Of a stretch of 64,000 nt of DNA, positions 1 through 64,000 are shown one piece after another. Origin of the DNA: Colwellia ponticola (GTDB lineage Bacteria; Pseudomonadota; Gammaproteobacteria; Enterobacterales; Alteromonadaceae). The stretch covers positions 124,001 through 188,000 of the forward strand of contig NZ_SZVP01000001.1 in assembly GCF_005885605.1 (NCBI RefSeq), given 5' to 3'. The notes beneath the pieces were generated by a model. That model was not told the DNA's origin. It was given only the letters and a program-made list of their open reading frames with translations, and did not search any database. Position numbers and translations under genes: made by a program. How positions within the stretch are numbered: position 1 is the first letter of the stretch; every line of letters begins with the position of its first letter.

Positions 1-1929
1 TTTTCCAGAAGTTTTCGCTTGTGCAAGCTGTGTTTCGGCTTTTGCAATTAAACTCACTAGATCATTATCATTTGTTAACGTTGCAATACCAATGCTAATA
101 CTGACTTTTTCAATAGTATCATTGTCAATAGTAATGAATGTCCATGCATGTTGCTTTACCCCTAAACGAACGCGCTCTGCTATTTCAATGGCTGATGCCA
201 TGTCAGCTCGAGGTAAGCAAACCATAAACACTTTGCCCCCAAAACGACCGAATATATCACTTTTACGCATTATATTAGCGCCCAAGGATGCAATCTCAGC
301 TAAGACTGTATCGCCAATAGAATAACCAAATTTATCGTTAATCTCTTGCAGGTGGCCAACCTCTATTAACAATACACTTAATTGCTCTTGATTTTTTTTT
401 GCTCGTTTAAATGCTTCTTCTGATTTACTCAGTAAGCTGTATCTATTAGCAACGCCGGTGAGGTCATCAATACGTGAGGTAATATTAAGCTTATGCTGAC
501 TTTGCATTAATTTAATCAACACCCAAGAAAAAGATAATACAATTAAAATACTGATAATGATGTATATACGCAGTGCTTTATTTTCTAAGTTCGCTTTAGA
601 TAAACTCGCTTCATAGCGTACCTTTTGGCTCTGTAATATTTTACCTTGCTTATCTGCCTGCTCAGCTTCTAGCTTGAGTCGTACCTGGGTAACAGACAAA
701 CTATCTTCGTTTTCATATAACTTATCTGTTAACGCGATAACACTAGACTGAGTTTGATAAGCTTGTTTATATTTTCCTTGCTGATAAAAAACCTTCGCTT
801 TGAGCTTAATCATTCTGACGTAACGCTGCTTTTTAATTATCGTTGAGGCTGGGTACTTGGTTATTATTTTTTCAACTCGCCCTATACTCATTAGTACTTC
901 ATCATAGCGCCCTAACTCGTATAAAATATTAGCCTCGTTATAGTAATACTGTAGCTGATAATCATATTTTTCAGTCAACTGTAAATGTTTTTTTGCTATC
1001 AATAAATAGCGATAAGCCGCATCAGGGTTACTAGCAGTCTTTTTTAAGTGCGCCCACGCTACGCCCAAATAAACATTAAACATACTCTCGCTTGGCGTAT
1101 CTTGGGTAAACTCAGCAATAATGGTGTTAAAAACAATGATGGCTTGCTGATAATTTTTATTTCGAATGTGGTTGATAGCAATATTATGTAAACTGCTGTG
1201 AGCAGCTAATAACATCCCTGCTTTTTTGAAGTGTAAATACGATTGCTGATAGTAAGCCATAGACTGTTCATCTTGCAGCAAATGAGAATAAACGATACCT
1301 AGCTCAGTATTAGCATTACCTTTGAGCTTTTCATCGTCGGTTTGCTTTGCAATATTATAAGCATCATTGAGCAAGACTAAAGAGCGTTTAAAATCATCGG
1401 TAAGGTAGGCAATAGCACCTAAATTAATAAGCCCTGCGGCAATTTGTATTTTATTGTGCAGTGATTCAGCAACTTCTAAGCCTCTTTTATACTCTTTAGT
1501 TGCTTGAGGAATATCACCTAAACTCTCTAAAGCAAACCCTTTTAAATATAATAACTCGCTAATTAAAATACTTGGACTCACTAGCTTTTTGGCGACACTA
1601 AGACCTTTATTGGCGGTGTTTTTAGCAGCGCGGTAACTATTTTGCTCAATTTTTATTTCGGTCAGTAGTTTAAAATAAACTAAGTTTTGCTCTACGGTTA
1701 ACGTACTCAGTTTATTTTGATAAACGTTGAGTCGCTTAAGAGAGAGTGCTAAATCGCGCTTTTTTAGCTCTTTTACTTGCTCTGCAACTTGATTAAATTG
1801 TCCATGTACTGCTTTTTCTTGTGCACTTTTTTCTTGTGCAGTTATAGGCATAGACAATAACAGCCCAGCAATACTAATAAAAATAGCGACTAACGTAGCC
1901 GCTATTTTTTGAGTAGCGCAGTTAAACAA
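1..1929 (-). CDS. TPR-repeat sensor with degenerate GGDEF domain (3' end outside window)
   Basis: The minus-strand frame is open from about 1929 through position 1, so the C-terminus is missing. I chose the TTG at 1929-1927, which overlaps the parE stop region by 8 bp, because no ATG or GTG lies between the in-frame stop upstream and the signal peptide. The product has a hydrophobic N-terminal signal (…FISIAGLLLSMPITA then QEK), about 400 residues of helical TPR-like repeats, one membrane segment (about 590-540 on the DNA), and a GGDEF-type domain starting IDDLTGVANR. Periplasmic TPRs with a cytoplasmic GGDEF are a known architecture. The signature reads FGGKVF instead of GG(D/E)EF, and the first metal-site Asp is Glu (LLIEVGHLQ), so diguanylate cyclase activity is unlikely. 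It may act as a sensor or c-di-GMP/GTP-binding protein. Confidence 0.8.
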   Translation of the reverse strand, partial: MFNCATQKIAATLVAIFISIAGLLLSMPITAQEKSAQEKAVHGQFNQVAEQVKELKKRDLALSLKRLNVYQNKLSTLTVEQNLVYFKLLTEIKIEQNSYRAAKNTANKGLSVAKKLVSPSILISELLYLKGFALESLGDIPQATKEYKRGLEVAESLHNKIQIAAGLINLGAIAYLTDDFKRSLVLLNDAYNIAKQTDDEKLKGNANTELGIVYSHLLQDEQSMAYYQQSYLHFKKAGMLLAAHSSLHNIAINHIRNKNYQQAIIVFNTIIAEFTQDTPSESMFNVYLGVAWAHLKKTASNPDAAYRYLLIAKKHLQLTEKYDYQLQYYYNEANILYELGRYDEVLMSIGRVEKIITKYPASTIIKKQRYVRMIKLKAKVFYQQGKYKQAYQTQSSVIALTDKLYENEDSLSVTQVRLKLEAEQADKQGKILQSQKVRYEASLSKANLENKALRIYIIISILIVLSFSWVLIKLMQSQHKLNITSRIDDLTGVANRYSLLSKSEEAFKRAKKNQEQLSVLLIEVGHLQEINDKFGYSIGDTVLAEIASLGANIMRKSDIFGRFGGKVFMVCLPRADMASAIEIAERVRLGVKQHAWTFITIDNDTIEKVSISIGIATLTNDNDLVSLIAKAETQLAQAKTSGK

Positions 1930-3808
1930 TCGCCATATCGCCTTTACTTTGTAACCAAATTTTTCTATCTGGGCTTCGTTTTTTAGACAATAACATATCC
2001 ATTAATTCCATTGTTTCACTGTGTTCATCAACGGTTAACTGGACTAACCGGCGCGTATTCGGGTCCATCGTTGTTTCACGCAGTTGTAAGGGATTCATTT
2101 CACCTAGACCTTTAAAGCGTTGTACATTTACCTTACCTCGTTTTTTCTCTGCGGCAATTTTATCTAAAATACTGTCTTTTTCAGCTTCATCTAAGGCGTA
2201 AAATACTTCTTTACCAATATCAATACGATAAAGTGGCGGCATAGCCACATAAACATGCCCAGCTTGTACTAGAGGTAAAAAGTGCTGCATAAATAAGGCA
2301 CATAGCAGTGTCGCTATGTGTAATCCATCGGAATCGGCATCCGCTAAAATACAAATTTTACCGTAACGAAGTTCACTCAAGTCATCATTGTCAGGGTCAA
2401 TGCCTAAGGCGACTGAAATATCATGAACCTCTTGCGAAGCTAAAATTTGCCCAGAGTCTACTTCCCAAGTGTTAAGGATTTTGCCTCTTAGCGGCATGAT
2501 TGCTTGAAACTCTCGATCTCTTGCTTGTTTGGCACTACCGCCAGCAGAATCTCCCTCCACTAAAAACAGTTCGGTGCGAGCTAAATCTTGACTACCACAA
2601 TCGGTTAATTTACCTGGTAAAGCGGGACCTTGGGTGATCTTTTTTCGCACCACTTTTTTACTGGCTCGCATGCGTTTTTGCGCATTGTTAATACAAAACT
2701 CAGCCAGTAACTCTGCTTTATCTGTATGCTCGTTTAACCATAAACTAAACGCATCCTTAACAACACCGGTCACAAAAGCCGCACATTGGCGTGACGATAA
2801 TCGCTCTTTCGTTTGTCCAGCAAATTGTGGATCTTGCATTTTAATTGATAAAATATAACTACATTTATCCCAGATATCATCAGGGGTTAATTTGACGCCT
2901 CGTGGTAGTATATTTCTAAATTCACAAAATTCTCGCATTGATTCAAGTAAGCCTTGACGCATACCATTAACGTGCGTGCCACCAGCGACGGTAGGAATTA
3001 AATTTACGTAGCTTTCACCAATACTGTCACCACCTTCTGGTAACCAGGTAACAGCCCAGTCGGCCGCTTCAAGCTGTGAAGAAAAGCTACCAACAAAAGG
3101 TTCTTCAGGTAATGAAACATAACCTTGTACGGCTTCTTTTAAATAATCGACTAGACCATCTTCATAACACCACTGATACTTTTTATCTTCTATTTTGTCA
3201 TGAAACTTTAAAGTTAAGCCCGGACACAATACCGCTTTGGCTTTAAGTAAATGCGTTAAGTGACGTACTGAAAACTTAGCTGTATCAAAGTAGCTAGCAT
3301 CTGGCCAAAATCTTATGCTGGTACCGGTATTTCGCTTACCGACGGTGCCAGTTTCTCGAAGCTCTTCAACTTTATCTCCATGCTCAAATGCCATTTCAAA
3401 GATTTTACTATCTCTTCTGACACTAACATCAACGCGGGTTGATAACGCATTCACAACCGAAATACCTACTCCATGTAAACCGCCGGAAAACTGATAACTT
3501 TTATTAGAAAATTTACCACCAGCGTGAAGTTTACAAAAAATAAGCTCAATACCCGACACCCCCTCTTCTGGGTGAATGTCGATAGGCATACCTCGACCAT
3601 CATCGGTTATTTCAAGCGACTGGTCTTTATGTAAAACAACGCTAATATTTTGTGCATGACCAGCAAGAGCTTCATCAACTGAGTTGTCAATAACCTCTTG
3701 TCCTAAATGATTAGGCCTGGTGGTGTCGGTATACATGCCTGGACGTCGGCGAACGGGTTCTAAGCCACTGAGTACTTCAATGGAGTCGGAGTTATATTGA
3801 TCAGTCAT
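1922..3808 (-). CDS. parE: DNA topoisomerase IV subunit B
   Basis: ATPase subunit of topoisomerase IV, which decatenates daughter chromosomes together with ParC (not in this window). The 628-residue length is normal for ParE. Visible GHKL ATPase motifs are EVIDNSVDEA (38-47), DDGRGMP (69-75) and GGLHGVG (109-115). The TOPRIM half has EGDSAGG (418-424) and DADSDG (490-495), the metal-binding acidic residues. The ATG overlaps the upstream yqiA stop as ATGA, implying translational coupling. The order parE-yqiA-cpdA-yqiB-nudF matches E. coli. Length and motifs favour ParE over GyrB. Confidence 0.97.
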   Translation of the reverse strand: MTDQYNSDSIEVLSGLEPVRRRPGMYTDTTRPNHLGQEVIDNSVDEALAGHAQNISVVLHKDQSLEITDDGRGMPIDIHPEEGVSGIELIFCKLHAGGKFSNKSYQFSGGLHGVGISVVNALSTRVDVSVRRDSKIFEMAFEHGDKVEELRETGTVGKRNTGTSIRFWPDASYFDTAKFSVRHLTHLLKAKAVLCPGLTLKFHDKIEDKKYQWCYEDGLVDYLKEAVQGYVSLPEEPFVGSFSSQLEAADWAVTWLPEGGDSIGESYVNLIPTVAGGTHVNGMRQGLLESMREFCEFRNILPRGVKLTPDDIWDKCSYILSIKMQDPQFAGQTKERLSSRQCAAFVTGVVKDAFSLWLNEHTDKAELLAEFCINNAQKRMRASKKVVRKKITQGPALPGKLTDCGSQDLARTELFLVEGDSAGGSAKQARDREFQAIMPLRGKILNTWEVDSGQILASQEVHDISVALGIDPDNDDLSELRYGKICILADADSDGLHIATLLCALFMQHFLPLVQAGHVYVAMPPLYRIDIGKEVFYALDEAEKDSILDKIAAEKKRGKVNVQRFKGLGEMNPLQLRETTMDPNTRRLVQLTVDEHSETMELMDMLLSKKRSPDRKIWLQSKGDMAIV

Positions 3809-4488
3809 GGTAAACTCAATGTATTCCCAGTCAAAGGGAGATTAGGTGTTGCTAACGTTATTGATGGCAAGTTAAAAAATTTACTTATATTAGGTAAGCA
3901 TTGTTCAAAATTGATAAAACTATGATCGCCACCTTCTTGTACTATTAATCGACAATGTTGATATTGTTGTACAGCTTGTCGGTAATTTAACACTTCGTCA
4001 CCCGTTTGTACCATGACGAGGTAATTATTTTTTTCACTACCTGTGCTTGTTGGTGCATTTTGTTCAAGCGATTTTAACTGTGCTATATGCCCTTGTGTTA
4101 CTTGAAACACTTCCTTGGTATAAGGATTTACTTGCTCCCCCATATAATCATGCAGGAGTTCGTAGGGCGTTATTGCCGGATTCACTAACACGGCTAAACA
4201 GTTGTATTTTTTAGCAAGGTAACGAGCAAAATACCCCCCTAATGAGGAACCGATTAAGCACCATTGTGTGCTTACTGTGTTTGAACTATTTTTTTCAGTA
4301 GCGGGTACTGTTTCTTGTTCGAGAATTTGTTCTAGCTGAGCAATAGCTTGCATTGGCGTTGTGGCTAATTGCGGGCAGAAAAAGCCAACCTCTGGAAAAT
4401 TTCTGGCTAAATATTTTCGTGTTTGTTCTGCTTTTAAAGACAATGGCGAAGAATTAAAACCATGAATATAAAGAATATTTTTTTTCAT
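3805..4488 (-). CDS. yqiA: YqiA-family esterase (alpha/beta hydrolase)
   Basis: Predicted serine esterase of the YqiA family, whose physiological substrate is not established. The 227 residues include the N-terminal YIHGFNSSP oxyanion-type loop, the nucleophile elbow GSSLGG (80-85, Ser82), an acidic motif TGDEVLNY and the C-terminal histidine motif GGDHSF. These complete a Ser-Asp-His triad. It is somewhat longer than the roughly 190-residue E. coli protein, through an insert near 60-73 and a C-terminal tail. It lies between cpdA and parE as in E. coli and overlaps parE by 4 bp, so it is almost certainly cotranscribed with it. Confidence 0.9.
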   Translation of the reverse strand: MKKNILYIHGFNSSPLSLKAEQTRKYLARNFPEVGFFCPQLATTPMQAIAQLEQILEQETVPATEKNSSNTVSTQWCLIGSSLGGYFARYLAKKYNCLAVLVNPAITPYELLHDYMGEQVNPYTKEVFQVTQGHIAQLKSLEQNAPTSTGSEKNNYLVMVQTGDEVLNYRQAVQQYQHCRLIVQEGGDHSFINFEQCLPNISKFFNLPSITLATPNLPLTGNTLSLP

Positions 4489-4593
4489 TATTTTTTATTA
4501 ACTCTTTTCATTATTTTTTCATGAGTAAGTAATAGTTAACGGCTTAAACAACACAATATAAAGTGGAGAGCAAGTAGCGACGTTACTAAGCGC

Positions 4594-5382
4594 TTATAAA
4601 TACACAACATTCGTTGTTAATTGACCATCAGCGTGCAAATAAAAAAAACGATAAGCTGGACCTTTAGCTAACGCTGCAACACCATCAGCACAGGGGTCAA
4701 ATTGAATTGATGTTGCCGGGCAAGTATATAGAGGTAATGCTACTTTATGGTTTGTTAGCTTTTTAGTTAACAAGCGCTCACCATGAACATGACCACAGGC
4801 AATAGCTTTTATATTATTATAACCATTAAGTACCTGCCAAAAAGCGGCTTTATTTTGCAAGCCGTGTTCATCAATAAAGTAGCCAACATCAATAGGATGA
4901 TGATGCATAACCAGTAGCTGATGCTTCTCTTTTTTTATAGCCGATTGCAATTTTACCAAGGTTTTATCACTGACATAACCTGCTGGCGTTGCACTTTTAC
5001 TGTCAATAAGCTGTACTTGCCAATGCGATAAATTAATTTCTTTATCCGCAACAAAGGGGGCTACAGAAAAGTATTTAGCCAAGAGTTCGGGGTCATCATG
5101 ATTACCTGCTACGTAATAAATAGGTACAGTAATATTGCACTCTTGAACACAGTCAACAAAATTTTGGTACGATTGCTCACTATGATCTTGCGTTAAATCA
5201 CCGGTAAAAACGATAATATCAATACTGGGATTATTGGCAATATTTTGTAAAACCTTTTTAAGGTTTTCATAAACGTTATAACCGTGATGTAAACCTTGTT
5301 GAGATGAAAATAAATGACTGTCGGTAATTTGTGCCAACACGATAGACTTACTTTGCAAAGCACGTGATTGTGTAGAAGTCAT
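4594..5382 (-). CDS. cpdA: 3',5'-cyclic-AMP phosphodiesterase
   Basis: Class III cAMP phosphodiesterase of the metallophosphoesterase fold, expected to hydrolyse cAMP to AMP in the cytoplasm and damp CRP signalling. The two-metal signature is complete: ITDSHLF (D-x-H), FTGDLTQD, AGNHDDP, HHHPIDVG and CGHVHGE, in that order. The 262 residues are slightly shorter than the E. coli enzyme (275). The 105-bp gap to yqiA shows no hairpin I can support, so the genes may share a transcript. Placement in the parE-nudF cluster supports the CpdA name over a generic phosphoesterase. Confidence 0.92.
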   Translation of the reverse strand: MTSTQSRALQSKSIVLAQITDSHLFSSQQGLHHGYNVYENLKKVLQNIANNPSIDIIVFTGDLTQDHSEQSYQNFVDCVQECNITVPIYYVAGNHDDPELLAKYFSVAPFVADKEINLSHWQVQLIDSKSATPAGYVSDKTLVKLQSAIKKEKHQLLVMHHHPIDVGYFIDEHGLQNKAAFWQVLNGYNNIKAIACGHVHGERLLTKKLTNHKVALPLYTCPATSIQFDPCADGVAALAKGPAYRFFYLHADGQLTTNVVYL

Positions 5383-5435
5383 AAGGTGATAATCAAACCA
5401 TTAATAATATAAGTTAACTAAGAAATGAACAAAAA

Positions 5436-5942
5436 CTAGCCATTAAGCTCAACATTGACTTGCCCTAAACGTAAACACAAATGCAGCCATTCATTTAAAA
5501 ATTGATTAATTTGCTGTTTTTCATCTTGCTGATGCATATGACTATTAGGATAATCGTAGCGAGGCTTTACTTGTCTAATATCCTGTGTAGAAAGTACTTC
5601 AGCCATACGAGCATCGTGGTATAAACGAATGGTCATACGTGGTTGTAGTGCGTTGGTGACTGCCCTAGGAATATTTTTCAGCGTGTGGCTTAAACTATCT
5701 TGCTCGAAGCTAATAACCGAGGTATAGCGAGTAACGTCCTGGATGGTGACATTATAATTAAGAAAATCACTGATAAAAAAATGACGGCTCTCCCCCAGCG
5801 CGGTTTTATTAGCTAATACTTTTAGTAACAACATATAATTATTAGCGCACAAAGTCATTAAACTCACTAAATTAGGTCGATAGCTTGCTTGATTGCTTTG
5901 TTTGCTGATATTAACTGATGCTCTATTAGGAAAAAAACTCAT
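5436..5942 (-). CDS. yqiB: DUF1249 family protein YqiB
   Basis: A 168-residue soluble protein of the YqiB/DUF1249 family, with no established biochemical function. Identification rests on position (between nudF and cpdA, as in E. coli) and on the family-like pattern: an N-terminal YRPNLVSLMTLCANNYMLL segment and a C-terminal half with the MTIRLYHDARMAEV motif and a polar QINQFLNEWLHLCL helix. No signal peptide or membrane segment is visible. A 53-bp gap separates it from cpdA. Confidence 0.85.
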   Translation of the reverse strand: MSFFPNRASVNISKQSNQASYRPNLVSLMTLCANNYMLLLKVLANKTALGESRHFFISDFLNYNVTIQDVTRYTSVISFEQDSLSHTLKNIPRAVTNALQPRMTIRLYHDARMAEVLSTQDIRQVKPRYDYPNSHMHQQDEKQQINQFLNEWLHLCLRLGQVNVELNG

Positions 5943-6000
5943 GGATGCCTCTTCATCGCTATATTATTAACGCTCTACTTATTACCAATGCGCACATATT

Positions 6001-6639
6001 TCACAGGTAACGTTGGTAATTTAATGCCAACCATTGTAACCCGATAACAGTAGCCGCGTTAGTAATTTTACCTTGAGTTAATAGCTCAAGTGCTTTAGTG
6101 CGACTAACAAGGTGTAAGAGAATATCTTCATTTTCTTTTGGTAAACCATAAACACTACCTGATTTTACGGTATTACTATCAAAGTGCGCTAAATACAAAT
6201 GAATACGTTCGCTCATACCACCAGGACTAGAAAGATACTCCATAATAGGTACTAAATCATCTTCATTAAGGGTTAAGTCTGCTTCTTCTTTAGCTTCTCG
6301 TATAGCCACTTCAACGGCGGTTTCATTAGCATCAAACATACCCGCAATAAATTCTAATAACCAAGGGCTATCATCGCCTCTTAAGGCTCCTGGTCTAAAT
6401 TGCTCTATCAATAATACTTTATCTAATGTGGGATCGTAAGGCATAACAACCACAGCATCGCCACGCTCAAAGACTTCTCGGGTAAATAATTGGCTTTGTT
6501 TACCTGAGAAAAGTGTATGTTGTAATGAATATTCATTCATTTTAAAAAAGCCCTGATACCTTGTTTTCACTGAGCGTACCGACACATCATGGTTATTGAA
6601 GCTAAACATAGCTAACGATTTATACTTTTTACTTTTCAT
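6001..6639 (-). CDS. nudF: ADP-ribose pyrophosphatase (Nudix hydrolase)
   Basis: Nudix hydrolase expected to split ADP-ribose to AMP and ribose 5-phosphate. The Nudix box is GMFDANE followed by seven residues and REAKEEADL. It keeps the catalytic REx(x)EE core but has Asp where most members have Gly. The family motif SSPGGMSERIHLY downstream is the NudF-type extension. I start at the ATG at 6639, which has a good GAGAGG Shine-Dalgarno six bases upstream, rather than the adjacent TTG at 6642. That gives 212 residues, close to the E. coli length. It is divergent from tolC, as in E. coli. Confidence 0.93.
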   Translation of the reverse strand: MKSKKYKSLAMFSFNNHDVSVRSVKTRYQGFFKMNEYSLQHTLFSGKQSQLFTREVFERGDAVVVMPYDPTLDKVLLIEQFRPGALRGDDSPWLLEFIAGMFDANETAVEVAIREAKEEADLTLNEDDLVPIMEYLSSPGGMSERIHLYLAHFDSNTVKSGSVYGLPKENEDILLHLVSRTKALELLTQGKITNAATVIGLQWLALNYQRYL

Positions 6640-6782
6640 CAAGCCTCTCTTTTTAATAAAAATTTGTTACACTAATAGACAATTATTTTATTTGGTTAAT
6701 TTAAAAATCCCTGTAGGATACGCTACCAGCGTGCCTCATTAAATAGATACTCAGAGTAATACTCTCAAGGAATTCCTTACTC

Positions 6783-8129
6783 ATGAAAAAAACATTCAGT
6801 ACACTAATTATAGCAATAACCACAGCTGTAACTAGCACACATGCCCAAGCAGATGATTTACTTACTGTTTATCAACAAGCACTATTAAACGATCCTGTGG
6901 TTTTAAAGTCACAAGCACAGTTTATGATAGTAAAAGAAGATATCACCCAAGCTCGTTCTGTTTTATTACCTCAACTTAATGCAACGGGTGGTTACTCAGT
7001 AGGTGAGCAAGAATCATACGTAACATTTAACGGTTCAACTATAGATAATGAATTTACCAGTTTAACCTATGGTGCCAACTTAAATATGCAGCTTTACCAT
7101 CATGATAGCTGGTTACGTTTAGGTAACGCCAAAAAAGCGGCGCATCAAAGTGATTTAACTTATCAAGTTGCTAAACAAGACTTAATTACTCGTGTCGCCA
7201 AAGCCTATTTTGATTTACTTAGCACGAAAGACGATCTTGTTTTTGCTACCGCAGAAAAAGAAGCTATTGCCCGTCAACTTGAGCAAACTAAACAACGTTT
7301 TTCGGTAGGATTAACGGCAATTACCGATGTCTATGAAGCACAGGCACAATTTGATAGCGCCGTTACTGAAGAAATTCGTGCTGAAAATGCTATTTTTCAA
7401 GCCGAGGAAGAGTTACGTGTTATTACTAATTCCTATCCTAAAGACATTAGTGTACTAAATACCGAACGTTTTAGTACCAGTACGCCTGTACCAAGTAGCG
7501 CCAATGAATGGCAAGTGACTGCAGAAGCTAAAAACCTAGATTTAATCACCGCGAAAGTAGGCATTGATATTGCCCAAGACAATATCAAAATAGCGCGTGC
7601 TGGTCATTACCCAACGTTAGATTTTGGCGCGAACTACACCGGTAATAACGATGAATCAACCGTCAACAATATTACTACCGACGTCCCTAACTTAAACGGT
7701 TACTCGCTTGGCGTGCAGTTAAGTGTGCCAATTTATTCTGGTGGTGCTATTGAAAGTTCAGTGCGTAAAGCACAAAACAGCTTTGTATTGGCCAGCCAAG
7801 ATTTATCGTTAACGCATCGCAGTGTTGTTCGTACCACACGTAATGCTTACAATACGGTTATTACTGCTATATCAGCTATTAAAGCCTTTGAGCAATCAGT
7901 ATTAAGTGCGCAAAAAGCATTAGAAGCAACTGAAGCGGGCTTTGAAGTAGGTACACGTACTATTGTTGATGTATTAGATAGCACGCGTAATTTATATAAC
8001 GCAAAACGTAACTTATCTTCAACGCGATACTCTTATATTCAAAACGTTTTATTATTAAAACGCGCTGCTGGTACTATCACTGACGAAGATATTAATGCCA
8101 TTAACTCTGGCTTAATGAAAGCGAGTTAA
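6783..8129 (+). CDS. tolC: Outer-membrane efflux channel TolC
   Basis: Trimeric outer-membrane exit duct shared by tripartite efflux pumps and type I secretion. The 448-residue product has a clear signal peptide (MKKTFSTLIIAITTAVTSTHA, cleaved before QADD). It then shows two tandem OEP repeats: DLLTVYQQALLNDPVVLKSQA early, and AEAKNLDLITAKVGIDIAQDN at the start of the second half. The closing pattern GFEVGTRTIVDVLDSTRNLYNAKRN is the typical TolC equatorial/coiled-coil signature. Divergence from nudF and linkage to the parE cluster reproduce the E. coli tolC locus, so I assign tolC itself and not a pump-specific paralogue. Confidence 0.95.
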   Translation: MKKTFSTLIIAITTAVTSTHAQADDLLTVYQQALLNDPVVLKSQAQFMIVKEDITQARSVLLPQLNATGGYSVGEQESYVTFNGSTIDNEFTSLTYGANLNMQLYHHDSWLRLGNAKKAAHQSDLTYQVAKQDLITRVAKAYFDLLSTKDDLVFATAEKEAIARQLEQTKQRFSVGLTAITDVYEAQAQFDSAVTEEIRAENAIFQAEEELRVITNSYPKDISVLNTERFSTSTPVPSSANEWQVTAEAKNLDLITAKVGIDIAQDNIKIARAGHYPTLDFGANYTGNNDESTVNNITTDVPNLNGYSLGVQLSVPIYSGGAIESSVRKAQNSFVLASQDLSLTHRSVVRTTRNAYNTVITAISAIKAFEQSVLSAQKALEATEAGFEVGTRTIVDVLDSTRNLYNAKRNLSSTRYSYIQNVLLLKRAAGTITDEDINAINSGLMKAS

Positions 8130-8178
8130 TCACTTATTAGTACTTATCATCGATTCATGTAGATGGTATTAAATGTAT

Positions 8179-8222
8179 AAAAAAAGTGACCGCTAGCTGA
8201 TAACGCTACTGGTCACTTTTTT
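8179..8222. terminator. Bidirectional intrinsic terminator between tolC and the glycosyltransferase
   Basis: Perfect inverted repeat AAAAAGTGACC (8181-8191) / GGTCACTTTTT (8211-8221) with a 19-nt loop and T-runs on both strands. It serves two convergent genes, tolC (+) and the GT4 gene (-). Confidence 0.85.
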
Positions 8223-8269
8223 ATGTATACTGACTTATTTACATTATTTATCTGTATGACTTATATTGC

Positions 8270-9364
8270 TTACATTAAGCCTCTAAAAAAAGTAACCAGT
8301 TCTTTTGCTTCACGCTCAACTGAATAGTGCGCCAAAACACGCTCGCGACCACTACGACCCATTTGCATAAGCTTTTCTTCATCGGCTAACAACAACGACA
8401 TTTTTTCTGTGACTGCTGCTAAGTCGTTAACCGGTACAACGTAACCGTCCACGCCCTCGCGTACAACTTCTGGCCACGCCCCCGCTTCACTCGCTAATAC
8501 TGCGGCACCACTACTCATGGCTTCTAAAATCGTTAAACCAAAACCTTCGTTTTCACTTAACGCAACCACTAGCGACAAGCTGCTAAATATTTTAGGAATA
8601 TCAGCGAAATTTTGCTCACCAGCAAAAATAATGCGGTCAGTTAAACCTGCTTGTGCAATTTTTAGCTGTAATTCATTAACAAAACTTTCATTACTTGACG
8701 AGATAGAACCAACAACCACGGCAGTGTAGTCAGGTTTATCTTTTAATAGTGCAATGCAAGCTTCAACAAATAAATGTACCCCCTTTTGCTGGCGAACCCG
8801 CCCTAATATAGCAATACCTTGCTTACCTTTGATACTATTTTTAGGCAGTAAATCAAGCGATTGCCATGCTTGGCTTTTATCTGTCGCTGGCAGGTAAATA
8901 TCGGTTTTTACGCCATGATAAATTATTGCATCAGGTTTACGATGTAAATAACTAGCTGAGGCTTTACACATAGCTAATACCGCATCCATTCTATCCGTTA
9001 GCCATAAAGTAAAGCCTGAACGATGACGCTGCGCTGCGCTGCTAAAAACAATTTTTAGTTTTACGCGAAAAATATGCTTCAATATTAACGCTTGGATCAT
9101 TTCATCAACACGACGCGCATGAAAAATTCTAAACTTACCAGAGGCAAGTGGCTTGACACATAAACGTGCAACTTGCCAAAAGCTAATGGATAACGATTCG
9201 TCGGGTAAATGATGCTTACCCATAACGCGTAAATTAATTAACGCTTGTTCGTGCGACAACACCTGTAACATGGTTGAAGTAACACCAGAAAAATTAGAAT
9301 TAGAATTACCAATAATTAATTCGATATCTTGTTCATTGACGCTATTTTTTTCTTTTTGACTCAT
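8270..9364 (-). CDS. GT4 glycosyltransferase, LpcC-like LPS core mannosyltransferase
   Basis: Cytoplasmic GT-B glycosyltransferase of family GT4. The C-terminal nucleotide-sugar domain shows ILGRVRQQKGVHLFVEA and the E-x7-E motif in SENEGFGLTILEAMSSG. The middle stretch FHARRVDEMIQAL…VFSSAAQRHRSG resembles LpcC-type core mannosyltransferases as I remember them, so an LPS-core substrate is an inference. The longer reading begins with TTG at 9376; I prefer the ATG at 9364, giving 364 residues. The neighbouring lipid A acyltransferase, divergently oriented, fits an LPS role. Acceptor and donor sugars cannot be read from the sequence. Confidence 0.8.
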   Translation of the reverse strand: MSQKEKNSVNEQDIELIIGNSNSNFSGVTSTMLQVLSHEQALINLRVMGKHHLPDESLSISFWQVARLCVKPLASGKFRIFHARRVDEMIQALILKHIFRVKLKIVFSSAAQRHRSGFTLWLTDRMDAVLAMCKASASYLHRKPDAIIYHGVKTDIYLPATDKSQAWQSLDLLPKNSIKGKQGIAILGRVRQQKGVHLFVEACIALLKDKPDYTAVVVGSISSSNESFVNELQLKIAQAGLTDRIIFAGEQNFADIPKIFSSLSLVVALSENEGFGLTILEAMSSGAAVLASEAGAWPEVVREGVDGYVVPVNDLAAVTEKMSLLLADEEKLMQMGRSGRERVLAHYSVEREAKELVTFFRGLM

Positions 9365-9492
9365 CACAACCAGCAATTAGTAATATATAAAATAATAGCA
9401 ACCATTCTACGCCAAAGCAGATCATAAGTTAATTGCCTATTTAAAAGTAACTTAGGTATAATCAACCTATATATTTCCTCAGAGAGAACAGT

Positions 9493-10431
9493 GTGAGTAG
9501 CAATAAAGTTTTACAACCTAATTTCAAGTTATCTTTTTTATTACCAAAATATTGGCTCACTTGGCTGGGTGTTTTTATTCTTTACACTATTTCATGGCTG
9601 CCTTTTAAATTACAGCTTGCTATGGGGCGTATGCTTGGCCGTTTATTAATGAAAATAGGCTCTAAGCGTAAACATGTAGCTTTAACAAACCTTAGGCTAT
9701 GTTTTCCCGAGAAAAGTGAAAAAGATTTACAAATTTTATTAAAAAAGAACTTTGAAAACACTGGCATTGCTTTGTTTGAAACCGGTATGGGCTGGTGGTG
9801 GCCAGATTGGCGGGTAAAACGTAAATTTGAAGTAAAAGGTTTAGAGCACCTTGAAAAGGCCCGCCAAGAAGGTAAAGGCGTATTACTACTAGCAATGCAT
9901 TATTTAAGTGTTGAAATGAATGCTAGAGGGGTTGGCTGTAGTCATCCTATGGTGGTTTTTTATCGACCTCATAATAATCCGCTGATGGAATTTTTTCAAT
10001 TTCGAGGCCGAGGTCGCTCTAATAAATACATGCTTGGCAAACGAGATGTAAAAGGCTTAATTAAGGCGCTAAAAGACGGCGAGGCTTGTATTTATCTACC
10101 GGATCAAGATTACGGCAGAAACCGTAGCGTGTTTGTGCCATTTTTTAAAGTAAAAGAAACGGCAACGACAACGGGTACCTTACTGTTTGCTCGACAACGC
10201 AATGTTGAAACTATGATGATCATTCCAGTAAGAAATGATGATGGCAGTGGTTATACCTTAGAAATTCTGCCGCCATTAGAAAACTTTCCAACTAAGGATG
10301 ATATTGCTGATGTCACCCGTATTAATCAAGAATTAGAAAAGGCAATATTACGCAAGCCCGAACAATACATGTGGCTTCATAGACGTTTTAAAACCAGACC
10401 AAACCCAGAAGATGCCTCGCTATATAAGTAA
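9493..10431 (+). CDS. Lipid A biosynthesis lauroyl/myristoyl acyltransferase (LpxL/LpxM family)
   Basis: Inner-membrane acyltransferase that adds secondary acyl chains to Kdo2-lipid A. The 312 residues carry one N-terminal hydrophobic anchor (WLGVFILYTISWLPF) and the catalytic HX4E motif as HYLSVE, preceded by GVLLLAMHY. The YRPHNNPLMEFF and LPDQDYGRNRSVFVPFF blocks are family signatures, and the end MWLHRRFKTRP is characteristic. The start is GTG at 9493 with AGAGAGAAC just upstream. I cannot separate LpxL from LpxM by eye, so no symbol is given. Confidence 0.9.
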   Translation: MSSNKVLQPNFKLSFLLPKYWLTWLGVFILYTISWLPFKLQLAMGRMLGRLLMKIGSKRKHVALTNLRLCFPEKSEKDLQILLKKNFENTGIALFETGMGWWWPDWRVKRKFEVKGLEHLEKARQEGKGVLLLAMHYLSVEMNARGVGCSHPMVVFYRPHNNPLMEFFQFRGRGRSNKYMLGKRDVKGLIKALKDGEACIYLPDQDYGRNRSVFVPFFKVKETATTTGTLLFARQRNVETMMIIPVRNDDGSGYTLEILPPLENFPTKDDIADVTRINQELEKAILRKPEQYMWLHRRFKTRPNPEDASLYK

Positions 10432-10540
10432 CATGCATTTAAGTAGCGAGTATACATATAGTTAATGAGAGTTAAATGGCAGCAGTAAAAATAACATTAA
10501 GTGTATAAGCATCATAATAAACAGTGAGGTTGATTAACCA

Positions 10541-11239
10541 ATGAACTTTTGGCTACGAAATATTATATTAGGAGTCTTACTCACCGCACTCGCTGTGGCA
10601 TTTTTTGCTAATCAAGATTTCCTACTTTCACTTGATGGCTCTTTGGGGCAAGTGGACGAAAGTGCAATAAAACCAACCATTGCTACTACAGATGCAGCGC
10701 CACAAGCGGGTAACAATAATGTGTCTGGGGAGGCAAAAAATAAAAGCTCAAATAATGCCGCCGCTGTAGGTTTATCTAAGTTTTATGCTAACTTATACGG
10801 CGAACATGACGGAAAAGGTCCTAAAATACTTAATAATATTGTTTACCTTCCTGACCCTCAAGGCGACATAGAAGTGTTACTGCAAGCAAGAGCCATGGTG
10901 GTTCGTCCTTATAAAGATACTTGGCGAGGTCATATTGAATCAAGACGATTTAGTCGCGGTGAAACTTTAAATCAGAAACTGACTGAGTATGCTGAAGATG
11001 ATGGTCTGTTATTATTTTGGTGGATAAACCGCGATTATGTTATCAAAGACCCTTTTAGGATTAAGGAAGATATTTTAAAAACAACGTTTAAAGCCGCCAA
11101 AGCCGTTGAAGGGCATTTTGACTCCGGTCTTTCTATTTTCTTTTGTAATAATCAGCGCGCTATCGTTGTTATTAAAAGCGCTCCTCACCCATTTTTAGAT
11201 GAGGAATGCATTTTATTAGTCAGTGATAATCCATACTAG
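10541..11239 (+). CDS. Membrane-anchored protein with TcpQ-like C-terminal domain
   Basis: A 232-residue protein with one N-terminal membrane segment (NIILGVLLTALAVAFFA), a low-complexity Ala/Asn linker (about 45-75) and a globular C-terminal domain. The pattern RFSRGETLNQKLTEYAED, then LLFWWINRDYVIKDPFRI and a closing CNNQRAIVVI, resembles the toxin co-regulated pilus biosynthesis Q C-terminal domain (G-E-T-L…L…W…Y.I…F…NNR..VV). Function is unassigned; such domains occur in envelope-assembly proteins. The topology predicts a periplasmic C-terminus. It follows the lipid A acyltransferase by 109 bp and converges on glnE. Confidence 0.6.
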   Translation: MNFWLRNIILGVLLTALAVAFFANQDFLLSLDGSLGQVDESAIKPTIATTDAAPQAGNNNVSGEAKNKSSNNAAAVGLSKFYANLYGEHDGKGPKILNNIVYLPDPQGDIEVLLQARAMVVRPYKDTWRGHIESRRFSRGETLNQKLTEYAEDDGLLLFWWINRDYVIKDPFRIKEDILKTTFKAAKAVEGHFDSGLSIFFCNNQRAIVVIKSAPHPFLDEECILLVSDNPY

Positions 11240-11261
11240 TCCTGACCAGTGACACGATTAC

Positions 11262-14120
11262 TTAATCAATTAAGTATTTTTGCCAGATTTTTTCAATCAC
11301 ACCCGGCCCTGTTAACGCTTCTTTGGCGATGATTTGCCCGGCATTTTGCATCATTGCTTGGTGACCTTGTGCTCTGAGCTTTTGATACATATCGCTTAAT
11401 TGTTGCTGCTCTACCTCTTCTAGCAAGCCTAGCGTTAATAAGGTTTCAAATATTCTTAAATTGTCACAAAAACGCATTAATTCATGATGTTTATTGGCAT
11501 GGGCAAGCACTAAAAATTGTGCTAAAAATTCAATATCAACTAAGCCTCCTTGACCCTGCTTAATATCAAAATGTGTAGTATTAGATTTATCTAAATGATT
11601 ACGCATTTTTTCACGCATTGTCACAATGTCATTTTTAAGCTCAGTAAAGTCTCTTGGCTGTGAGAGAACATCTTGTCTAATATCGAGAAATTGCTGGCGA
11701 AGTTGGTCATTACCAAAAATCATCCGAGCTCTGACTAGTGCCTGATGCTCCCATGTCCAAGCATCGTCATGTTGATATTGTTCAAAGGTGTTTAAATGTA
11801 CCACTAATAAACCTGAGTTACCTGATGGTCTTAAACGCATATCAAGTTCATATAGTATACCGCTGTTCATACGGGTATTAAAAATATGCATAATGCGCTG
11901 GGCTAATTTCATATAAAACTGACTAGCAGGCACGACTTTACTACCGTCCGATCTACCTGTAGTATTTTCAGTTACATCACTATGGTGCACAAAGACTAAA
12001 TCTAAATCTGAGCTATAACCTAATTCTACCCCACCCGTTTTACCATAAGCGATAACACCAAAGCCTTTTTCATTAGTGCCGTCTAAACAGGTGGTTGGTA
12101 CACCAAAACGTTCGCTTATATGTTGCCAAGAGAGGTTGATGACTTCCGTTAAAATAGCCTCCGCTAAGGCCGTTAAATGATCGCTGATTTTGGCTACGGG
12201 TAACACATCAGCAATTTCAGCCGCGGCAATACGTAATTGCTGCGATTGTTTAAACTGCCGTAACGCTTCCATTTGCGCTTCAAGATCTTCTTCAGGAATT
12301 CTCAACATACGTTCACGTAGTTCTAGCGCATAAGAGGATAATTGTGGTGGATTATGAAGTAATTTAGGATCAATAAGCTCGTCAAGTAAAATTGGGTATT
12401 TTGCTATATAATCCGTTACCCAGCTACTTGCTTGGCATAAGTGCATCAGTTGCTTGAGTGCCCCTTCATTTTCAAAAAGTAGCTCTAAATAGGCTGTACG
12501 AGTAACCACTTTGCTAAAGACTTGTAACACCCTAGCCAAGACTTGTTCTGCCATCTCATTTTTCTGGAGTCGACATAAAAGTAATGGTATTAACTTATCT
12601 AAAACCTGACGGCCTCTATTTCCTATACTCCGTTTACTGATGTCTTCTCGAAATTCATGAAGAGTTTGCCAAACTTTATCACTGTCCCAGGTAACATCTT
12701 CTTGTGCTAGCCAAGTAATAGACTCTTCATCACTCCAACGACTATGCCAAAGTATAACCCAGTGTTCATCCGCTGCTTGATGATTAGGACTATCGATACC
12801 AATAAGTAAATCAAACTCTTGGTGTACCGCATTCATGTGTTTAGCTAATACAGTCAAAAACTCTGGCCAAGTATCAATAGCAAGTACCGCTAGAATTCGC
12901 TGTTGGTCTAAGGCATTATCGGGTAACGTTTGCGTTTGCTTATCTGCTAGCGCTTGAATGATATTTTCAACGCGTCGTAAAAAACGGTAAGCATTCTCTA
13001 ATACTTGCTTATTCGTCTCGTTAATTTCGCCCGAATCAACCAGTTTTGGCAATACTGTTAGTAAACTGCGCTGTTGTAGTTCCTTTACTCGACCTCCACG
13101 AATTAACTGAAAGACTTGTACAATAAATTCAATTTCACGAATACCACCTGCGCCGAGCTTAATATTATTGATTAACTGCTTACGACGCACTTCTTGAGCA
13201 ATCATCATTTTCATTCGACGCAAACTATCAATCACACTAAAGTCAATATAACGACGATAAACAAAAGGTCTGAGCATGGCTGATAGCTGAGAATGGTAAC
13301 TAGAGTCACCAATAACTCTGGCTTTTAGCATGGCATAACGCTCCCAATCTCGCCCCTGATCTTGGTAATAATCTTCCATGGCACTAAATGTTAGTACCAA
13401 GGGCCCACTATCACCAAAAGGTCTTAAGCGCATATCAACGCGATAAACAAAACCATCACAGGTAACTTGGTGTAATGACGCTATCAGTTTTTGTGCTAAA
13501 CGTGTAAAAAAGAGTTGATTATCAATACTGCGGCGACAACCTTGTGTTTCACCACTGTCGGGGTAGGTAAAGATCAGATCAATATCAGAAGAAAAGTTTA
13601 GTTCTTTGCCACCAAGCTTGCCCATGCCATAAACCAGCAACATTTGCTGTTCACCTTGAGCATTGGTTGGGGTGCCCCACTTTTGCTGACAAAAATCAGT
13701 GAGCCATTCTAAACTCGCTAAAATAAGTTCATCGGCTAGTGAAGATAAGCGTGCTAAAGAGCTATCTAAGCTGATATTAAAAATAAGATCATCGAGCGCT
13801 ATCTTAACCATTTGTTGTAAACGAAAACGTCTAAGCGCACGATGTAGCTGTGCTTCGTCTGTACAAGATGATAGTTTTTCAGATAAGTACTTTTTATAAT
13901 TAGGTAGCTCGCCTTTACTAGGCGCTTTAAATACTTCAATAACAAGTTCAGGAGCTTTTAAGGCACTTTCTAAAATAAAGTCACTTAAGGTAATAGCTTG
14001 TTTAAAAACGTTAAGCTGCTCAGGTGTTAATTCATTACAGGCATGTGCATGTTGTTCAGAAAAACGCTGCCAGCTATTTTGTTGTTGCTGCTCTAGAAAT
14101 GGAGAGAAATTTAACGTCAC
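11262..14120 (-). CDS. glnE: Bifunctional glutamine synthetase adenylyltransferase/deadenylase
   Basis: Reversibly adenylylates glutamine synthetase in response to PII. The 952-residue length is that of E. coli GlnE. Two nucleotidyltransferase domains are visible: the N-terminal deadenylase site YGMGKLGGKELNFSSDIDLIF (about 164-184) and the C-terminal adenylylase site YGKTGGVELGYSSDLDLVF (ending near 710). Both keep the paired Asp residues. Each is followed by the matching YRVDMRLRP / YELDMRLRPSG segment and a GxGGxxxIEF helical region. In E. coli ygiF sits beside glnE; here an 8-kb stress locus separates them. Confidence 0.97.
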   Translation of the reverse strand: MTLNFSPFLEQQQQNSWQRFSEQHAHACNELTPEQLNVFKQAITLSDFILESALKAPELVIEVFKAPSKGELPNYKKYLSEKLSSCTDEAQLHRALRRFRLQQMVKIALDDLIFNISLDSSLARLSSLADELILASLEWLTDFCQQKWGTPTNAQGEQQMLLVYGMGKLGGKELNFSSDIDLIFTYPDSGETQGCRRSIDNQLFFTRLAQKLIASLHQVTCDGFVYRVDMRLRPFGDSGPLVLTFSAMEDYYQDQGRDWERYAMLKARVIGDSSYHSQLSAMLRPFVYRRYIDFSVIDSLRRMKMMIAQEVRRKQLINNIKLGAGGIREIEFIVQVFQLIRGGRVKELQQRSLLTVLPKLVDSGEINETNKQVLENAYRFLRRVENIIQALADKQTQTLPDNALDQQRILAVLAIDTWPEFLTVLAKHMNAVHQEFDLLIGIDSPNHQAADEHWVILWHSRWSDEESITWLAQEDVTWDSDKVWQTLHEFREDISKRSIGNRGRQVLDKLIPLLLCRLQKNEMAEQVLARVLQVFSKVVTRTAYLELLFENEGALKQLMHLCQASSWVTDYIAKYPILLDELIDPKLLHNPPQLSSYALELRERMLRIPEEDLEAQMEALRQFKQSQQLRIAAAEIADVLPVAKISDHLTALAEAILTEVINLSWQHISERFGVPTTCLDGTNEKGFGVIAYGKTGGVELGYSSDLDLVFVHHSDVTENTTGRSDGSKVVPASQFYMKLAQRIMHIFNTRMNSGILYELDMRLRPSGNSGLLVVHLNTFEQYQHDDAWTWEHQALVRARMIFGNDQLRQQFLDIRQDVLSQPRDFTELKNDIVTMREKMRNHLDKSNTTHFDIKQGQGGLVDIEFLAQFLVLAHANKHHELMRFCDNLRIFETLLTLGLLEEVEQQQLSDMYQKLRAQGHQAMMQNAGQIIAKEALTGPGVIEKIWQKYLID

Positions 14121-14169
14121 AAGAATTCCTTAATAAGGTAAGAGTAAGGTAAGATAGTGCAAACTCTGC

Positions 14170-14249
14170 TATAGACATAATATGTCATCAATGATATTAG
14201 TTAACTTCAATGCTAATAGTTAACTAATAATGGATAATATATGTCTATA
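14170..14249. promoter_or_regulatory. Nested dyad with palindromic operator candidate between glnE and the lipoprotein gene
   Basis: 14174-14186 is the perfect palindrome GACATAATATGTC, identical to two copies before the DUF2170 gene. 14233-14245 is a 10/13 match with an intact right half. The outer arms TATAGACATA (14170-14179) and TATGTCTATA (14240-14249) are perfect reverse complements, and an inner 10-bp inverted repeat (14197-14206 / 14218-14227) has nearly the same centre. Binding of a regulator is inferred. Confidence 0.6.
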
Positions 14250-14352
14250 CTGGGTCATTATTATTTATTATTAATTAACTAACTAGTGGAAGTAACTATT
14301 AGAACTAGCGTTATTAAGATAACATAGCATTTTTAAGGAGATGATGGCATAA

Positions 14353-15330
14353 ATGCACTTACTAAAAACACCTTTTTTATTGCTCTTATTGGTAATTACA
14401 ACACTTAGCTTGTTCGGCTGTGGCGATCCAGTAAAAGAGCAAATTGAACAACAATTACCTATCACTGAAAAAAGAGTAACTCAGTTAGGTGATGCCTTAA
14501 CTAATAGTCAGGTTCGTAATGCTACTTTAATCAAGCAATATGCTGATATTGTTATGGTTAATAAACCACATTTAAAACCATTAATTGATGCGTTACGCAC
14601 AGATGCAACCACTAATGGCCCTATGTATAAAGCGTTGTTAGACCGAATTAGCACAGTAAAAACTCAACCACAAATGTTTGAGTCTTCGCAAGCACTTTAC
14701 AATGAACTACTTAATATTTACCAAGCAGCGGATCCCGTGCTGTATTCTGACGCCTTAAGTGATCCGCTCAATGTACTAGCCGATATGTCTGATGGGCAAC
14801 TACCTCGCATTAATTCACTCTCTAAAACACAAAGTCAGCAAGCTAATAATGCGCAAGATTTTGGTACTGGTGAACAGTTAATTGGTAACCCAAACTACGG
14901 TAACTGGCAAACAGGCAGTAATGGCATGTCATTTTGGGCTTGGTATGGCATGTATTCTATGATGGGTAACGTATTTGGCCGCAATACTTCTTATAGTGAT
15001 TGGGGAAGAAATCGCAATTATAGCTATTACAATGACTACGGCAGAACACGTTATAGCTCACCCGATCAACTAAAAAAACAAACATCGCTTGATACCCGTA
15101 CTAAAAAATCATTTAGTAATCGTGGCCAAAAATTTACTAGCCCTTATAGTAAAAACCGAGCAGGCTCTTCAAGCTTATCAAGCCAAAGTAAAACAGCTCA
15201 AACTAGCGCTAATCGCTTTCGCAGCAGTAATGTGAAAAAAAGCAATTATGCCAATAAACCTAAAACTAGAAACTCAAGTTTTAGGAACTCAAATACTAAT
15301 ACATCACGTGGCTTTAGACGCGGCAAGTAA
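14353..15330 (+). CDS. Lipoprotein with Trp/Tyr/Gly-rich centre and basic Ser/Asn-rich tail (YjfM/YgiB-like role inferred)
   Basis: A 325-residue secreted lipoprotein: hydrophobic signal with lipobox LSLFGC (Cys about 24) followed by GDPVKEQ. The N-terminal third is helical. The centre holds SFWAWYGMYSMMGNVFG. The last 100 residues are low-complexity, basic and Ser/Asn-rich, ending SRGFRRGK. I do not recognise a named family. The layout (lipoprotein, SFW/MMG-type patch, disordered tail ending in Gly/Arg) recalls the DUF1190 proteins YjfM and YgiB, which sit in the equivalent operon of E. coli; this is analogy. The SD AAGGAG at 14335-14340 is 12 bases from the ATG. The DUF350 gene starts 42 bp downstream. 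Confidence 0.7.
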   Translation: MHLLKTPFLLLLLVITTLSLFGCGDPVKEQIEQQLPITEKRVTQLGDALTNSQVRNATLIKQYADIVMVNKPHLKPLIDALRTDATTNGPMYKALLDRISTVKTQPQMFESSQALYNELLNIYQAADPVLYSDALSDPLNVLADMSDGQLPRINSLSKTQSQQANNAQDFGTGEQLIGNPNYGNWQTGSNGMSFWAWYGMYSMMGNVFGRNTSYSDWGRNRNYSYYNDYGRTRYSSPDQLKKQTSLDTRTKKSFSNRGQKFTSPYSKNRAGSSSLSSQSKTAQTSANRFRSSNVKKSNYANKPKTRNSSFRNSNTNTSRGFRRGK

Positions 15331-15372
15331 TACATCAGTTAAGCATAAATAAAGCATAGGAACAAAAAAATT

Positions 15373-16275
15373 ATGAACACATTCATCGAACTTGTTGGTG
15401 TTAATCAGGACTTGCTGATTTATTTAGCTATTGATGTTTCCATCGCCATTTTATTACTCGGTACTATGCGCTTTTTGTTAGGACTTAGTAGTAAAGTAAA
15501 TAGCACAGAAGAGCTGGCCAAAGAAGACAACTTTGCCTTTGGTATTAGTGTCGCTGGTAGTGTCTTGGCGCTTGGCATAGTGCTTACTGGCGCTATTACT
15601 GGCGAAGCGGCAAGTAGTTATGCGATGGAAGCTATTGGTATGTTAGCCTATGGTGGCTATGGTTTAATCCTCATTAAGATAGGTCGCATCATTCATGACA
15701 AAGTGGCGTTACAGCACCTAGATAAAAACGCCTTAATCATAGAAAAAAACCTTACCATTGGTATTATTGATGCCGCTGGCGCCATTGCCACCGCGATAAT
15801 AATACGTGCGGTATTATTATGGGTTGATGGCTTAAACGTAAGTACTTTTATTGCTATAACAAGTGGCTTTATTGTTGCTCAAATGATGTTGGTTATTGTC
15901 ACTCGATTACGTGAAAAACAATATGCTAAAAACAACCAAGAAGACTCATTACAAGAAGCCTTAAGTAATGGTCAACTGGCTTTAGCTATTCGTTATAGCG
16001 GTCAAGTCATTAGTACCGCATTAGCCGTAACCGCAGCCAGTCACTTTTTAATTTACAGCCCTGAAACCTTAATCGCTAATTTACTCGGTTGGTTAATTTT
16101 TGGTATTGCTATGACATTATTAGTCGCGTTACTTACCGCTATCGCTAAACGCATAGTGCTTTGGGGGATTAATTTAGTTGAAGAAGTTGATCAACAACAC
16201 AATATTGGTGTCGCAAGTATCGAAATGGCCACGAGTATCGCTATTGCCTTAATATTAACGGCATTGATGGCATAG
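15373..16275 (+). CDS. Tandem DUF350 (YjfL-type) inner-membrane protein
   Basis: A 300-residue, very hydrophobic protein with roughly eight membrane segments. It appears to be two DUF350 units in tandem. The first contains NFAFGISVAGSVLALGIVLTGAI and the second QLALAIRYSGQVISTALAVTAAS followed by NIGVASIEMATSIAIALILTALM. E. coli YjfL has one unit of about 130 residues, so this is a duplicated form. Function is unknown; DUF350 genes recur beside PspA, DUF2491 and polyamine genes. It is probably cotranscribed with the lipoprotein upstream. Residue 300 is followed by a 201-bp spacer holding a hairpin. Confidence 0.85.
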   Translation: MNTFIELVGVNQDLLIYLAIDVSIAILLLGTMRFLLGLSSKVNSTEELAKEDNFAFGISVAGSVLALGIVLTGAITGEAASSYAMEAIGMLAYGGYGLILIKIGRIIHDKVALQHLDKNALIIEKNLTIGIIDAAGAIATAIIIRAVLLWVDGLNVSTFIAITSGFIVAQMMLVIVTRLREKQYAKNNQEDSLQEALSNGQLALAIRYSGQVISTALAVTAASHFLIYSPETLIANLLGWLIFGIAMTLLVALLTAIAKRIVLWGINLVEEVDQQHNIGVASIEMATSIAIALILTALMA

Positions 16276-16286
16276 TAATAAATAGA

Positions 16287-16331
16287 CAATGTCGCCAACT
16301 GCCAGTACAAAAATAAGCCTTGGCGGCATTG
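16287..16331 (+). promoter_or_regulatory. Intercistronic hairpin between DUF350 and spermidine-synthase-like genes
   Basis: 12-bp arms 16287-16298 and 16320-16331 pair at 11 of 12 positions plus one G-U. There is no T-run, so an mRNA-stability or partial-termination role is more likely than a full terminator. Confidence 0.45.
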
Positions 16332-16476
16332 TTATTGATAGAATGTGTTAGATATCTTATTAAAAGACATATTAAACTCATATATTAAAGTCACATTAGT
16401 GCATAAATGCATTGTACCAAGATAACTTTACGCTCTTAGTACCTCCCCTCTTCTACCCCAATGAATATTGATTGTT

Positions 16477-18183
16477 ATGCCACAAAACAGCTTACCTCAA
16501 AAAAAATCTCACCTGATCGACGATATTCTGCTTATTTTAACCATGGCGACACTCGCAGGTTGCGGCCTCATTTATGAATATTTATTATCTCATTATGCTG
16601 GTCGTGTTTTAGGGGTGATGGAAAGTACTATCTACACCATGATAGGCTTAATGATAGTGTCAATGGGACTAGGTGCATTTGCCGCACGAAAGGTTCGCTG
16701 CGCCTTTAATGGCTTTGTCTGGCTAGAGCTTATTATCGCCTTGTTAGGCAGCTCTGCTATCTTAATTATTGGCGGTTTAATTGCTATTACGCAAATATTT
16801 CCTCAGCTTATTGCTGACCTGTTCTCATTACCCCCTGATATGAAACCTCAAGGAGGATTATTTAAACAATTAAGCTGGCTTGCTTTTAATAGTCCATACT
16901 TTTTCGGCGTTATTTTAGGTTTTTTTATTGGTATGGAAATACCACTTATTGCCCGTATTAGAGAACATATCCATCAACAACATCTTGCCAATAATTTAGG
17001 TACTATTTATGGCGCAGACTATGTCGGCGCCGGTATAGGTGCTGCCATTTGGGTGATTTTTTTACTCAGTATTGATATTAGTAAAGCCGCCGCCATAACC
17101 GCCAGCTTAAATCTAATTGCAGGATCATTTTTTATCTTTCGCTATTGGCAACAGTTAACGTGGCGAAAAACATTTGTTGGTTTACATTGCGCACTAGCAT
17201 TACTAATCGTATTGATATTTAGTTATGGCAATCAATGGCTTAATCAAATGAATAGCTTACTTTATCTTGACAAAGTTGTTCATACTGACAAAACTCGCTA
17301 TCAACAACTGACCTTTACTGAACGTCATATGGGACTTGAGCAGAATAACATTATCAATTTTTACTTAAACGGTCGCTTACAGTTTTCATCTATTGATGAG
17401 CATATTTATCATGACTATTTGGTTGCCCCTGTCATGGCAGGCTCTGCGCGCCATGATAATATCTTAATTATTGGTGGTGGCGACGGTTTAGCCTTACGCG
17501 ATGTATTAAGATACCAACCTAAAAAAGTGACTTTAATTGACTTAGACAGTGAATTAATAGACATATTTAAGCAACCAGAAGGCTTAGTGAACCCTCGATT
17601 ATCACGGCAAATATTAGCGTTAAACAAAAAAAGCTTACAAGATGAACGCGTGACTATTATTCCCGCAGATGCTTTTATTGCCATTAATGAGTTATTACAA
17701 AAAAGACAAGTATTCGATGCCATTATTGTTGACTTACCCGATCCAAGTCATCCAGATCTCAATAAACTTTATTCCGTTAACTTTTACGCTCGCCTTAAAC
17801 TATTACTCTCAGGCGATGGTTTAATCGCCATTCAATCAACCAGTCCGTATCATGCAAAAGATTCTTTTATCGCGATTGGTAATACCCTCTCTGCCGCTAA
17901 GTTTGCTCATGTTGAGCAATATCATGATAACGTACCTAGCTTTGGCGAATGGGGTTGGACTATAGCAGCTAAAAGTGGCGCTAGCCCATTAACAAGATTA
18001 AACAAATTAACTGAGCTGCCCGTAGCACATCAATGGTTAAATTTAGCTATATTAAGAGCGGCTTTTATTTTCCCTAATAATTTTTATCAAAATAAAGACA
18101 ACATTGGTATCAATGTATTAGGCAGCCACACTATTTATCAACTGCATCAAAAAGCGTGGCAAAACCAACAGAATGTCAATTAA
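16477..18183 (+). CDS. Membrane-fused spermidine synthase-like protein
   Basis: A roughly 568-residue fusion. The first 240 residues form about seven membrane segments (ILLILTMATLAGCGLIYEYL at the start). The rest is an AdoMet-type aminopropyltransferase domain: NGRLQFSSIDEHIYHDYLV, the nucleotide loop LIIGGGDGLALRDVLRY, an acidic VTLIDLDSELI, the catalytic-type DLPDPSHPDLNKLYS, and PSFGEWGW near the end. These match spermidine synthase and suggest aminopropyl transfer at the membrane; the substrate is not known. I prefer the ATG at 16477 to the TTG at 16468. It follows DUF350 and precedes the DUF2170-PspA operon, as in known PspA/polyamine gene clusters. Confidence 0.85.
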   Translation: MPQNSLPQKKSHLIDDILLILTMATLAGCGLIYEYLLSHYAGRVLGVMESTIYTMIGLMIVSMGLGAFAARKVRCAFNGFVWLELIIALLGSSAILIIGGLIAITQIFPQLIADLFSLPPDMKPQGGLFKQLSWLAFNSPYFFGVILGFFIGMEIPLIARIREHIHQQHLANNLGTIYGADYVGAGIGAAIWVIFLLSIDISKAAAITASLNLIAGSFFIFRYWQQLTWRKTFVGLHCALALLIVLIFSYGNQWLNQMNSLLYLDKVVHTDKTRYQQLTFTERHMGLEQNNIINFYLNGRLQFSSIDEHIYHDYLVAPVMAGSARHDNILIIGGGDGLALRDVLRYQPKKVTLIDLDSELIDIFKQPEGLVNPRLSRQILALNKKSLQDERVTIIPADAFIAINELLQKRQVFDAIIVDLPDPSHPDLNKLYSVNFYARLKLLLSGDGLIAIQSTSPYHAKDSFIAIGNTLSAAKFAHVEQYHDNVPSFGEWGWTIAAKSGASPLTRLNKLTELPVAHQWLNLAILRAAFIFPNNFYQNKDNIGINVLGSHTIYQLHQKAWQNQQNVN

Positions 18184-18273
18184 TCTGTTGGTAACTCCTA
18201 GCGCTTAAAGATAACTAAGGCGCTTAAGGCAAGGTAGTTGTTAACAAAGTAACAATTAGTTTATAAAAAATTC

Positions 18274-18324
18274 TTGACATAATATGTCGAGATGTTAAAT
18301 TTAGCTCAGAGGACATAATATGTC
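18274..18324 (+). promoter_or_regulatory. Promoter with two identical palindromic operators before the DUF2170-pspA operon
   Basis: GACATAATATGTC occurs at 18276-18288 and again at 18312-18324, centres 36 bp apart. The first overlaps a consensus -35 (TTGACA, 18274-18279), with TAAATT 16 bp further as a possible -10. The second lies about where transcription would begin. Position suggests repression; the protein that binds is not proven. Confidence 0.65.
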
Positions 18325-18364
18325 ATCTGGCTTTTTCATTAATGAAAGGAAGGATAGGAAATAC

Positions 18365-18778
18365 ATGAATATTCATACTATAGCCGATCACTTAAACAGC
18401 TTGGCAGATAATTCAGACACTGGCATGAGCTTTGATTGCCAGCCTATATCTGGCGAAGTTGACGTCCTACAAATTAGTATTTTAGAACGTGAAGAGTTAC
18501 CTATTTTTGTTTCGGTAACCGAAGATCAAATAATTTGCATTAGCTACTTATGGGATGTAGATGAAGTAAAACCAGATTGTATTAACGATATGCATGAAAG
18601 CATGTTAGAAATGAATATCCCTATGCCGTTATCATCTTTTTCAAAAATAGGTGATAAATATGTAGTTTTTGGTGCTTTATCTATCAATTCAAGTTTTGCC
18701 GATGTTGAACATGAATTAGCCGTGTTAAGCAATAATGCCATCGAAGTGATTGACGATATGAGTGACTTCTTATTGTAG
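18365..18778 (+). CDS. yjfI: DUF2170 family protein (YjfI-like)
   Basis: Small acidic soluble protein (137 residues), first gene of the pspA operon, function unknown. I chose the ATG at 18365, which has a strong AAGGAAGGATAGG Shine-Dalgarno. The ATG at 18320 lies inside an operator palindrome and would add 15 unlikely residues. It reads MNIHTIADHLNSLADN…, with central FVSVTEDQIICISYLWDVDEV and the closing segment NAIEVIDDMSDFLL. E. coli yjfI is likewise directly upstream of the PspA paralogue yjfJ, which supports the name. Confidence 0.85.
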   Translation: MNIHTIADHLNSLADNSDTGMSFDCQPISGEVDVLQISILEREELPIFVSVTEDQIICISYLWDVDEVKPDCINDMHESMLEMNIPMPLSSFSKIGDKYVVFGALSINSSFADVEHELAVLSNNAIEVIDDMSDFLL

Positions 18779-18780
18779 GT

Positions 18781-18809
18781 TTTAGTTAGCGACTATTTAG
18801 CTAACTAAA
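18781..18809 (+). promoter_or_regulatory. Intercistronic hairpin between yjfI and pspA
   Basis: Perfect 10-bp stem TTTAGTTAGC (18781-18790) / GCTAACTAAA (18800-18809), loop 9 nt, starting 3 nt after the yjfI stop. It has no T-run. It may adjust mRNA levels between the two cistrons. Confidence 0.4.
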
Positions 18810-18857
18810 ATCTAACAAAAATAACAGTCATTTGAATTATCCTAACAGGAGTTAACA

Positions 18858-19547
18858 ATGAGTATATTTAAAAAAATTATGACCGCAATTCGCGGTGGTG
18901 CTTCAGAAGCGGGTGAAGCCATTATTGATGCAAACGCAACCCGTATTTTTGAACAAGAAATACGTGATGCTGAAAATCATTTAACCAAAGCAAAACGTGA
19001 TTTAACCGGCGTTATGGCGGAGCAAATGGCTGCTAAACGTGAAATTGACCGTTTAACCCGTGAAATAACAGAGCATGAAGGCTATGTAGCTCAAGCACTT
19101 GAAAAAGGTGATGAAACCTTAGCACTAGCCATAGCTGAAAAGATTGCTAACTTAGAGGCTAGTTTAGCTGACCAACAACAAGCTCATGATAGCTTTAGCG
19201 GTAGTGCTGAACGTTTAAAAGAGTTAGTTAAGAAAAGTGAACGCCAAGTTGCAGAACATAAACGTCAACTGTCTATGGTTAAAACTACTGAGAGTGTGCA
19301 AAAAGCAACCTCAGCGATTACGGATAACTTTACCTCAAGTAACTCTAAGCTATTAAGTGCCAAAGATTCATTAGAGCGCATTAAAGCTAAGCAACAAAAA
19401 TTTGATGATAAAATGAAAGCCGGTGAATTACTTGAGTCTGAAAATTCAGACACTTCATTACAAGCACAATTAAAAGCTGCCGGTATTGGTTCACAGGATA
19501 ATAGCGCTAATTCAGTATTAGAGCGTTTAAAAGCCAAACAAAAATAA
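18858..19547 (+). CDS. PspA/IM30 family membrane-stress protein
   Basis: ESCRT-III-like PspA/Vipp1 protein that binds stressed membranes on the cytoplasmic face. The 229 residues begin MSIFKKIMTAIRGGASEAGEA, an amphipathic helix suited to membrane insertion. Long coiled-coil helices follow, from about 30 to 175 (IFEQEIRDAENHLTKAKRDL… to …ERLKELVKKSERQVAEHKRQL). The end repeats the phrase ERIKAKQQ/ERLKAKQK. It is the YjfJ type, with no pspB/pspC nearby, sitting between DUF2170 and DUF2491 genes as in E. coli. The start has SD ACAGGAG six bases upstream. Confidence 0.92.
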   Translation: MSIFKKIMTAIRGGASEAGEAIIDANATRIFEQEIRDAENHLTKAKRDLTGVMAEQMAAKREIDRLTREITEHEGYVAQALEKGDETLALAIAEKIANLEASLADQQQAHDSFSGSAERLKELVKKSERQVAEHKRQLSMVKTTESVQKATSAITDNFTSSNSKLLSAKDSLERIKAKQQKFDDKMKAGELLESENSDTSLQAQLKAAGIGSQDNSANSVLERLKAKQK

Positions 19548-19550
19548 AAC

Positions 19551-19604
19551 ACAGTAAAATTAATCAAGCCAGCTAAAGCACAATAGCTGGCTTTACTGTT
19601 TTAT
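19551..19604 (+). terminator. Hairpin terminator, probably partial, between pspA and the DUF2491 gene
   Basis: Stem AAGCCAGCTA (19566-19575) / TAGCTGGCTT (19584-19593), extended by outer ACAGTAAA / TTTACTGT arms, then TTTTATT. It would make pspA more abundant than the downstream genes if leaky. Confidence 0.6.
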
Positions 19605-19638
19605 TAAAGTAAGTATTTACTTCACTTCAGGTAATCTT

Positions 19639-20280
19639 ATGAGTTTTTTTAAGAAAATTTTTAGTAAATCCTCTCCTGCTCCTCGAAAGCTAACAGACGT
19701 AACAGAGTTACTTGTTGGTGATATTATTGTTTTAACAGATAGCTTTGCCTTGCCAGAGTCACTACGTGGGCAAGAATTTCAAGTGCAAGCTGTTAACAGT
19801 TATGAGTTTGAAAATAAGGTACAAACTGAATGGGTTTTAATCGGCAATAATGCGTTAGAAATATTCTTAGCAGTAGAGGTTGATGATATTACCGAGCTCA
19901 AATTATCGTTAAAAATTCAGCATGAAGACGTCGAAACCTTGTTTGATTTAGAACACTTCGCTGAAATATTTGATGAACCTGGACAGGCCTTTTTAGAAAA
20001 AAAAGCAGACTCTAACATCACTAGCATGTGGAGTAGTGAGCAATATCAACAAAGTGTTTTCGCTAAAGTTGGTTTTTTTCATCGTAAAGATCATCGCAGT
20101 GAAGAATTGTCAGCTTATGAAGGTAAAGATAGTGGCGAACAATTTGAGCTTTATAGCCTTTACAATGAAGACCAAAGCAAAGGTATTGATATTGAAGTGT
20201 GGCAAGATGGTGATACTGAAGTGTGTTTAACTTTATTTAGACCACTGAGTGATATTATTGATATGTACCCAGCAAGTTAA
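19639..20280 (+). CDS. yjfK: DUF2491 family protein (YjfK-like)
   Basis: A 213-residue soluble protein of unknown function. It starts MSFFKKIFSKSS, an amphipathic basic segment like the PspA start. The body is beta-rich, with LLVGDIIVLTDSFALPESLRGQEFQVQAVNSYEF near 25-60, which resembles DUF2491/DUF4178-type domains. The C-terminal half has EGKDSGEQFELYSLYNED and ends LFRPLSDIIDMYPAS. Order yjfI-pspA-yjfK is as in E. coli. SD CAGGTAA lies 6-7 bases before the ATG. A hairpin between it and pspA suggests lower expression. Confidence 0.8.
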   Translation: MSFFKKIFSKSSPAPRKLTDVTELLVGDIIVLTDSFALPESLRGQEFQVQAVNSYEFENKVQTEWVLIGNNALEIFLAVEVDDITELKLSLKIQHEDVETLFDLEHFAEIFDEPGQAFLEKKADSNITSMWSSEQYQQSVFAKVGFFHRKDHRSEELSAYEGKDSGEQFELYSLYNEDQSKGIDIEVWQDGDTEVCLTLFRPLSDIIDMYPAS

Positions 20281-20328
20281 CGAAAATATTAATCAAAAAA
20301 TACGGCAACTCCTACTTCGGAAATGATC

Positions 20329-20667
20329 ATGGCAAGAAAAATACCCGAGAAATGGCAATCTTCTGTTAAAGCAATAAAAGCAGTGCAAGTCGCTTTTGAT
20401 ATGGATGAAAAGATCCAACTATCAATACGTAAACAAGCGCTAGAAGCAGGCTTAAGTCCTTCAGATCAAATTCGTGATATTTTAGGCTTACCCATTAATA
20501 AACGACCTAAACGACCCCGTTTAACGGTAAGTTTAGCGCCTAGTGACTATCAACTGCTCGCTGAAAAATATCAACTAAAAGCTGAAGAACAACTCGAGAT
20601 TAAGAAAAAACTCATGGATGATTTAGTCAATTATATCAATGTTGATTGTAGTGATGAACAGCCATAG
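20329..20667 (+). CDS. Small protein with two ribbon-helix-helix-like units (candidate regulator)
   Basis: Not a family I can name. The 112 residues contain two repeats of the same secondary-structure pattern: a short alternating strand (VQVAFDM; then RLTVSLA), a helix (EKIQLSIRKQALEAG; then SDYQLLAEKYQL), a turn, and a second helix (SPSDQIRDILGL; then EEQLEIKKKLMDDLVNYI). This is the layout of ribbon-helix-helix DNA-binding proteins, here duplicated in one chain. I start at the ATG at 20329, six bases after GGAA; an ATG at 20323 also exists. It is the last gene of the DUF2170-PspA operon, 48 bp after yjfK, so autoregulation through the upstream palindromes is a reasonable hypothesis. Confidence 0.6.
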   Translation: MARKIPEKWQSSVKAIKAVQVAFDMDEKIQLSIRKQALEAGLSPSDQIRDILGLPINKRPKRPRLTVSLAPSDYQLLAEKYQLKAEEQLEIKKKLMDDLVNYINVDCSDEQP

Positions 20668-20765
20668 TAAAAGCATAGTACGGACAAGGCATTATCGCTA
20701 AGCGTTTAATTTTCACTGTTCAAAAGTAACTCAATAGACTTGTTATAAAATTGAAATGTAACTGT

Positions 20766-20793
20766 TTGTTAATTTTTTTTTTTATGCCATACT
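20766..20793 (+). promoter_or_regulatory. Possible sigma-70 promoter of lpp
   Basis: TTGTTA (20766-20771), 16-bp T-rich spacer, then CATACT (20788-20793). Matches are moderate; the placement, 43 bp before the lpp ATG, is reasonable. Confidence 0.3.
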
Positions 20794-20835
20794 GCAATGA
20801 ACATAAATAATAACAACTTCATTTAGGATATCATT

Positions 20836-21093
20836 ATGATTAAAACTATTACTGCGGCAACATTAGCGTTAGCATTAACAGCTTGTTCAAACACGGATGC
20901 ACTTGATGCTAACATTAGCTCTTTAACTAACAAAGTTGATACTTTATCAAGCCAAGTTGCTAATTTAGAATCTCAACAACAAACTATAGCTAACGATGCA
21001 GCTGCAGCAAAAAAGGCGGCTCAACGAGCAGCTACTGATGCTAAAGAAGCTAATCAACGTATTGATAACGTAGTTGCTTCTTATAAAAAATAG
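20836..21093 (+). CDS. lpp: Major outer-membrane (Braun) lipoprotein
   Basis: An 85-residue Lpp homologue: short signal with lipobox LALTAC, then heptad-repeat alpha-helix (ISSLTNKVDTLSSQVANLES) and the family-typical RAATDAKEANQRIDNV. It ends in SYKK, so the C-terminal lysine needed for attachment to meso-diaminopimelate of peptidoglycan is present. It should trimerise in the periplasm and staple outer membrane to the wall. The next gene, convergent, encodes an L,D-transpeptidase, the enzyme class that makes this bond. SD TTTAGGATATC precedes the ATG. Confidence 0.9.
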   Translation: MIKTITAATLALALTACSNTDALDANISSLTNKVDTLSSQVANLESQQQTIANDAAAAKKAAQRAATDAKEANQRIDNVVASYKK

Positions 21094-21134
21094 TCAGCCT
21101 TATTGAGCTTCGATAGCTGTATATATAGCGACAT

Positions 21135-21160
21135 AAAAAGCACCTAAAGGTGCTTTTTTT
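21135..21160 (+). terminator. Intrinsic terminator of lpp
   Basis: Stem AAAAAGCACC (21135-21144), loop TAAA, GGTGCTTTTT (21149-21158) followed by more T. Textbook rho-independent terminator, 42 bp after the lpp stop. Confidence 0.92.
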
Positions 21161-21202
21161 ATATTCTTTCTTTGACCCGTTAATTTGAAATAACCGCTTT
21201 AG

Positions 21203-22135
21203 CTAACCTTGTGGAGCTAGCTCAACAACTAATCCATGAGGATTTTCAATAACAGGTAATAGTTGTTGCCAGTATTCTCGGTTAGGGCCGACAAACTTCT
21301 GTAATGCTTTAGTAACAATAACTTTGCCTTGACTTGACTCATCCTCCGTTAACGGTTGATGTATTTCTATCAATTGCTTATCACCATTTTCAAATGACAT
21401 TTTAACCGGTTGATTAACCACTCTTACCTTGGTATTTATCGGTACGTTATCAAATAGCCATTTAATATCATCATCATACATGCGTATGCAACCTGAACTA
21501 GCGCGCATGCCAATACCAAAACGTTTATTAGAACCATGAATTAAATATTCACTGGTTCCTAATCGTAGCGCGTATTTACCAAAAGGATTATTAGGTCCTG
21601 CAGGAAATTCTTTGGCAAGGTATTCGCCATGCTCCGCAAAATGACGTTCTTGCATCTCTTGTGTCGGTCGCCAAGTTGGGTTTTCACGCTTTTCACCAAT
21701 GTAAGTACTCGTTAATGGGGTCGATAAGCCTTGTCGACCAATTCCTACGGGGAATACATGCACTTTATTTTCCTCTGGCGAAAAGTAATATAATCTCAAT
21801 TCAGGTAAATTGATGACTATACCTTTGCGTGTAATAAAGGGTAATAACATTTGATTAGGAATAACAACTTCAGTGCCCTCTTTAAGTAAAAAAGGGTCCT
21901 GTTGAGGGTTAGCGGCCAATAATGCTAAAAAGCCAACATTATATTGCTCTGCTAGTTGTTGAAAATAATCACCTTTAACAACTGTATGTATAATAGGCGT
22001 ACCAATAAGGCGCTTATTTACATCACCTAGCTCATAAACACTTGCTAAGGTTGGTTTAATTAATAGTAATAAACTAAAACATACAAAGAAAATAGTCGGT
22101 GTTTTTTTATATTTTTTCATGGCATATTGTTTCAT
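21203..22135 (-). CDS. L,D-transpeptidase (ErfK/YbiS family) with LysM
   Basis: Periplasmic cysteine transpeptidase acting on peptidoglycan. After a signal segment (TPTIFFVCFSLLLLIKPTLA) comes a LysM-like domain (HTVVKGDYFQQLAEQYNV…). The YkuD catalytic domain follows, with YLIHGSNK and the active-site motif RASSGCIRM (Cys nucleophile and Arg). The ATG at 22135 overlaps the ygiF stop as ATGA, so I prefer it over TTG 22150 or the internal ATG 22120. It is about 310 residues, the usual length. The facing lpp gene makes Lpp-peptidoglycan linkage the likeliest job, though LdtD/E-type crosslinking is possible. Confidence 0.9.
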   Translation of the reverse strand: MKQYAMKKYKKTPTIFFVCFSLLLLIKPTLASVYELGDVNKRLIGTPIIHTVVKGDYFQQLAEQYNVGFLALLAANPQQDPFLLKEGTEVVIPNQMLLPFITRKGIVINLPELRLYYFSPEENKVHVFPVGIGRQGLSTPLTSTYIGEKRENPTWRPTQEMQERHFAEHGEYLAKEFPAGPNNPFGKYALRLGTSEYLIHGSNKRFGIGMRASSGCIRMYDDDIKWLFDNVPINTKVRVVNQPVKMSFENGDKQLIEIHQPLTEDESSQGKVIVTKALQKFVGPNREYWQQLLPVIENPHGLVVELAPQG

Positions 22136-23751
22136 GGTAAGTCTAACCAATAAGGCTTCATAGTTAACGCTTTAGCGCTATATTGCTCAAGGGCTTCGGT
22201 CAAATTATCACTTTTATTGACTAACCATTGTGTTAATTTTTTCTCTGGTGTTGGCAAGCTCGACAACGACTGTTGCAATACCGCTAACGATTGTAATTCA
22301 ACTATGCTCTGCTTAATATCAAACCATGGCATAGTAAACTTGATCATTATGTCATTTTCTGGCTCGGCGAACAAAGTACTAAACCAATGTGTGCTCAGCA
22401 AAGCTCTTGTTAATAAGCGATACGCTATTAAATAATCATTAACTGACTGCCTTGGCTCTTTATGCCATTGTGCTAACTCACGGGTTAATGCTTTATTATT
22501 ATCTGTTAAGTGTTGCGCTGCAAATTCAGTTAACGATAGCGTATTGATTTTTTTGGGTGGGTTAAGCGTGTTTTTTTTCAGTAATAAAGTCAGTAAATTT
22601 AACTGTAATTGATTAAAACGCTCGCCATGAAGTAACGCTAATATTTGTGATTCATTTAAGTAGCGTTTTTGCATTAGCGTGGCGGTTAACGTTTCACTAA
22701 CTAAAGTCTCGTGTTGAGTTACACTTACCTGGCTAGTTAGCGCCTCAATACCGTGTGCATTATCAACCCAGTCAAATATTTTAATAAAATAATTTAGCTC
22801 GTTGCAAAGCGCTATTTCATTGTCAGTTAATAACGTGTTAAACAACGAAAACCCTTGGTTAAGTAATGCAAGCTGTGTACTTATGTTATTTAAGTTATCT
22901 AGCGAAGGCGCTGCAACATAACGGTCAACACCATGTTGTAAATGTGTCAAACAAAATTCTATACCATAGGTAAAAGCATCAACTAGCTGGTGACTTTTAG
23001 ATAAATTAATTACCGGTACGACGATATGCTTACCTGTTTTCCCGTTATCAATGACCTTACTTTTAGCATTTACATTGGCTGTAAGGCTTTGGTGGTATAA
23101 CGCATAACCACGAGCAGCTTTTGTTAATTGCCCTGGACGCAAAGCTAATTGACTAAATAATAATTTAGTTAATACAAATAAGGCTTGTGAATCACCACTC
23201 ACTAATTCTAACTCTATTTCATAAATACGCGGCTTATGATTATAGCTTTCACAAGCGACTTCACCTGAATCAAAAGCAATCTCTACTTGCGCATTATCTA
23301 AGCTAACCAACCAAGTTTGTCGAGTAAAGTGAGTAGAAAACAGTTCAATAAGATCATGTTGTAATTGATCAACATCGGTACTTTCTTGCCAAATAGTTTG
23401 AGGAAATAACGCTAAAATAGGTTTGTTATTCTCAATATCAATATTGTATTCTGGCCTTTGGTGTAATCCTGCAATAACAGTTCCAGAGGTTTTAATCGTT
23501 TGCTCAAAACACATCGCCTTACCAACACATTGAGTACCTCGAGTGCGTAACGCTATTTTATTTTTTTGTAAAGCTAACTCACGGGTATCAAAGTAATAAT
23601 TGCTCAGGTATTTTTCTTGTTGAGAAAAGGTGAGTTGCTGCTCACAAAGTAATTGCGTTATTGTTGTAGATATCTGCTTAGTGGTCGCTAACTTATCACT
23701 GGCTGATTTTTGTTCAAACAAAGAATACTTTAATTCTATTTCTGTAACCAT
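22132..23751 (-). CDS. ygiF: Inorganic triphosphatase YgiF (CYTH plus CHAD domains)
   Basis: Hydrolyses inorganic tripolyphosphate. The N-terminal CYTH domain opens with the signature EIELKY (ExExK, residues 4-8) and continues with YLSNYYFDTREL, IALRTRG and YEIELELVSGD, ending with a basic RPGQLTKAARGYALY. The C-terminal half, from about 235, is helical and histidine-containing, matching the CHAD module. The 539 residues are longer than the 433 of E. coli YgiF, through the C-terminal half. ygiF-ygiM linkage is as in E. coli. Confidence 0.85.
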   Translation of the reverse strand: MVTEIELKYSLFEQKSASDKLATTKQISTTITQLLCEQQLTFSQQEKYLSNYYFDTRELALQKNKIALRTRGTQCVGKAMCFEQTIKTSGTVIAGLHQRPEYNIDIENNKPILALFPQTIWQESTDVDQLQHDLIELFSTHFTRQTWLVSLDNAQVEIAFDSGEVACESYNHKPRIYEIELELVSGDSQALFVLTKLLFSQLALRPGQLTKAARGYALYHQSLTANVNAKSKVIDNGKTGKHIVVPVINLSKSHQLVDAFTYGIEFCLTHLQHGVDRYVAAPSLDNLNNISTQLALLNQGFSLFNTLLTDNEIALCNELNYFIKIFDWVDNAHGIEALTSQVSVTQHETLVSETLTATLMQKRYLNESQILALLHGERFNQLQLNLLTLLLKKNTLNPPKKINTLSLTEFAAQHLTDNNKALTRELAQWHKEPRQSVNDYLIAYRLLTRALLSTHWFSTLFAEPENDIMIKFTMPWFDIKQSIVELQSLAVLQQSLSSLPTPEKKLTQWLVNKSDNLTEALEQYSAKALTMKPYWLDLP

Positions 23752-24061
23752 TATGCCCTTATCATGCGTTAATTATGCTGTTAACTTATCATTTAACTAG
23801 CATACCTTTAGTATCTTGATATGCCAATAGCGACTTAGTTAATCAGCCGCTGATCAAAGTGCCCCAAAATAGTATTTTACAACCAGCAATATTGTTTAAG
23901 TTAAACGTTATATCATCATTGTTATAGAGTAGATAAAAACAAGCAATTTAATAGGCGCTTAAATCAACCATTGCGTAATGAGACAATTCTTAGCTTGCGA
24001 TCAACGCGCCAAACACATAATATCTTGTGCTAATTGATTTATTTACTACATTGGTTTTTCT
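23752..24061. other. Intergenic region between ygiF and ygiM
   Basis: 310 bp separating two divergent genes, so it must hold both promoters. I see no reading frame, strong hairpin or repeat that I can support. Confidence 0.5.
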
Positions 24062-24667
24062 ATGAATAACGTTATTAATGTTATAGCTTTTATTGCTATA
24101 ACTTTATCTAGCTCGCTTCTTTTATCTGCCCAGGCTGCAGAAAACAATTATAAGCAGGGATATATCTCTGATGACTTATTTATCTATATGCATGCTGGTC
24201 CTGGTAAAAACTATAGAATTTTAGGGACGGTTATTGCGGGTTCTAAAATTAAAATAACCGGTGCAAAAGATGGTGGTTATAGTGAAATTATCACTGAAGA
24301 TAATAAAGCAACTTGGATTGAAAGCAAATATGTCACCACTAAAAAAGGTCTTCGTTTTGCTGTTGATGAACTTAATGAAAAAATTGCAAATAACAGTGAT
24401 TATAGTAGTCAGCTCGATAATGAAGTGAGCGAACTTAAAAATCAGCTGAACTTAGTCACCAATGAAAAAGAAACCTTATCAGCAGAGCTGAAGAAAATGA
24501 CTAGCACACTAGCAACCACCCAAAGAAAAATAAAAAATCAAGATAGCGCTATTAAGAAAGAGTGGTTTTTTAATGGAGCCCTAGTATTAGGTATCGGCTT
24601 AATATTAGGCTTAATATTACCTCGATTCTTCGCTCGCCGCCGCGCTAGCATGGATAATTGGTCATAA
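24062..24667 (+). CDS. ygiM: SH3-domain membrane protein YgiM (TIGR04211-like)
   Basis: A 201-residue envelope protein: signal peptide (IAITLSSSLLLSAQA), a bacterial SH3 domain (YISDDLFIYMHAGPGKNYRILGTV, about 33-95), a coiled coil from about 100 to 165, and a C-terminal membrane anchor (GALVLGIGLILGLILP) followed by FARRRAS. The order signal-SH3-coil-anchor is that of YgiM proteins. In E. coli ygiM sits between ygiF and cca. Here ygiF is adjacent, but cca lies 20 kb downstream. A cell-wall or envelope role is inferred from the SH3b domain. Confidence 0.88.
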   Translation: MNNVINVIAFIAITLSSSLLLSAQAAENNYKQGYISDDLFIYMHAGPGKNYRILGTVIAGSKIKITGAKDGGYSEIITEDNKATWIESKYVTTKKGLRFAVDELNEKIANNSDYSSQLDNEVSELKNQLNLVTNEKETLSAELKKMTSTLATTQRKIKNQDSAIKKEWFFNGALVLGIGLILGLILPRFFARRRASMDNWS

Positions 24668-24680
24668 GCTATATAAACAG

Positions 24681-24720
24681 CAAAAAGAGCGTTTTCAAGT
24701 ATTTTGAGACGCTTTTTTTG
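24681..24720. terminator. Terminator between convergent ygiM and the fucosyltransferase
   Basis: Arms CAAAAAGAGCGT (24681-24692) and ACGCTTTTTTTG (24709-24720) pair over 12 bp with one wobble. The T-run favours the plus strand. Confidence 0.75.
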
Positions 24721-24746
24721 CTATTATTCATATGTTTATTGTTATT

Positions 24747-25631
24747 TTAAGCGGATGTTGAAACTTTTAACCATTCATTAGGGACTATACCCATAGCATC
24801 AGTATAATGAATCCATTTATCAGGGCTAATCACGATTTTATTAGGGTTAGCGTTTAGCCATGCTCCCCACCAACTAAAACTGCTGTTAGCAATAATATTA
24901 TGTGTACACAAACTCATTAGGTGCATGTCTTGAAAAGACTGTTCTCCTGAATTCCAATCAACAAACCGTACATTATCCACCTTTATATTTGCTCGACACC
25001 AGGTAATATCATCCGAGAAAATAACAAATAATGGTTTTTCTACTAAGCCTTCAATTTCTTTAATCGCATTTTGATAGTAAGGTAAGTCACATATGCCACC
25101 CAAAGCCTTATGTTTTAGGTAATCGCCCCGCCGTATATGTACTGCAACCGTTTCGTACTCAGAGATTTCCTGACGCAGCGCTAAACTTTTAGGCTCAGTA
25201 AACTCTGGAAAGGTAAGCTTTTCTCTTATCTCGCTGGCAATCGAATTGAAATATTGTGGGTTTTGCCATGAACCTCGGTAATAAATGGAAGTATCTTTAG
25301 TACCTAAATCAACTTCTTGATAAGAGAAATGTAAATGTTTTTTCTCTTTAATATAAGTACGGGAGATAAATGGCGTATATTTTTTTATTTCTTTAACAAA
25401 CTTAGTAAAAATATTTTTAGTACTTTGCACAGAAAGCTTTTCTTCTGTAGAGCAATAGCTCTCATTTAAGTTAAAAATACGCTCTAGCTCATAACCGTTA
25501 TGTAGCTCATAACTCGCCATATCATGTATATCTAGCTTAGTTGTTTCATTAAACTTGTGCTTCACTGCTAAATAAAATGCATATTGAAACAATTGGTTAC
25601 CAAAACCACCACACACTCTTACTACTTTCAT
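24747..25631 (-). CDS. Alpha-1,2-fucosyltransferase (GT11 family)
   Basis: Transfers L-fucose from GDP-fucose in alpha-1,2 linkage. The GT11 motifs are clear: VCGGFGNQLFQYAFYLA at the N-terminus, the donor-binding VAVHIRRGDY, and FSDDITWC and NSSFSWWGAWL near the end. I start at ATG 25631 (MKVVRVCGGFGNQ, 294 residues), as family members do. The longer reading from 25718 adds a non-homologous leader. gmd and fcl, which make the donor, start 186 bp away in the opposite direction. The acceptor glycan is unknown. Confidence 0.9.
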   Translation of the reverse strand: MKVVRVCGGFGNQLFQYAFYLAVKHKFNETTKLDIHDMASYELHNGYELERIFNLNESYCSTEEKLSVQSTKNIFTKFVKEIKKYTPFISRTYIKEKKHLHFSYQEVDLGTKDTSIYYRGSWQNPQYFNSIASEIREKLTFPEFTEPKSLALRQEISEYETVAVHIRRGDYLKHKALGGICDLPYYQNAIKEIEGLVEKPLFVIFSDDITWCRANIKVDNVRFVDWNSGEQSFQDMHLMSLCTHNIIANSSFSWWGAWLNANPNKIVISPDKWIHYTDAMGIVPNEWLKVSTSA

Positions 25632-25816
25632 AATGTCTATTACCTGTTTAGAATTTACGATTGACCATATCTTAACAGTCAATACTAACACCACAAAGCC
25701 AAGACTACTTTTATTCATATATTTTCAATAATAAAGGCAAGATTTACACTACAAAAATAGCTATAATCTTTGACTAATTTACTCGCTACAAACCTCTCTG
25801 CTCAAGGAAAGTTTTC

Positions 25817-26944
25817 ATGAAAAAATATAAAGTAGCTCTAATTACCGGTATTACAGGGCAAGATGGATCATATCTTGCTGAACTGTTGTTAGAAAAGGGA
25901 TATGAAGTGCATGGTATCAAACGCAGAGCTTCATCGTTAAACACAGAGCGTGTTGATCATATCTATCAAGATAATCACGAAAAAGATCAAAAGTTTTTTC
26001 TGCATTATGGAGATTTAACCGATTCATCGAACCTAACGCGCATAATAAAAGATGTACAACCTGATGAAGTATATAACTTAGGTGCTCAATCTCATGTAGC
26101 CGTGTCTTTCGAATGCCCTGAATATACTGCCGATGTTGATGCAATTGGTACATTACGTTTACTTGAAGCGATTAGGTTTTTAGGCCTAGAAAAGAAGACT
26201 AAATTTTATCAAGCCTCTACTTCAGAGCTGTATGGTGAAGTGCAAGAAATACCACAATCAGAAACGACACCATTTCACCCTCGCTCACCATATGCCGTTG
26301 CCAAAATGTATGCTTATTGGATAGTAGTAAATTATCGTGAGTCATATGGCATGTATGCCTGTAACGGTATTTTGTTCAATCATGAATCTCCTCGTCGTGG
26401 TGAAACATTTGTAACCAGAAAGATAACCCGTGCTATTGCCAATATATCTCAAGGTTTAGAGTCATGTTTATATTTAGGTAATATGGATGCCTTACGTGAT
26501 TGGGGCCATGCAAAAGACTATGTACGTATGCAGTGGATGATGTTGCAGCAAGAAAATGCGGATGACTTTGTTATTGCGACGGGTAAACAAATTAGCGTAC
26601 GTGAATTTGTTAAATTATCAGCTTTGGAAGCTGGTATTACGCTTGAGTTCAGCGGTGAAGGGCTAAACGAAATAGCAACAGTAACAGTAATTTCCGGTGA
26701 TAATGCTGACGCATTATCAATAGGAGATGTGATCGTTAAAGTTGACCCACGTTATTTCCGCCCAGCAGAAGTAGAAACATTGCTCGGTGACCCATCAAAA
26801 GCCAAAAACATCTTAGGTTGGGTACCACAAATTACCGTTGAAGAAATGTGTGCAGAAATGGTTGCCAATGATTTAAACAAAGCCAAGCAACATGCTTTAT
26901 TGAAAAGCAACGGTTTTAATGTCGCCGTTACAGTAGAGAATTAA
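25817..26944 (+). CDS. gmd: GDP-mannose 4,6-dehydratase
   Basis: First step of GDP-L-fucose synthesis: GDP-D-mannose to GDP-4-keto-6-deoxymannose, NADP-dependent, cytoplasmic. The 375 residues match the family length. Visible are the Rossmann motif [23 protein letters not shown], the catalytic [11 protein letters not shown], the [10 protein letters not shown] tyrosine-lysine pair, the [18 protein letters not shown] substrate loop, and [28 protein letters not shown] lies upstream. It ends 2 bp before fcl, so the two form an operon. Confidence 0.96.
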
Positions 26945-26946
26945 CG

Positions 26947-27948
26947 ATGACTTTAACTAAGCTAACATCAACTCAGTCGACATCGGCTAAAAAACGTATT
27001 TTTGTTGCTGGTCATAACGGCATGGTTGGTTCGGCTATTGTTCGTCAATTATCCCAACAAGGTGATGTTGAAATAATTACTCGCTCTCGCCAAGCACTTG
27101 ATCTAACCAATCAACAAGCTGTACTATCATTTTTTCAAACTGAAAAAATAAACCAGGTATATTTAGCCGCAGCTAAAGTGGGTGGTATTATGGCCAACAA
27201 TACCTACCCTGCTGACTTTATTTATCAAAATTTAATGATTGAATGTAATATTATTAATAGTGCTCATTTAGCAAATGTTCAGCAGCTCCTTTTTTTAGGT
27301 TCATCTTGCATTTATCCTAAATTAGCCGAGCAGCCAATGAATGAAATGGCTTTATTAACCGGCACGTTAGAGCCGACGAATGAACCGTATGCTGTTGCGA
27401 AAATAGCGGGTATCAAGTTATGTGAAAGCTATAATCGACAATACAATCGAGATTACCGTAGTGTTATGCCAACTAATTTATATGGTGCATTTGATAATTT
27501 CCATCCAGAAAACAGCCATGTTATCCCTGCGTTATTAAGGCGATTTCATCAAGCAAAATTAGACAATGACGCACAAGTTATTGCTTGGGGCAACGGAAAA
27601 CCAATGCGTGAATTTTTATATGTTGATGATATGGCCGATGCGTCGATTCATGTTATGAATTTAGACAAAGACACCTATGATGCTAATACAGAGCCAATGT
27701 TAAGCCACATCAATGTGGGTACTGGTGTTGATTGCACGATTAAAGAATTAGTCGAAACAGTTGCCAACGTCGTCGGTTTTACCGGTGAAATAATTTTCGA
27801 TACAAGTAAACCTGATGGCGCACCACGAAAATTAATGAACGTTGACCGATTAAAGTCTCTCGGTTGGCAATATTCTGTTGAATTAGAACAAGGCCTAACA
27901 AAATCTTATCAGTGGTTTATTGATAACCAAGATAAATTTAGAGGCTAA
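26947..27948 (+). CDS. fcl: GDP-L-fucose synthase
   Basis: Epimerase-reductase that converts the Gmd product to GDP-L-fucose. The 333 residues show the NADP-binding [14 protein letters not shown], then [18 protein letters not shown]. The catalytic Ser-Tyr-Lys set is in [14 protein letters not shown] and [15 protein letters not shown]. Also visible are [28 protein letters not shown] and [15 protein letters not shown]. Only 2 bp separate it from gmd. Together with the neighbouring GT11 enzyme this forms a complete make-and-transfer unit for fucose. Confidence 0.96.
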
Positions 27949-28019
27949 ACCTAACGACTGAATTTGGCAAATTATAAATACTATAAATGACCTGTAAAAA
28001 TTAACAACTTATAATCCCA

Positions 28020-28964
28020 TCATAACTTGGAGGCGATGAATTGCGATATAAGCATCGCCCCTTCCTTATTTAAATGTGATTTATCAACAAAGTAAGTATC
28101 AGTTAACTTTAGTTCATTGTGAACATCTATAAATACAAAACCTTCCTCCTGCGCTAATGTATCGACTTTTTTTCTAAAAGAGGTAAATACAGTAGTTAAA
28201 TTTTCATTAGCGATTAACAATGGCAATCTATAAGGTGTACGTACTACAATCAACGGTATGCCTTTTGTCTTCAAATAATCATTCATATCAATCAGTGGAA
28301 TGTATTTTTTATCCGATAAGTGAACAGGAAACGGGAAGGTATTATATCTTGATGTATTTATACCCTTACCTTTAATATCAAGCCCTACATCCCCACTATT
28401 ATTAAACGCTAAATTTCTATACTGACTTTCATCTGCGTAATATTTTTTCCAGGATAAGTATCGCTTTAATTTTAACGGTAATATTTTTAATAATTGGAAA
28501 TAAGGCTCAATGATATTTTCACCTGCCCAAAAATCCTTAATGCTATCCATATCTTGACCAAAACGAAGCGTATTTCCATTCGTGGTAAAGTCATCATACT
28601 GAGCAATATAAATAACATGCTGAATGTTAGCTAAATCAATACTCGTTAATAACTCAAGCGTATCATTGGTATTGAGCCCCCAGGAGCTCATATTAAGCAC
28701 GTTATGTACCTTATCACTTAGTTCTTCAATAGGTTGACTGTTGATGTTATTTAAGCCCATTGAAGAGCCAATGATTATTGTGTCAACTTGATCAAACTCA
28801 CCACTAAGCATCTTTTTTCTAATAAACGTAAGCTTTGCATCATAAGATAAAGAAGAAGTAAAACGATAGGGTGCTCCCTCCTGAATAGCGACGAAGGTAA
28901 GAATATTTAAAAGTAAAAAAATTGATATTGTTACCGTCAACCAACATTTAATCCAAAAATTCAT
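28020..28964 (-). CDS. SGNH-type hydrolase/acyltransferase-like protein paired with MBOAT
   Basis: A roughly 314-residue protein with one N-terminal membrane anchor (CWLTVTISIFLLLNILTFVA) and a periplasmic domain. Block I appears as IIIGSSMGLNN and the last block as DKSHLNKEGAML, the Ser and Asp-x-x-His pattern of SGNH enzymes such as AlgJ/AlgX relatives. I start at ATG 28964, 7 bp after the MBOAT stop, with an AGGATC ribosome site. Partnered with the MBOAT protein it probably completes O-acetylation (or another acyl transfer) of an exported polysaccharide. The acyl group and target are inferred. Confidence 0.7.
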   Translation of the reverse strand: MNFWIKCWLTVTISIFLLLNILTFVAIQEGAPYRFTSSLSYDAKLTFIRKKMLSGEFDQVDTIIIGSSMGLNNINSQPIEELSDKVHNVLNMSSWGLNTNDTLELLTSIDLANIQHVIYIAQYDDFTTNGNTLRFGQDMDSIKDFWAGENIIEPYFQLLKILPLKLKRYLSWKKYYADESQYRNLAFNNSGDVGLDIKGKGINTSRYNTFPFPVHLSDKKYIPLIDMNDYLKTKGIPLIVVRTPYRLPLLIANENLTTVFTSFRKKVDTLAQEEGFVFIDVHNELKLTDTYFVDKSHLNKEGAMLISQFIASKL

Positions 28965-28971
28965 TGTGATC

Positions 28972-30432
28972 CTAAAAATTAAAATATAAAAACTCTGAAT
29001 TTTTATTGATAAACAATAAAGCAACAGAAAAACATAACGCTGAATATACAGAGGTTTGCCATGAAAAAGAGAAATTTTCTATCCTTTCTGACGTATTACG
29101 AAAAAGTAATACTAAGATAAAACTTAATAAAATGTATACAGCAACATTACTCTCAACCTCAACAATTATGTACTCATTAACACGATTAATAACAATATCA
29201 TATGCACTTAAAAAATCAGCTAACCATTGATACTTTTCTGTCACTGAGAAGTTGGTAAAATCAAACATCCCTTGTAATACTTTACGCGCACTATCCCAGT
29301 CTTTCGCTCTAAAAAATACCCAAGTAATATTAATAAAGTTAAAAGTAATAAACCAAGCAAGCCATTTGTTTAATTTAATATTACTATGTAACTGCCACGC
29401 ACGGTGTATTACTAAAGCAAAGCCGTGTAAACCGCCCCACAGTATAAAGTTCCAACCTGCGCCATGCCATAAACCTCCCAATATAAAGGTAATCATTAAG
29501 TTTCGATAAGTATTGAAATTACTTTTTCTACTGCCCCCAAAGGGTATATAAATATAATCACGAAGAAAGGTAGACAAGGTGATATGCCATCGTCGCCAGA
29601 AGTCTTGAATCGTTAGCGCTTTATAAGGTGAATTAAAATTAACAGGTAACTTTATGTTAAACAAAAGTGCAATACCAATGGCCATGTCAGTGTAACCACT
29701 GAAGTCAAAGTACAGTTGAAAAGTATATGACAAGCTAGTAAACCATGCATTCACTAAGTCTAGGGACTCAGCCACATCAAAGCCGTATGTTGCAGGAACA
29801 GCCAACTTATCTGCTATAACAACTTTTTTGAATAAGCCAATAGAAAAAACAAAAAGCCCTAATGAAAAGTTTTTATTATTAAAAAATCTATTCTTTTCAT
29901 TAAATTGAGGCAACATTTGCTTATGATGAACAATAGGGCCAGCAATTAATTGAGGGAAAAACGTGACAAATAATACATAGGTTAAAAAATCATACTCTTT
30001 GGTTTTCTCTTTGTAACTATCAACTAAATAAGCTATCTGTTGAAAAGTAAAAAAGGATATAGCTAAGGGCAAAGCCAAATGTAACAACGATATGTCAGTT
30101 GTGAAGAGTCTATTCACATTTACTAGGAAAAAATCAGCGTATTTGAAATATCCCAATAATACTAAATTAGTGGCAACACCAAAAAAGAGAATTATATATT
30201 TTTTTCTAATCGTTATTTGTTTAGATATTTTCCGGCCGATGAGGTAATTAAAAATCATGGACGATACAATTAACACTAAATAAATAGGGTTCCACCATCC
30301 ATAAAAAAACAGTGAAGCGACAACTAACCAACATTGCGCAACCTTGAAAGAGGAAATTCTATTTAGTTGAAAGTAGACAAATAATGTTATAGGTAAGAAT
30401 AAAAAAATAAAGGAGTAACTATTAAATAACAT
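28972..30432 (-). CDS. MBOAT family O-acyltransferase (AlgI/DltB-like)
   Basis: Polytopic inner-membrane acyltransferase of about 486 residues. The start at ATG 30432 gives the family-typical MLFNSYSFIFLFLPITLF. The conserved stretch YFDFSGYTDMAIGIALLFN, the DFWRRWHITLSTFLRDYIYIPFGG motif and the catalytic histidine in LGGLWHGAGWNFILWGGLHG are all present. Such enzymes move acetyl groups across the membrane to a periplasmic partner. The SGNH gene directly downstream is the likely partner, and the nearby polysaccharide genes suggest the target. Confidence 0.92.
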   Translation of the reverse strand: MLFNSYSFIFLFLPITLFVYFQLNRISSFKVAQCWLVVASLFFYGWWNPIYLVLIVSSMIFNYLIGRKISKQITIRKKYIILFFGVATNLVLLGYFKYADFFLVNVNRLFTTDISLLHLALPLAISFFTFQQIAYLVDSYKEKTKEYDFLTYVLFVTFFPQLIAGPIVHHKQMLPQFNEKNRFFNNKNFSLGLFVFSIGLFKKVVIADKLAVPATYGFDVAESLDLVNAWFTSLSYTFQLYFDFSGYTDMAIGIALLFNIKLPVNFNSPYKALTIQDFWRRWHITLSTFLRDYIYIPFGGSRKSNFNTYRNLMITFILGGLWHGAGWNFILWGGLHGFALVIHRAWQLHSNIKLNKWLAWFITFNFINITWVFFRAKDWDSARKVLQGMFDFTNFSVTEKYQWLADFLSAYDIVINRVNEYIIVEVESNVAVYILLSFILVLLFRNTSERIENFSFSWQTSVYSALCFSVALLFINKNSEFLYFNF

Positions 30433-30681
30433 GAAAGCTCTATATATATCCATATAATTCAAAACGCATGTTCAAAACGTTTTGCATAATAACGGGATAA
30501 CTTAAAAAATATAAAATAAAACCTCATTATGACACAATCATGATTCAATCAGGTAGTTGTAGAATATAAATATAACCATAAATAGATAGAAATCATTGCC
30601 TTTCCATAATAAAATTAACACTATTAATGCTTTAAAATTAAGCTTGGTTATTTCCTGCTATTAAACTAAACAAGGTCGAAC

Positions 30682-31776
30682 ATGAAAATTTTAGTTATCC
30701 CCAACCGCGGCCGTTCGTATAATGCGGTTCGTCCAGAAGCAGAATGCTACATAGCCTTAGCTGAAGCTGGGCATGACGTTACCATAATATCTAGTGGTAC
30801 TAATGCTTATATTGATAGATACAAGAAGTCCAAAGTTAAGTTTATTGAGTTGAAAACACTTAAAAAGCATAGTTGGGCTGTAATCAAACAAATTCGTCAA
30901 TATATCAAAACCAATAACATAGATATTGTTTACGCTACTGAATCAAAGGGCATTCCCAATGCCGCTTTTGCTTGTATAGGAACCAAGGCCAAATTGGTCG
31001 TTTATCGTGGTACCTCTGGCGGTATGTATAAAACGGATCCTAGTAATTACTTATGCATGTTACATCCACGTATTAACGGAGTTATTGGTGTTTCAAGCGC
31101 AGTTTCAGCTAATGTTAGAGAAAAAGTAAGAAAGGCAATTAAAGCTAACGTTGAAACTATATATAAAGGTCACGATCTAAGTTGGTATAAAGAAGATGCC
31201 GCTGACTTAGTTAGTTTAGGTAGTAACGATAAATATTTCAATATACTGTGTGTTGGTAGCCCTCGACATCATAAGGGTACACATATATTACTCGAGGCCG
31301 CCAAAGAGCTAAGTGATATTGAGGACTTACGTATTATTTTAGTGGGTGATAATTTAAAACAACAATCATTTATCGACCAAATTAATAACTCAGGTATGAG
31401 CGAACGAATTTTACAGCCGGGCTTTAGGAATGACGTGCCAGCCATAGCTAAAGCATGTGACTTGTTGGTATTACCTTCATTAAGTAAAGAGGGTTTAACA
31501 CGTACCGTATTAGAGTCTCTCTCGAACGGAACACCCGTGGTATCGTCGGCTAATGATGGTGTAGTAGAAACCATAGAAAATGGTGTAAATGGTTATTTAG
31601 TTCCTATTGGTGATGTATCAGCAATCGCTAAAAAAATACGAATGCTCTATAACGATAGACCGTTATTAAATAAATTATCTGCTAACGCGCAAAATATTAT
31701 TAAAGATAAAATGTCGCACCACAACACAGTGACACATATGGAAGCTTATTTTAATAAAATATTAGCGCAACGCTAA
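30682..31776 (+). CDS. GT4 family glycosyltransferase
   Basis: GT-B glycosyltransferase of 364 residues. The N-terminal domain starts MKILVIPNRGRSYNAVRPEAECY. The C-terminal donor domain has LCVGSPRHHKGTHILLEA and the E-x7-E region in LPSLSKEGLTRTVLESLSNG. No membrane segments are visible. Donor and acceptor are unknown. It is a single gene between divergent MBOAT and convergent epimerase genes, within the polysaccharide region, with SD AAGG near the ATG. Confidence 0.88.
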   Translation: MKILVIPNRGRSYNAVRPEAECYIALAEAGHDVTIISSGTNAYIDRYKKSKVKFIELKTLKKHSWAVIKQIRQYIKTNNIDIVYATESKGIPNAAFACIGTKAKLVVYRGTSGGMYKTDPSNYLCMLHPRINGVIGVSSAVSANVREKVRKAIKANVETIYKGHDLSWYKEDAADLVSLGSNDKYFNILCVGSPRHHKGTHILLEAAKELSDIEDLRIILVGDNLKQQSFIDQINNSGMSERILQPGFRNDVPAIAKACDLLVLPSLSKEGLTRTVLESLSNGTPVVSSANDGVVETIENGVNGYLVPIGDVSAIAKKIRMLYNDRPLLNKLSANAQNIIKDKMSHHNTVTHMEAYFNKILAQR

Positions 31777-31820
31777 ATTATCATTGGTAAAAACATTATA
31801 GTTATACCAGTGAGGAAGAT

Positions 31821-31840
31821 AAGGGGACAAACATCCCCTT
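31821..31840. terminator. Hairpin between convergent GT4 and epimerase genes
   Basis: Stem AAGGGGA (31821-31827) / TCCCCTT (31834-31840), loop CAAACA. Neither strand has a clear T-run after the stem, so termination is uncertain. Confidence 0.35.
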
Positions 31841-31863
31841 AAAAAATTAAATTAATGTTAAAT

Positions 31864-32871
31864 TTATACCTGATAAAAGTCACGATACCAATTGACAAAA
31901 TTATCAACTCCTTGGCTAACACTCATAGCAGGTTTGTAGCCTGTAGTATTAAAAAGGTCATCCACATCAGCATACGTTTGATATACATCACCCGGTTGCA
32001 TCGGCATTAAGTTTTGTTTCGCTTTAATACCGATAGAGTTTTCCAATGATTCAATAAACTCAGTCAATTTGACTGGATTACCATTACCAATATTATAAAG
32101 CTGATAAGGTGCTGTACTTTGCGCTGCGCTGCCAGTTTCTACCTGCCAATCTTTATTACCTTGTGGGATAATATTTTGCACGCGACAAATACCTTCTACA
32201 ATGTCATCGATATAAGTAAAGTCTCGACGCATATCACCATTATTGTAAACATCAATACTGTCACCATTAATAATAGCTTTAGTAAATTTGAATAAAGCCA
32301 TATCAGGACGTCCCCAAGGGCCGTAAACAGTAAAAAATCGTAACCCCGTCGTCGGTACACCATATAAATGAGAATACGTATGCGACATTAATTCATTCGA
32401 TTTTTTAGTAGCCGCGTACAAAGAAATAGGGTGTTCAACACTATCCGAAGTGGCAAAAGGCACTTTGTTATTTAAACCGTATACAGAGCTCGATGATGCA
32501 TAAACAAGATGTTCGACCTTATTATTTCGACACCCTTCTAAAATTGTGAGATGACCAACTAAGTTACTATCCGCATAGGCCATAGGGTTATCAATAGAAT
32601 AACGAACACCTGCTTGTGCCGCTAGATGAATCACACGTTCAAATTTTTGTTGTGAAAAAAGCTCAGCAACACCTTCTCGATCAGCAAGGTCTAACTTTAC
32701 AAAACTAAATAAGTTTTCAGCTTCTAATAGTTTTAATCGAGCCAGTTTTAAATTGACGTCATAATAGTCATTGAGGTTATCTAAACCAACAACATGATGG
32801 CCCGCTTCGCATAAACGTTGAACAACATGAAAGCCAATAAAACCAGCTGCGCCTGTAACTAAATATTTCAA
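31864..32871 (-). CDS. UDP-glucuronate 4-epimerase (NAD-dependent sugar epimerase)
   Basis: Short-chain dehydrogenase-type epimerase of 335 residues expected to interconvert UDP-glucuronate and UDP-galacturonate. It shows the Rossmann motif VTGAAGFIGFHVVQRL, then GLDNLNDYYDVNLKLARL, which is typical of the UDP-GlcA epimerase group, and HLAAQAGVRYSI. The catalytic SSSVYG and YAATKKSNE, and the RFFTVYGPWGRPDMA loop, follow. The start codon is TTG (32871) with SD AAAGGAT. It follows ugd by 29 bp on the same strand, so ugd would supply its substrate. Confidence 0.88.
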   Translation of the reverse strand: MKYLVTGAAGFIGFHVVQRLCEAGHHVVGLDNLNDYYDVNLKLARLKLLEAENLFSFVKLDLADREGVAELFSQQKFERVIHLAAQAGVRYSIDNPMAYADSNLVGHLTILEGCRNNKVEHLVYASSSSVYGLNNKVPFATSDSVEHPISLYAATKKSNELMSHTYSHLYGVPTTGLRFFTVYGPWGRPDMALFKFTKAIINGDSIDVYNNGDMRRDFTYIDDIVEGICRVQNIIPQGNKDWQVETGSAAQSTAPYQLYNIGNGNPVKLTEFIESLENSIGIKAKQNLMPMQPGDVYQTYADVDDLFNTTGYKPAMSVSQGVDNFVNWYRDFYQV

Positions 32872-32900
32872 TATATTATCCTTTTAAAAATACGCTTATA

Positions 32901-34067
32901 TTAGTCTGAACCAAATAAATCACGTGTATAAACTTTACTAACAACATCGGTTAACTCATTAGCCATCCGGTTTGAAATAATCACATCAGATTTTTCTTTA
33001 AATTCTGCTAAGTTACTAAAAACAGTAGAGTGAAAAAATTCAGCTTCATTTAGTTCTGGCTCATAAATAATCACTTCAATACCTTTAGCTTTAATACGCT
33101 TTAAAATACCTTGAATTGAAGAAGCTCTAAAATTATCAGACCCTGTTTTCATAATAAGACGGTAAACACCAACCACCTTGGGGTTACGCTTAATAATAGT
33201 ATCGGCAATAAAGTCTTTGCGCGTAGTATTCGCCTCAACGATCGCTCTAATTAAATTATTTGGCACATCTCGATAGTTTGCTAACAACTGTTTGGTATCT
33301 TTGGGCAGACAATAACCGCCATAACCAAATGATGGATTATTATAGTGGGAGCCAATGCGAGGGTCTAAACCTACACCTTCAATAATTTGCTTAGCATTTA
33401 AATCATGTGCCTCTGCATAGCTATCAAGTTCATTAAAAAACGAGACGCGCATTGCTAAATAGGTATTCGAAAATAACTTAACCGCTTCTGCCTCTGTTGA
33501 TTCAGTAAAAAGCACCTCAATATTTTCTTTTATTGCCCCTTGCTTTAACAAGTTAGCAAAAATTTCTGCTCGTGCTGATTTTTCACCAACAATAATCCGT
33601 GACGGGTGCAAATTATCATAAAGCGCTTTGCCCTCACGTAAAAACTCAGGTGAAAATAGTATATTATCATATGATAAGTCACGTTTAAGACGCTTAGTAA
33701 AACCAACAGGGACAGTTGATTTAATCACAACGGTTGCTTTTGGATTGATAGCTATTACTGCTTTAATGACATCTTCAACGGAAGAAGTATCAAAATAATT
33801 ATTTTCAACATCGTAATCTGTTGGCGTTGCTACAATGACAAAATCCGCGCTGTCAAAGGCCAGCTTTGGGTCCAACGTAGCACTGAAGTCAAGTACTTTA
33901 TTAGTCAAAAAATCTTCGATTTCTTTATCAACTATCGGTGATTTTTTCTTATTCAACAAAGAAATTTTGTTCTCATCGATATCAAGCGCAATAACTTCAT
34001 TGTGCTGAGCTAGCAACATCGCATTAGATAAACCAACGTACCCCGTTCCTACAATTGCTATTTTCAA
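32901..34067 (-). CDS. ugd: UDP-glucose 6-dehydrogenase
   Basis: NAD-dependent oxidation of UDP-glucose to UDP-glucuronate. The 388 residues match the short Ugd type of Gram-negative bacteria. The motifs are [39 protein letters not shown], the [16 protein letters not shown] segment, and the catalytic cysteine in [17 protein letters not shown]. The start is TTG at 34067 with a strong GGAGAA Shine-Dalgarno seven bases upstream, and no in-frame ATG gives a full N-terminus. It forms an operon with the epimerase downstream. Confidence 0.95.
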
Positions 34068-34348
34068 TTAATTCTCCAGTACTTAATTTCTGTAGTAAGT
34101 TTTGTCCTGGCAATAACTGATCTGTCGCAGTTAATACCAATCTCTATGATCAAAAAACCGTGGGTGAAATGATCAATTACTTTGACGACATGATAAGTAA
34201 ATAAAATAGTTTAAGATAGGGAAAATTACTTTCAAAGGGTACTTTAACTTAACGAAAGCTCCCTAAAAGACAATTTCAATCAAATGCTAGTATTTCCTTG
34301 GTTTGCCCGTTAAAATACCTTTTTATTTTTATTGGTAAAGTTATCCCA

Positions 34349-35782
34349 TTGAAATTTTTTAAACTCCCTTGTCTTCTTCTTTGTTTTGTCAATATGACTA
34401 GCTTTGCTAAAGGACCGTCTCCGTACCTTCCTCTTCAGACAGACCCTCTGATTGAATTAGAGTTAAATCGCTTAGCAACATTAGCAAAATTACCTGTACT
34501 TACAAAGCCGTATCATGCAGCGACAGTTAATCGTTATTTAAAGAAAGTAGCTTATAGCCACCCCAGCCTGTACAAGCGTATTTCAACCTACCTTCAACGA
34601 TATAAAAAGGAAGCGGCTGTCACACACGTTGCTGTTCAGATTAATTATTCTGATACAGAGAATATTACTTTACCTAACCAAAGAGGGCAAATGATTGATG
34701 CTAATTACCAAGCATCTTTTAGTGGCTTTTGGCAAATAAATCAATACTTAATTCTCAATGGTGGTGGCAAGTATTATGAAGATGGTGGTTATGTTCAAAC
34801 AAATTCTTTTATTTCATTTGGTATTGATGTTTTACAAGTAGATGTTGGCTATAGAGAGCATTGGATATCGCCTTTTCAAGACAGTGCTGTATTACTCTCT
34901 ACTCAAGCAAAGCCGCCATTAAGTGTCACTATTAGTAACCCATCATTAATTACCGATTTTAATCTAAAATATGAAATTTCTATTGGTGTATTAGACGAGC
35001 ATACTAATATTAGTTTTGACAAGGATTTACCTCCTATTTCTGGCGAACCAGCCTTATTAACAATGCATTTTAGTGCTCAGCCTTTTAATTGGTGGACTAT
35101 TGGTTTTAATCGTACCTTAATGTTTGGAGGCGATGACAACGTTACTGGTCGCGACATTTGGAATGCCATTATTGACCCAGTAAATAGTGATAATTGCGGC
35201 GGTAACGGTACCCAATTACAAAATTGCAGTGAAGAGTTTGGTAATCAACAAGCTTCCATAAGTAATAGATTCGATCTCGATTTATTCGATATGCCTTTTA
35301 GTCTTTTTTATGAATACGCTGGCGAAGATACTAACAACTATACCAATCATAAATTAGCTAACTTAGCTAATAGTTTTGGCTTATTCCTTCCTTATTTAAC
35401 CGATAATGTATCGTTGAACATGGAGTTTACAACATTTCAATCAGCTTGGTACACTCACCATATTTATGGTGAGGGTTATTCAAATGATGGTGTTAAGATG
35501 GGGCACTGGTGGGGTTCTATGAAAGACCCTAAAGATGGTGTTGGCGGTGAAGCAGGAAGTGTCAGGCTCGATTGGCAAAGTAGTGAAGAATCCCAAGTAT
35601 CAATGCTCTATCGCACAGCAAATTTTAATAAATCAAGCTACGAAAATTATCAACGCTCTCACGAATTAGAGCTAAATTATACTAGAGTCATTGATGCTAA
35701 CTTTTTAGGTGTAAAACTTTATTTAGGTCGTAATAATTACAGTAATAATTTTGTTAGAACGAGTATATCTTATTCTTGGTAA
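34349..35782 (+). CDS. Wzi-family outer-membrane capsule assembly protein
   Basis: Beta-barrel protein of the capsule assembly Wzi family, which holds group 1-type capsule at the cell surface. I start at TTG 34349, which gives a signal peptide MKFFKLPCLLLCFVNMTSFA and has GGTAAAG eight bases upstream. The frame extends back to a TTG at 34298, but that leader looks untranslated. The mature part opens PSPYLPLQTDPLIELELNRLA, as in this family, and many alternating-strand segments follow, ending in aromatic VRTSISYSW. It is about 477 residues. It precedes tagD and tagB-like genes. Confidence 0.85.
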   Translation: MKFFKLPCLLLCFVNMTSFAKGPSPYLPLQTDPLIELELNRLATLAKLPVLTKPYHAATVNRYLKKVAYSHPSLYKRISTYLQRYKKEAAVTHVAVQINYSDTENITLPNQRGQMIDANYQASFSGFWQINQYLILNGGGKYYEDGGYVQTNSFISFGIDVLQVDVGYREHWISPFQDSAVLLSTQAKPPLSVTISNPSLITDFNLKYEISIGVLDEHTNISFDKDLPPISGEPALLTMHFSAQPFNWWTIGFNRTLMFGGDDNVTGRDIWNAIIDPVNSDNCGGNGTQLQNCSEEFGNQQASISNRFDLDLFDMPFSLFYEYAGEDTNNYTNHKLANLANSFGLFLPYLTDNVSLNMEFTTFQSAWYTHHIYGEGYSNDGVKMGHWWGSMKDPKDGVGGEAGSVRLDWQSSEESQVSMLYRTANFNKSSYENYQRSHELELNYTRVIDANFLGVKLYLGRNNYSNNFVRTSISYSW

Positions 35783-35824
35783 GCTCAATATTTCAATTAA
35801 GAATAAAATTAAGGAGTAGCAACA

Positions 35825-36220
35825 ATGAGAGTTATCACTTTTGGTACTTATGATATTTTTCATGTTGGTCATGTAAATATTATTGAACGAGCAAAGTTGC
35901 ACGGTGACCATCTTATTGTTGGTGTATCTTCTGATAAATTAAATATAGCAAAAAAAGGTCGACCGCCAATTTACTCTGAAGAGGATCGCCAACATATAAT
36001 TCGCTCTATGCGCTGCGTTGATGAAGTTTTTTTAGAGGAATCTTTGGAGCTTAAAGCCGATTATATCAAGTATTATAATGCCGATATATTAGTCATGGGT
36101 GATGATTGGCAGGGTAAGTTCGATTACTTAAAAGATATCTGTCAGGTGATTTATTTACCTCGTACCCCTTCAATTTCGACTACAGAAATTATTGAAGTCG
36201 TCAAAACCAAGCGACTTTAA
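35825..36220 (+). CDS. tagD: Glycerol-3-phosphate cytidylyltransferase (TagD-like)
   Basis: Makes CDP-glycerol from CTP and sn-glycerol 3-phosphate. The 131-residue nucleotidyltransferase has the nucleotide-binding GTYDIFHVGHVNIIERA (HxGH) and the second signature RTPSISTTEII. The size equals that of B. subtilis TagD. It sits 18 bp upstream of a glycerophosphotransferase-like gene that would use CDP-glycerol. SD AAGGAG is clear. In a Gram-negative host this points to glycerol-phosphate substitution of a surface glycan, not to wall teichoic acid. Confidence 0.9.
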   Translation: MRVITFGTYDIFHVGHVNIIERAKLHGDHLIVGVSSDKLNIAKKGRPPIYSEEDRQHIIRSMRCVDEVFLEESLELKADYIKYYNADILVMGDDWQGKFDYLKDICQVIYLPRTPSISTTEIIEVVKTKRL

Positions 36221-36238
36221 TTACAAAAGAGCCAACTT

Positions 36239-37279
36239 ATGACAGTCAAACGCTACTTATTTTATATTGCCCACAACTATGCCTTTGAAATATTAAGACC
36301 ATTACAACAAGCAATATGGGCAAATGGAGATGAAGTCAAATGGCTTGCTGTTGGTAAAGAAGTTTCTCTAAATTACTTTAGCAATGAAGAAACTTTACTC
36401 AGCACAATTGATGAGGCAAGGGCTTTTAATCCTGATGCCAGTTTTGCCCCAGGTAATGAAATACCACACTTTATTCCCGGATTAAAAGTACAGGTTTTTC
36501 ATGGTCTTGAATGGAAAAAAAAAGGGCATTTCGTTATCCGTGGTTTTTTTGACCTGTATTGCACTCATGGCCCTGCTACAACCAGTCGGTTTAATCAATT
36601 AGCAGATAAACATGGTTATTTTGATGTAGTCGAAACGGGTTGGCCAAAACTAGACTATTTATTTACGACACCTGCGATGCCTATTAGAGAACAGGTCATA
36701 AAGCAGAAGAAGATCATATTATACGCACCAACATTTTCTCCCACATTAACTTCTGCACCTGAGCTATTTGAAGAAATACAACGTTTAAGTAAAACAAAAG
36801 CACATCATTGGCTAATAAAATTTCATCCTAAGATGGCAAAAATATGGTGTGAAAAATATCAAAAACTACTAGCTGATAATGTAGAAATAATTGAAAGTGC
36901 TAGTATTAATGAACTTTTACAAACAGCTGATATTATGGTGTCTGATACGTCCTCAGTTATTGGTGAGTTCTCATTGCTAAATAAAGCTATTGTTAGCTTG
37001 AACAATAAAGAACCAGGTGATTATTTAATAAACATTAGCGACGCAAAAGATTTAGCACAAGCTATTGATAAAGCTTTAACACCCTCTACAAATTTAAAAG
37101 CTGCAATAAAAGCTTACGCTAATGATTTACACCCTTATCATGATGGGCAAGCAGCGGCGCGTATATTATCAGCAACACAACAGCTATTGTCACATGGAAA
37201 AAAAGCACAGAAAAATACACCTTGGAATATTTTTCGTAACTTAAAGCAACGAAAAAAATTAAACTATTGGCGACTTTAA
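36239..37279 (+). CDS. CDP-glycerol glycerophosphotransferase family protein (TagB-like)
   Basis: A 346-residue GT-B-fold enzyme expected to transfer glycerol phosphate from CDP-glycerol. Motifs visible are VQVFHGLEWKKKGHF, YCTHGPATTSRF, ETGWPKLDYLF, YAPTFSPTLTSAPEL, WLIKFHPKMAK and the ISDTSSV-like MVSDTSSVIGEFSLLNK, the order seen in TagB/TagF proteins. It lacks membrane segments. It is probably cotranscribed with tagD, 18 bp apart. The acceptor is likely the polysaccharide made by this region; this is inferred. Confidence 0.85.
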   Translation: MTVKRYLFYIAHNYAFEILRPLQQAIWANGDEVKWLAVGKEVSLNYFSNEETLLSTIDEARAFNPDASFAPGNEIPHFIPGLKVQVFHGLEWKKKGHFVIRGFFDLYCTHGPATTSRFNQLADKHGYFDVVETGWPKLDYLFTTPAMPIREQVIKQKKIILYAPTFSPTLTSAPELFEEIQRLSKTKAHHWLIKFHPKMAKIWCEKYQKLLADNVEIIESASINELLQTADIMVSDTSSVIGEFSLLNKAIVSLNNKEPGDYLINISDAKDLAQAIDKALTPSTNLKAAIKAYANDLHPYHDGQAAARILSATQQLLSHGKKAQKNTPWNIFRNLKQRKKLNYWRL

Positions 37280-37518
37280 CGGTTCATTCACCGTTGAATA
37301 TAACCTATAAAACTAAAGTAGATGATTAAAGCTATTGACACTACTTAGGTAAATGCGTTACTAATAGTACACTGAATAATTTCTTACTTAAAAAGAATAT
37401 TTATTAACTTATTATGCATCTTTTTTTACGTAATACTTAGCTAAGTATTTGTTAAATCTTAATACGTAAATATTCATTGTGTTGATAAAAATCCGCTAAT
37501 AAAACAAAACGAAACAAA
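37280..37518 (+). promoter_or_regulatory. leu operon upstream region with perfect 18-bp palindrome
   Basis: The AT-rich region upstream of the leu leader holds a perfect palindrome, AATACTTAGCTAAGTATT (37432-37449). A weak promoter-like TTGTTA (37449-37454) and TATTCA (37471-37476) with a 16-bp spacer begins at its right edge. An operator role is inferred from this position. Confidence 0.45.
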
Positions 37519-37581
37519 ATGACTACATTGATTAAGTACATTAAAAAAAATCTCCTCCTCGCACTCATCGTGCGCGGCTAG
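37519..37581 (+). CDS. leuL: leu operon leader peptide
   Basis: A 20-codon reading frame (ATG 37519, TAG 37579-37581) ahead of leuA. Five of its codons are leucine, with CTC-CTC-CTC at 37552-37560 followed by GCA-CTC. CTC and TTG look rare against the TTA-rich codon use of the neighbouring genes. It ends VRG, like the enterobacterial LeuL's internal RG. Ribosome stalling here at low Leu-tRNA would control the attenuator just downstream. It is far too short for standard gene finding; identity rests on context and codon content. Confidence 0.85.
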   Translation: MTTLIKYIKKNLLLALIVRG

Positions 37582-37664
37582 GTTTTATTGCTTCTTCAAA
37601 CGTCTATATATTGATATTAAGTAGAAATTAATTAAAACCCGCGCTAATACTCGCGGGTTTTTTT
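37572..37664 (+). terminator. leu attenuator with alternative antiterminator pairing
   Basis: Terminator: AAAACCCGCG (37634-37643), loop of 8, CGCGGGTTTT (37652-37661), T-run to 37664. Antiterminator: GCGCGG (37572-37577) and GTTTTA (37582-37587) together pair exactly with TAAAACCCGCGC (37633-37644), leaving a 4-nt bulge at the leader's stop codon. A small hairpin GCAC-TCATC-GTGC (37561-37573) competes for the first arm. Confidence 0.82.
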
Positions 37665-37727
37665 ATGTCCGCATTTAGTCGTACAATTGTCCCGCAGACA
37701 TCTGCAAAGCTTTACAAGGATAAGAAA

Positions 37728-39308
37728 ATGAGCAACCCACATTTTAATAATGATCAAGTGATAATTTTTGATACCACCTTACGTGATGGTGAACAGGCAT
37801 TAAATGCCAGTTTATCAGTACATGAAAAATTACAAATAGCCTTAGCTATTGAACGTTTAGGTGTAGACGTAATGGAAGTCGGCTTTCCGGTTTCTTCTCC
37901 TGGTGATTTTGAGTCTGTACAGCAAATTGCCCGCACTATCAAAAATGCCCGTGTTTGTGGTTTAGCCCGCGCGGTAGAGGCAGATATTGATGCCTGTGGT
38001 CAAGCCCTAAAAGTGGCTGATCAATTTCGTATTCATACTTTTATTTCTACCTCTGATGTACATGTACAACAAAAGTTAAAAAAAGAGTTTGCTGATGTTG
38101 AAGCCATGGCAATTCATGCAGTTAAACATGCTAGAAAATACACTGACGACGTTGAATTTTCTTGTGAAGATGCCGGTCGTACCCCCATTGATAACTTATG
38201 CCGTATGGTTGAGAGTGCCATTAAAGCTGGCGCTACTACAGTCAATATTCCAGATACTGTGGGTTATACCTTACCTTTTGAATTTCAAGGTATTATCACT
38301 GACTTATTTAACCGTGTACCTAATATTGACCAAGCGATAATCTCAGTACATTGTCATAACGATTTAGGTTTAGCGGTTGCTAACTCGATGGCTGCTGTAC
38401 AAGCAGGCGCGCGTCAAATTGAATGTACTATTAACGGTATTGGTGAGCGTGCCGGTAACTGTTCATTAGAAGAAGTGGCGATGATCATGCAAACTCGTCA
38501 GGCGTTGTTGGGGGTAAAAACGAATATCAATCACCAAGAAATCGCTCGAGTATCTAAGTTAGTTAGTACGGTTTGTAATATGCCAGTGCAGTTAAACAAA
38601 GCCATTGTGGGTGGTAACGCCTTTAGTCACTCGTCAGGTATTCATCAAGATGGTATGTTAAAAGCCAGCAATACTTACGAAATTATGACACCTGAAAGTG
38701 TCGGTATTGCCAAAACTAAATTAAATTTAACGTCTCGTAGTGGGCGTCATGTGATCAAGCACCGCATGGAAAGCTTAGGTTATCAAGAAAGTGATTATGA
38801 AATTGAAGAGTTATACGCTGATTTCTTAACGTTAGCAGACAAAAAAGGCCAAGTATTTGATGATGATTTAGAGGCATTAGTCTTTAAATTACAGCAAAAA
38901 GATTTAGAAGATCACTTTATATTAGACACTATTAACGTGCAATGTGGTGATGGCGACTTTGCTACCGCTAGTATCAAGCTTATTTCAGGTAAAGCCTCTG
39001 ATGATAAAGGCAATAGTAAAATTCACGCTGCGACCGGTAATGGTCCTGTAGATGCGCTTTATCAAGCGATTAAACAAAGTGTTGATATTGACTTTGAAGT
39101 CAGTGATTACAAAATATCAAACAAAGGCTCGGGTGAAGATGGTTTAGGCCAAGCCGATTTAGTCATCACCTGGCAAGGTCGAAATTTTCATGGTTACGGC
39201 CTAGAAACTGATGTCATTGAAGCATCAGGACAAGCATTAATTAATGCCCTAAATAGCATTCATAGAGCCATGACCATTGCCGATTTAAAGTCAGCAAAAA
39301 AAGTTTAG
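37728..39308 (+). CDS. leuA: 2-isopropylmalate synthase
   Basis: Condenses 2-ketoisovalerate and acetyl-CoA, the first committed step of leucine synthesis. I start at ATG 37728 (SD AAGGATAAG), giving 526 residues with [15 protein letters not shown] at the N-terminus as in E. coli. The ATG at 37665 is inside the attenuator's T-run and is unlikely. Motifs are DTTLRDGEQ, the metal-binding [12 protein letters not shown], and [16 protein letters not shown], followed by a C-terminal regulatory domain for leucine feedback (about 390-520). Confidence 0.97.
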
Positions 39309-39374
39309 TCGCATTACCAAAAAGATAATAAATATAAACGAATAATAGCGAATAAATCGCTAGAGAGTATCTAA

Positions 39375-40481
<1,107 letters not shown>

Positions 40482-40482
40482 A

Positions 40483-41898
40483 ATGACATCTTCTACCCCA
40501 AAAACCATGTATGAAAAATTATGGCAAAGCCACTTAGTTGAAGACACTGAAGGGCAAACACCATTATTGTATGTTGACCGTCACCTAATTCATGAAGTGA
40601 CTTCACCACAAGCCTTTGCTAACTTACGTTTTCATAATCGCCCTGTACGTCAACCTAAACGTACTATTGGCACCATGGATCATAATATTTCAACTCGCTC
40701 AATTGAACTTAATGCTGCGGGCGAAGGCGCTGCGAATCAATTGCGCGCGTTAGCCGTAAACTGTAAAGAATTTGGCATCGAGCTATTCGATATGGGTCAT
40801 AAAAATCAAGGTATTGCGCACGTTATTGCGCCTGAATTAGGCATAAGCTTACCAGGTACTATTATTGTTTGTGGTGACTCACATACCGCCACCCATGGCG
40901 CTTTTGGTGCGCTGGCCTTTGGTATTGGCACCTCTGAAGTTGAGCATGTGCTTGCTACGCAGACTTTACGTCAAAATAAAGCAAAAACCATGAAGGTTGA
41001 AGTAGTAGGTAAAGTCGGTACTGGCATTAGCGCTAAAGATATTATCTTAGCAATTATTGGCCAAGCAGGTAGTGCTAGCGCAACAGGTCATGTTGTTGAA
41101 TACTGCGGTGAAGCTATTGAAGCGCTTAGTATGGAAGAGCGCATGACAGTATGTAACATGAGTATCGAATTTGGCGCTAAAGCGGGCTTAATTGCACCTG
41201 ACCAAACAACCTTTGATTATGTTGAAGGTAAAGAATACGCACCAAAAGGTGAAGTATTCGCACAAGCAGTAGCCGATTGGAAAAAATTAAAATCTGATGA
41301 TGGCGCAATATTTGACACCACAATAACCATTCAAGCTAAAGATATTAAAGCACAAGTCACTTGGGGTACTAACCCAGGACAAGTAACAAGTGTTGATGGT
41401 TTTGTGCCATCACCAGATGATTATAGCGATCCCGCTGATAAAGACTCTTGTATTAGCGCACTTAATTACATGGACTTAGCCGCGGGCACTAAAATCACAG
41501 ATATTCACGTTAACAAAGTATTTATTGGTTCATGTACTAACTCACGTATTGAAGATTTACGCGCTGCTGCCGGTGTTGTACAAAAATACTCAGGTCAGAA
41601 AGTGGTCGACAGTGTAACGGCCATTATTGTTCCAGGCTCTTACCGCGTAAAAGTACAAGCAGAAAGTGAAGGCTTAGATAAAATATTCACTGATGCTGGT
41701 TTTGAATGGCGCTTACCTGGCTGTTCTATGTGTTTAGGTATGAACGATGATGTACTTGACGAGGGTGATCGTTGTGCTTCAACCAGTAACCGTAACTTTG
41801 AAGGTCGTCAAGGTCGTGGTAGTCGCACGCACTTAGTTAGCCCTGAAATGGCAGCAGCCGCCGCTATCACAGGTCACTTTGTTGACTTAAACGCATAA
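40483..41898 (+). CDS. leuC: 3-isopropylmalate dehydratase large subunit
   Basis: Aconitase-family [4Fe-4S] enzyme that works with LeuD to isomerise 2- to 3-isopropylmalate. The 471 residues include ICGDSHT-like [18 protein letters not shown], and the three cluster ligands in [13 protein letters not shown] and GCSMCLGMN. The [27 protein letters not shown] ending is canonical. It starts 1 bp after the leuB stop, so translational coupling is likely. Confidence 0.98.
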
Positions 41899-41916
41899 CC
41901 ACCGAGGAAAAATATA

Positions 41917-42513
41917 ATGGAAAAATTTAACACACATACCGGTTTGGTTGTGCCACTAGATATCGCGAATATTGATACCGATCAAATTATCCCAAAACAG
42001 TTTTTACAAAAAACTGAGCGCTTAGGTTTTGGCATCAACTTATTTCACGATAGACGCTACCTTGATGCCGCGGGCACAAAGCCTAACCCTGATTTTGTGC
42101 TCAACAAGCCAGAATATAAAGAGGCTACCATTTTATTAGCTGGTGAAAACTTTGGCTGTGGTTCAAGCCGCGAGCATGCGCCTTGGGCATTACAGCAGTA
42201 TGGTTTTAGAGTGGTTATTGCTTCAAGTTTTGCTGATATTTTTTACGGTAATAGTATCAACATCGGCCTTTTACCTATCACTTTAGCTGAGGATGAAATC
42301 GCCCAATTATTTAAACTTGCTCCTAATGCGCAATTAACCCTTACCGTTGATTTACCTAATAACACAGTTACCTGTGGTGATTTAAGCTTTAAATTTAGCT
42401 TGAGTAAATTTCAACAGTACAGCTTAGAAAACGGTGTTGATAGTGTTGGTTGGACGTTAAATAAGCTTGAGACTATTGAAGCGTTTGAAGCAAACATGCC
42501 CGCTTGGCAGTAA
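41917..42513 (+). CDS. leuD: 3-isopropylmalate dehydratase small subunit
   Basis: Swivelling-domain partner of LeuC. The 198 residues contain [43 protein letters not shown] and the [19 protein letters not shown] motif, all diagnostic. SD GAGGAAAA lies eight bases before the ATG. It is last in the operon, 18 bp after leuC, and a strong terminator follows 37 bp past its stop. Confidence 0.98.
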
Positions 42514-42550
42514 TTAGCTAAACAACAACTAAGCTACTTAGTTAAAAAAT

Positions 42551-42585
42551 AAAGCCCCGATAAATACAATTTATCGGGGCTTTTT
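42551..42585 (+). terminator. Intrinsic terminator of the leu operon
   Basis: Perfect 14-bp stem AAAGCCCCGATAAA (42551-42564) / TTTATCGGGGCTTT (42570-42583), loop TACAA, then T-run. Confidence 0.95.
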
Positions 42586-42657
42586 ACTAGCCATTTAAAA
42601 GCCAAATCGGACATGACGCTGCTTACTTGGGGGGAATCGTATTTGTCATGCGATTAC

Positions 42658-42726
42658 GTAGGTCGGCCTTTAGGCCGTCAAAAACCATCAAAAAATATTA
42701 GCGTGATGGCCTGAAGGCCAACCTAC
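42658..42726. repeat. REP-like inverted repeat
   Basis: Two 23-bp arms, 42658-42680 and 42704-42726, are reverse complements at 20 of 23 positions, with a 23-bp AT-rich spacer. Each arm also contains its own short dyad around GGCCTNNAGGCC. The layout is that of a paired REP/BIME unit, placed between the leu terminator and the gspA stop. Confidence 0.75.
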
Positions 42727-42773
42727 ACGACACTCATAAGCCTTAAAAAAATAAAGATATTGAACCACCGAGC

Positions 42774-44378
42774 TTACCAGTTGGTTAATGCTGGCAGCGA
42801 AAACTGTTCACCTTTGAACGAAAGAATAACTTGTTGAGGTAATATTTTATCAACCCTTAAATCATCATTGATCTGATCCCCCTCATAACGATCACGACCA
42901 TTGACCGTTACCCACCCCTGACCATCAGAGCTATAGATATGTTGTTCAAATTGTAAACTTGGTAAGGCATTTTGTAGCTTTGCTGACAGTTGAGATAATG
43001 GCTTAACACCGATAGTTTCATCCTTACCAACCGCTAATAAGTTAACATCAGCCTGATCATTATTATTTAGCTTGCTCGCTATTTTATGGTCGGTTGCAGT
43101 TTCAGCAATGGCCGCTTGAAAACGTGCCAATAAATCATTAGAAACCCCCTCAGCTTGAGTCACCTGATAGTTTATCGCTTCTTTTTGTCTATTTGGTTTA
43201 GCGGCACTAACCATTAAAGCCCCATCAGGCTCATTTGTTATATCACCACCCGTGAGCTTTTTCATCGGTAATACTTTTAACGTTTCTTGCTGCACTGGGT
43301 CATTAGTATCTGCTTTCACTAGCGCAAAATTTTCACTCTGAGCAAACCTGACTTGCTCAGCTTCGTTTAGTGCTGTCTTATCTTGCTCAGTGTTTGAGTA
43401 TGCTGTGCTTAGCGTTACTTTATTAGTAGCTGGGATTGTACTAACAACAGGCTCAACAGCTGTTTGACGTTCTCCCCACCAAAAACCTGCTAGCGCAAAA
43501 AAAACGGCAACAGTTAATAGCGTTGCAAAAAGTAATACCCCATTATAATTAGTCTTATTAGCGGTTAAGTCATCGCCTAAGGCTCGAACCGCCGCAGCCA
43601 TAACAGTCTTTTTATTCACCACACTATCATTTTGATTATACGCCAGCAGCAATGCACTATGACAAAGCAAGTTAGTTAGTCTTGGTATGCCCTGGGATAG
43701 TTGGTGAATTTTAGCTAATGCCCCTTTATCAAAAAGTGCTCTGGTGCAATTAGCAACCGCTAAGCGATGTTGAATATATTGGTTTAATTCAAGCTTAGTT
43801 AATGGCATTAAATGATATCTAGCGGTAATACGCTGCGCTAATTGTCGTAAATCACGTCGCTGCAGGAGTTGCTGTAACTCTGGTTGGCCAATTAAAATCA
43901 CCTGTAATAGTTTTTTGGTATTCGTTTCTAAATTGGTTAATAAACGTAATTGTTCAAGTACCTCAGGTTGTAAGTGCTGAGCTTCATCAATAATCAGTAA
44001 AGTGTTGATATCATTTTGATGGTTTTTAAGCAGTTTTTCTGAAATTTTATCAGTGAGTGTTTTTAAGCTCGCCTCGGTTTTTCGATAACGAATTTTTAAC
44101 TCATCACACAACGTTGCCAGTAACTCTTTGCTAGATAAGGTTGGATTTAAAATAAACGCTGCTTGTGTATTTACGGGTAACTGCGCCATTAAACATCGGC
44201 TTATCGTCGTTTTTCCTGTGCCTACTTCACCGGTTAATAAAGCAAAACCACCTGTTTCCCCTAAACCGTACGTCAAATGGGATAAGGCTTCCCTATGACG
44301 ATCACTCATAAACAAATAATTAGGATCGGGTGAGATTGAAAAAGGTAAATCACTTAATGAAAAAAAATTGCGATACAT
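42774..44378 (-). CDS. GspA-GspB fusion: ExeA-type AAA+ ATPase with GspB C-terminal domain
   Basis: Type II secretion accessory protein that in Aeromonas (ExeA with ExeB) helps the secretin cross peptidoglycan. Residues 1-270 are the ExeA ATPase: MYRNFFSLSDLPFSISPDP, Walker A GEVGTGKT (50-57), Walker B LLIIDEAQ (ending 134), and GIPRLTNLLCHSALL. A membrane segment follows at about 281-301, then a long low-complexity linker. The last 90 residues, with GQGWVTVNGRDRYEGDQI and PQQVILSFKGEQF, match the GspB C-terminal domain. I see no peptidoglycan-binding domain, so two partners appear joined in one 534-residue chain. No other gsp genes are in the window. Confidence 0.82.
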   Translation of the reverse strand: MYRNFFSLSDLPFSISPDPNYLFMSDRHREALSHLTYGLGETGGFALLTGEVGTGKTTISRCLMAQLPVNTQAAFILNPTLSSKELLATLCDELKIRYRKTEASLKTLTDKISEKLLKNHQNDINTLLIIDEAQHLQPEVLEQLRLLTNLETNTKKLLQVILIGQPELQQLLQRRDLRQLAQRITARYHLMPLTKLELNQYIQHRLAVANCTRALFDKGALAKIHQLSQGIPRLTNLLCHSALLLAYNQNDSVVNKKTVMAAAVRALGDDLTANKTNYNGVLLFATLLTVAVFFALAGFWWGERQTAVEPVVSTIPATNKVTLSTAYSNTEQDKTALNEAEQVRFAQSENFALVKADTNDPVQQETLKVLPMKKLTGGDITNEPDGALMVSAAKPNRQKEAINYQVTQAEGVSNDLLARFQAAIAETATDHKIASKLNNNDQADVNLLAVGKDETIGVKPLSQLSAKLQNALPSLQFEQHIYSSDGQGWVTVNGRDRYEGDQINDDLRVDKILPQQVILSFKGEQFSLPALTNW

Positions 44379-44592
44379 AAGGTGCGCTAAGAAAAAAGTG
44401 TAACTACAAAATTAACTGCTTGCTTCCTATATGTCAAAGCGTTAACGCTTTAACATTGAATAAATTATGTAAATCAATAACGCAGTAATAGCTTGTTTTA
44501 ACCTACAAAAATGGTCATATAATTAGTGAGATGGTATTATTTTCTTATGATACACTTTCATTAATATTATTTGCTTTATTTTGGATAGAACC

Positions 44593-45948
44593 TTGTTAAC
44601 CAGTAACGCTGAAATTAAACATAACCAACTTAATACCTATCTAGTTGGCGGCGCTGTGCGCGATAAGCTACTTAACCGCCCTGTTAAAGATAAGGATTAC
44701 TTAGTGGTAGGCGCTAGCATTGAGCAAATGAAAAGTTTAGGTTATCAACAAGTCGGTAATGATTTCCCTGTTTTTTTACACCCAAAAACTAAAGAAGAAT
44801 ATGCGCTAGCTCGCACAGAACGTAAAAAAGGCCAAGGCTACACCGGTTTTAGCTGTTACTTCGCCCCTGATGTGACTATTGAAGACGATTTAAAACGTCG
44901 AGATTTAACCGTCAATGCCATGGCAATGGATGATAATGGCAACATAATTGATCCCTACAATGGCCAACAAGATCTTAACGATCGTATTTTACGCCATGTC
45001 AGTGATGCTTTTACTGAAGATCCTTTACGTGTGCTTCGCGTTGCCCGTTTTGCTGCTCGTTATCATAAATACGGTTTTACCATCGCCGACGAAACGCTAG
45101 AACTCATGCAAACAATCAGTGCGAGTGGCGAGTTAAAAAGCTTAACGCCTGAGCGCGTTTGGCGAGAAATGCAATTAAGCTTAGCTGATGGCGGCGCTAG
45201 CGCTGACATTTATTCAGGTAATCCTGAAATCTTCTTTGAAGTATTACATCAATGCCATGCCTTAGCAGAATTATGGCCAGAGTTAGATATTTTATGGGGT
45301 ATACCTAACCCTGCTCTTTGGCATCCTGAAATATGTAGCGGTACACATACCATGATGGTGTTGCAACAAGCTGTTTTACAAACCGAGCCGATGCCTGAAA
45401 AGCAAAATGATCATAAAATAGCAATACGCTTTGCCGCCCTATGTCACGATTTAGGAAAAGGGCTTACCCTAGAAAACTTATTACCCAGTCACAAAGGTCA
45501 TGAAAAAGCAGGTTTACCCTTGGTCGAAAAAATTGCTAAACAATTAAAAGTGCCTGTACATTATAAACAACTTGCTTTGAAGGTTTGTGAGTTTCATTTA
45601 CATTGTCATAAAGCCTTTGAACTAAAAGCTAGTACGCTGTTAAAAATGTTTAATCAACTTGATATTTGGCGAAAGCCGCAAGAGTATGATTATTTTTTAA
45701 TGGCTTGTAAATCCGACTTCTTAGGGCGCTTAGGCTTTGAAGATCGCCCTTATCCACAAGAGCAATACTTACAAGCAGCAGCAAAAGCAGCGAGAGAAGT
45801 GACTGCTAAAAGCTTTGTTGAGCAAGGTTTACAAGGAACTTTGATAAAAGCAGCTATGGCTGAAGCGCGTTTAAACGCCATTGTAAAAGTCAAAGCCGAT
45901 TATGCCCACTTAAACCCTACACCACCTAAAAAAGTTGTTATTAAGTAA
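44593..45948 (+). CDS. cca: Multifunctional CCA tRNA nucleotidyltransferase
   Basis: Adds or repairs the 3' CCA of tRNA. The class II head shows YLVGGAVRDKLLNRPVKDKDYLVVG, ALARTERKKGQGYTGF, DLKRRDLTVNAMA, and RVLRVARFAARY. A C-terminal HD domain (FAALCHDLGKG) gives the phosphohydrolase activity of the long type. No ATG precedes YLVGG. TTG 44593 has GGATAGA seven bases upstream and is my choice (451 residues); TTG 44581 is the alternative. In E. coli cca directly follows ygiM; here 20 kb intervenes. Confidence 0.95.
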   Translation: MLTSNAEIKHNQLNTYLVGGAVRDKLLNRPVKDKDYLVVGASIEQMKSLGYQQVGNDFPVFLHPKTKEEYALARTERKKGQGYTGFSCYFAPDVTIEDDLKRRDLTVNAMAMDDNGNIIDPYNGQQDLNDRILRHVSDAFTEDPLRVLRVARFAARYHKYGFTIADETLELMQTISASGELKSLTPERVWREMQLSLADGGASADIYSGNPEIFFEVLHQCHALAELWPELDILWGIPNPALWHPEICSGTHTMMVLQQAVLQTEPMPEKQNDHKIAIRFAALCHDLGKGLTLENLLPSHKGHEKAGLPLVEKIAKQLKVPVHYKQLALKVCEFHLHCHKAFELKASTLLKMFNQLDIWRKPQEYDYFLMACKSDFLGRLGFEDRPYPQEQYLQAAAKAAREVTAKSFVEQGLQGTLIKAAMAEARLNAIVKVKADYAHLNPTPPKKVVIK

Positions 45949-45991
45949 GGCTATGAACTGCTTAGTTAGAGAGTTTAACGCTGACTTATTT

Positions 45992-46624
45992 CTAACTGAC
46001 TTCAGGTTTATCAATAGTTCTAAAGGTTAGGTTTATTCGTGGCTCAGATACTTTTTTCGTGGGTGGTAAACGGTGTAGCCAATGTTGTTGTGTTGCCCCT
46101 TTCATCACTAACAAGCTGCCCGGTTTAAGCGATAGCGCAACCACTTGCTTTGACTCTTTATGTTTAAAGGCAAACTTACGTTCTACGCCAAAACTTAATG
46201 AGGCAATAGCTCCCTGCTTTGCTAATTCGGTTTCACCATCACTGTGCCAAGCCATGCCCTCTTCACCACTATGATAAAGATTTAATAAGCATGAGTTATA
46301 GCTCGCATTACTATGGTGCTCTACCAATTTCTTTAACGCTCTTAGCTCGTCAGTAAAGGGTAAAGACTGCTTAGTAACGCCTGAGTAACTATAGGAAAAA
46401 GGCTTGCCATTAAGCGTATCAGCGCACCAAGCCACTTTTCTTTTCGTAGCAATTATTTTCCCTAGCACCAAAGCTTGATCACAGCGCCAGTCAATGGTGC
46501 TGAGTAAGCGCTGAAAATAATGTTCGCTATCGCTAAGCGGCATAATTTCACCATAATAATGAACCACGCCATCATGAGGTAAAATATTAATAGGTTCATC
46601 AAGTAATGCTGAAAATAAATCCAT
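45992..46624 (-). CDS. AlkB-family DNA repair dioxygenase
   Basis: 2-oxoglutarate/Fe(II) dioxygenase expected to demethylate alkylated bases. The 210 residues contain NSCLLNLYHSGEEGMAWHSDGE, with the metal-binding H-x-D. The distal histidine is in TQQHWLHRLPPTKK, and the 2-oxoglutarate arginines are in RINLTFRTI. The domain order and SLSFGVERKFAFKHK stretch look closer to ALKBH2/3-like bacterial members than to E. coli AlkB. It is convergent with cca and upstream of no obvious partner; the VF530 gene lies 40 bp upstream on the same strand. Confidence 0.9.
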   Translation of the reverse strand: MDLFSALLDEPINILPHDGVVHYYGEIMPLSDSEHYFQRLLSTIDWRCDQALVLGKIIATKRKVAWCADTLNGKPFSYSYSGVTKQSLPFTDELRALKKLVEHHSNASYNSCLLNLYHSGEEGMAWHSDGETELAKQGAIASLSFGVERKFAFKHKESKQVVALSLKPGSLLVMKGATQQHWLHRLPPTKKVSEPRINLTFRTIDKPEVS

Positions 46625-46664
46625 GTTTCCCTCGCTTTAGCTAGGTATTACTAGTTACCCGTAA

Positions 46665-47075
46665 TTATCGGCCCCAAGGATTAGCAGGACTCGAATTGGC
46701 TGAGCGCTCACGCGTTTTTTTAGCCTGTTTAACGCGCAGTTCTTCTGCATCTTCAAGGCTAAGTTCTTTAGGAGGTCTTTGCTCTAATCCTGAAGGCACA
46801 ATACGATCACGCGGTGGTAATTCAAAATTAGCATCATCTGCTTTAGGCAAGCTGTTATATTGATACATATAAAAAGCTTCTACTTTCTCTTGCGCCCATG
46901 GCGTTTTCTTTAAAAATTTTAGGCTCGACTCAATACTAGGATTTTGCTTAAAGCAATTTAGGTTCATGTACGCGGCTAATATTTCAAAACCGTAATGATC
47001 AACTAACGTGGTTAATACCGTTTCAAGGCTAGTCCCGTGTAAAGGGTTATTTTTGTAAATATCTTTGTTACTCAT
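46665..47075 (-). CDS. VF530 (DUF2132) family protein
   Basis: A 136-residue protein with the VF530 signature [22 protein letters not shown], then [33 protein letters not shown]530 proteins are small helical folds described as DNA-binding; no defined role is known to me. The C-terminal 60 residues are a polar extension ([22 protein letters not shown]) ending ANPWGR. It is probably cotranscribed with the alkB-like gene 40 bp downstream, which may hint at a nucleic-acid role. Confidence 0.85.
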
Positions 47076-47486
47076 GATTGTTCCTAAATACCTAACGTGG
47101 TGACTGCTTATGGATTAGCAGCTGCAATAACTAATTATACCACTTGCCTGCGTGATGTCATGATTAATCATTTTTATACTGAAATTTTGAACTTTTTCTG
47201 CCGTAGCACTAATAAGTCATCTTATGCTTGACCTGAGCTATTGTTATCACTAGTAATAACAATAGCGGATGACTAGAGAATTAATTGTTTACCACGCGCA
47301 AACAATGAGTGATGAGCCAGGTAAAAGTCATTAATAAACTACTGATTTAAGTCGCTATGGAAAATGTTCACTTATTACTTATTACCTATTGATTTAACAA
47401 GTAATTATAAGCATTATCATTGACTTAACTTTATAACTCCCATAGGATATTGGCTATATAATATTCTCTGTCATAGTTAAAAAATC
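47076..47486. other. Intergenic region with an 11-bp perfect hairpin
   Basis: 411 bp between divergent genes. It contains a perfect stem GCTATTGTTAT (47237-47247) / ATAACAATAGC (47256-47266) with an 8-nt loop that includes ACTAGT. There is no T-run. It could be an operator or an mRNA element; I see no gene. Confidence 0.4.
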
Positions 47487-48338
47487 ATGCTCTTAACATC
47501 AAAAAAAATCTCAAAAAAAGTGTATTCAACTGCAATAACCGCTTTATTTACTTTAGTTATTGCTGCACCATCATTGGCCACCACAGTGTTGTCAATTAAC
47601 ACTCAACCTATTTTAAACCCCAAAACACCACACAGCGGCCAAGTAGCACTTGGTGCTGTTGGTAAAGCACCTTCAGAAAAATATATTCAATTAGAAGCCA
47701 ATGCTATAGCGCTTCATATTACCTATAACGATGCCGACATTGTTGGCTTAATAGGCGTTGAAGGTGAGAATGCTGCTAAAAAAATTCTTAACTACCTTCC
47801 CAAAGAGTACCAATTAATATTTAAAAAAGGGCGAGATAACTTTACCGCCCAAGACGTCGCTCTCATCACTCGATATCAGATTATTGGCGAAGCTAACGAC
47901 TTTACCGGTATAGAAGGTTATTACAAAAACACTAAAAGTGTACCGTCTAAAGCATTAGCGATAACATTAAACAACGGGTCTGACACATACAACGTGGTGG
48001 TTGCTCACTTAATTACCAAACGAAGCAATAATGATAACCATGACAAACGTGCTGCTCAAGCCGATGCCATTGTTAAGTTTATGAGTGATAAACAAGGTCA
48101 CAATATTGTGATGGGCTACCTTAATGATGCCCCAGGCTCAACTACATTAAACACCTTAGTTGACTCTGGACTAAATATTATTGATGCCAATGAATACAGC
48201 TTCACTAATGATGGCAGCAAACAATTACTTGATCACATATTAGTATCTGATTCATTAAAAGAAGATGCTACTTTTAAATCGTTTGGTTTAGGTGCAATTA
48301 GTGAGCACAGAGCCGTTATCGCAGAGCTAGATGACTAA
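47487..48338 (+). CDS. Secreted EEP-fold (endonuclease/exonuclease/phosphatase-like) protein with altered active site
   Basis: A 283-residue exported protein with signal ITALFTLVIAAPSLA. The remainder follows the EEP order: VLSINTQP, DIVGLIGVEGE, ALITRYQIIG, VVVAHLITKR, AAQADAIVKFM, NIVMGYLNDAPGSTTL, QLLDHILVSDSL and SEHRAVIAEL. Family catalytic positions are changed: the usual GDFND reads GYLND (Asp to Tyr), and the terminal SDH reads SEH. The Asn, the second Asp and the final His remain. It may be a divergent phosphodiesterase or inactive. It is a single gene followed by a terminator. Confidence 0.7.
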   Translation: MLLTSKKISKKVYSTAITALFTLVIAAPSLATTVLSINTQPILNPKTPHSGQVALGAVGKAPSEKYIQLEANAIALHITYNDADIVGLIGVEGENAAKKILNYLPKEYQLIFKKGRDNFTAQDVALITRYQIIGEANDFTGIEGYYKNTKSVPSKALAITLNNGSDTYNVVVAHLITKRSNNDNHDKRAAQADAIVKFMSDKQGHNIVMGYLNDAPGSTTLNTLVDSGLNIIDANEYSFTNDGSKQLLDHILVSDSLKEDATFKSFGLGAISEHRAVIAELDD

Positions 48339-48381
48339 TCGGTTGTTCATCGAGCTAGGCGCTTAACTCTTAGCTTAAACT

Positions 48382-48409
48382 AAACGAGATTAAACATAAT
48401 CTCGTTTTT
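48382..48409 (+). terminator. Terminator after the EEP-fold gene
   Basis: Stem AAACGAGATTA (48382-48392) / TAATCTCGTTT (48397-48407), 4-nt loop, followed by T residues. Confidence 0.85.
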
Positions 48410-48426
48410 CAATACTACAAATACTC

Positions 48427-48461
48427 TTGCGCCAGCCCTATTGTTCATAGCACTGGCGCAA
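48427..48461. repeat. Hairpin in the EEP-UbiA intergenic region
   Basis: Perfect 9-bp stem TTGCGCCAG (48427-48435) / CTGGCGCAA (48453-48461), with an inner CTAT/ATAG pairing in the loop. The rest of the 371-bp gap (48339-48709) shows nothing else I can support. Confidence 0.4.
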
Positions 48462-48709
48462 TACTTTCTAACGCCCTGTTTTATGATTGACAACAACCCT
48501 CTATTATCCTACATCAAATACAAATAAATTTACGCTGTATTTATTGCCGCGCTAGTGGCAAGATGTGCTGCATCAAAAAATATATCATCTAAACATGTAG
48601 CTAGAAAGATCAACAACCTCGCCCCTAGTAAAGTGAGCTAACCTCGCTAGATATAGGCGACTTAATTACGCAATTTCCTCGGTAATAATCCGCTATTGGT
48701 AAAAATACA

Positions 48710-49633
48710 ATGACAAGGTTAACAATCAATACTGTATTGAAAACGCTATTAAAAACAATGCGCCCTGCTTTTCTTGTTTTAACCCTAGCGTGTGTTTTTT
48801 TAGGGTTTTGCACCGCATTTGCTACTGGCGTATCGATAGACAGCCTATTATTTATACTTGTTTTGGTCGGCGCGCTATGTGCTCACATTAGCGTTAATAT
48901 GCTCAATGAATATCATGATTTTCATAGTGGTTTAGATTTTAAAACCCAAAGAACACCTTTTAGTGGTGGTAGTGGTGCCTTACCTAGTCACCCTAGAATA
49001 GCGACTATTGTGTTGTGGTTTGGCTTACTAACATTGTTGATGACTACCGCTATTGGTATATATTTTATCATCAATATGGGTAGTGTTATTGGCACAACAA
49101 TACTGCCTATTGGCATGGTCGGCTTAATCATTATTATCACTTATACAAAATGGCTAAATCGTATGCCATTGCTCTGCTTATTTGCCCCTGGAGTAGGCTT
49201 TGGTCTACTGATGGTAGTAGGCACACATATTGTACTGACCTCAGCCTACTCATCGCTTGTTTGGTTAGTGTCACTTATTCCGTTTTTGTTGATCAATAAC
49301 CTACTGCTATTAAATCAATATCCGGATATGCAAGCCGATGCGAGTGTCGGTCGTAAAACCTTCCCGCTAGTTTTTGGCGTAAAGCGCAGTAATATCGTTT
49401 ACGCAATCTTTATGATTGCCGCTTACGCATTAATAGGACTGTATGTTTTAGTAGCGGTATTGCCAGTAATAAGTCTTATTGCATTAGTACCGCTACCTTT
49501 ATCAATTTTTGCTTTAACTGGGGTCATTAAACATCAAGCCAATATTGGCAACTTCCCCCAACACTTAGCAGCAAATGTAGCAGCAACTATAATAACGCCA
49601 TTTTTATTGGGCTTATCAATACTTATAAGCTAA
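48710..49633 (+). CDS. UbiA-family prenyltransferase (MenA-like)
   Basis: Integral membrane aromatic prenyltransferase of 307 residues with about eight membrane segments. The two polyprenyl-diphosphate/Mg2+ sites appear as NEYHDFHSGLDFKT (about 64-77, an NxxxD variant) and NQYPDMQADASVGRKT (about 203-218, DxxxD). The layout is closest to MenA-type enzymes of quinone synthesis, but no quinone genes are adjacent, so the substrate is open. SD is weak (GGTAA). Confidence 0.82.
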   Translation: MTRLTINTVLKTLLKTMRPAFLVLTLACVFLGFCTAFATGVSIDSLLFILVLVGALCAHISVNMLNEYHDFHSGLDFKTQRTPFSGGSGALPSHPRIATIVLWFGLLTLLMTTAIGIYFIINMGSVIGTTILPIGMVGLIIIITYTKWLNRMPLLCLFAPGVGFGLLMVVGTHIVLTSAYSSLVWLVSLIPFLLINNLLLLNQYPDMQADASVGRKTFPLVFGVKRSNIVYAIFMIAAYALIGLYVLVAVLPVISLIALVPLPLSIFALTGVIKHQANIGNFPQHLAANVAATIITPFLLGLSILIS

Positions 49634-49685
49634 TGTAAATAACTCAATAACATGAATTCTAAGTTATAGATAAATGGCTAGGCAA

Positions 49686-50561
49686 CTAGCGCTTCCATAA
49701 TACATTAATTAAAGCACCCACCAAGATAAAACCACCACCTATAACAGTAGTGGCTACGGATACTTCGCTAAAATACGCCCAACCAATAAAGACAGCAAAA
49801 AGCACTTGCACATAAGAGTAAGCCGTTGCTTTATTCGCATCGGCGCAGTGGAGTGCTTTCGTTAGCCCTACTTGCCCTACCTGAGTAAATACGCCCACTA
49901 AAATCATTAAAGCGGTTGCCGCTAAACTAGGTACAACAAAATCACTGCCAAGCATGATCATAGCAATAGGAAAGGCAACGACGGGAAAGTAAAAGATAAT
50001 AACCGAGCTATCATCAGTTTTAGTGAGTTTTTTAACAATAATATAAGCAACTGCACTGCCAAATGCCCCTAATACAGCAGCGCCAATACTAAACCATGAA
50101 TACTGGATAGCGCTCTCTACATATAGATTCGGCTGAATCATGATAAATAAACCACATAAGCTAATAACAATACAGGCAACGGTAGAGCGCTGAATGGCTT
50201 CTTTGAGAAAAAAAAATGCTAAAACAGCAGTAAACACCGGATGCAAATATTGTAATACTGTGGCTTCAGCTAAAGGTAAGGTGGTTACCGCGTAATAAAC
50301 AAACATCAAAGCAAACGAGCCAACAACGCCACGGGCAATCAGTAATTTTTTATTATGTCCCCACACCGGAATGCGTTTACGTTTAATGTCAGCGTAACTG
50401 ATAATAGCTGACACGACAGCTCTTGCAGCAACAATTTCCATCACAGGAATACCCAAGCCACTGACTTCTTTGACACAGGCAGCCATCAAGGCAAAGCCTA
50501 ACGCGGAAAGCAGCATATACCAAACGCTCATCGGGATAGCATTTTTTAAGGTGATAAACAT
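49686..50561 (-). CDS. EamA/DMT-family transporter
   Basis: A 291-residue protein with ten predicted membrane segments in two EamA repeats. The first repeat contains WYMLLSALGFALMAACVKEVS…LPLAEATVLQYLHPVFTAVLAFFFLKE. The second contains FSIGAAVLGAFGSAVAYIIVKKL…ALHCADANKATAYSYVQVLFAVFIGWAYFSE. Such proteins export metabolites by proton exchange; the substrate is unknown. It is convergent with the UbiA gene and divergent from the PEP-CTERM gene. Confidence 0.9.
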   Translation of the reverse strand: MFITLKNAIPMSVWYMLLSALGFALMAACVKEVSGLGIPVMEIVAARAVVSAIISYADIKRKRIPVWGHNKKLLIARGVVGSFALMFVYYAVTTLPLAEATVLQYLHPVFTAVLAFFFLKEAIQRSTVACIVISLCGLFIMIQPNLYVESAIQYSWFSIGAAVLGAFGSAVAYIIVKKLTKTDDSSVIIFYFPVVAFPIAMIMLGSDFVVPSLAATALMILVGVFTQVGQVGLTKALHCADANKATAYSYVQVLFAVFIGWAYFSEVSVATTVIGGGFILVGALINVLWKR

Positions 50562-50893
50562 TGTCTAGGATACTCAAATGATAAAGGGGAGAAGTAATGA
50601 CGTATAGCAGCATTATTCTACCTGATTATTACTGGCTTTAGTGAATAACAGTTAACGTTACCCTTAACGGCTATTAATCCGTCAATAAGCGACTATACCT
50701 GATAAATAATCAAACCCACCAAGTTAATGTCTATTTTTTAAGCTATTAATTGTAATGGCTTTTTTAGATAATAGTAGCGGATAAAACAGCTAGCAGGTTA
50801 ACCAGTGTCCGGCTTTTTTACACGCTAATAGTTAGCGCTATTCCGCTCTACGCTGAAAAAACATAACTTATTACAAAACAGTAACTTAAATAT

Positions 50894-50911
50894 TTGGCAT
50901 GGTTAGTGCTT
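50894..50911 (+). promoter_or_regulatory. Sigma-54-type promoter of the PEP-CTERM gene
   Basis: TTGGCATGGTTAGTGCTT matches the consensus TTGGCACGNNNNTTGCTT at all but two fixed positions, with the invariant GG and GC ten bases apart. Its GC is 46 bp before the ATG. GTGT-N11-ACAC at 50805-50823 is a possible activator site. PEP-CTERM genes are often under the sigma-54 activator PrsR. Confidence 0.6.
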
Positions 50912-50955
50912 TGCGTGTGTGAGCAATTTATTTTTTACAACTAAAAGTAGTATTT

Positions 50956-51573
50956 ATGAAATTTAAACAAATAAAAGCAGTTTTATTAGGTCTTGTTTTT
51001 TGTGCCACTAACGCAAGCGCAACCTTAATCACCTTAGAAACACGTAATATCAATCAAAGTTTCGATCAAAGTAATTTATTGAGTTCTTGGAACCAAAGCA
51101 CCGCGGGTACTATAAAAAACATTAATACATTCAACATGTTTAATACCGGTGAAAATAAAATCAATATGCTAACTCTTGATTTTAACCTTAAATCAAATAG
51201 CACTTGGACTTTTGAAAATGGTTTAGATGCCGGTTACGGCGCTGCTTTATTTGTTAACGGTAGTTTAGTTGATAGTCGTGATGGTGATTTATGGTGGAAC
51301 AAAACATGGGGTAGCAATGGTGTTTTTAAAGTAGATAATATTGCATTAACTACCGGTAAAAATATTATCCAATTATTATGGGCAGAAGATTGTTGTAATG
51401 GTGCTAATAGCGTTCGTTTTAGCGAAGCTTCTGGCCAAGAAAAAATATTAAGTGTGGATAATATAAACGGCCTTAGTAATGTGAGTCCTACTGATATTCC
51501 AGAGCCTGCCACTATCGCTCTTTTTGGTTTAGCGATTGTTGGTTTAGTTACCCGTCGTAAACTTCAAAAGTAG
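50956..51573 (+). CDS. PEP-CTERM sorting-domain protein
   Basis: A 205-residue exported protein. The signal peptide (IKAVLLGLVFCATNASA) is followed by a beta-rich domain with LDFNLKSNSTWTFENGLDAGYGAALFVNG and LWWNKTWGSNGVFKV, lectin- or PA14-like by eye. The C-terminus is a textbook PEP-CTERM tripartite signal: IPEPATIALFGLAIVGLVTRRKL, with PEP motif, membrane segment and basic tail. An exosortase (EpsH/XrtA type) should cut and anchor it, but none is in the window. Two Cys pairs (DCCNG) may form disulfides. A terminator follows. Confidence 0.92.
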   Translation: MKFKQIKAVLLGLVFCATNASATLITLETRNINQSFDQSNLLSSWNQSTAGTIKNINTFNMFNTGENKINMLTLDFNLKSNSTWTFENGLDAGYGAALFVNGSLVDSRDGDLWWNKTWGSNGVFKVDNIALTTGKNIIQLLWAEDCCNGANSVRFSEASGQEKILSVDNINGLSNVSPTDIPEPATIALFGLAIVGLVTRRKLQK

Positions 51574-51626
51574 TTTATATTAGAATATTAATATGAGTTA
51601 AGTTACTAATTTAACTAACCATAATG

Positions 51627-51653
51627 AAAGCCTCGCCTCAGCGGGGCTTTTTT
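51627..51653 (+). terminator. Terminator of the PEP-CTERM gene
   Basis: Stem AAAGCCTCGC (51627-51636), loop CTCA, GCGGGGCTTT (51641-51650) with one wobble, then T-run. Confidence 0.9.
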
Positions 51654-51708
51654 ATGGAAGGAATAAAATTTAACGTGCTGATGCACATAACCCAGGCACG
51701 TCATCCTG

Positions 51709-51717
51709 AATTTATTT
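51709..51717. repeat. Target-site duplication, left copy
   Basis: AATTTATTT directly abuts the left end of the IS50-like element and is repeated exactly at 52440-52448. Nine base pairs is the length produced by Tn5/IS50 transposition. Confidence 0.85.
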
Positions 51718-52439
51718 CTGTCTCTTGATCACAAGTTATACCTCACTGGCACGTTTTGCGTGGTAACGCATACCGTATAATCATTAACAGATATTGTCGC
51801 GGTGGCGACGACACCCAAGGGGCGACGTACCGCCGCGCCTCCCCTTGGAACCCCTGCGACGCCCAACTCAGCAAACCACTCCATAACAAACGTGCGTAAT
51901 GCTCGATACCTGCCGATTTATCGTCCATGAACAGCGGCAGCCCTCGACGTCCTGTCTCGGGTCGAGTATTACCTTTACACCTTTGTCATTTCATTGCTGA
52001 GATGGGAATAAGGCTTTTGGCAGTATTTGAGTACATAACTCTTTTCAAAATTTTTTGTTCCCAAAAACACAATAAATAATTAAACTCTAAACGATATCCA
52101 CAAGCATAAAATCTGCGTAAACAAACGCTGGAATGAAGGAAAGTGTTCACGTATGTTCATCATGGATGATGAACAAAGCGATGTAGGGCATGGATGCCCA
52201 TTCAGCGCTGTTACGTCGATAACACTTGAGGGAATGTAAGATTACGTTTGGGTCGCAGCGCCTGGGGATTCCAAAGGGGACTGGGCGTTTAGCCCCCTTT
52301 GGGTGTTGTCGCCACCGCGACGCGGAAGAAATAAAGTGCACAAACAGTAATTGTTACCACCTAATGTGCAAAAATTGTATCTCGTTGCCACGCTCTGCGC
52401 TGTCTCTTATATACGAGTACACTTGTGTATAAGAGACAG
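51718..52439. mobile_element. 722-bp non-autonomous element with Tn5/IS50-type ends
   Basis: The left 19 bp, CTGTCTCTTGATCACAAGT (51718-51736), and the right 19 bp read inward, CTGTCTCTTATACACAAGT (complement of 52421-52439), agree at 16 of 19. The known IS50 outside end is CTGACTCTTATACACAAGT, so the right end differs only at position 4. The left end equals the IS50 inside end over positions 1-14. A perfect 9-bp duplication flanks the element. The interior is GC-richer than the host, has subterminal arms 51796-51818 / 52299-52321 (22 of 23 complementary), and encodes no recognisable transposase. It would move only with an enzyme supplied from elsewhere. Confidence 0.85.
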
Positions 52440-52448
52440 AATTTATTT
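52440..52448. repeat. Target-site duplication, right copy
   Basis: AATTTATTT, identical to 51709-51717. Removing the element and one copy restores a hairpin-like site, with CGTCAT and CTGAA facing TTCAG and ATGACG. Confidence 0.85.
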
Positions 52449-52621
52449 CAGGGTCAGCATGACGAAGAGTGAACTATCCGTTCGCCCTTTAAAAACAATA
52501 AAATTTGAACCATGGAGACACAGATACTACGCACACCGAGAAGACAAGGAGTTTGTCGAGGTAGGCATCAACCTACAATATGGAAAGCCAATTAATCAGA
52601 TATTGGTATAAGCTAAATTCG

Positions 52622-54649
52622 TTAGCTTAAATTCGTTAATTTATCACGAATAGCTTGATAACGTTGTTGTTCGCATAAGCCAAACCCCGATAATTGCCTG
52701 ACTTTATGACGACCAAATAACGGTACTGTCATACCGGAAAAAAATCGGCAATAACTTTCAATAGACAGCGGTTGGTTTATTTTACCGGCAAGTCGTTGAG
52801 TTAACTCTTCCATCCCCTGCTTTAAAACTTCATCACTTGGCCATGGAATTTGTGCTTGTGAGTGTTCAAGTACTGCAATTTGACCGCGACAGACACTACA
52901 GTGTCCACATTGGGGCTTGGTCGTTAAATCAATACTGCCACCCGTAGTAGTATACTCAAAGTAAGGGTCATCGAAATAACGCGCTAAACTTACCGTTAAA
53001 CAGCTATCAAGTTGAAAGAAGCGTACTAAGTTAGCAATGCGTCTAATCTCTTTTTCTTCATTGTCTTTAAAATACTTACTCAGATCTGCGCATAAATTAG
53101 CATCTGCTAACGCATCTGTGTTTACGTTAAACACTTCGGTCATACCTTTAGTTTCAAGGACAATTAACTGCTGCTCTTGCAAATATTCAAGCGCAGTAAC
53201 AACGCGATTACGTTCAATACTTTTATCTTGTAATAAAGTCTCAAAGTTTAAGCTACCCCACACTTTTTTAAAGTCGGTGGCATTAAAAACACGCTGTAAA
53301 AAGTCTTGGCGTTGTTCATTAAAACGATTAAGAATATCAGCCTTAGGTTGTAACAGTTTAATTTTAAAATCAGCAAAATAAGCATAGAGCGGCTCAATAA
53401 CGCCGGCTAGCTCTAGTTGCACTAACAAGGTTTTTAGCGGTAATTGTTTAATATTAACGGCATTAGACAGCGCTAGGATTTGTAATTCCCACTTTCCTTC
53501 AGCTCGATAGTTATTACTGCCAGTATAATTAGTCGTTACTGCCTCAGCCTTTATTGTATCTAATAGCATTTCAATGCCAGTAAACTCAGGAGTATCGCCA
53601 TAAACAAAATTCTCTACTGTGTTTATGCCATCAAGATTTGCTAAAGTAATACACTGAGACGCTAGCCCATCTCGCCCTGCTCGACCTATTTCTTGACTGT
53701 AATTTTCAATGGATTTGGGTAAATCATAATGAATAACAAAACGTATGTCGCTTTTATCTATACCCATACCAAAGGCAATAGTGGCAACAATAACTTGAGT
53801 GTTGCCACTCATAAAATCTTGCTGAATTTGACTACGATTATCACTATCAAAGCCAGCATGATAAGCACAAGCATTAATGCCTTGTTGCGTTAAATACTGC
53901 GCCACTTTTTCTGCAGTCTGCTGTAAGGTCACATAGACAATACCTGCACCTTGTTGTGTGATAATTATTTGCGCAAGCTGCTTATTCTTATCAGATTCAA
54001 CAACAGGTAATACGCTTAAATCCAAGTTGGCGCGATAAAAACCGGTTTGCACAATATGCTCGTTACTAATAGCAAACTTAGCCGCCATATCTTGCTTTAC
54101 TTTACGCGTAGCCGTAGCCGTAAGTAATAACACCAGCGGAATATTTAACGCTTGGCAATAACTAGGCAGCTTTAAATAATCAGGCCTAAAGTTATGACCC
54201 CACTCAGAAATACAATGTGCCTCATCAACCACCAACATAGACACGGGGACTGATTCAATGAACTGTCTAAAACGTTCATTTTTAAAACGCTCAACAGAGA
54301 CCATTAAAATTTTAATGTCGCCGTCACGCACGCCTGTCATTACACTTTGTGCTTCATTACCTTTTAAGGTTGAATCTATACTGGCGGCTTGAATGCCCTT
54401 GCTAGCAAGGAAGGTTAACTGATCTTTTATCAATGCTAGTAAAGGCGATACCACTAAGGTTACATGCGGTAAATGCAGTGCTGTTAACTGATAGCATAAC
54501 GATTTACCCGAGCCTGTCGGGAAGATAGACAAACTTGATTGTCCTTTCAATAATTGCGTTATGGTTTGCTCTTGCCCAGGACGAAAGCCATCAAAATCAA
54601 AAGTGTTTAACAGTGAATTTTTAAGAAAATCACTCTGTTGCTGCGTCAT
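52622..54649 (-). CDS. RecQ-family ATP-dependent DNA helicase
   Basis: A 675-residue superfamily 2 helicase. Motif 0 is FRPGQEQTI, Walker A FPTGSGKS (43-50), DEAH at 142-145 with the RecQ-type DEAHCISEWGHNFRPDY, then LLTATATRKV, AFGMGIDKSDIRFVIHYDLPKSIENYSQEIGRAGRDG. A C-terminal CGHCSVCRG probably binds zinc. The C-terminal domain differs from canonical RecQ and I see no HRDC domain, so this looks like a RecQ-like paralogue and not RecQ itself. selO lies 43 bp upstream on the same strand. Confidence 0.92.
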   Translation of the reverse strand: MTQQQSDFLKNSLLNTFDFDGFRPGQEQTITQLLKGQSSLSIFPTGSGKSLCYQLTALHLPHVTLVVSPLLALIKDQLTFLASKGIQAASIDSTLKGNEAQSVMTGVRDGDIKILMVSVERFKNERFRQFIESVPVSMLVVDEAHCISEWGHNFRPDYLKLPSYCQALNIPLVLLLTATATRKVKQDMAAKFAISNEHIVQTGFYRANLDLSVLPVVESDKNKQLAQIIITQQGAGIVYVTLQQTAEKVAQYLTQQGINACAYHAGFDSDNRSQIQQDFMSGNTQVIVATIAFGMGIDKSDIRFVIHYDLPKSIENYSQEIGRAGRDGLASQCITLANLDGINTVENFVYGDTPEFTGIEMLLDTIKAEAVTTNYTGSNNYRAEGKWELQILALSNAVNIKQLPLKTLLVQLELAGVIEPLYAYFADFKIKLLQPKADILNRFNEQRQDFLQRVFNATDFKKVWGSLNFETLLQDKSIERNRVVTALEYLQEQQLIVLETKGMTEVFNVNTDALADANLCADLSKYFKDNEEKEIRRIANLVRFFQLDSCLTVSLARYFDDPYFEYTTTGGSIDLTTKPQCGHCSVCRGQIAVLEHSQAQIPWPSDEVLKQGMEELTQRLAGKINQPLSIESYCRFFSGMTVPLFGRHKVRQLSGFGLCEQQRYQAIRDKLTNLS

Positions 54650-54692
54650 AGTTTACGCCTTGATTATTACTTAAGTGCTATTAAAGTGTTGC

Positions 54693-56186
54693 TTAAGTAC
54701 CGCAAAAAGTATGATAACCTTTATCGCCATCAATCGGCGCGTCTTGATACTTTGTTGTGTCATCAAGTAGCGTATAAGGTTGTCGTAATACCGCTAAAAA
54801 CTGATGTAATTCTGTTAAATCATCAGATTCTTGGCAGCGTTCTAATAAAGCTTCAACATGATGGTTTCGTGGAATAACAACTGGATTATTTTTTCTCATC
54901 AGCTGTTGTGCCGCTACTTTAAAATCGTCAATACGAGCGTGCCAACGAGGTAACCATTCATTAAGAGCATCGACTAACGGCGCTTCAATAGCGCTACCGC
55001 TAAGCGAAGCAGTGAGTGCCGTAAAGGTTTTCGTGTAATCTAACCGGTATTTTTTCAGTAGAGCAATGAGCTCATTAAGCATGCTAGCATCCCCCTCTAT
55101 TGGTTCATCAATACCTATTTTTGCGGCCATCATGACTAAATAACCTTGCTCAAAATCTTGATGAAACTGAGTGAGTAGAGGCTGTAATTGAGCTACTCGT
55201 TCATCTTCGTCACCGCTAAGTAACGGCAGTAAGGTTTCAGCTAAGCGCGTCATATTCCACTGCATCATGTTAACTTGTTTACCAAAAGCATAACGACCAT
55301 TACGATCAATTGAGCTAAAAACAGTATCCGCATTATAATCATTCATCATGGCACAAGGACCATAATCGATGGTTTCCCCTGAAATAGTGGTGTTATCTGT
55401 GTTCATCACACCATGAATAAAACCAACCCTAAGCCATGACAGTACTAACGGTATTTGCTTGGCTAACACAGCAGAGAAAAATGCTAATACCTGTTCAGGA
55501 TTAATCGCCTTATCATCACTGGCAGAAATTAATGCTGGAAAGTGACGTTTGATTGAATACAGCGTTAATTTTTTAAGTGATTCAACATCATCACGTGCCG
55601 CAAAGTATTGAAAGGTACCTACTCTAATATGGCTAGTCGCTACCCGTGTAACAATGGCACCTGCGTAAGGTCGCTCGCGATAAACACTCTGTCCAGTCAT
55701 CACTACCGCTAAACATCGTGTAGTTGGTACCCCCAGTGCGAACATAGCTTCACTCATTATATATTCACGCAATGCAGGACCAAGCGCACAGCGACCATCA
55801 CCTTGACGTGAAAAGTGACTAACACCTGAGCCTTTTAACTGTATGTCCCAACGCTGCCCTTGTGCATCAGCAATATCACCTAACAAATGAGCACGACCAT
55901 CGCCAAGCTGTGGATTAAACTGACCAAACTGATGACCTGAATACGCTTGCGCAATAGGCTTGCTGCCTTCAAGTAAACGATTCCCCGAGAAATACTGCGC
56001 TAATAAATCATTCTCCTGTTCTTTATTAGTAGTAGCGTTGAAGGTGTTAGTAAAGCTAATATTTAACGCTTTCGCTAACGACTCATTCCACAATAATAAT
56101 TCAGGTTGTGCCACGGGGTCAGGTAAAATATTTTGTGAAAAGGCTTCGCCAAGATCACGGTAGCTATTAGAAAAGTTTATAGACAT
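54693..56186 (-). CDS. selO: Protein adenylyltransferase SelO (YdiU/UPF0061)
   Basis: Pseudokinase that transfers AMP to protein hydroxyls and is linked to redox stress. I start at ATG 56186, after AAGAGAAA, giving 497 residues ([16 protein letters not shown]). Family blocks are [89 protein letters not shown] and [11 protein letters not shown]. The C-terminus is HTFCGT, with cysteine where some eukaryotic homologues have selenocysteine. It is probably cotranscribed with the RecQ-like gene. Confidence 0.95.
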
Positions 56187-56301
56187 GATTTTCTCTTGGT
56201 AAGTTGATAATCGACACGTTAACCACAGTGTACTAGGTATTGATAATTCATGACTTGTCATAGGTTGTCATGATTACTAAAAGCTATAGCAAGACGCTAC
56301 G

Positions 56302-56652
56302 TTATATTTCTGCAGCCACTACTGAAATTTCAACAAGCAAAGCTTCTCTGGCCATTTTAGCGGCAACACAAGCACGAGCGGGTGCATGCCCCTCTGGCAA
56401 CCAAGCATCCCAAACAGCATTCATATCAGCAAAGTAGCTCATGTCTTTAACATAAATAGTCGCTGATAAAATATGTTCTCTATTACTACCCGCCTGCGTT
56501 AACAGTGCATCTACTTTATCAAGCATGGTTTGTGTTTGTTCGGTAATACCTTTAGTGGCATCTGCGGCAACTTGGCCACATAAGTAAATAGTGCCGTTGT
56601 GCTTAACAATTCGGCTCATGCGTTGCTTTGTTTCTAATCTTTCAATAGACAT
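56302..56652 (-). CDS. RidA/YjgF/YER057c family protein
   Basis: A 116-residue trimeric-fold enzyme related to RidA, which deaminates reactive enamine/imine intermediates. Visible are [44 protein letters not shown], and the signature [24 protein letters not shown], with the conserved Arg and Glu. It looks nearer the RutC/YoaB-type subgroup than canonical RidA, so no symbol is given. It starts 3 bp after the DUF2959 stop, and its stop is 115 bp before selO. Confidence 0.9.
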
Positions 56653-56655
56653 GAC

Positions 56656-57351
56656 TTATTTCTCCAACATATCAATAAATTTTTGTGATTGTTCAATGGC
56701 AGCACTCATCTCTTTAAGTAAAATACTGACATCTTTTTTAATTGACAGCATCTCACCTTGTAGCGCGCCAACAGCTTGTGCATTAAGGTTGTGCTTTAAA
56801 AATAGCGTGTTATCTTTTAACGCCGTTAACACTGGCGCCATTTTACTTTCCGCTTTATACATAGAGTCAATCAAGGTTTTATAACGACGCTGTGTTGCTT
56901 TAAATTTAGTTAAGCTTTGACGTTTGAGGTTAGCGTTAGAAATCTGCCCTATCTCCTCTTGCCATTCAGTAAATAGCGCATCAGAAACATCCTCAATTTT
57001 TTCAATACGCAAAGTAACTAAGTCTGCCGCTTCTTGTGATTGTTCATATTGTGCTTTAATCACTTGATATTGTGCTTTAAGCTCACCACCGTCAAAACGT
57101 ATTAACGCTGTCATTTCTGCAAGTGCTGAAGCAAATTTTTCCTGTGCTTCTTGTTGTGACTCTTTAGCTTCCTCAACACGGTCAACCATAATATCACGTT
57201 TGTGAATACCGACTTGCTCCATCGCCGAATAATAAGCACTTGAGCACGACGTTAACACGAGCAAACTCATCATAACGGCGAATTTAGCCCATAACTTTGG
57301 GTTAAAGTGGCTGTAAGTACTGAGTTGATTGGGTAACTTAAAGATAAACAT
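56656..57351 (-). CDS. DUF2959 family lipoprotein
   Basis: Exported lipoprotein of about 231 residues, function unknown. I start at ATG 57351, directly after GAAGGAATC. The hydrophobic segment FAVMMSLLVLTSC ends in a lipobox cysteine. The mature part is alpha-helical and probably coiled coil: AYYSAMEQVGIHKRDIMVDRVEEAKESQQEAQEKF is the DUF2959 N-terminal pattern, and the end is MSAAIEQSQKFIDMLEK. It forms a tight pair with the RidA-family gene (3 bp gap). Confidence 0.8.
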   Translation of the reverse strand: MFIFKLPNQLSTYSHFNPKLWAKFAVMMSLLVLTSCSSAYYSAMEQVGIHKRDIMVDRVEEAKESQQEAQEKFASALAEMTALIRFDGGELKAQYQVIKAQYEQSQEAADLVTLRIEKIEDVSDALFTEWQEEIGQISNANLKRQSLTKFKATQRRYKTLIDSMYKAESKMAPVLTALKDNTLFLKHNLNAQAVGALQGEMLSIKKDVSILLKEMSAAIEQSQKFIDMLEK

Positions 57352-57498
57352 AAAGATTCCTTCTATTATTTTCAATCGGTTATAAACGCAATATACTTTA
57401 GTGTCTAATACTACCCCTTTTGTTTATGGTATATGGATTAAACCCGTGGAGCAAAATTATTCTGTATTTTGTATCCTGTCATGAATAGCTAATAGCAA

Positions 57499-57530
57499 AA
57501 AACCCCAGTGTTTTTCAACAATGGGGTTTT
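57499..57530 (-). terminator. guaA terminator
   Basis: Arms AAAACCCCA (57499-57507) and TGGGGTTTT (57522-57530) around a 14-nt loop. Read on the minus strand the stem is followed by a T-run, as expected for guaA transcripts. Confidence 0.8.
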
Positions 57531-57617
57531 CGTATTTTTGGACGTAAAATCAACTTATAGCAATGCTATTAACTTTAAATGAAAGCGAAGGTAGAACATT
57601 CAAATTCAAGGCGGAAA

Positions 57618-57644
57618 CACGGAGCCTATGACTATAGGTGAGTA
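57618..57644. repeat. Covarying hairpin repeat, copy behind guaA
   Basis: CACGGAG, then a 5-bp stem CCTAT/ATAGG with loop GACT, then TGAGTA. The same 27-bp frame recurs at 59458-59484 with a different but still paired stem. Outer GGAAA (57613-57617)/TTTCC can extend the hairpin. It begins 44 nt past the guaA stop. Confidence 0.6.
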
Positions 57645-57688
57645 TTTCCAACGCAGAATTTAGAGGTTATAACACGTTTACAATAAAG

Positions 57689-59266
57689 TTATTCCCATTC
57701 GATAGTCGCTGGTGGCTTACCTGAAATATCGTAAACAACGCGAGAAATACCATCAATTTCGTTAATGATTCGGTTAGACACTAAACCTAAGAAATCATAC
57801 GGTAAGTGCGACCAACGGGCGGTCATAAAGTCAATAGTTTCAACACAACGTAAGCTTACCACCCAATCATATTTACGGGCATCGCCCATAACACCTACCG
57901 ATTTAACCGGTAAGAACACGGTAAACGCTTGGCTTACTTTGGTGTATAAGTCATGCTTGTGTAATTCTTCAATGAAAATAGCATCGGCGCGACGTAATAA
58001 GTCAGCATATTCCTTTTTCACTTCCCCTAAAATACGTACACCTAACCCTGGACCAGGGAATGGGTGACGATAAAGCATATCGTACGGTAGCCCAAGCTCT
58101 AAGCCAATTTTACGTACTTCATCTTTAAACAATTCACGTAATGGCTCAACTAAACCAAGCTTCATGTAGTCTGGTAAGCCGCCAACGTTGTGATGCGATT
58201 TAATAACGTGCGCTTTACCGGTAGCAGACGCTGCCGACTCAATAACGTCAGGGTAAATAGTGCCTTGGGCTAACCATTTTGCATTTTCAAGCTTATTTGA
58301 CTCTTCTTCGAATACGTCAATAAAGACATTACCAATAATTTTACGTTTTGCTTCTGGTTCATTTTCACCGGCTAAACGATTTAAAAATCGTTCTTCCGCG
58401 TCAATTTTAATAATGTTTAAACCAAAGTGATCACCAAACATATCCATCACTTGTTGGCCTTCGTTCAAACGCAATAAGCCGTTATCAACAAAAACACACG
58501 TTAATTTATCACCAATGGCGCGGTGTAATAACATAGCAACAACCGATGAATCGACACCGCCTGACAAACCTAAAATAACTTCGTCGTCACCGATTTGTGC
58601 TTTCATCTTTTCGATAGCATCATCAATAATTGACGAAGCCGTCCATAATTTTTCACATTGACAAATTTCAACAACAAAGTTTTCTAAAATACGTAAACCT
58701 TGTTTAGTATGCGTCACTTCTGGGTGAAATTGTACGCCGTAGAATTTCTTCTCTTCGTTAGCCATGGCGGCAAAAGCACAGCTAGGTGTTTGCGCAACCG
58801 CAAAAAAATCGTCTGGAATAGCCGATACTTTATCGCCGTGACTCATCCAAACGTCAAGTAAGCCATTGCCATTATCAGCAATGCTATCTTCAACATTATT
58901 AAATAACGCTGATTTAGCAATTAACTCAACCGATGCATAGCCAAACTCTTTATGTTCTGAACTTTGCACGCCACCGCCAAGTTGCTCAGCCATGGTTTGC
59001 ATGCCGTAACAAATACCTAATACTGGTACGCCAGCGTTATAGACATATTCAGGTGCGCGTGGTGAATTAGCTTCAGTCACTGACTCTGGGCCGCCAGCAA
59101 GAATAATACCTGTTGGGTTAAAGTCTTTAATTTGTTCCTCGGTTACATCCCAAGACCAAAGCTCACAGTAAACACCTATTTCACGAACACGTCGTGCGAT
59201 AAGTTGCGTATATTGAGAACCGAAATCTAAAATCAGTATGCGGTGATCATGAATGTCTTTACTCAT
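57689..59266 (-). CDS. guaA: GMP synthase (glutamine-hydrolysing)
   Basis: Converts XMP to GMP, using glutamine amide nitrogen. The 525 residues match E. coli GuaA. The class I glutaminase half has [18 protein letters not shown], the nucleophile motif VLGICYGMQ, and QFHPEVTHT. The ATP pyrophosphatase half has the P-loop [11 protein letters not shown], then [11 protein letters not shown] and [16 protein letters not shown]; it ends with the dimer domain and KPPATIEWE. guaB lies 266 bp upstream on the same strand with a hairpin between them. Confidence 0.98.
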
Positions 59267-59325
59267 GCTTATTGTTCCTACTTTAGCGTGCTAAAAATGC
59301 TGTTTAGCACCATTAATAAATGAAT

Positions 59326-59360
59326 TAGGCTGAGTAATACTAGAGGTATTACTCAGCCTA
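59326..59360 (-). promoter_or_regulatory. Perfect 15-bp hairpin between guaB and guaA
   Basis: TAGGCTGAGTAATAC (59326-59340) / GTATTACTCAGCCTA (59346-59360), loop TAGAG. On the coding (minus) strand the sequence after it is AT-rich but has no strong T-run. It could be a leaky terminator or a processing site. Confidence 0.5.
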
Positions 59361-59457
59361 TTTGAATTTTTTTGTTGTTTTTTACAACAATTTTATAACA
59401 AACAACAATTAAGAATAGTTGAGTTTGAAGCTAGTTAACATTTTAACAAAGAAGAAG

Positions 59458-59484
59458 CACGGAGTTGACGTTAGTCAATGAGTA
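59458..59484. repeat. Covarying hairpin repeat, copy behind guaB
   Basis: CACGGAG, stem TTGAC/GTCAA with loop GTTA, then TGAGTA. It has identical spacing and flanks to 57618-57644 but a different stem sequence. It begins 48 nt past the guaB stop. Confidence 0.6.
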
Positions 59485-59532
59485 CTACTGATGCCGAAAA
59501 AATAGTAACTAGCAAAAAAATCAGCTGTTCGT

Positions 59533-61005
59533 CTAACCCATTCTATAATTTGGGGCTTCTTTGGTGATGGTGACGTCGTGTACATGCGACTCACCCATAC
59601 CTGCCGAGGTAATAGTCATAAACTCAGGCTTGGTACGCATTTCTTCAATCGTTGCACAACCTGTTAGGCCCATTGATGAACGTATGCCACCCATTTGTTG
59701 ATGAATAATTGCAGCAACAGGGCCTTTATAAGCAACACGACCTTCAATGCCTTCTGGTACTAGCTTGTCTGCTTCTCCATCAGTTTTTTGGAAGTAACGA
59801 TCACTTGAACCATCTTTTTGCGCCATAGCACCTAACGATCCCATGCCACGGTAAGATTTATAATAACGACCTTGATAAAGCTCAACTTCACCTGGTGACT
59901 CTTCTGTACCGGCAAGCATACTGCCGACCATGACACAGTGTGCGCCAGCAACCAGTGCTTTTGCTATGTCGCCTGAAAAGCGAATACCGCCATCAGCGAT
60001 AACTGGAATACCAGTACCTTTTAAGCCTTCAACAGCATTTGAAATGGCAGTTAACTGCGGTACACCAACACCGGTTACAATACGGGTAGTACAAATTGAA
60101 CCTGGGCCAATACCCACTTTAACGGCGTCAACGCCAGCATCAGCCATTGCTCTAGCACCGCTTGCAGTGGCTACGTTACCAGCAATTATTTGTAACTCTG
60201 GGTATTTGTCACGTGTTTCTTTAACACGATTTAATACGCCTTGAGAGTGACCGTGTGAGGTATCAATTAGTAATACATCAACACCAGCAGCCACTAACGC
60301 ATCGATGCGTTCATCAGTTCCTGCACCAACACCAACAGCAGCGCCAACACGTAAACGACCTAGTTCATCTTTACAAGCGTTAGGTTTGTCTTCTGCTTTT
60401 TGATAATCTTTAGCGGTAATAAGGCCGACTAATTTGAAAGCATCGTCAACCACTAAGATTTTTTCAATACGGTTAACATGCATCAACCCTAAAATCTCTT
60501 CGCGATCAGCACCTTCTTTAACGGTAATTAATTCTTCTTTAACGGTCATTAATGAAGAGACTAACTTAGTTAAATCCGTTTCAAAACGTAAATCACGGCT
60601 GGTAATAATACCCACTAAATTATTTTTATCATCAACAACAGGGAAGCCTGAAAATCCTAGATCATCGGCTTTTTGCATAACCTCTTCAATAGTAAAACCG
60701 GCATTGACAGTTACTGGGTCTGAAACAATACCGCTTTCATATTTCTTTACTTTAGAAACATGTTTCGCTTGTTCAGCAATCGTCATATTTTTATGAATAA
60801 AGCCTAAACCGCCTTCTTGCGCTAACGTAATCGCTAGGCGTGATTCAGTGACTGTGTCCATAGACGCAGAAACCATAGGTACGTTTAAATTAATTTTACG
60901 GGTTAATTTAGTTTTTAAATCAGCCGTATGTGGAAGTACTGTAGAATGTGCAGGTACAAGTAACACATCGTCAAAAGTTAAAGCTTCTTGGGCAATTCTG
61001 AGCAT
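59533..61005 (-). CDS. guaB: Inosine-5'-monophosphate dehydrogenase
   Basis: NAD-dependent oxidation of IMP to XMP, the step before GuaA. The 490 residues include [15 protein letters not shown], a tandem CBS (Bateman) insert at about 95-200 with two [23 protein letters not shown] repeats, and the catalytic loop [19 protein letters not shown], with Cys. The later motifs [16 protein letters not shown] and the flap region [10 protein letters not shown] follow. SD AGAGAG is clear. Divergence from xseA is the standard gammaproteobacterial arrangement. Confidence 0.98.
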
Positions 61006-61252
61006 CGCAACATCTCTCTAAAAAGGTTGGTTAGGGAGTGAATATTGCGGCAGAATTTTAACCCCTTTATTGTTTTAGGTAAACCTATTTTTATGAAGTT
61101 TTTGTTAAAGTGACCAAAATAGCAAAGAAATAAATTTTACTGGGAAAATAAATTGAAAGATAAGCTTATTCATTAAATAATGGTCTGTTATGGTTATCCG
61201 TCAGCTACCTTATGTATCTTAACATCAATCAAACTGCTATGAACCAACCTTT

Positions 61253-62593
61253 ATGAGCCAACAGCCTATTTTACAAATCAGCGAATTAACTAAAAAAGTA
61301 CGCTTTATTTTAGAAAGTGAACTTAATACGGTGTGGTTAACCGGCGAAATATCTAATTTTATTGCCGCGAGCTCTGGTCACTGGTATTTATCATTAAAAG
61401 ATGCCAAGTCACAAGTCAAATGCGCCATGTTTAAAGGCAGTAATAGGCGGGTGCGTTTAAGTAACGGCGCTACGCCAAGTAATGGTCAACAAGTATTAGT
61501 GCGGGCAAAGGTCTCTTTATATGAACCCCGCGGCGATTTTCAATTAATTATTGAGCATATGGAAGATGCAGGCACGGGACTATTACGACAACAATATGAA
61601 CAATTAAAAAATAAACTTAACGGCCAAGGCTTTTTTGATTTAGCCCATAAAAAAACATTACCCAAACATATTAACTGTGTCGGTATTGTTACCTCACCTA
61701 CCGGCGCTGCCGTTAAAGATATTTTAACGGTACTTAAACGACGTAATCCACATATAAAAGCAATAGTTTATCCCGCGCTAGTTCAGGGTGAATATGCCCA
61801 AGGCGATATTTGTCATGCCATTGCAACCGCTAACCGTCGTAACGAATGCGATGTGCTTATTGTTGGCCGAGGCGGTGGTTCGTTAGAAGATTTATGGCCT
61901 TTTAATGAAGAAAGCGTCGTCAACGCTATTTATCACAGTGTTTTACCAATCATTAGTGCTGTCGGTCATGAGATTGATACCACGCTTAGTGATTATGTTG
62001 CCGATTTACGCGCGCCAACGCCTTCAGCTGCTGCCGAGTTAGTATCAAGTGACCGCAGTGAATTACTGCACCACGTAACCATGCTTAAACAACGTTTAAT
62101 TAAAGCGCAACAAGCGAAGTTAACGCTTTTAACCAACGAAAGTAAGTATTTTCAACACCGTTTATTACAAGTTCACCCACAGCAGCAATTACAGCTACAA
62201 CAACAAAGAGCTGATGAATTACATTTACGTTTGAAACAAGCGATGAAGCGTAATATAGTACAAATTCAAAGCAAACCAGCGCAACTTAAACAACGACTTT
62301 TACAGCAATCCCCTGAAAAAAACATTCTATTACAGCAAGCACAGCTTAAGCAAAACACAGCGAGAATAACGCAAGCTATGCAAAGTACGTTGCAGCATAA
62401 AAGTGAGAGGTTTGTTAATTTACTTGAACAGTTACAACTTGTTAGCCCGCTTGCCACGATAGCAAGAGGTTATAGTGTTACGCGAAATAACAACAATAAC
62501 GTGATCACTAAAGTCGGGCAAGTAGCGAATGACGAGCAAATCAGCGTACAGTTAACTGATGGGCGCATTACTGCTAGGGTAATAAAAGAATAA
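61253..62593 (+). CDS. xseA: Exodeoxyribonuclease VII large subunit
   Basis: Large subunit of the single-strand-specific exonuclease VII. The 446 residues show the N-terminal OB fold (VWLTGEISNFIAASSGHWYLSLKDAKSQVKCAMF). The catalytic-domain signature is VGIVTSPTGAAVKDIL…IVGRGGGSLEDLWPFNEE…PIISAVGHEIDTTLSDYVADLRAPTPSAAAEL. A long Gln-rich coiled coil (about 275-400) follows, then RGYSVTRNNNN. The xseB subunit is not in the window. It is divergent from guaB. Confidence 0.97.
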   Translation: MSQQPILQISELTKKVRFILESELNTVWLTGEISNFIAASSGHWYLSLKDAKSQVKCAMFKGSNRRVRLSNGATPSNGQQVLVRAKVSLYEPRGDFQLIIEHMEDAGTGLLRQQYEQLKNKLNGQGFFDLAHKKTLPKHINCVGIVTSPTGAAVKDILTVLKRRNPHIKAIVYPALVQGEYAQGDICHAIATANRRNECDVLIVGRGGGSLEDLWPFNEESVVNAIYHSVLPIISAVGHEIDTTLSDYVADLRAPTPSAAAELVSSDRSELLHHVTMLKQRLIKAQQAKLTLLTNESKYFQHRLLQVHPQQQLQLQQQRADELHLRLKQAMKRNIVQIQSKPAQLKQRLLQQSPEKNILLQQAQLKQNTARITQAMQSTLQHKSERFVNLLEQLQLVSPLATIARGYSVTRNNNNNVITKVGQVANDEQISVQLTDGRITARVIKE

Positions 62594-62624
62594 CAACAAT
62601 AATAACGACAGGAATGCACTTTTC

Positions 62625-64000
62625 ATGCGCTTTAATTACCGAATAGTTTTCATTATTACTACCTTAGTTTTTATCTTGTCTACCACGCTAACACTCATTA
62701 ACTACTTAACCTCGATGGAGGCTACACGCGAGCAACTAAAAAATAGTGCCCTACCGCTCACCATAGATAATATATATACCGAAATTCAAAAAAATATTAT
62801 TGAACCTAATCTAATTGCTTCCATGATGGCGCACGATACTTTTTTAATTGATTGGTTTTCACATGAAGAGGCTGAAGTAGACAAAGTTATTCGCTACTTA
62901 GAAACGATTCAAAATAAATACCAAATGTTCACCGCATTTTTAGTGTCAGACAAAAGCAAAAACTATTACTCTGCCGCCGGTATTTTAAATAAAGTCGAGC
63001 TCAAAAAACCTAACAGCCTATGGTATTTTGAATTTCAACAACGTGCTGAGGTGAGTGAAATCAATATAGATAATAACAGCCATATGGGTAATGAACTGAT
63101 CATGTTTATTAACCATAAAATACTCGATAGTGATTACCACATGATTGGGGCTACAGGTATTGGATTAAAAACTTCCTATATCAATGACATGCTTAAAGCA
63201 TTTAGACAACGCTATCAGTTTTCAGTGTTCTTTGTCGATGATACCGGCAAAGTGGTTATTGCTGAAGAAAATGTAAAAGTATTACAACATCTCAGTGATG
63301 TCCCTGAGTTAGCGATTCAATTACCCGATATTATTGGTAAAGGCAGTCAAGTATTTTCTTACCAACAAGCTGGTGAAGCGTATTTGCTCAATAGAAAGTA
63401 TATAGATGAGTTAGACCTATACCTTATTGTAGAAGCTAAGGTGAATAATTTTACCAAAAAAGCGAAAGAAACACTTTATTTCAATATTGCGGTATCCGCT
63501 GCTGCTACAGTACTTATTAGCCTGGTCATTGTATTATACGTGAGAAAAATTCATCTAAAACTCAATAAATTAGCGAGTAATGATGTACTTACTGGCTTAC
63601 CTAACCGACGTAGTTTTCATGAACACCTAGCGCAATTGCTACTACTTAAAGAGCGTAATAACTCGAATTTGTCAGTTTTATTTATTGATATTGATAACTT
63701 TAAACACGTTAACGACACCAAAGGTCATGATGTCGGTGATAAAGTGCTAAAAGCCTTGGCAAAGGTATTAAATAGTCATGTCAGAAAAAGTGATTTTGTT
63801 GCGCGCTGGGGCGGAGAAGAGTTTGTGATTGTGCTTATCGACTCGGACATTAATCAAGCGCAAGTGATTGCTGAGCAACTACGTTCAAGCGTTGCCAATA
63901 ATAGCCATTTAGCGCAAATTAGCCAACAGCACATTACCATTAGTTTAGGGCTAACATCGGTCGCTCATGACGATACTATTGATAGTATTTTAAAGCGTGC
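62625..64000 (+). CDS. Diguanylate cyclase with periplasmic sensor domain (3' end outside window)
   Basis: The frame opens at ATG 62625 (AGGA 12 bases upstream) and runs off the window. Two membrane segments (about 7-27 and 285-305) bracket a roughly 250-residue periplasmic domain that resembles a Cache-type ligand sensor. The GGDEF domain starts NDVLTGLPNRRSF and has LFIDIDNFKHVNDTKGHDVGD with the metal-binding Asp. The intact active site is ARWGGEEF, and the inhibitory I-site RKSD lies five residues before it. It should therefore make c-di-GMP and be feedback-inhibited, in contrast to the degenerate GGDEF protein at the other end of the window. Confidence 0.9.
   Translation, partial: MRFNYRIVFIITTLVFILSTTLTLINYLTSMEATREQLKNSALPLTIDNIYTEIQKNIIEPNLIASMMAHDTFLIDWFSHEEAEVDKVIRYLETIQNKYQMFTAFLVSDKSKNYYSAAGILNKVELKKPNSLWYFEFQQRAEVSEINIDNNSHMGNELIMFINHKILDSDYHMIGATGIGLKTSYINDMLKAFRQRYQFSVFFVDDTGKVVIAEENVKVLQHLSDVPELAIQLPDIIGKGSQVFSYQQAGEAYLLNRKYIDELDLYLIVEAKVNNFTKKAKETLYFNIAVSAAATVLISLVIVLYVRKIHLKLNKLASNDVLTGLPNRRSFHEHLAQLLLLKERNNSNLSVLFIDIDNFKHVNDTKGHDVGDKVLKALAKVLNSHVRKSDFVARWGGEEFVIVLIDSDINQAQVIAEQLRSSVANNSHLAQISQQHITISLGLTSVAHDDTIDSILKR

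Follow-up and report, generated by a model that had tools for sequence, protein, structure and literature searches.

A Gene-Less IS50-Type Element Carrying a Nested Hairpin Repeat in Colwellia ponticola

INTRODUCTION

The IS50 subgroup of the IS4 family is characterized, in the sections of PMC2266710 that define it, by the terminal consensus CW------Y---CA-A--W-, direct repeats of 8-9 bp, and a size of 1350-1550 bp. Insertion in palindromic repeats has been published for ISRm22 of the IS4 family, as recorded in part of PMC1525189. A review of MITEs refers to IS50/Tn5 at three points, never for MITEs of that group (PMC10969869). A literature search, judged by titles, found no paper on gene-less IS50-group elements or IS50-group MITEs, and a literature text search for the two 19-mers described below found no occurrence. 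Patents reportedly cover a Tn5-like transposase from Vibrio harveyi whose ends are similar; the literature search did not turn one up. TwoAYGGAY, which also bears on this locus, is described in the relevant part of PMC2864571 as probably an RNA that is not cis-regulatory, with no function assigned.

Here, we describe a 722-bp element in a 64,000-nucleotide stretch of the C. ponticola genome (contig NZ_SZVP01000001.1, positions 124,001 to 188,000), hereafter referred to as the window. By its ends, the nearest system is a 1496-bp IS of Psychromonas ossibalaenae (L169-L171), whose two 19-bp ends are identical to those of the element and whose insertion sites are palindromic too. Unlike that IS, the element has 722 bp, lacks a transposase, and holds a host repeat inside. 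It resembles prokaryotic MITEs in its terminal inverted repeats, its target duplication, and the absence of a gene, and differs from them in being single-copy and carrying another dispersed repeat.

RESULTS

A 722-bp element with IS50-type ends and a perfect target-site duplication

The element occupies positions 51718-52439 of the window. It is bounded by two 19-bp IS50-type ends and a 9-bp duplication, and a transposase is absent.

51709..51717, + strand: left copy of the target-site duplication, AATTTATTT, found by sequence comparison
51718..51736, + strand: left IS50-type end, CTGTCTCTTGATCACAAGT, identical to the transposase-distal (3') end seen in natural IS50-group elements
52400..52418, + strand: third IS50-type end, CTGTCTCTTATATACGAGT, internal and inverted, with 2 bp between it and the outer right end
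52421..52439, - strand (read inward): right IS50-type end, CTGTCTCTTATACACAAGT, identical to the transposase-proximal (5') end seen in natural IS50-group elements
52440..52448, + strand: right copy of the target-site duplication, AATTTATTT, found by sequence comparison

The direct repeat is identical at 9/9 positions and flush with both element ends. Relative to transposase-bearing elements, the left side of the element is the 3' end and the right side is the 5' end. A 40-bp near-palindrome forms the right edge (52400-52439). All open reading frames overlapping the element are shorter than 90 amino acids, and tblastn with the genome's own Tn5-type transposase gave no match at the three loci with the element (L032, L034, and L035). 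The preliminary description of this DNA, made from the sequence alone, had reported 19-bp IS50-type ends and a perfect 9-bp duplication around 722 bp without a transposase, and the sequence checks and tblastn agree with it. It had missed the third end at 52400-52418 and a separate dispersed repeat at 51796-52321.

Allowing up to 3 mismatches, CTGTCTCTTATACACAAGT occurs at four sites in the 3.72-Mb genome, three within the element and one at a full IS, compared to one site for the reversed control pattern. A second whole copy of the element was not found among the matches listed for its own genome, 39 genus genomes, or 394 order genomes. No more than 14 candidates per genome were scored in the genus search and two in the order-wide DNA search, so that rare copies could be missed. 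PLSDB plasmids gave no match to the 722 bp.

Both 19-mers fit the IS50-subgroup consensus as given in the subgroup's definition (PMC2266710), and the 9-bp duplication lies within the 8-9 bp range. The subgroup's size and DDE/YREK transposase are both lacking here, at 722 bp without a transposase; the IS50-group IS of the same genome (see below) has both. Because of its 722 bp and the absent transposase, the element is filed as a non-autonomous derivative rather than as an IS. It has the inverted ends, target duplication, and gene-less interior of a MITE, and its own genome holds one copy in place of the several expected. A Tn5-like composite transposon was considered and rejected, as there are no two flanking IS50 copies, only 19-bp ends, and no transposase reading frame.

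The two ends form a natural pair

The ends were compared with those of IS50-group elements at 80 loci, retained out of 292 from a scan of contigs with a six-transposase alignment as those encoding a relative. With a limit of 6 mismatches, ends were found on both sides at 68/80 loci. Exact matches were found at 20/80 loci for the left 19-mer, as the 3' end, and at 7/80 for the right 19-mer, as the 5' end. The two 19-mers occur together as an exact end pair at three of the 80 loci (L169-L171), all in one species, P. ossibalaenae; locus L089 (genome G254) is 100% identical to this IS over 1499-1519 bp. Since the same 19-mers bound autonomous IS50-group elements, the end pair of the C. ponticola element is a natural 5'/3' pair. 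At up to 1 mismatch, CTGTCTCTTGATCACAAGT is present in 20/394 order genomes, its own included; the control entries listed are all 0.

The right end has one mismatch to the IS50 outside end, as the preliminary description had counted, and the left end has four and three mismatches to the outside and inside ends, respectively. That description had also regarded the ends as a natural mosaic. This was not borne out: relative to the letters of the engineered mosaic end (ME) given in the pertinent part of PMC2229646, the right end has 2 mismatches and the left end 5, the ME is an end at 0/80 IS50-group loci, and the same pair bounds full P. ossibalaenae ISs. The T at position 4, which had been likened to that of the mosaic end, is indeed present and is the usual natural base, in 22/28 distinct 5' ends and 20/20 distinct 3' ends (ends within 5 mismatches).

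Two observations were made on other loci. At L223 (1523-3030, the same IS as L155), an IS50-group IS has both ends of the ATACACA type. At L083, L078, and L066, a terminator-like hairpin followed by a T run was seen by eye just inside the IS 5' end, where it may prevent read-through into the transposase gene.

The element lies at the center of a dispersed palindrome

The joined flanks of the element read CGTCATCCTGAATTTATTTCAGGGTCAGCATGACG, and the insertion is at the center of a dispersed palindrome, CCTGAATTTATTTCAGG. Uninterrupted paralogues of the joined flanks are present in the same genome (G000:C109 and C166), matching at 39/40, 38/41, 36/39 (four times), and 33/35 positions, with one match of 85% over 62 positions. 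In a search for an orthologous empty site in the genus, matches of the joined flanks outside the own genome consisted for the most part of the right flank's coding side (321-402 of the query) and the target repeat (128-164), with a few short pieces. The empty site is thus represented by paralogous repeats of the own genome.

Palindromic targets are a feature of IS50-group duplications: in 31 distinct perfect ones, 60/136 pairs are complementary, compared to 34.5 in letter shuffles, with 0/5000 shuffles reaching 60. The duplication AATTTATTT is without the terminal G/C common in IS50-group duplications. Elsewhere in the genome, locus L131 (G000:C109:336050-336700) holds four near-tandem copies of the target palindrome, 128-130 bp apart.

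An intact IS50-group IS in the same genome

The preliminary description had anticipated a full IS50-like transposase elsewhere in the genome or its relatives and proposed searching for it and for further copies of the whole element. The genome search retrieved one intact IS50-group element; the other search retrieved no copy among the matches listed. The IS (G000:C87:55961-57466) has 1506 bp, ends CTGTCTCTTATACACAAAT and CTGTCTCTTGATCACATTT, and a 10-bp duplication, ATCCTGACAC. Its 465-amino-acid transposase (L030:4059-5456) is a homologue of the Tn5 transposase 1mus (E value of 9e-89) and keeps D93, D194, Y323, R326, E330, and K337. In a whole-protein scan, it scores 65.6 for PF14706 (cut-off, 24) and 23 for PF01609 (cut-off, 23). 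PF02281 reaches 24.2 in the same scan, against a cut-off of 26.7, and 27.6, above the cut-off, in the genome search. PF02281 matches are found in 3/41 genomes (the own genome, 24 of the same genus, and 16 others), once in the own genome. NF033590 matches 9/39 genus genomes, four above the cut-off, and is unbroken over the full profile only in C. ponticola (G000).

The IS and the element share both end types, ATACACA at the 5' end and GATCACA at the 3' end, and the IS transposase is intact. They differ in the 10-bp duplication of the IS and in the subterminal 80-100 bases, which by eye show no resemblance. The IS may or may not be the helper of the 722-bp element. Because its ends differ from those of the element at 1 (5') and 2 (3') positions and the exactly matching IS is in another genus, we do not pin the helper down to it.

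The cargo is a genus-wide dispersed repeat with paired hairpins

Most of the interior is a full copy of a repeat dispersed throughout the genus.

51796..52321, + strand: full copy of the genus-wide dispersed repeat, 73% of the element
51796..51822, + strand: left arm of the inverted repeat that bounds it, 27 nt, 93% complementary
52149..52215, + strand: sub-threshold match to Rfam RF01731 (TwoAYGGAY), 36.2 bits, gathering score 43
52154..52175, + strand: hairpin 1, TGTTCATCATGGATGATGAACA, loop ATGGAT (folding and covariation)
52186..52199, + strand: hairpin 2, GGGCATGGATGCCC, loop ATGGAT (folding and covariation)
52295..52321, - strand: right arm of the bounding inverted repeat (inverted-repeat match)

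The repeat matches 35/39 genus genomes, the own genome included, and 12 further full-length copies, with 67-81% identity, are present among the loci examined. Among the matches listed, alignment edges recur at element positions 79 and 604, and only the window copy reaches IS50 ends through the 722 bp; the others give short end or hairpin-arm matches.

Covariation was assessed over element positions 427-522 in 42 distinct copies, most from the genus and four or more from other genera in the family, excluding hits of fewer than 56 query bases and pieces of fewer than 85 bases. Across the two hairpins, 625/668 cells are paired (93.6%) and 11/16 pairs have changed on both sides, compared to 30-57% paired and 1-3 pairs with double-sided changes in slid controls; the structure was drawn from the window copy, which favors the unslid version. 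The loop contains GGA in 40/42 copies for hairpin 1 and in 42/42 for hairpin 2, and takes the form ANGGAT in 36/42 and 41/42, respectively. The element has four GGA-loop hairpins with stems of at least 5, compared to 1.7 in mononucleotide shuffles, a weak control.

With its two adjacent GGA-loop hairpins, the cargo is similar to TwoAYGGAY RNA, and its stems covary. In contrast to that RNA, the window copy (36.2 bits) stays below the gathering score of 43, the loops are mostly ANGGAT, and the repeats are dispersed, here within transposon ends. Other copies reach 43-52 bits, two in the own genome scoring 46.0, and at an E value of up to 0.001 RF01731 is present in 25/39 genus genomes, above the cut-off in seven. 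RF01731 shares Rfam clan CL00106 (Csr/Rsm) with RsmY, and a CsrA-binding role of the cargo hairpins is a matter of speculation. Further copies of the dispersed repeat, at L024, L027, and L036-L041, have GTCGCGGTGGCGAC ends and hairpins of the TwoAYGGAY type; several lie near C. ponticola contig ends.

Hairpin-repeat arms and the third end

Between the cargo and the ends lie copies of a second repeat.

51737..51775, + strand: palindromic hairpin repeat copy, matching at 30/39 positions the IS50-group target repeat of Psychromonas sp. Urea-02u-13
52378..52399, + strand: half copy of that hairpin repeat, 21/22 positions, broken after CGCTCTGCG

The break after CGCTCTGCG is at the same point as an IS50-group insertion in Psychromonas sp. 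Urea-02u-13, and the internal end at 52400 starts there. As the half hairpin repeat and the internal end meet exactly at the Psychromonas insertion point, the arrangement suggests that an earlier IS50-type insertion at 52400 was later reduced to its end, in an order of events that we infer from the sequence. The right arm (52316-52420) has no match in any other of the 39 genus genomes; in G023, the right flank of the repeat body (to 52378) also adjoins the repeat, there lacking IS50 ends. In Psychromonas, IS50-group elements were seen inside CCCACGCTCTGCGTGG-like hairpin repeats at L155, L169-L171, and L076, and L229 (G094, with the same genus label as G254) has a solo IS50-type end inside such a repeat.

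Gene-less elements with IS50-type ends in another family

In two genomes of another family (G139 and G287, family f25), end patterns with 3 or fewer mismatches number 11 and 13, respectively, compared to 0 and 1 for the reversed control. A full-length NF033590 transposase was not found in G139, and G287 gave one broken match. Five distinct gene-less elements of 356-410 bp, with ends close to CTGTCTCTTRGTCACAAGT, were delimited.

L068, 1110-1519: gene-less element
L258, 1164-1519: gene-less element
L268, 1501-1857: gene-less element
L069, 1501-1862: gene-less element
L263, 1159-1519: gene-less element

Their flanking 9-mers agree at 6-8/9 positions and are perfect in none, the targets are mostly GC...AGC, and there are several copies per genome. 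In the 400 kb of G287 scanned, relatives of the five elements are present at seven places, four of at least 356 bp and three being pieces of 65-269 bp without ends. All four have an IS50-type end at one or both sides, and two have both ends within 1 mismatch; in the remaining two, the second end is 5 mismatches off in one and shifted by one base (7 mismatches ungapped) in the other. Counted at 5 mismatches, three places have both ends, one has one end, and three have none, with a background of 2/2000 random stretches.

All five elements have GGA-loop hairpins on both strands; with stems of at least 5, these number 2-6, compared to 0.9-1.2 in mononucleotide shuffles, again a weak control. Rfam at the gathering score gave no hit at four of the loci from these genomes (L068, L069, L084, and L085), and RF01731 at E values up to 1 gave none at those scanned, L068 and L069 among them. 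For this reason, the hairpins are not called TwoAYGGAY. The pairing of IS50-type ends with GGA-loop hairpins may recur.

DISCUSSION

The segment at 51718-52439 most probably belongs, as a non-autonomous element, to the IS50 (Tn5) subgroup of the IS4 family; it is inserted in a dispersed palindrome and carries a nested repeat as cargo. A transposase of the IS50 group, acting in trans, would bind both 19-bp ends, pair them, and cut them, and the excised piece would insert with a 9-bp stagger at the center of the palindrome. The ends would act as a normal 5'/3' pair, as in P. ossibalaenae, and enclose what appears to be a TwoAYGGAY-type genus repeat placed between the full and half copies of the Psychromonas IS50-target hairpin repeat. 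Counting against this explanation are the single copy, the mismatches to the ends of the own-genome IS together with the exactly matching IS lying in another genus, the duplication without terminal G/C, the size outside 1350-1550 bp, and the third end with its 40-bp near-palindrome.

The single copy would also suit a fossil, in which the middle of a larger IS50-type transposon or composite was lost after insertion and the remaining 722-bp unit has been immobile since, and the third inverted end and the half hairpin repeat on the right look like remnants of a second insertion. This origin is possible, if somewhat doubtful: all 19 bp of each outer end are preserved, with a perfect duplication as opposed to the decayed ones (6-8/9) of the five G139/G287 elements, and the full repeat copy between the ends is not expected after a simple deletion inside an IS. 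We regard it as unlikely that the mobile unit is instead the dispersed repeat at 51796-52321, which would have entered an older IS50-type element of ~196 bp, so that the IS50 ends are only its address. The repeat is spread through the genus without IS50 ends, among the matches listed, and has inverted repeats of its own at its boundaries; however, no copy of the supposed 196-bp host was found among the matches listed, and the flank adjoining the repeat in G023 probably came with the repeat.

Tn5-based libraries give 9-bp duplications, and a doubled mosaic end would look much like the near-palindrome at 52400-52439, as if mosaic ends or a doubled junction adapter from a Nextera library had been left in the assembly. 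Such an artefact is highly improbable, given that the three ends are 2, 4, and 5 positions off the ME, the junction has substitutions and 2 extra bases, and the outer end sequences are those of real ISs in named isolates. The probability that unrelated end-like sequences flank a repeat by chance is close to nil, with two exact natural ends, a flush 9-bp duplication, and all four genomic end matches in the element or the IS, against one for the reversed control.

For the non-autonomous IS50-subgroup element that we favor, the ends are ordinary in kind and the gene-less carrier is unusual. What is new is that a hairpin repeat is nested inside, that a third end is present, and that IS50-type ends may recurrently be paired with GGA-loop hairpins. 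As a rather improbable extension, IS50-type ends could serve repeatedly as vehicles for arrays of GGA-loop hairpins in two or more families of the order, with Tn5-type transposition scattering CsrA/RsmA-binding RNA sites as mobile sponges or switches. Natural ends near the laboratory's optimized mosaic end are ordinary among the relatives of this host, and the transposases of the named full elements could be tried. The element draws attention to gene-less IS50-group elements and raises the possibility that Tn5-type transposition is connected with a structured RNA motif that has no assigned function in the corresponding part of PMC2864571.
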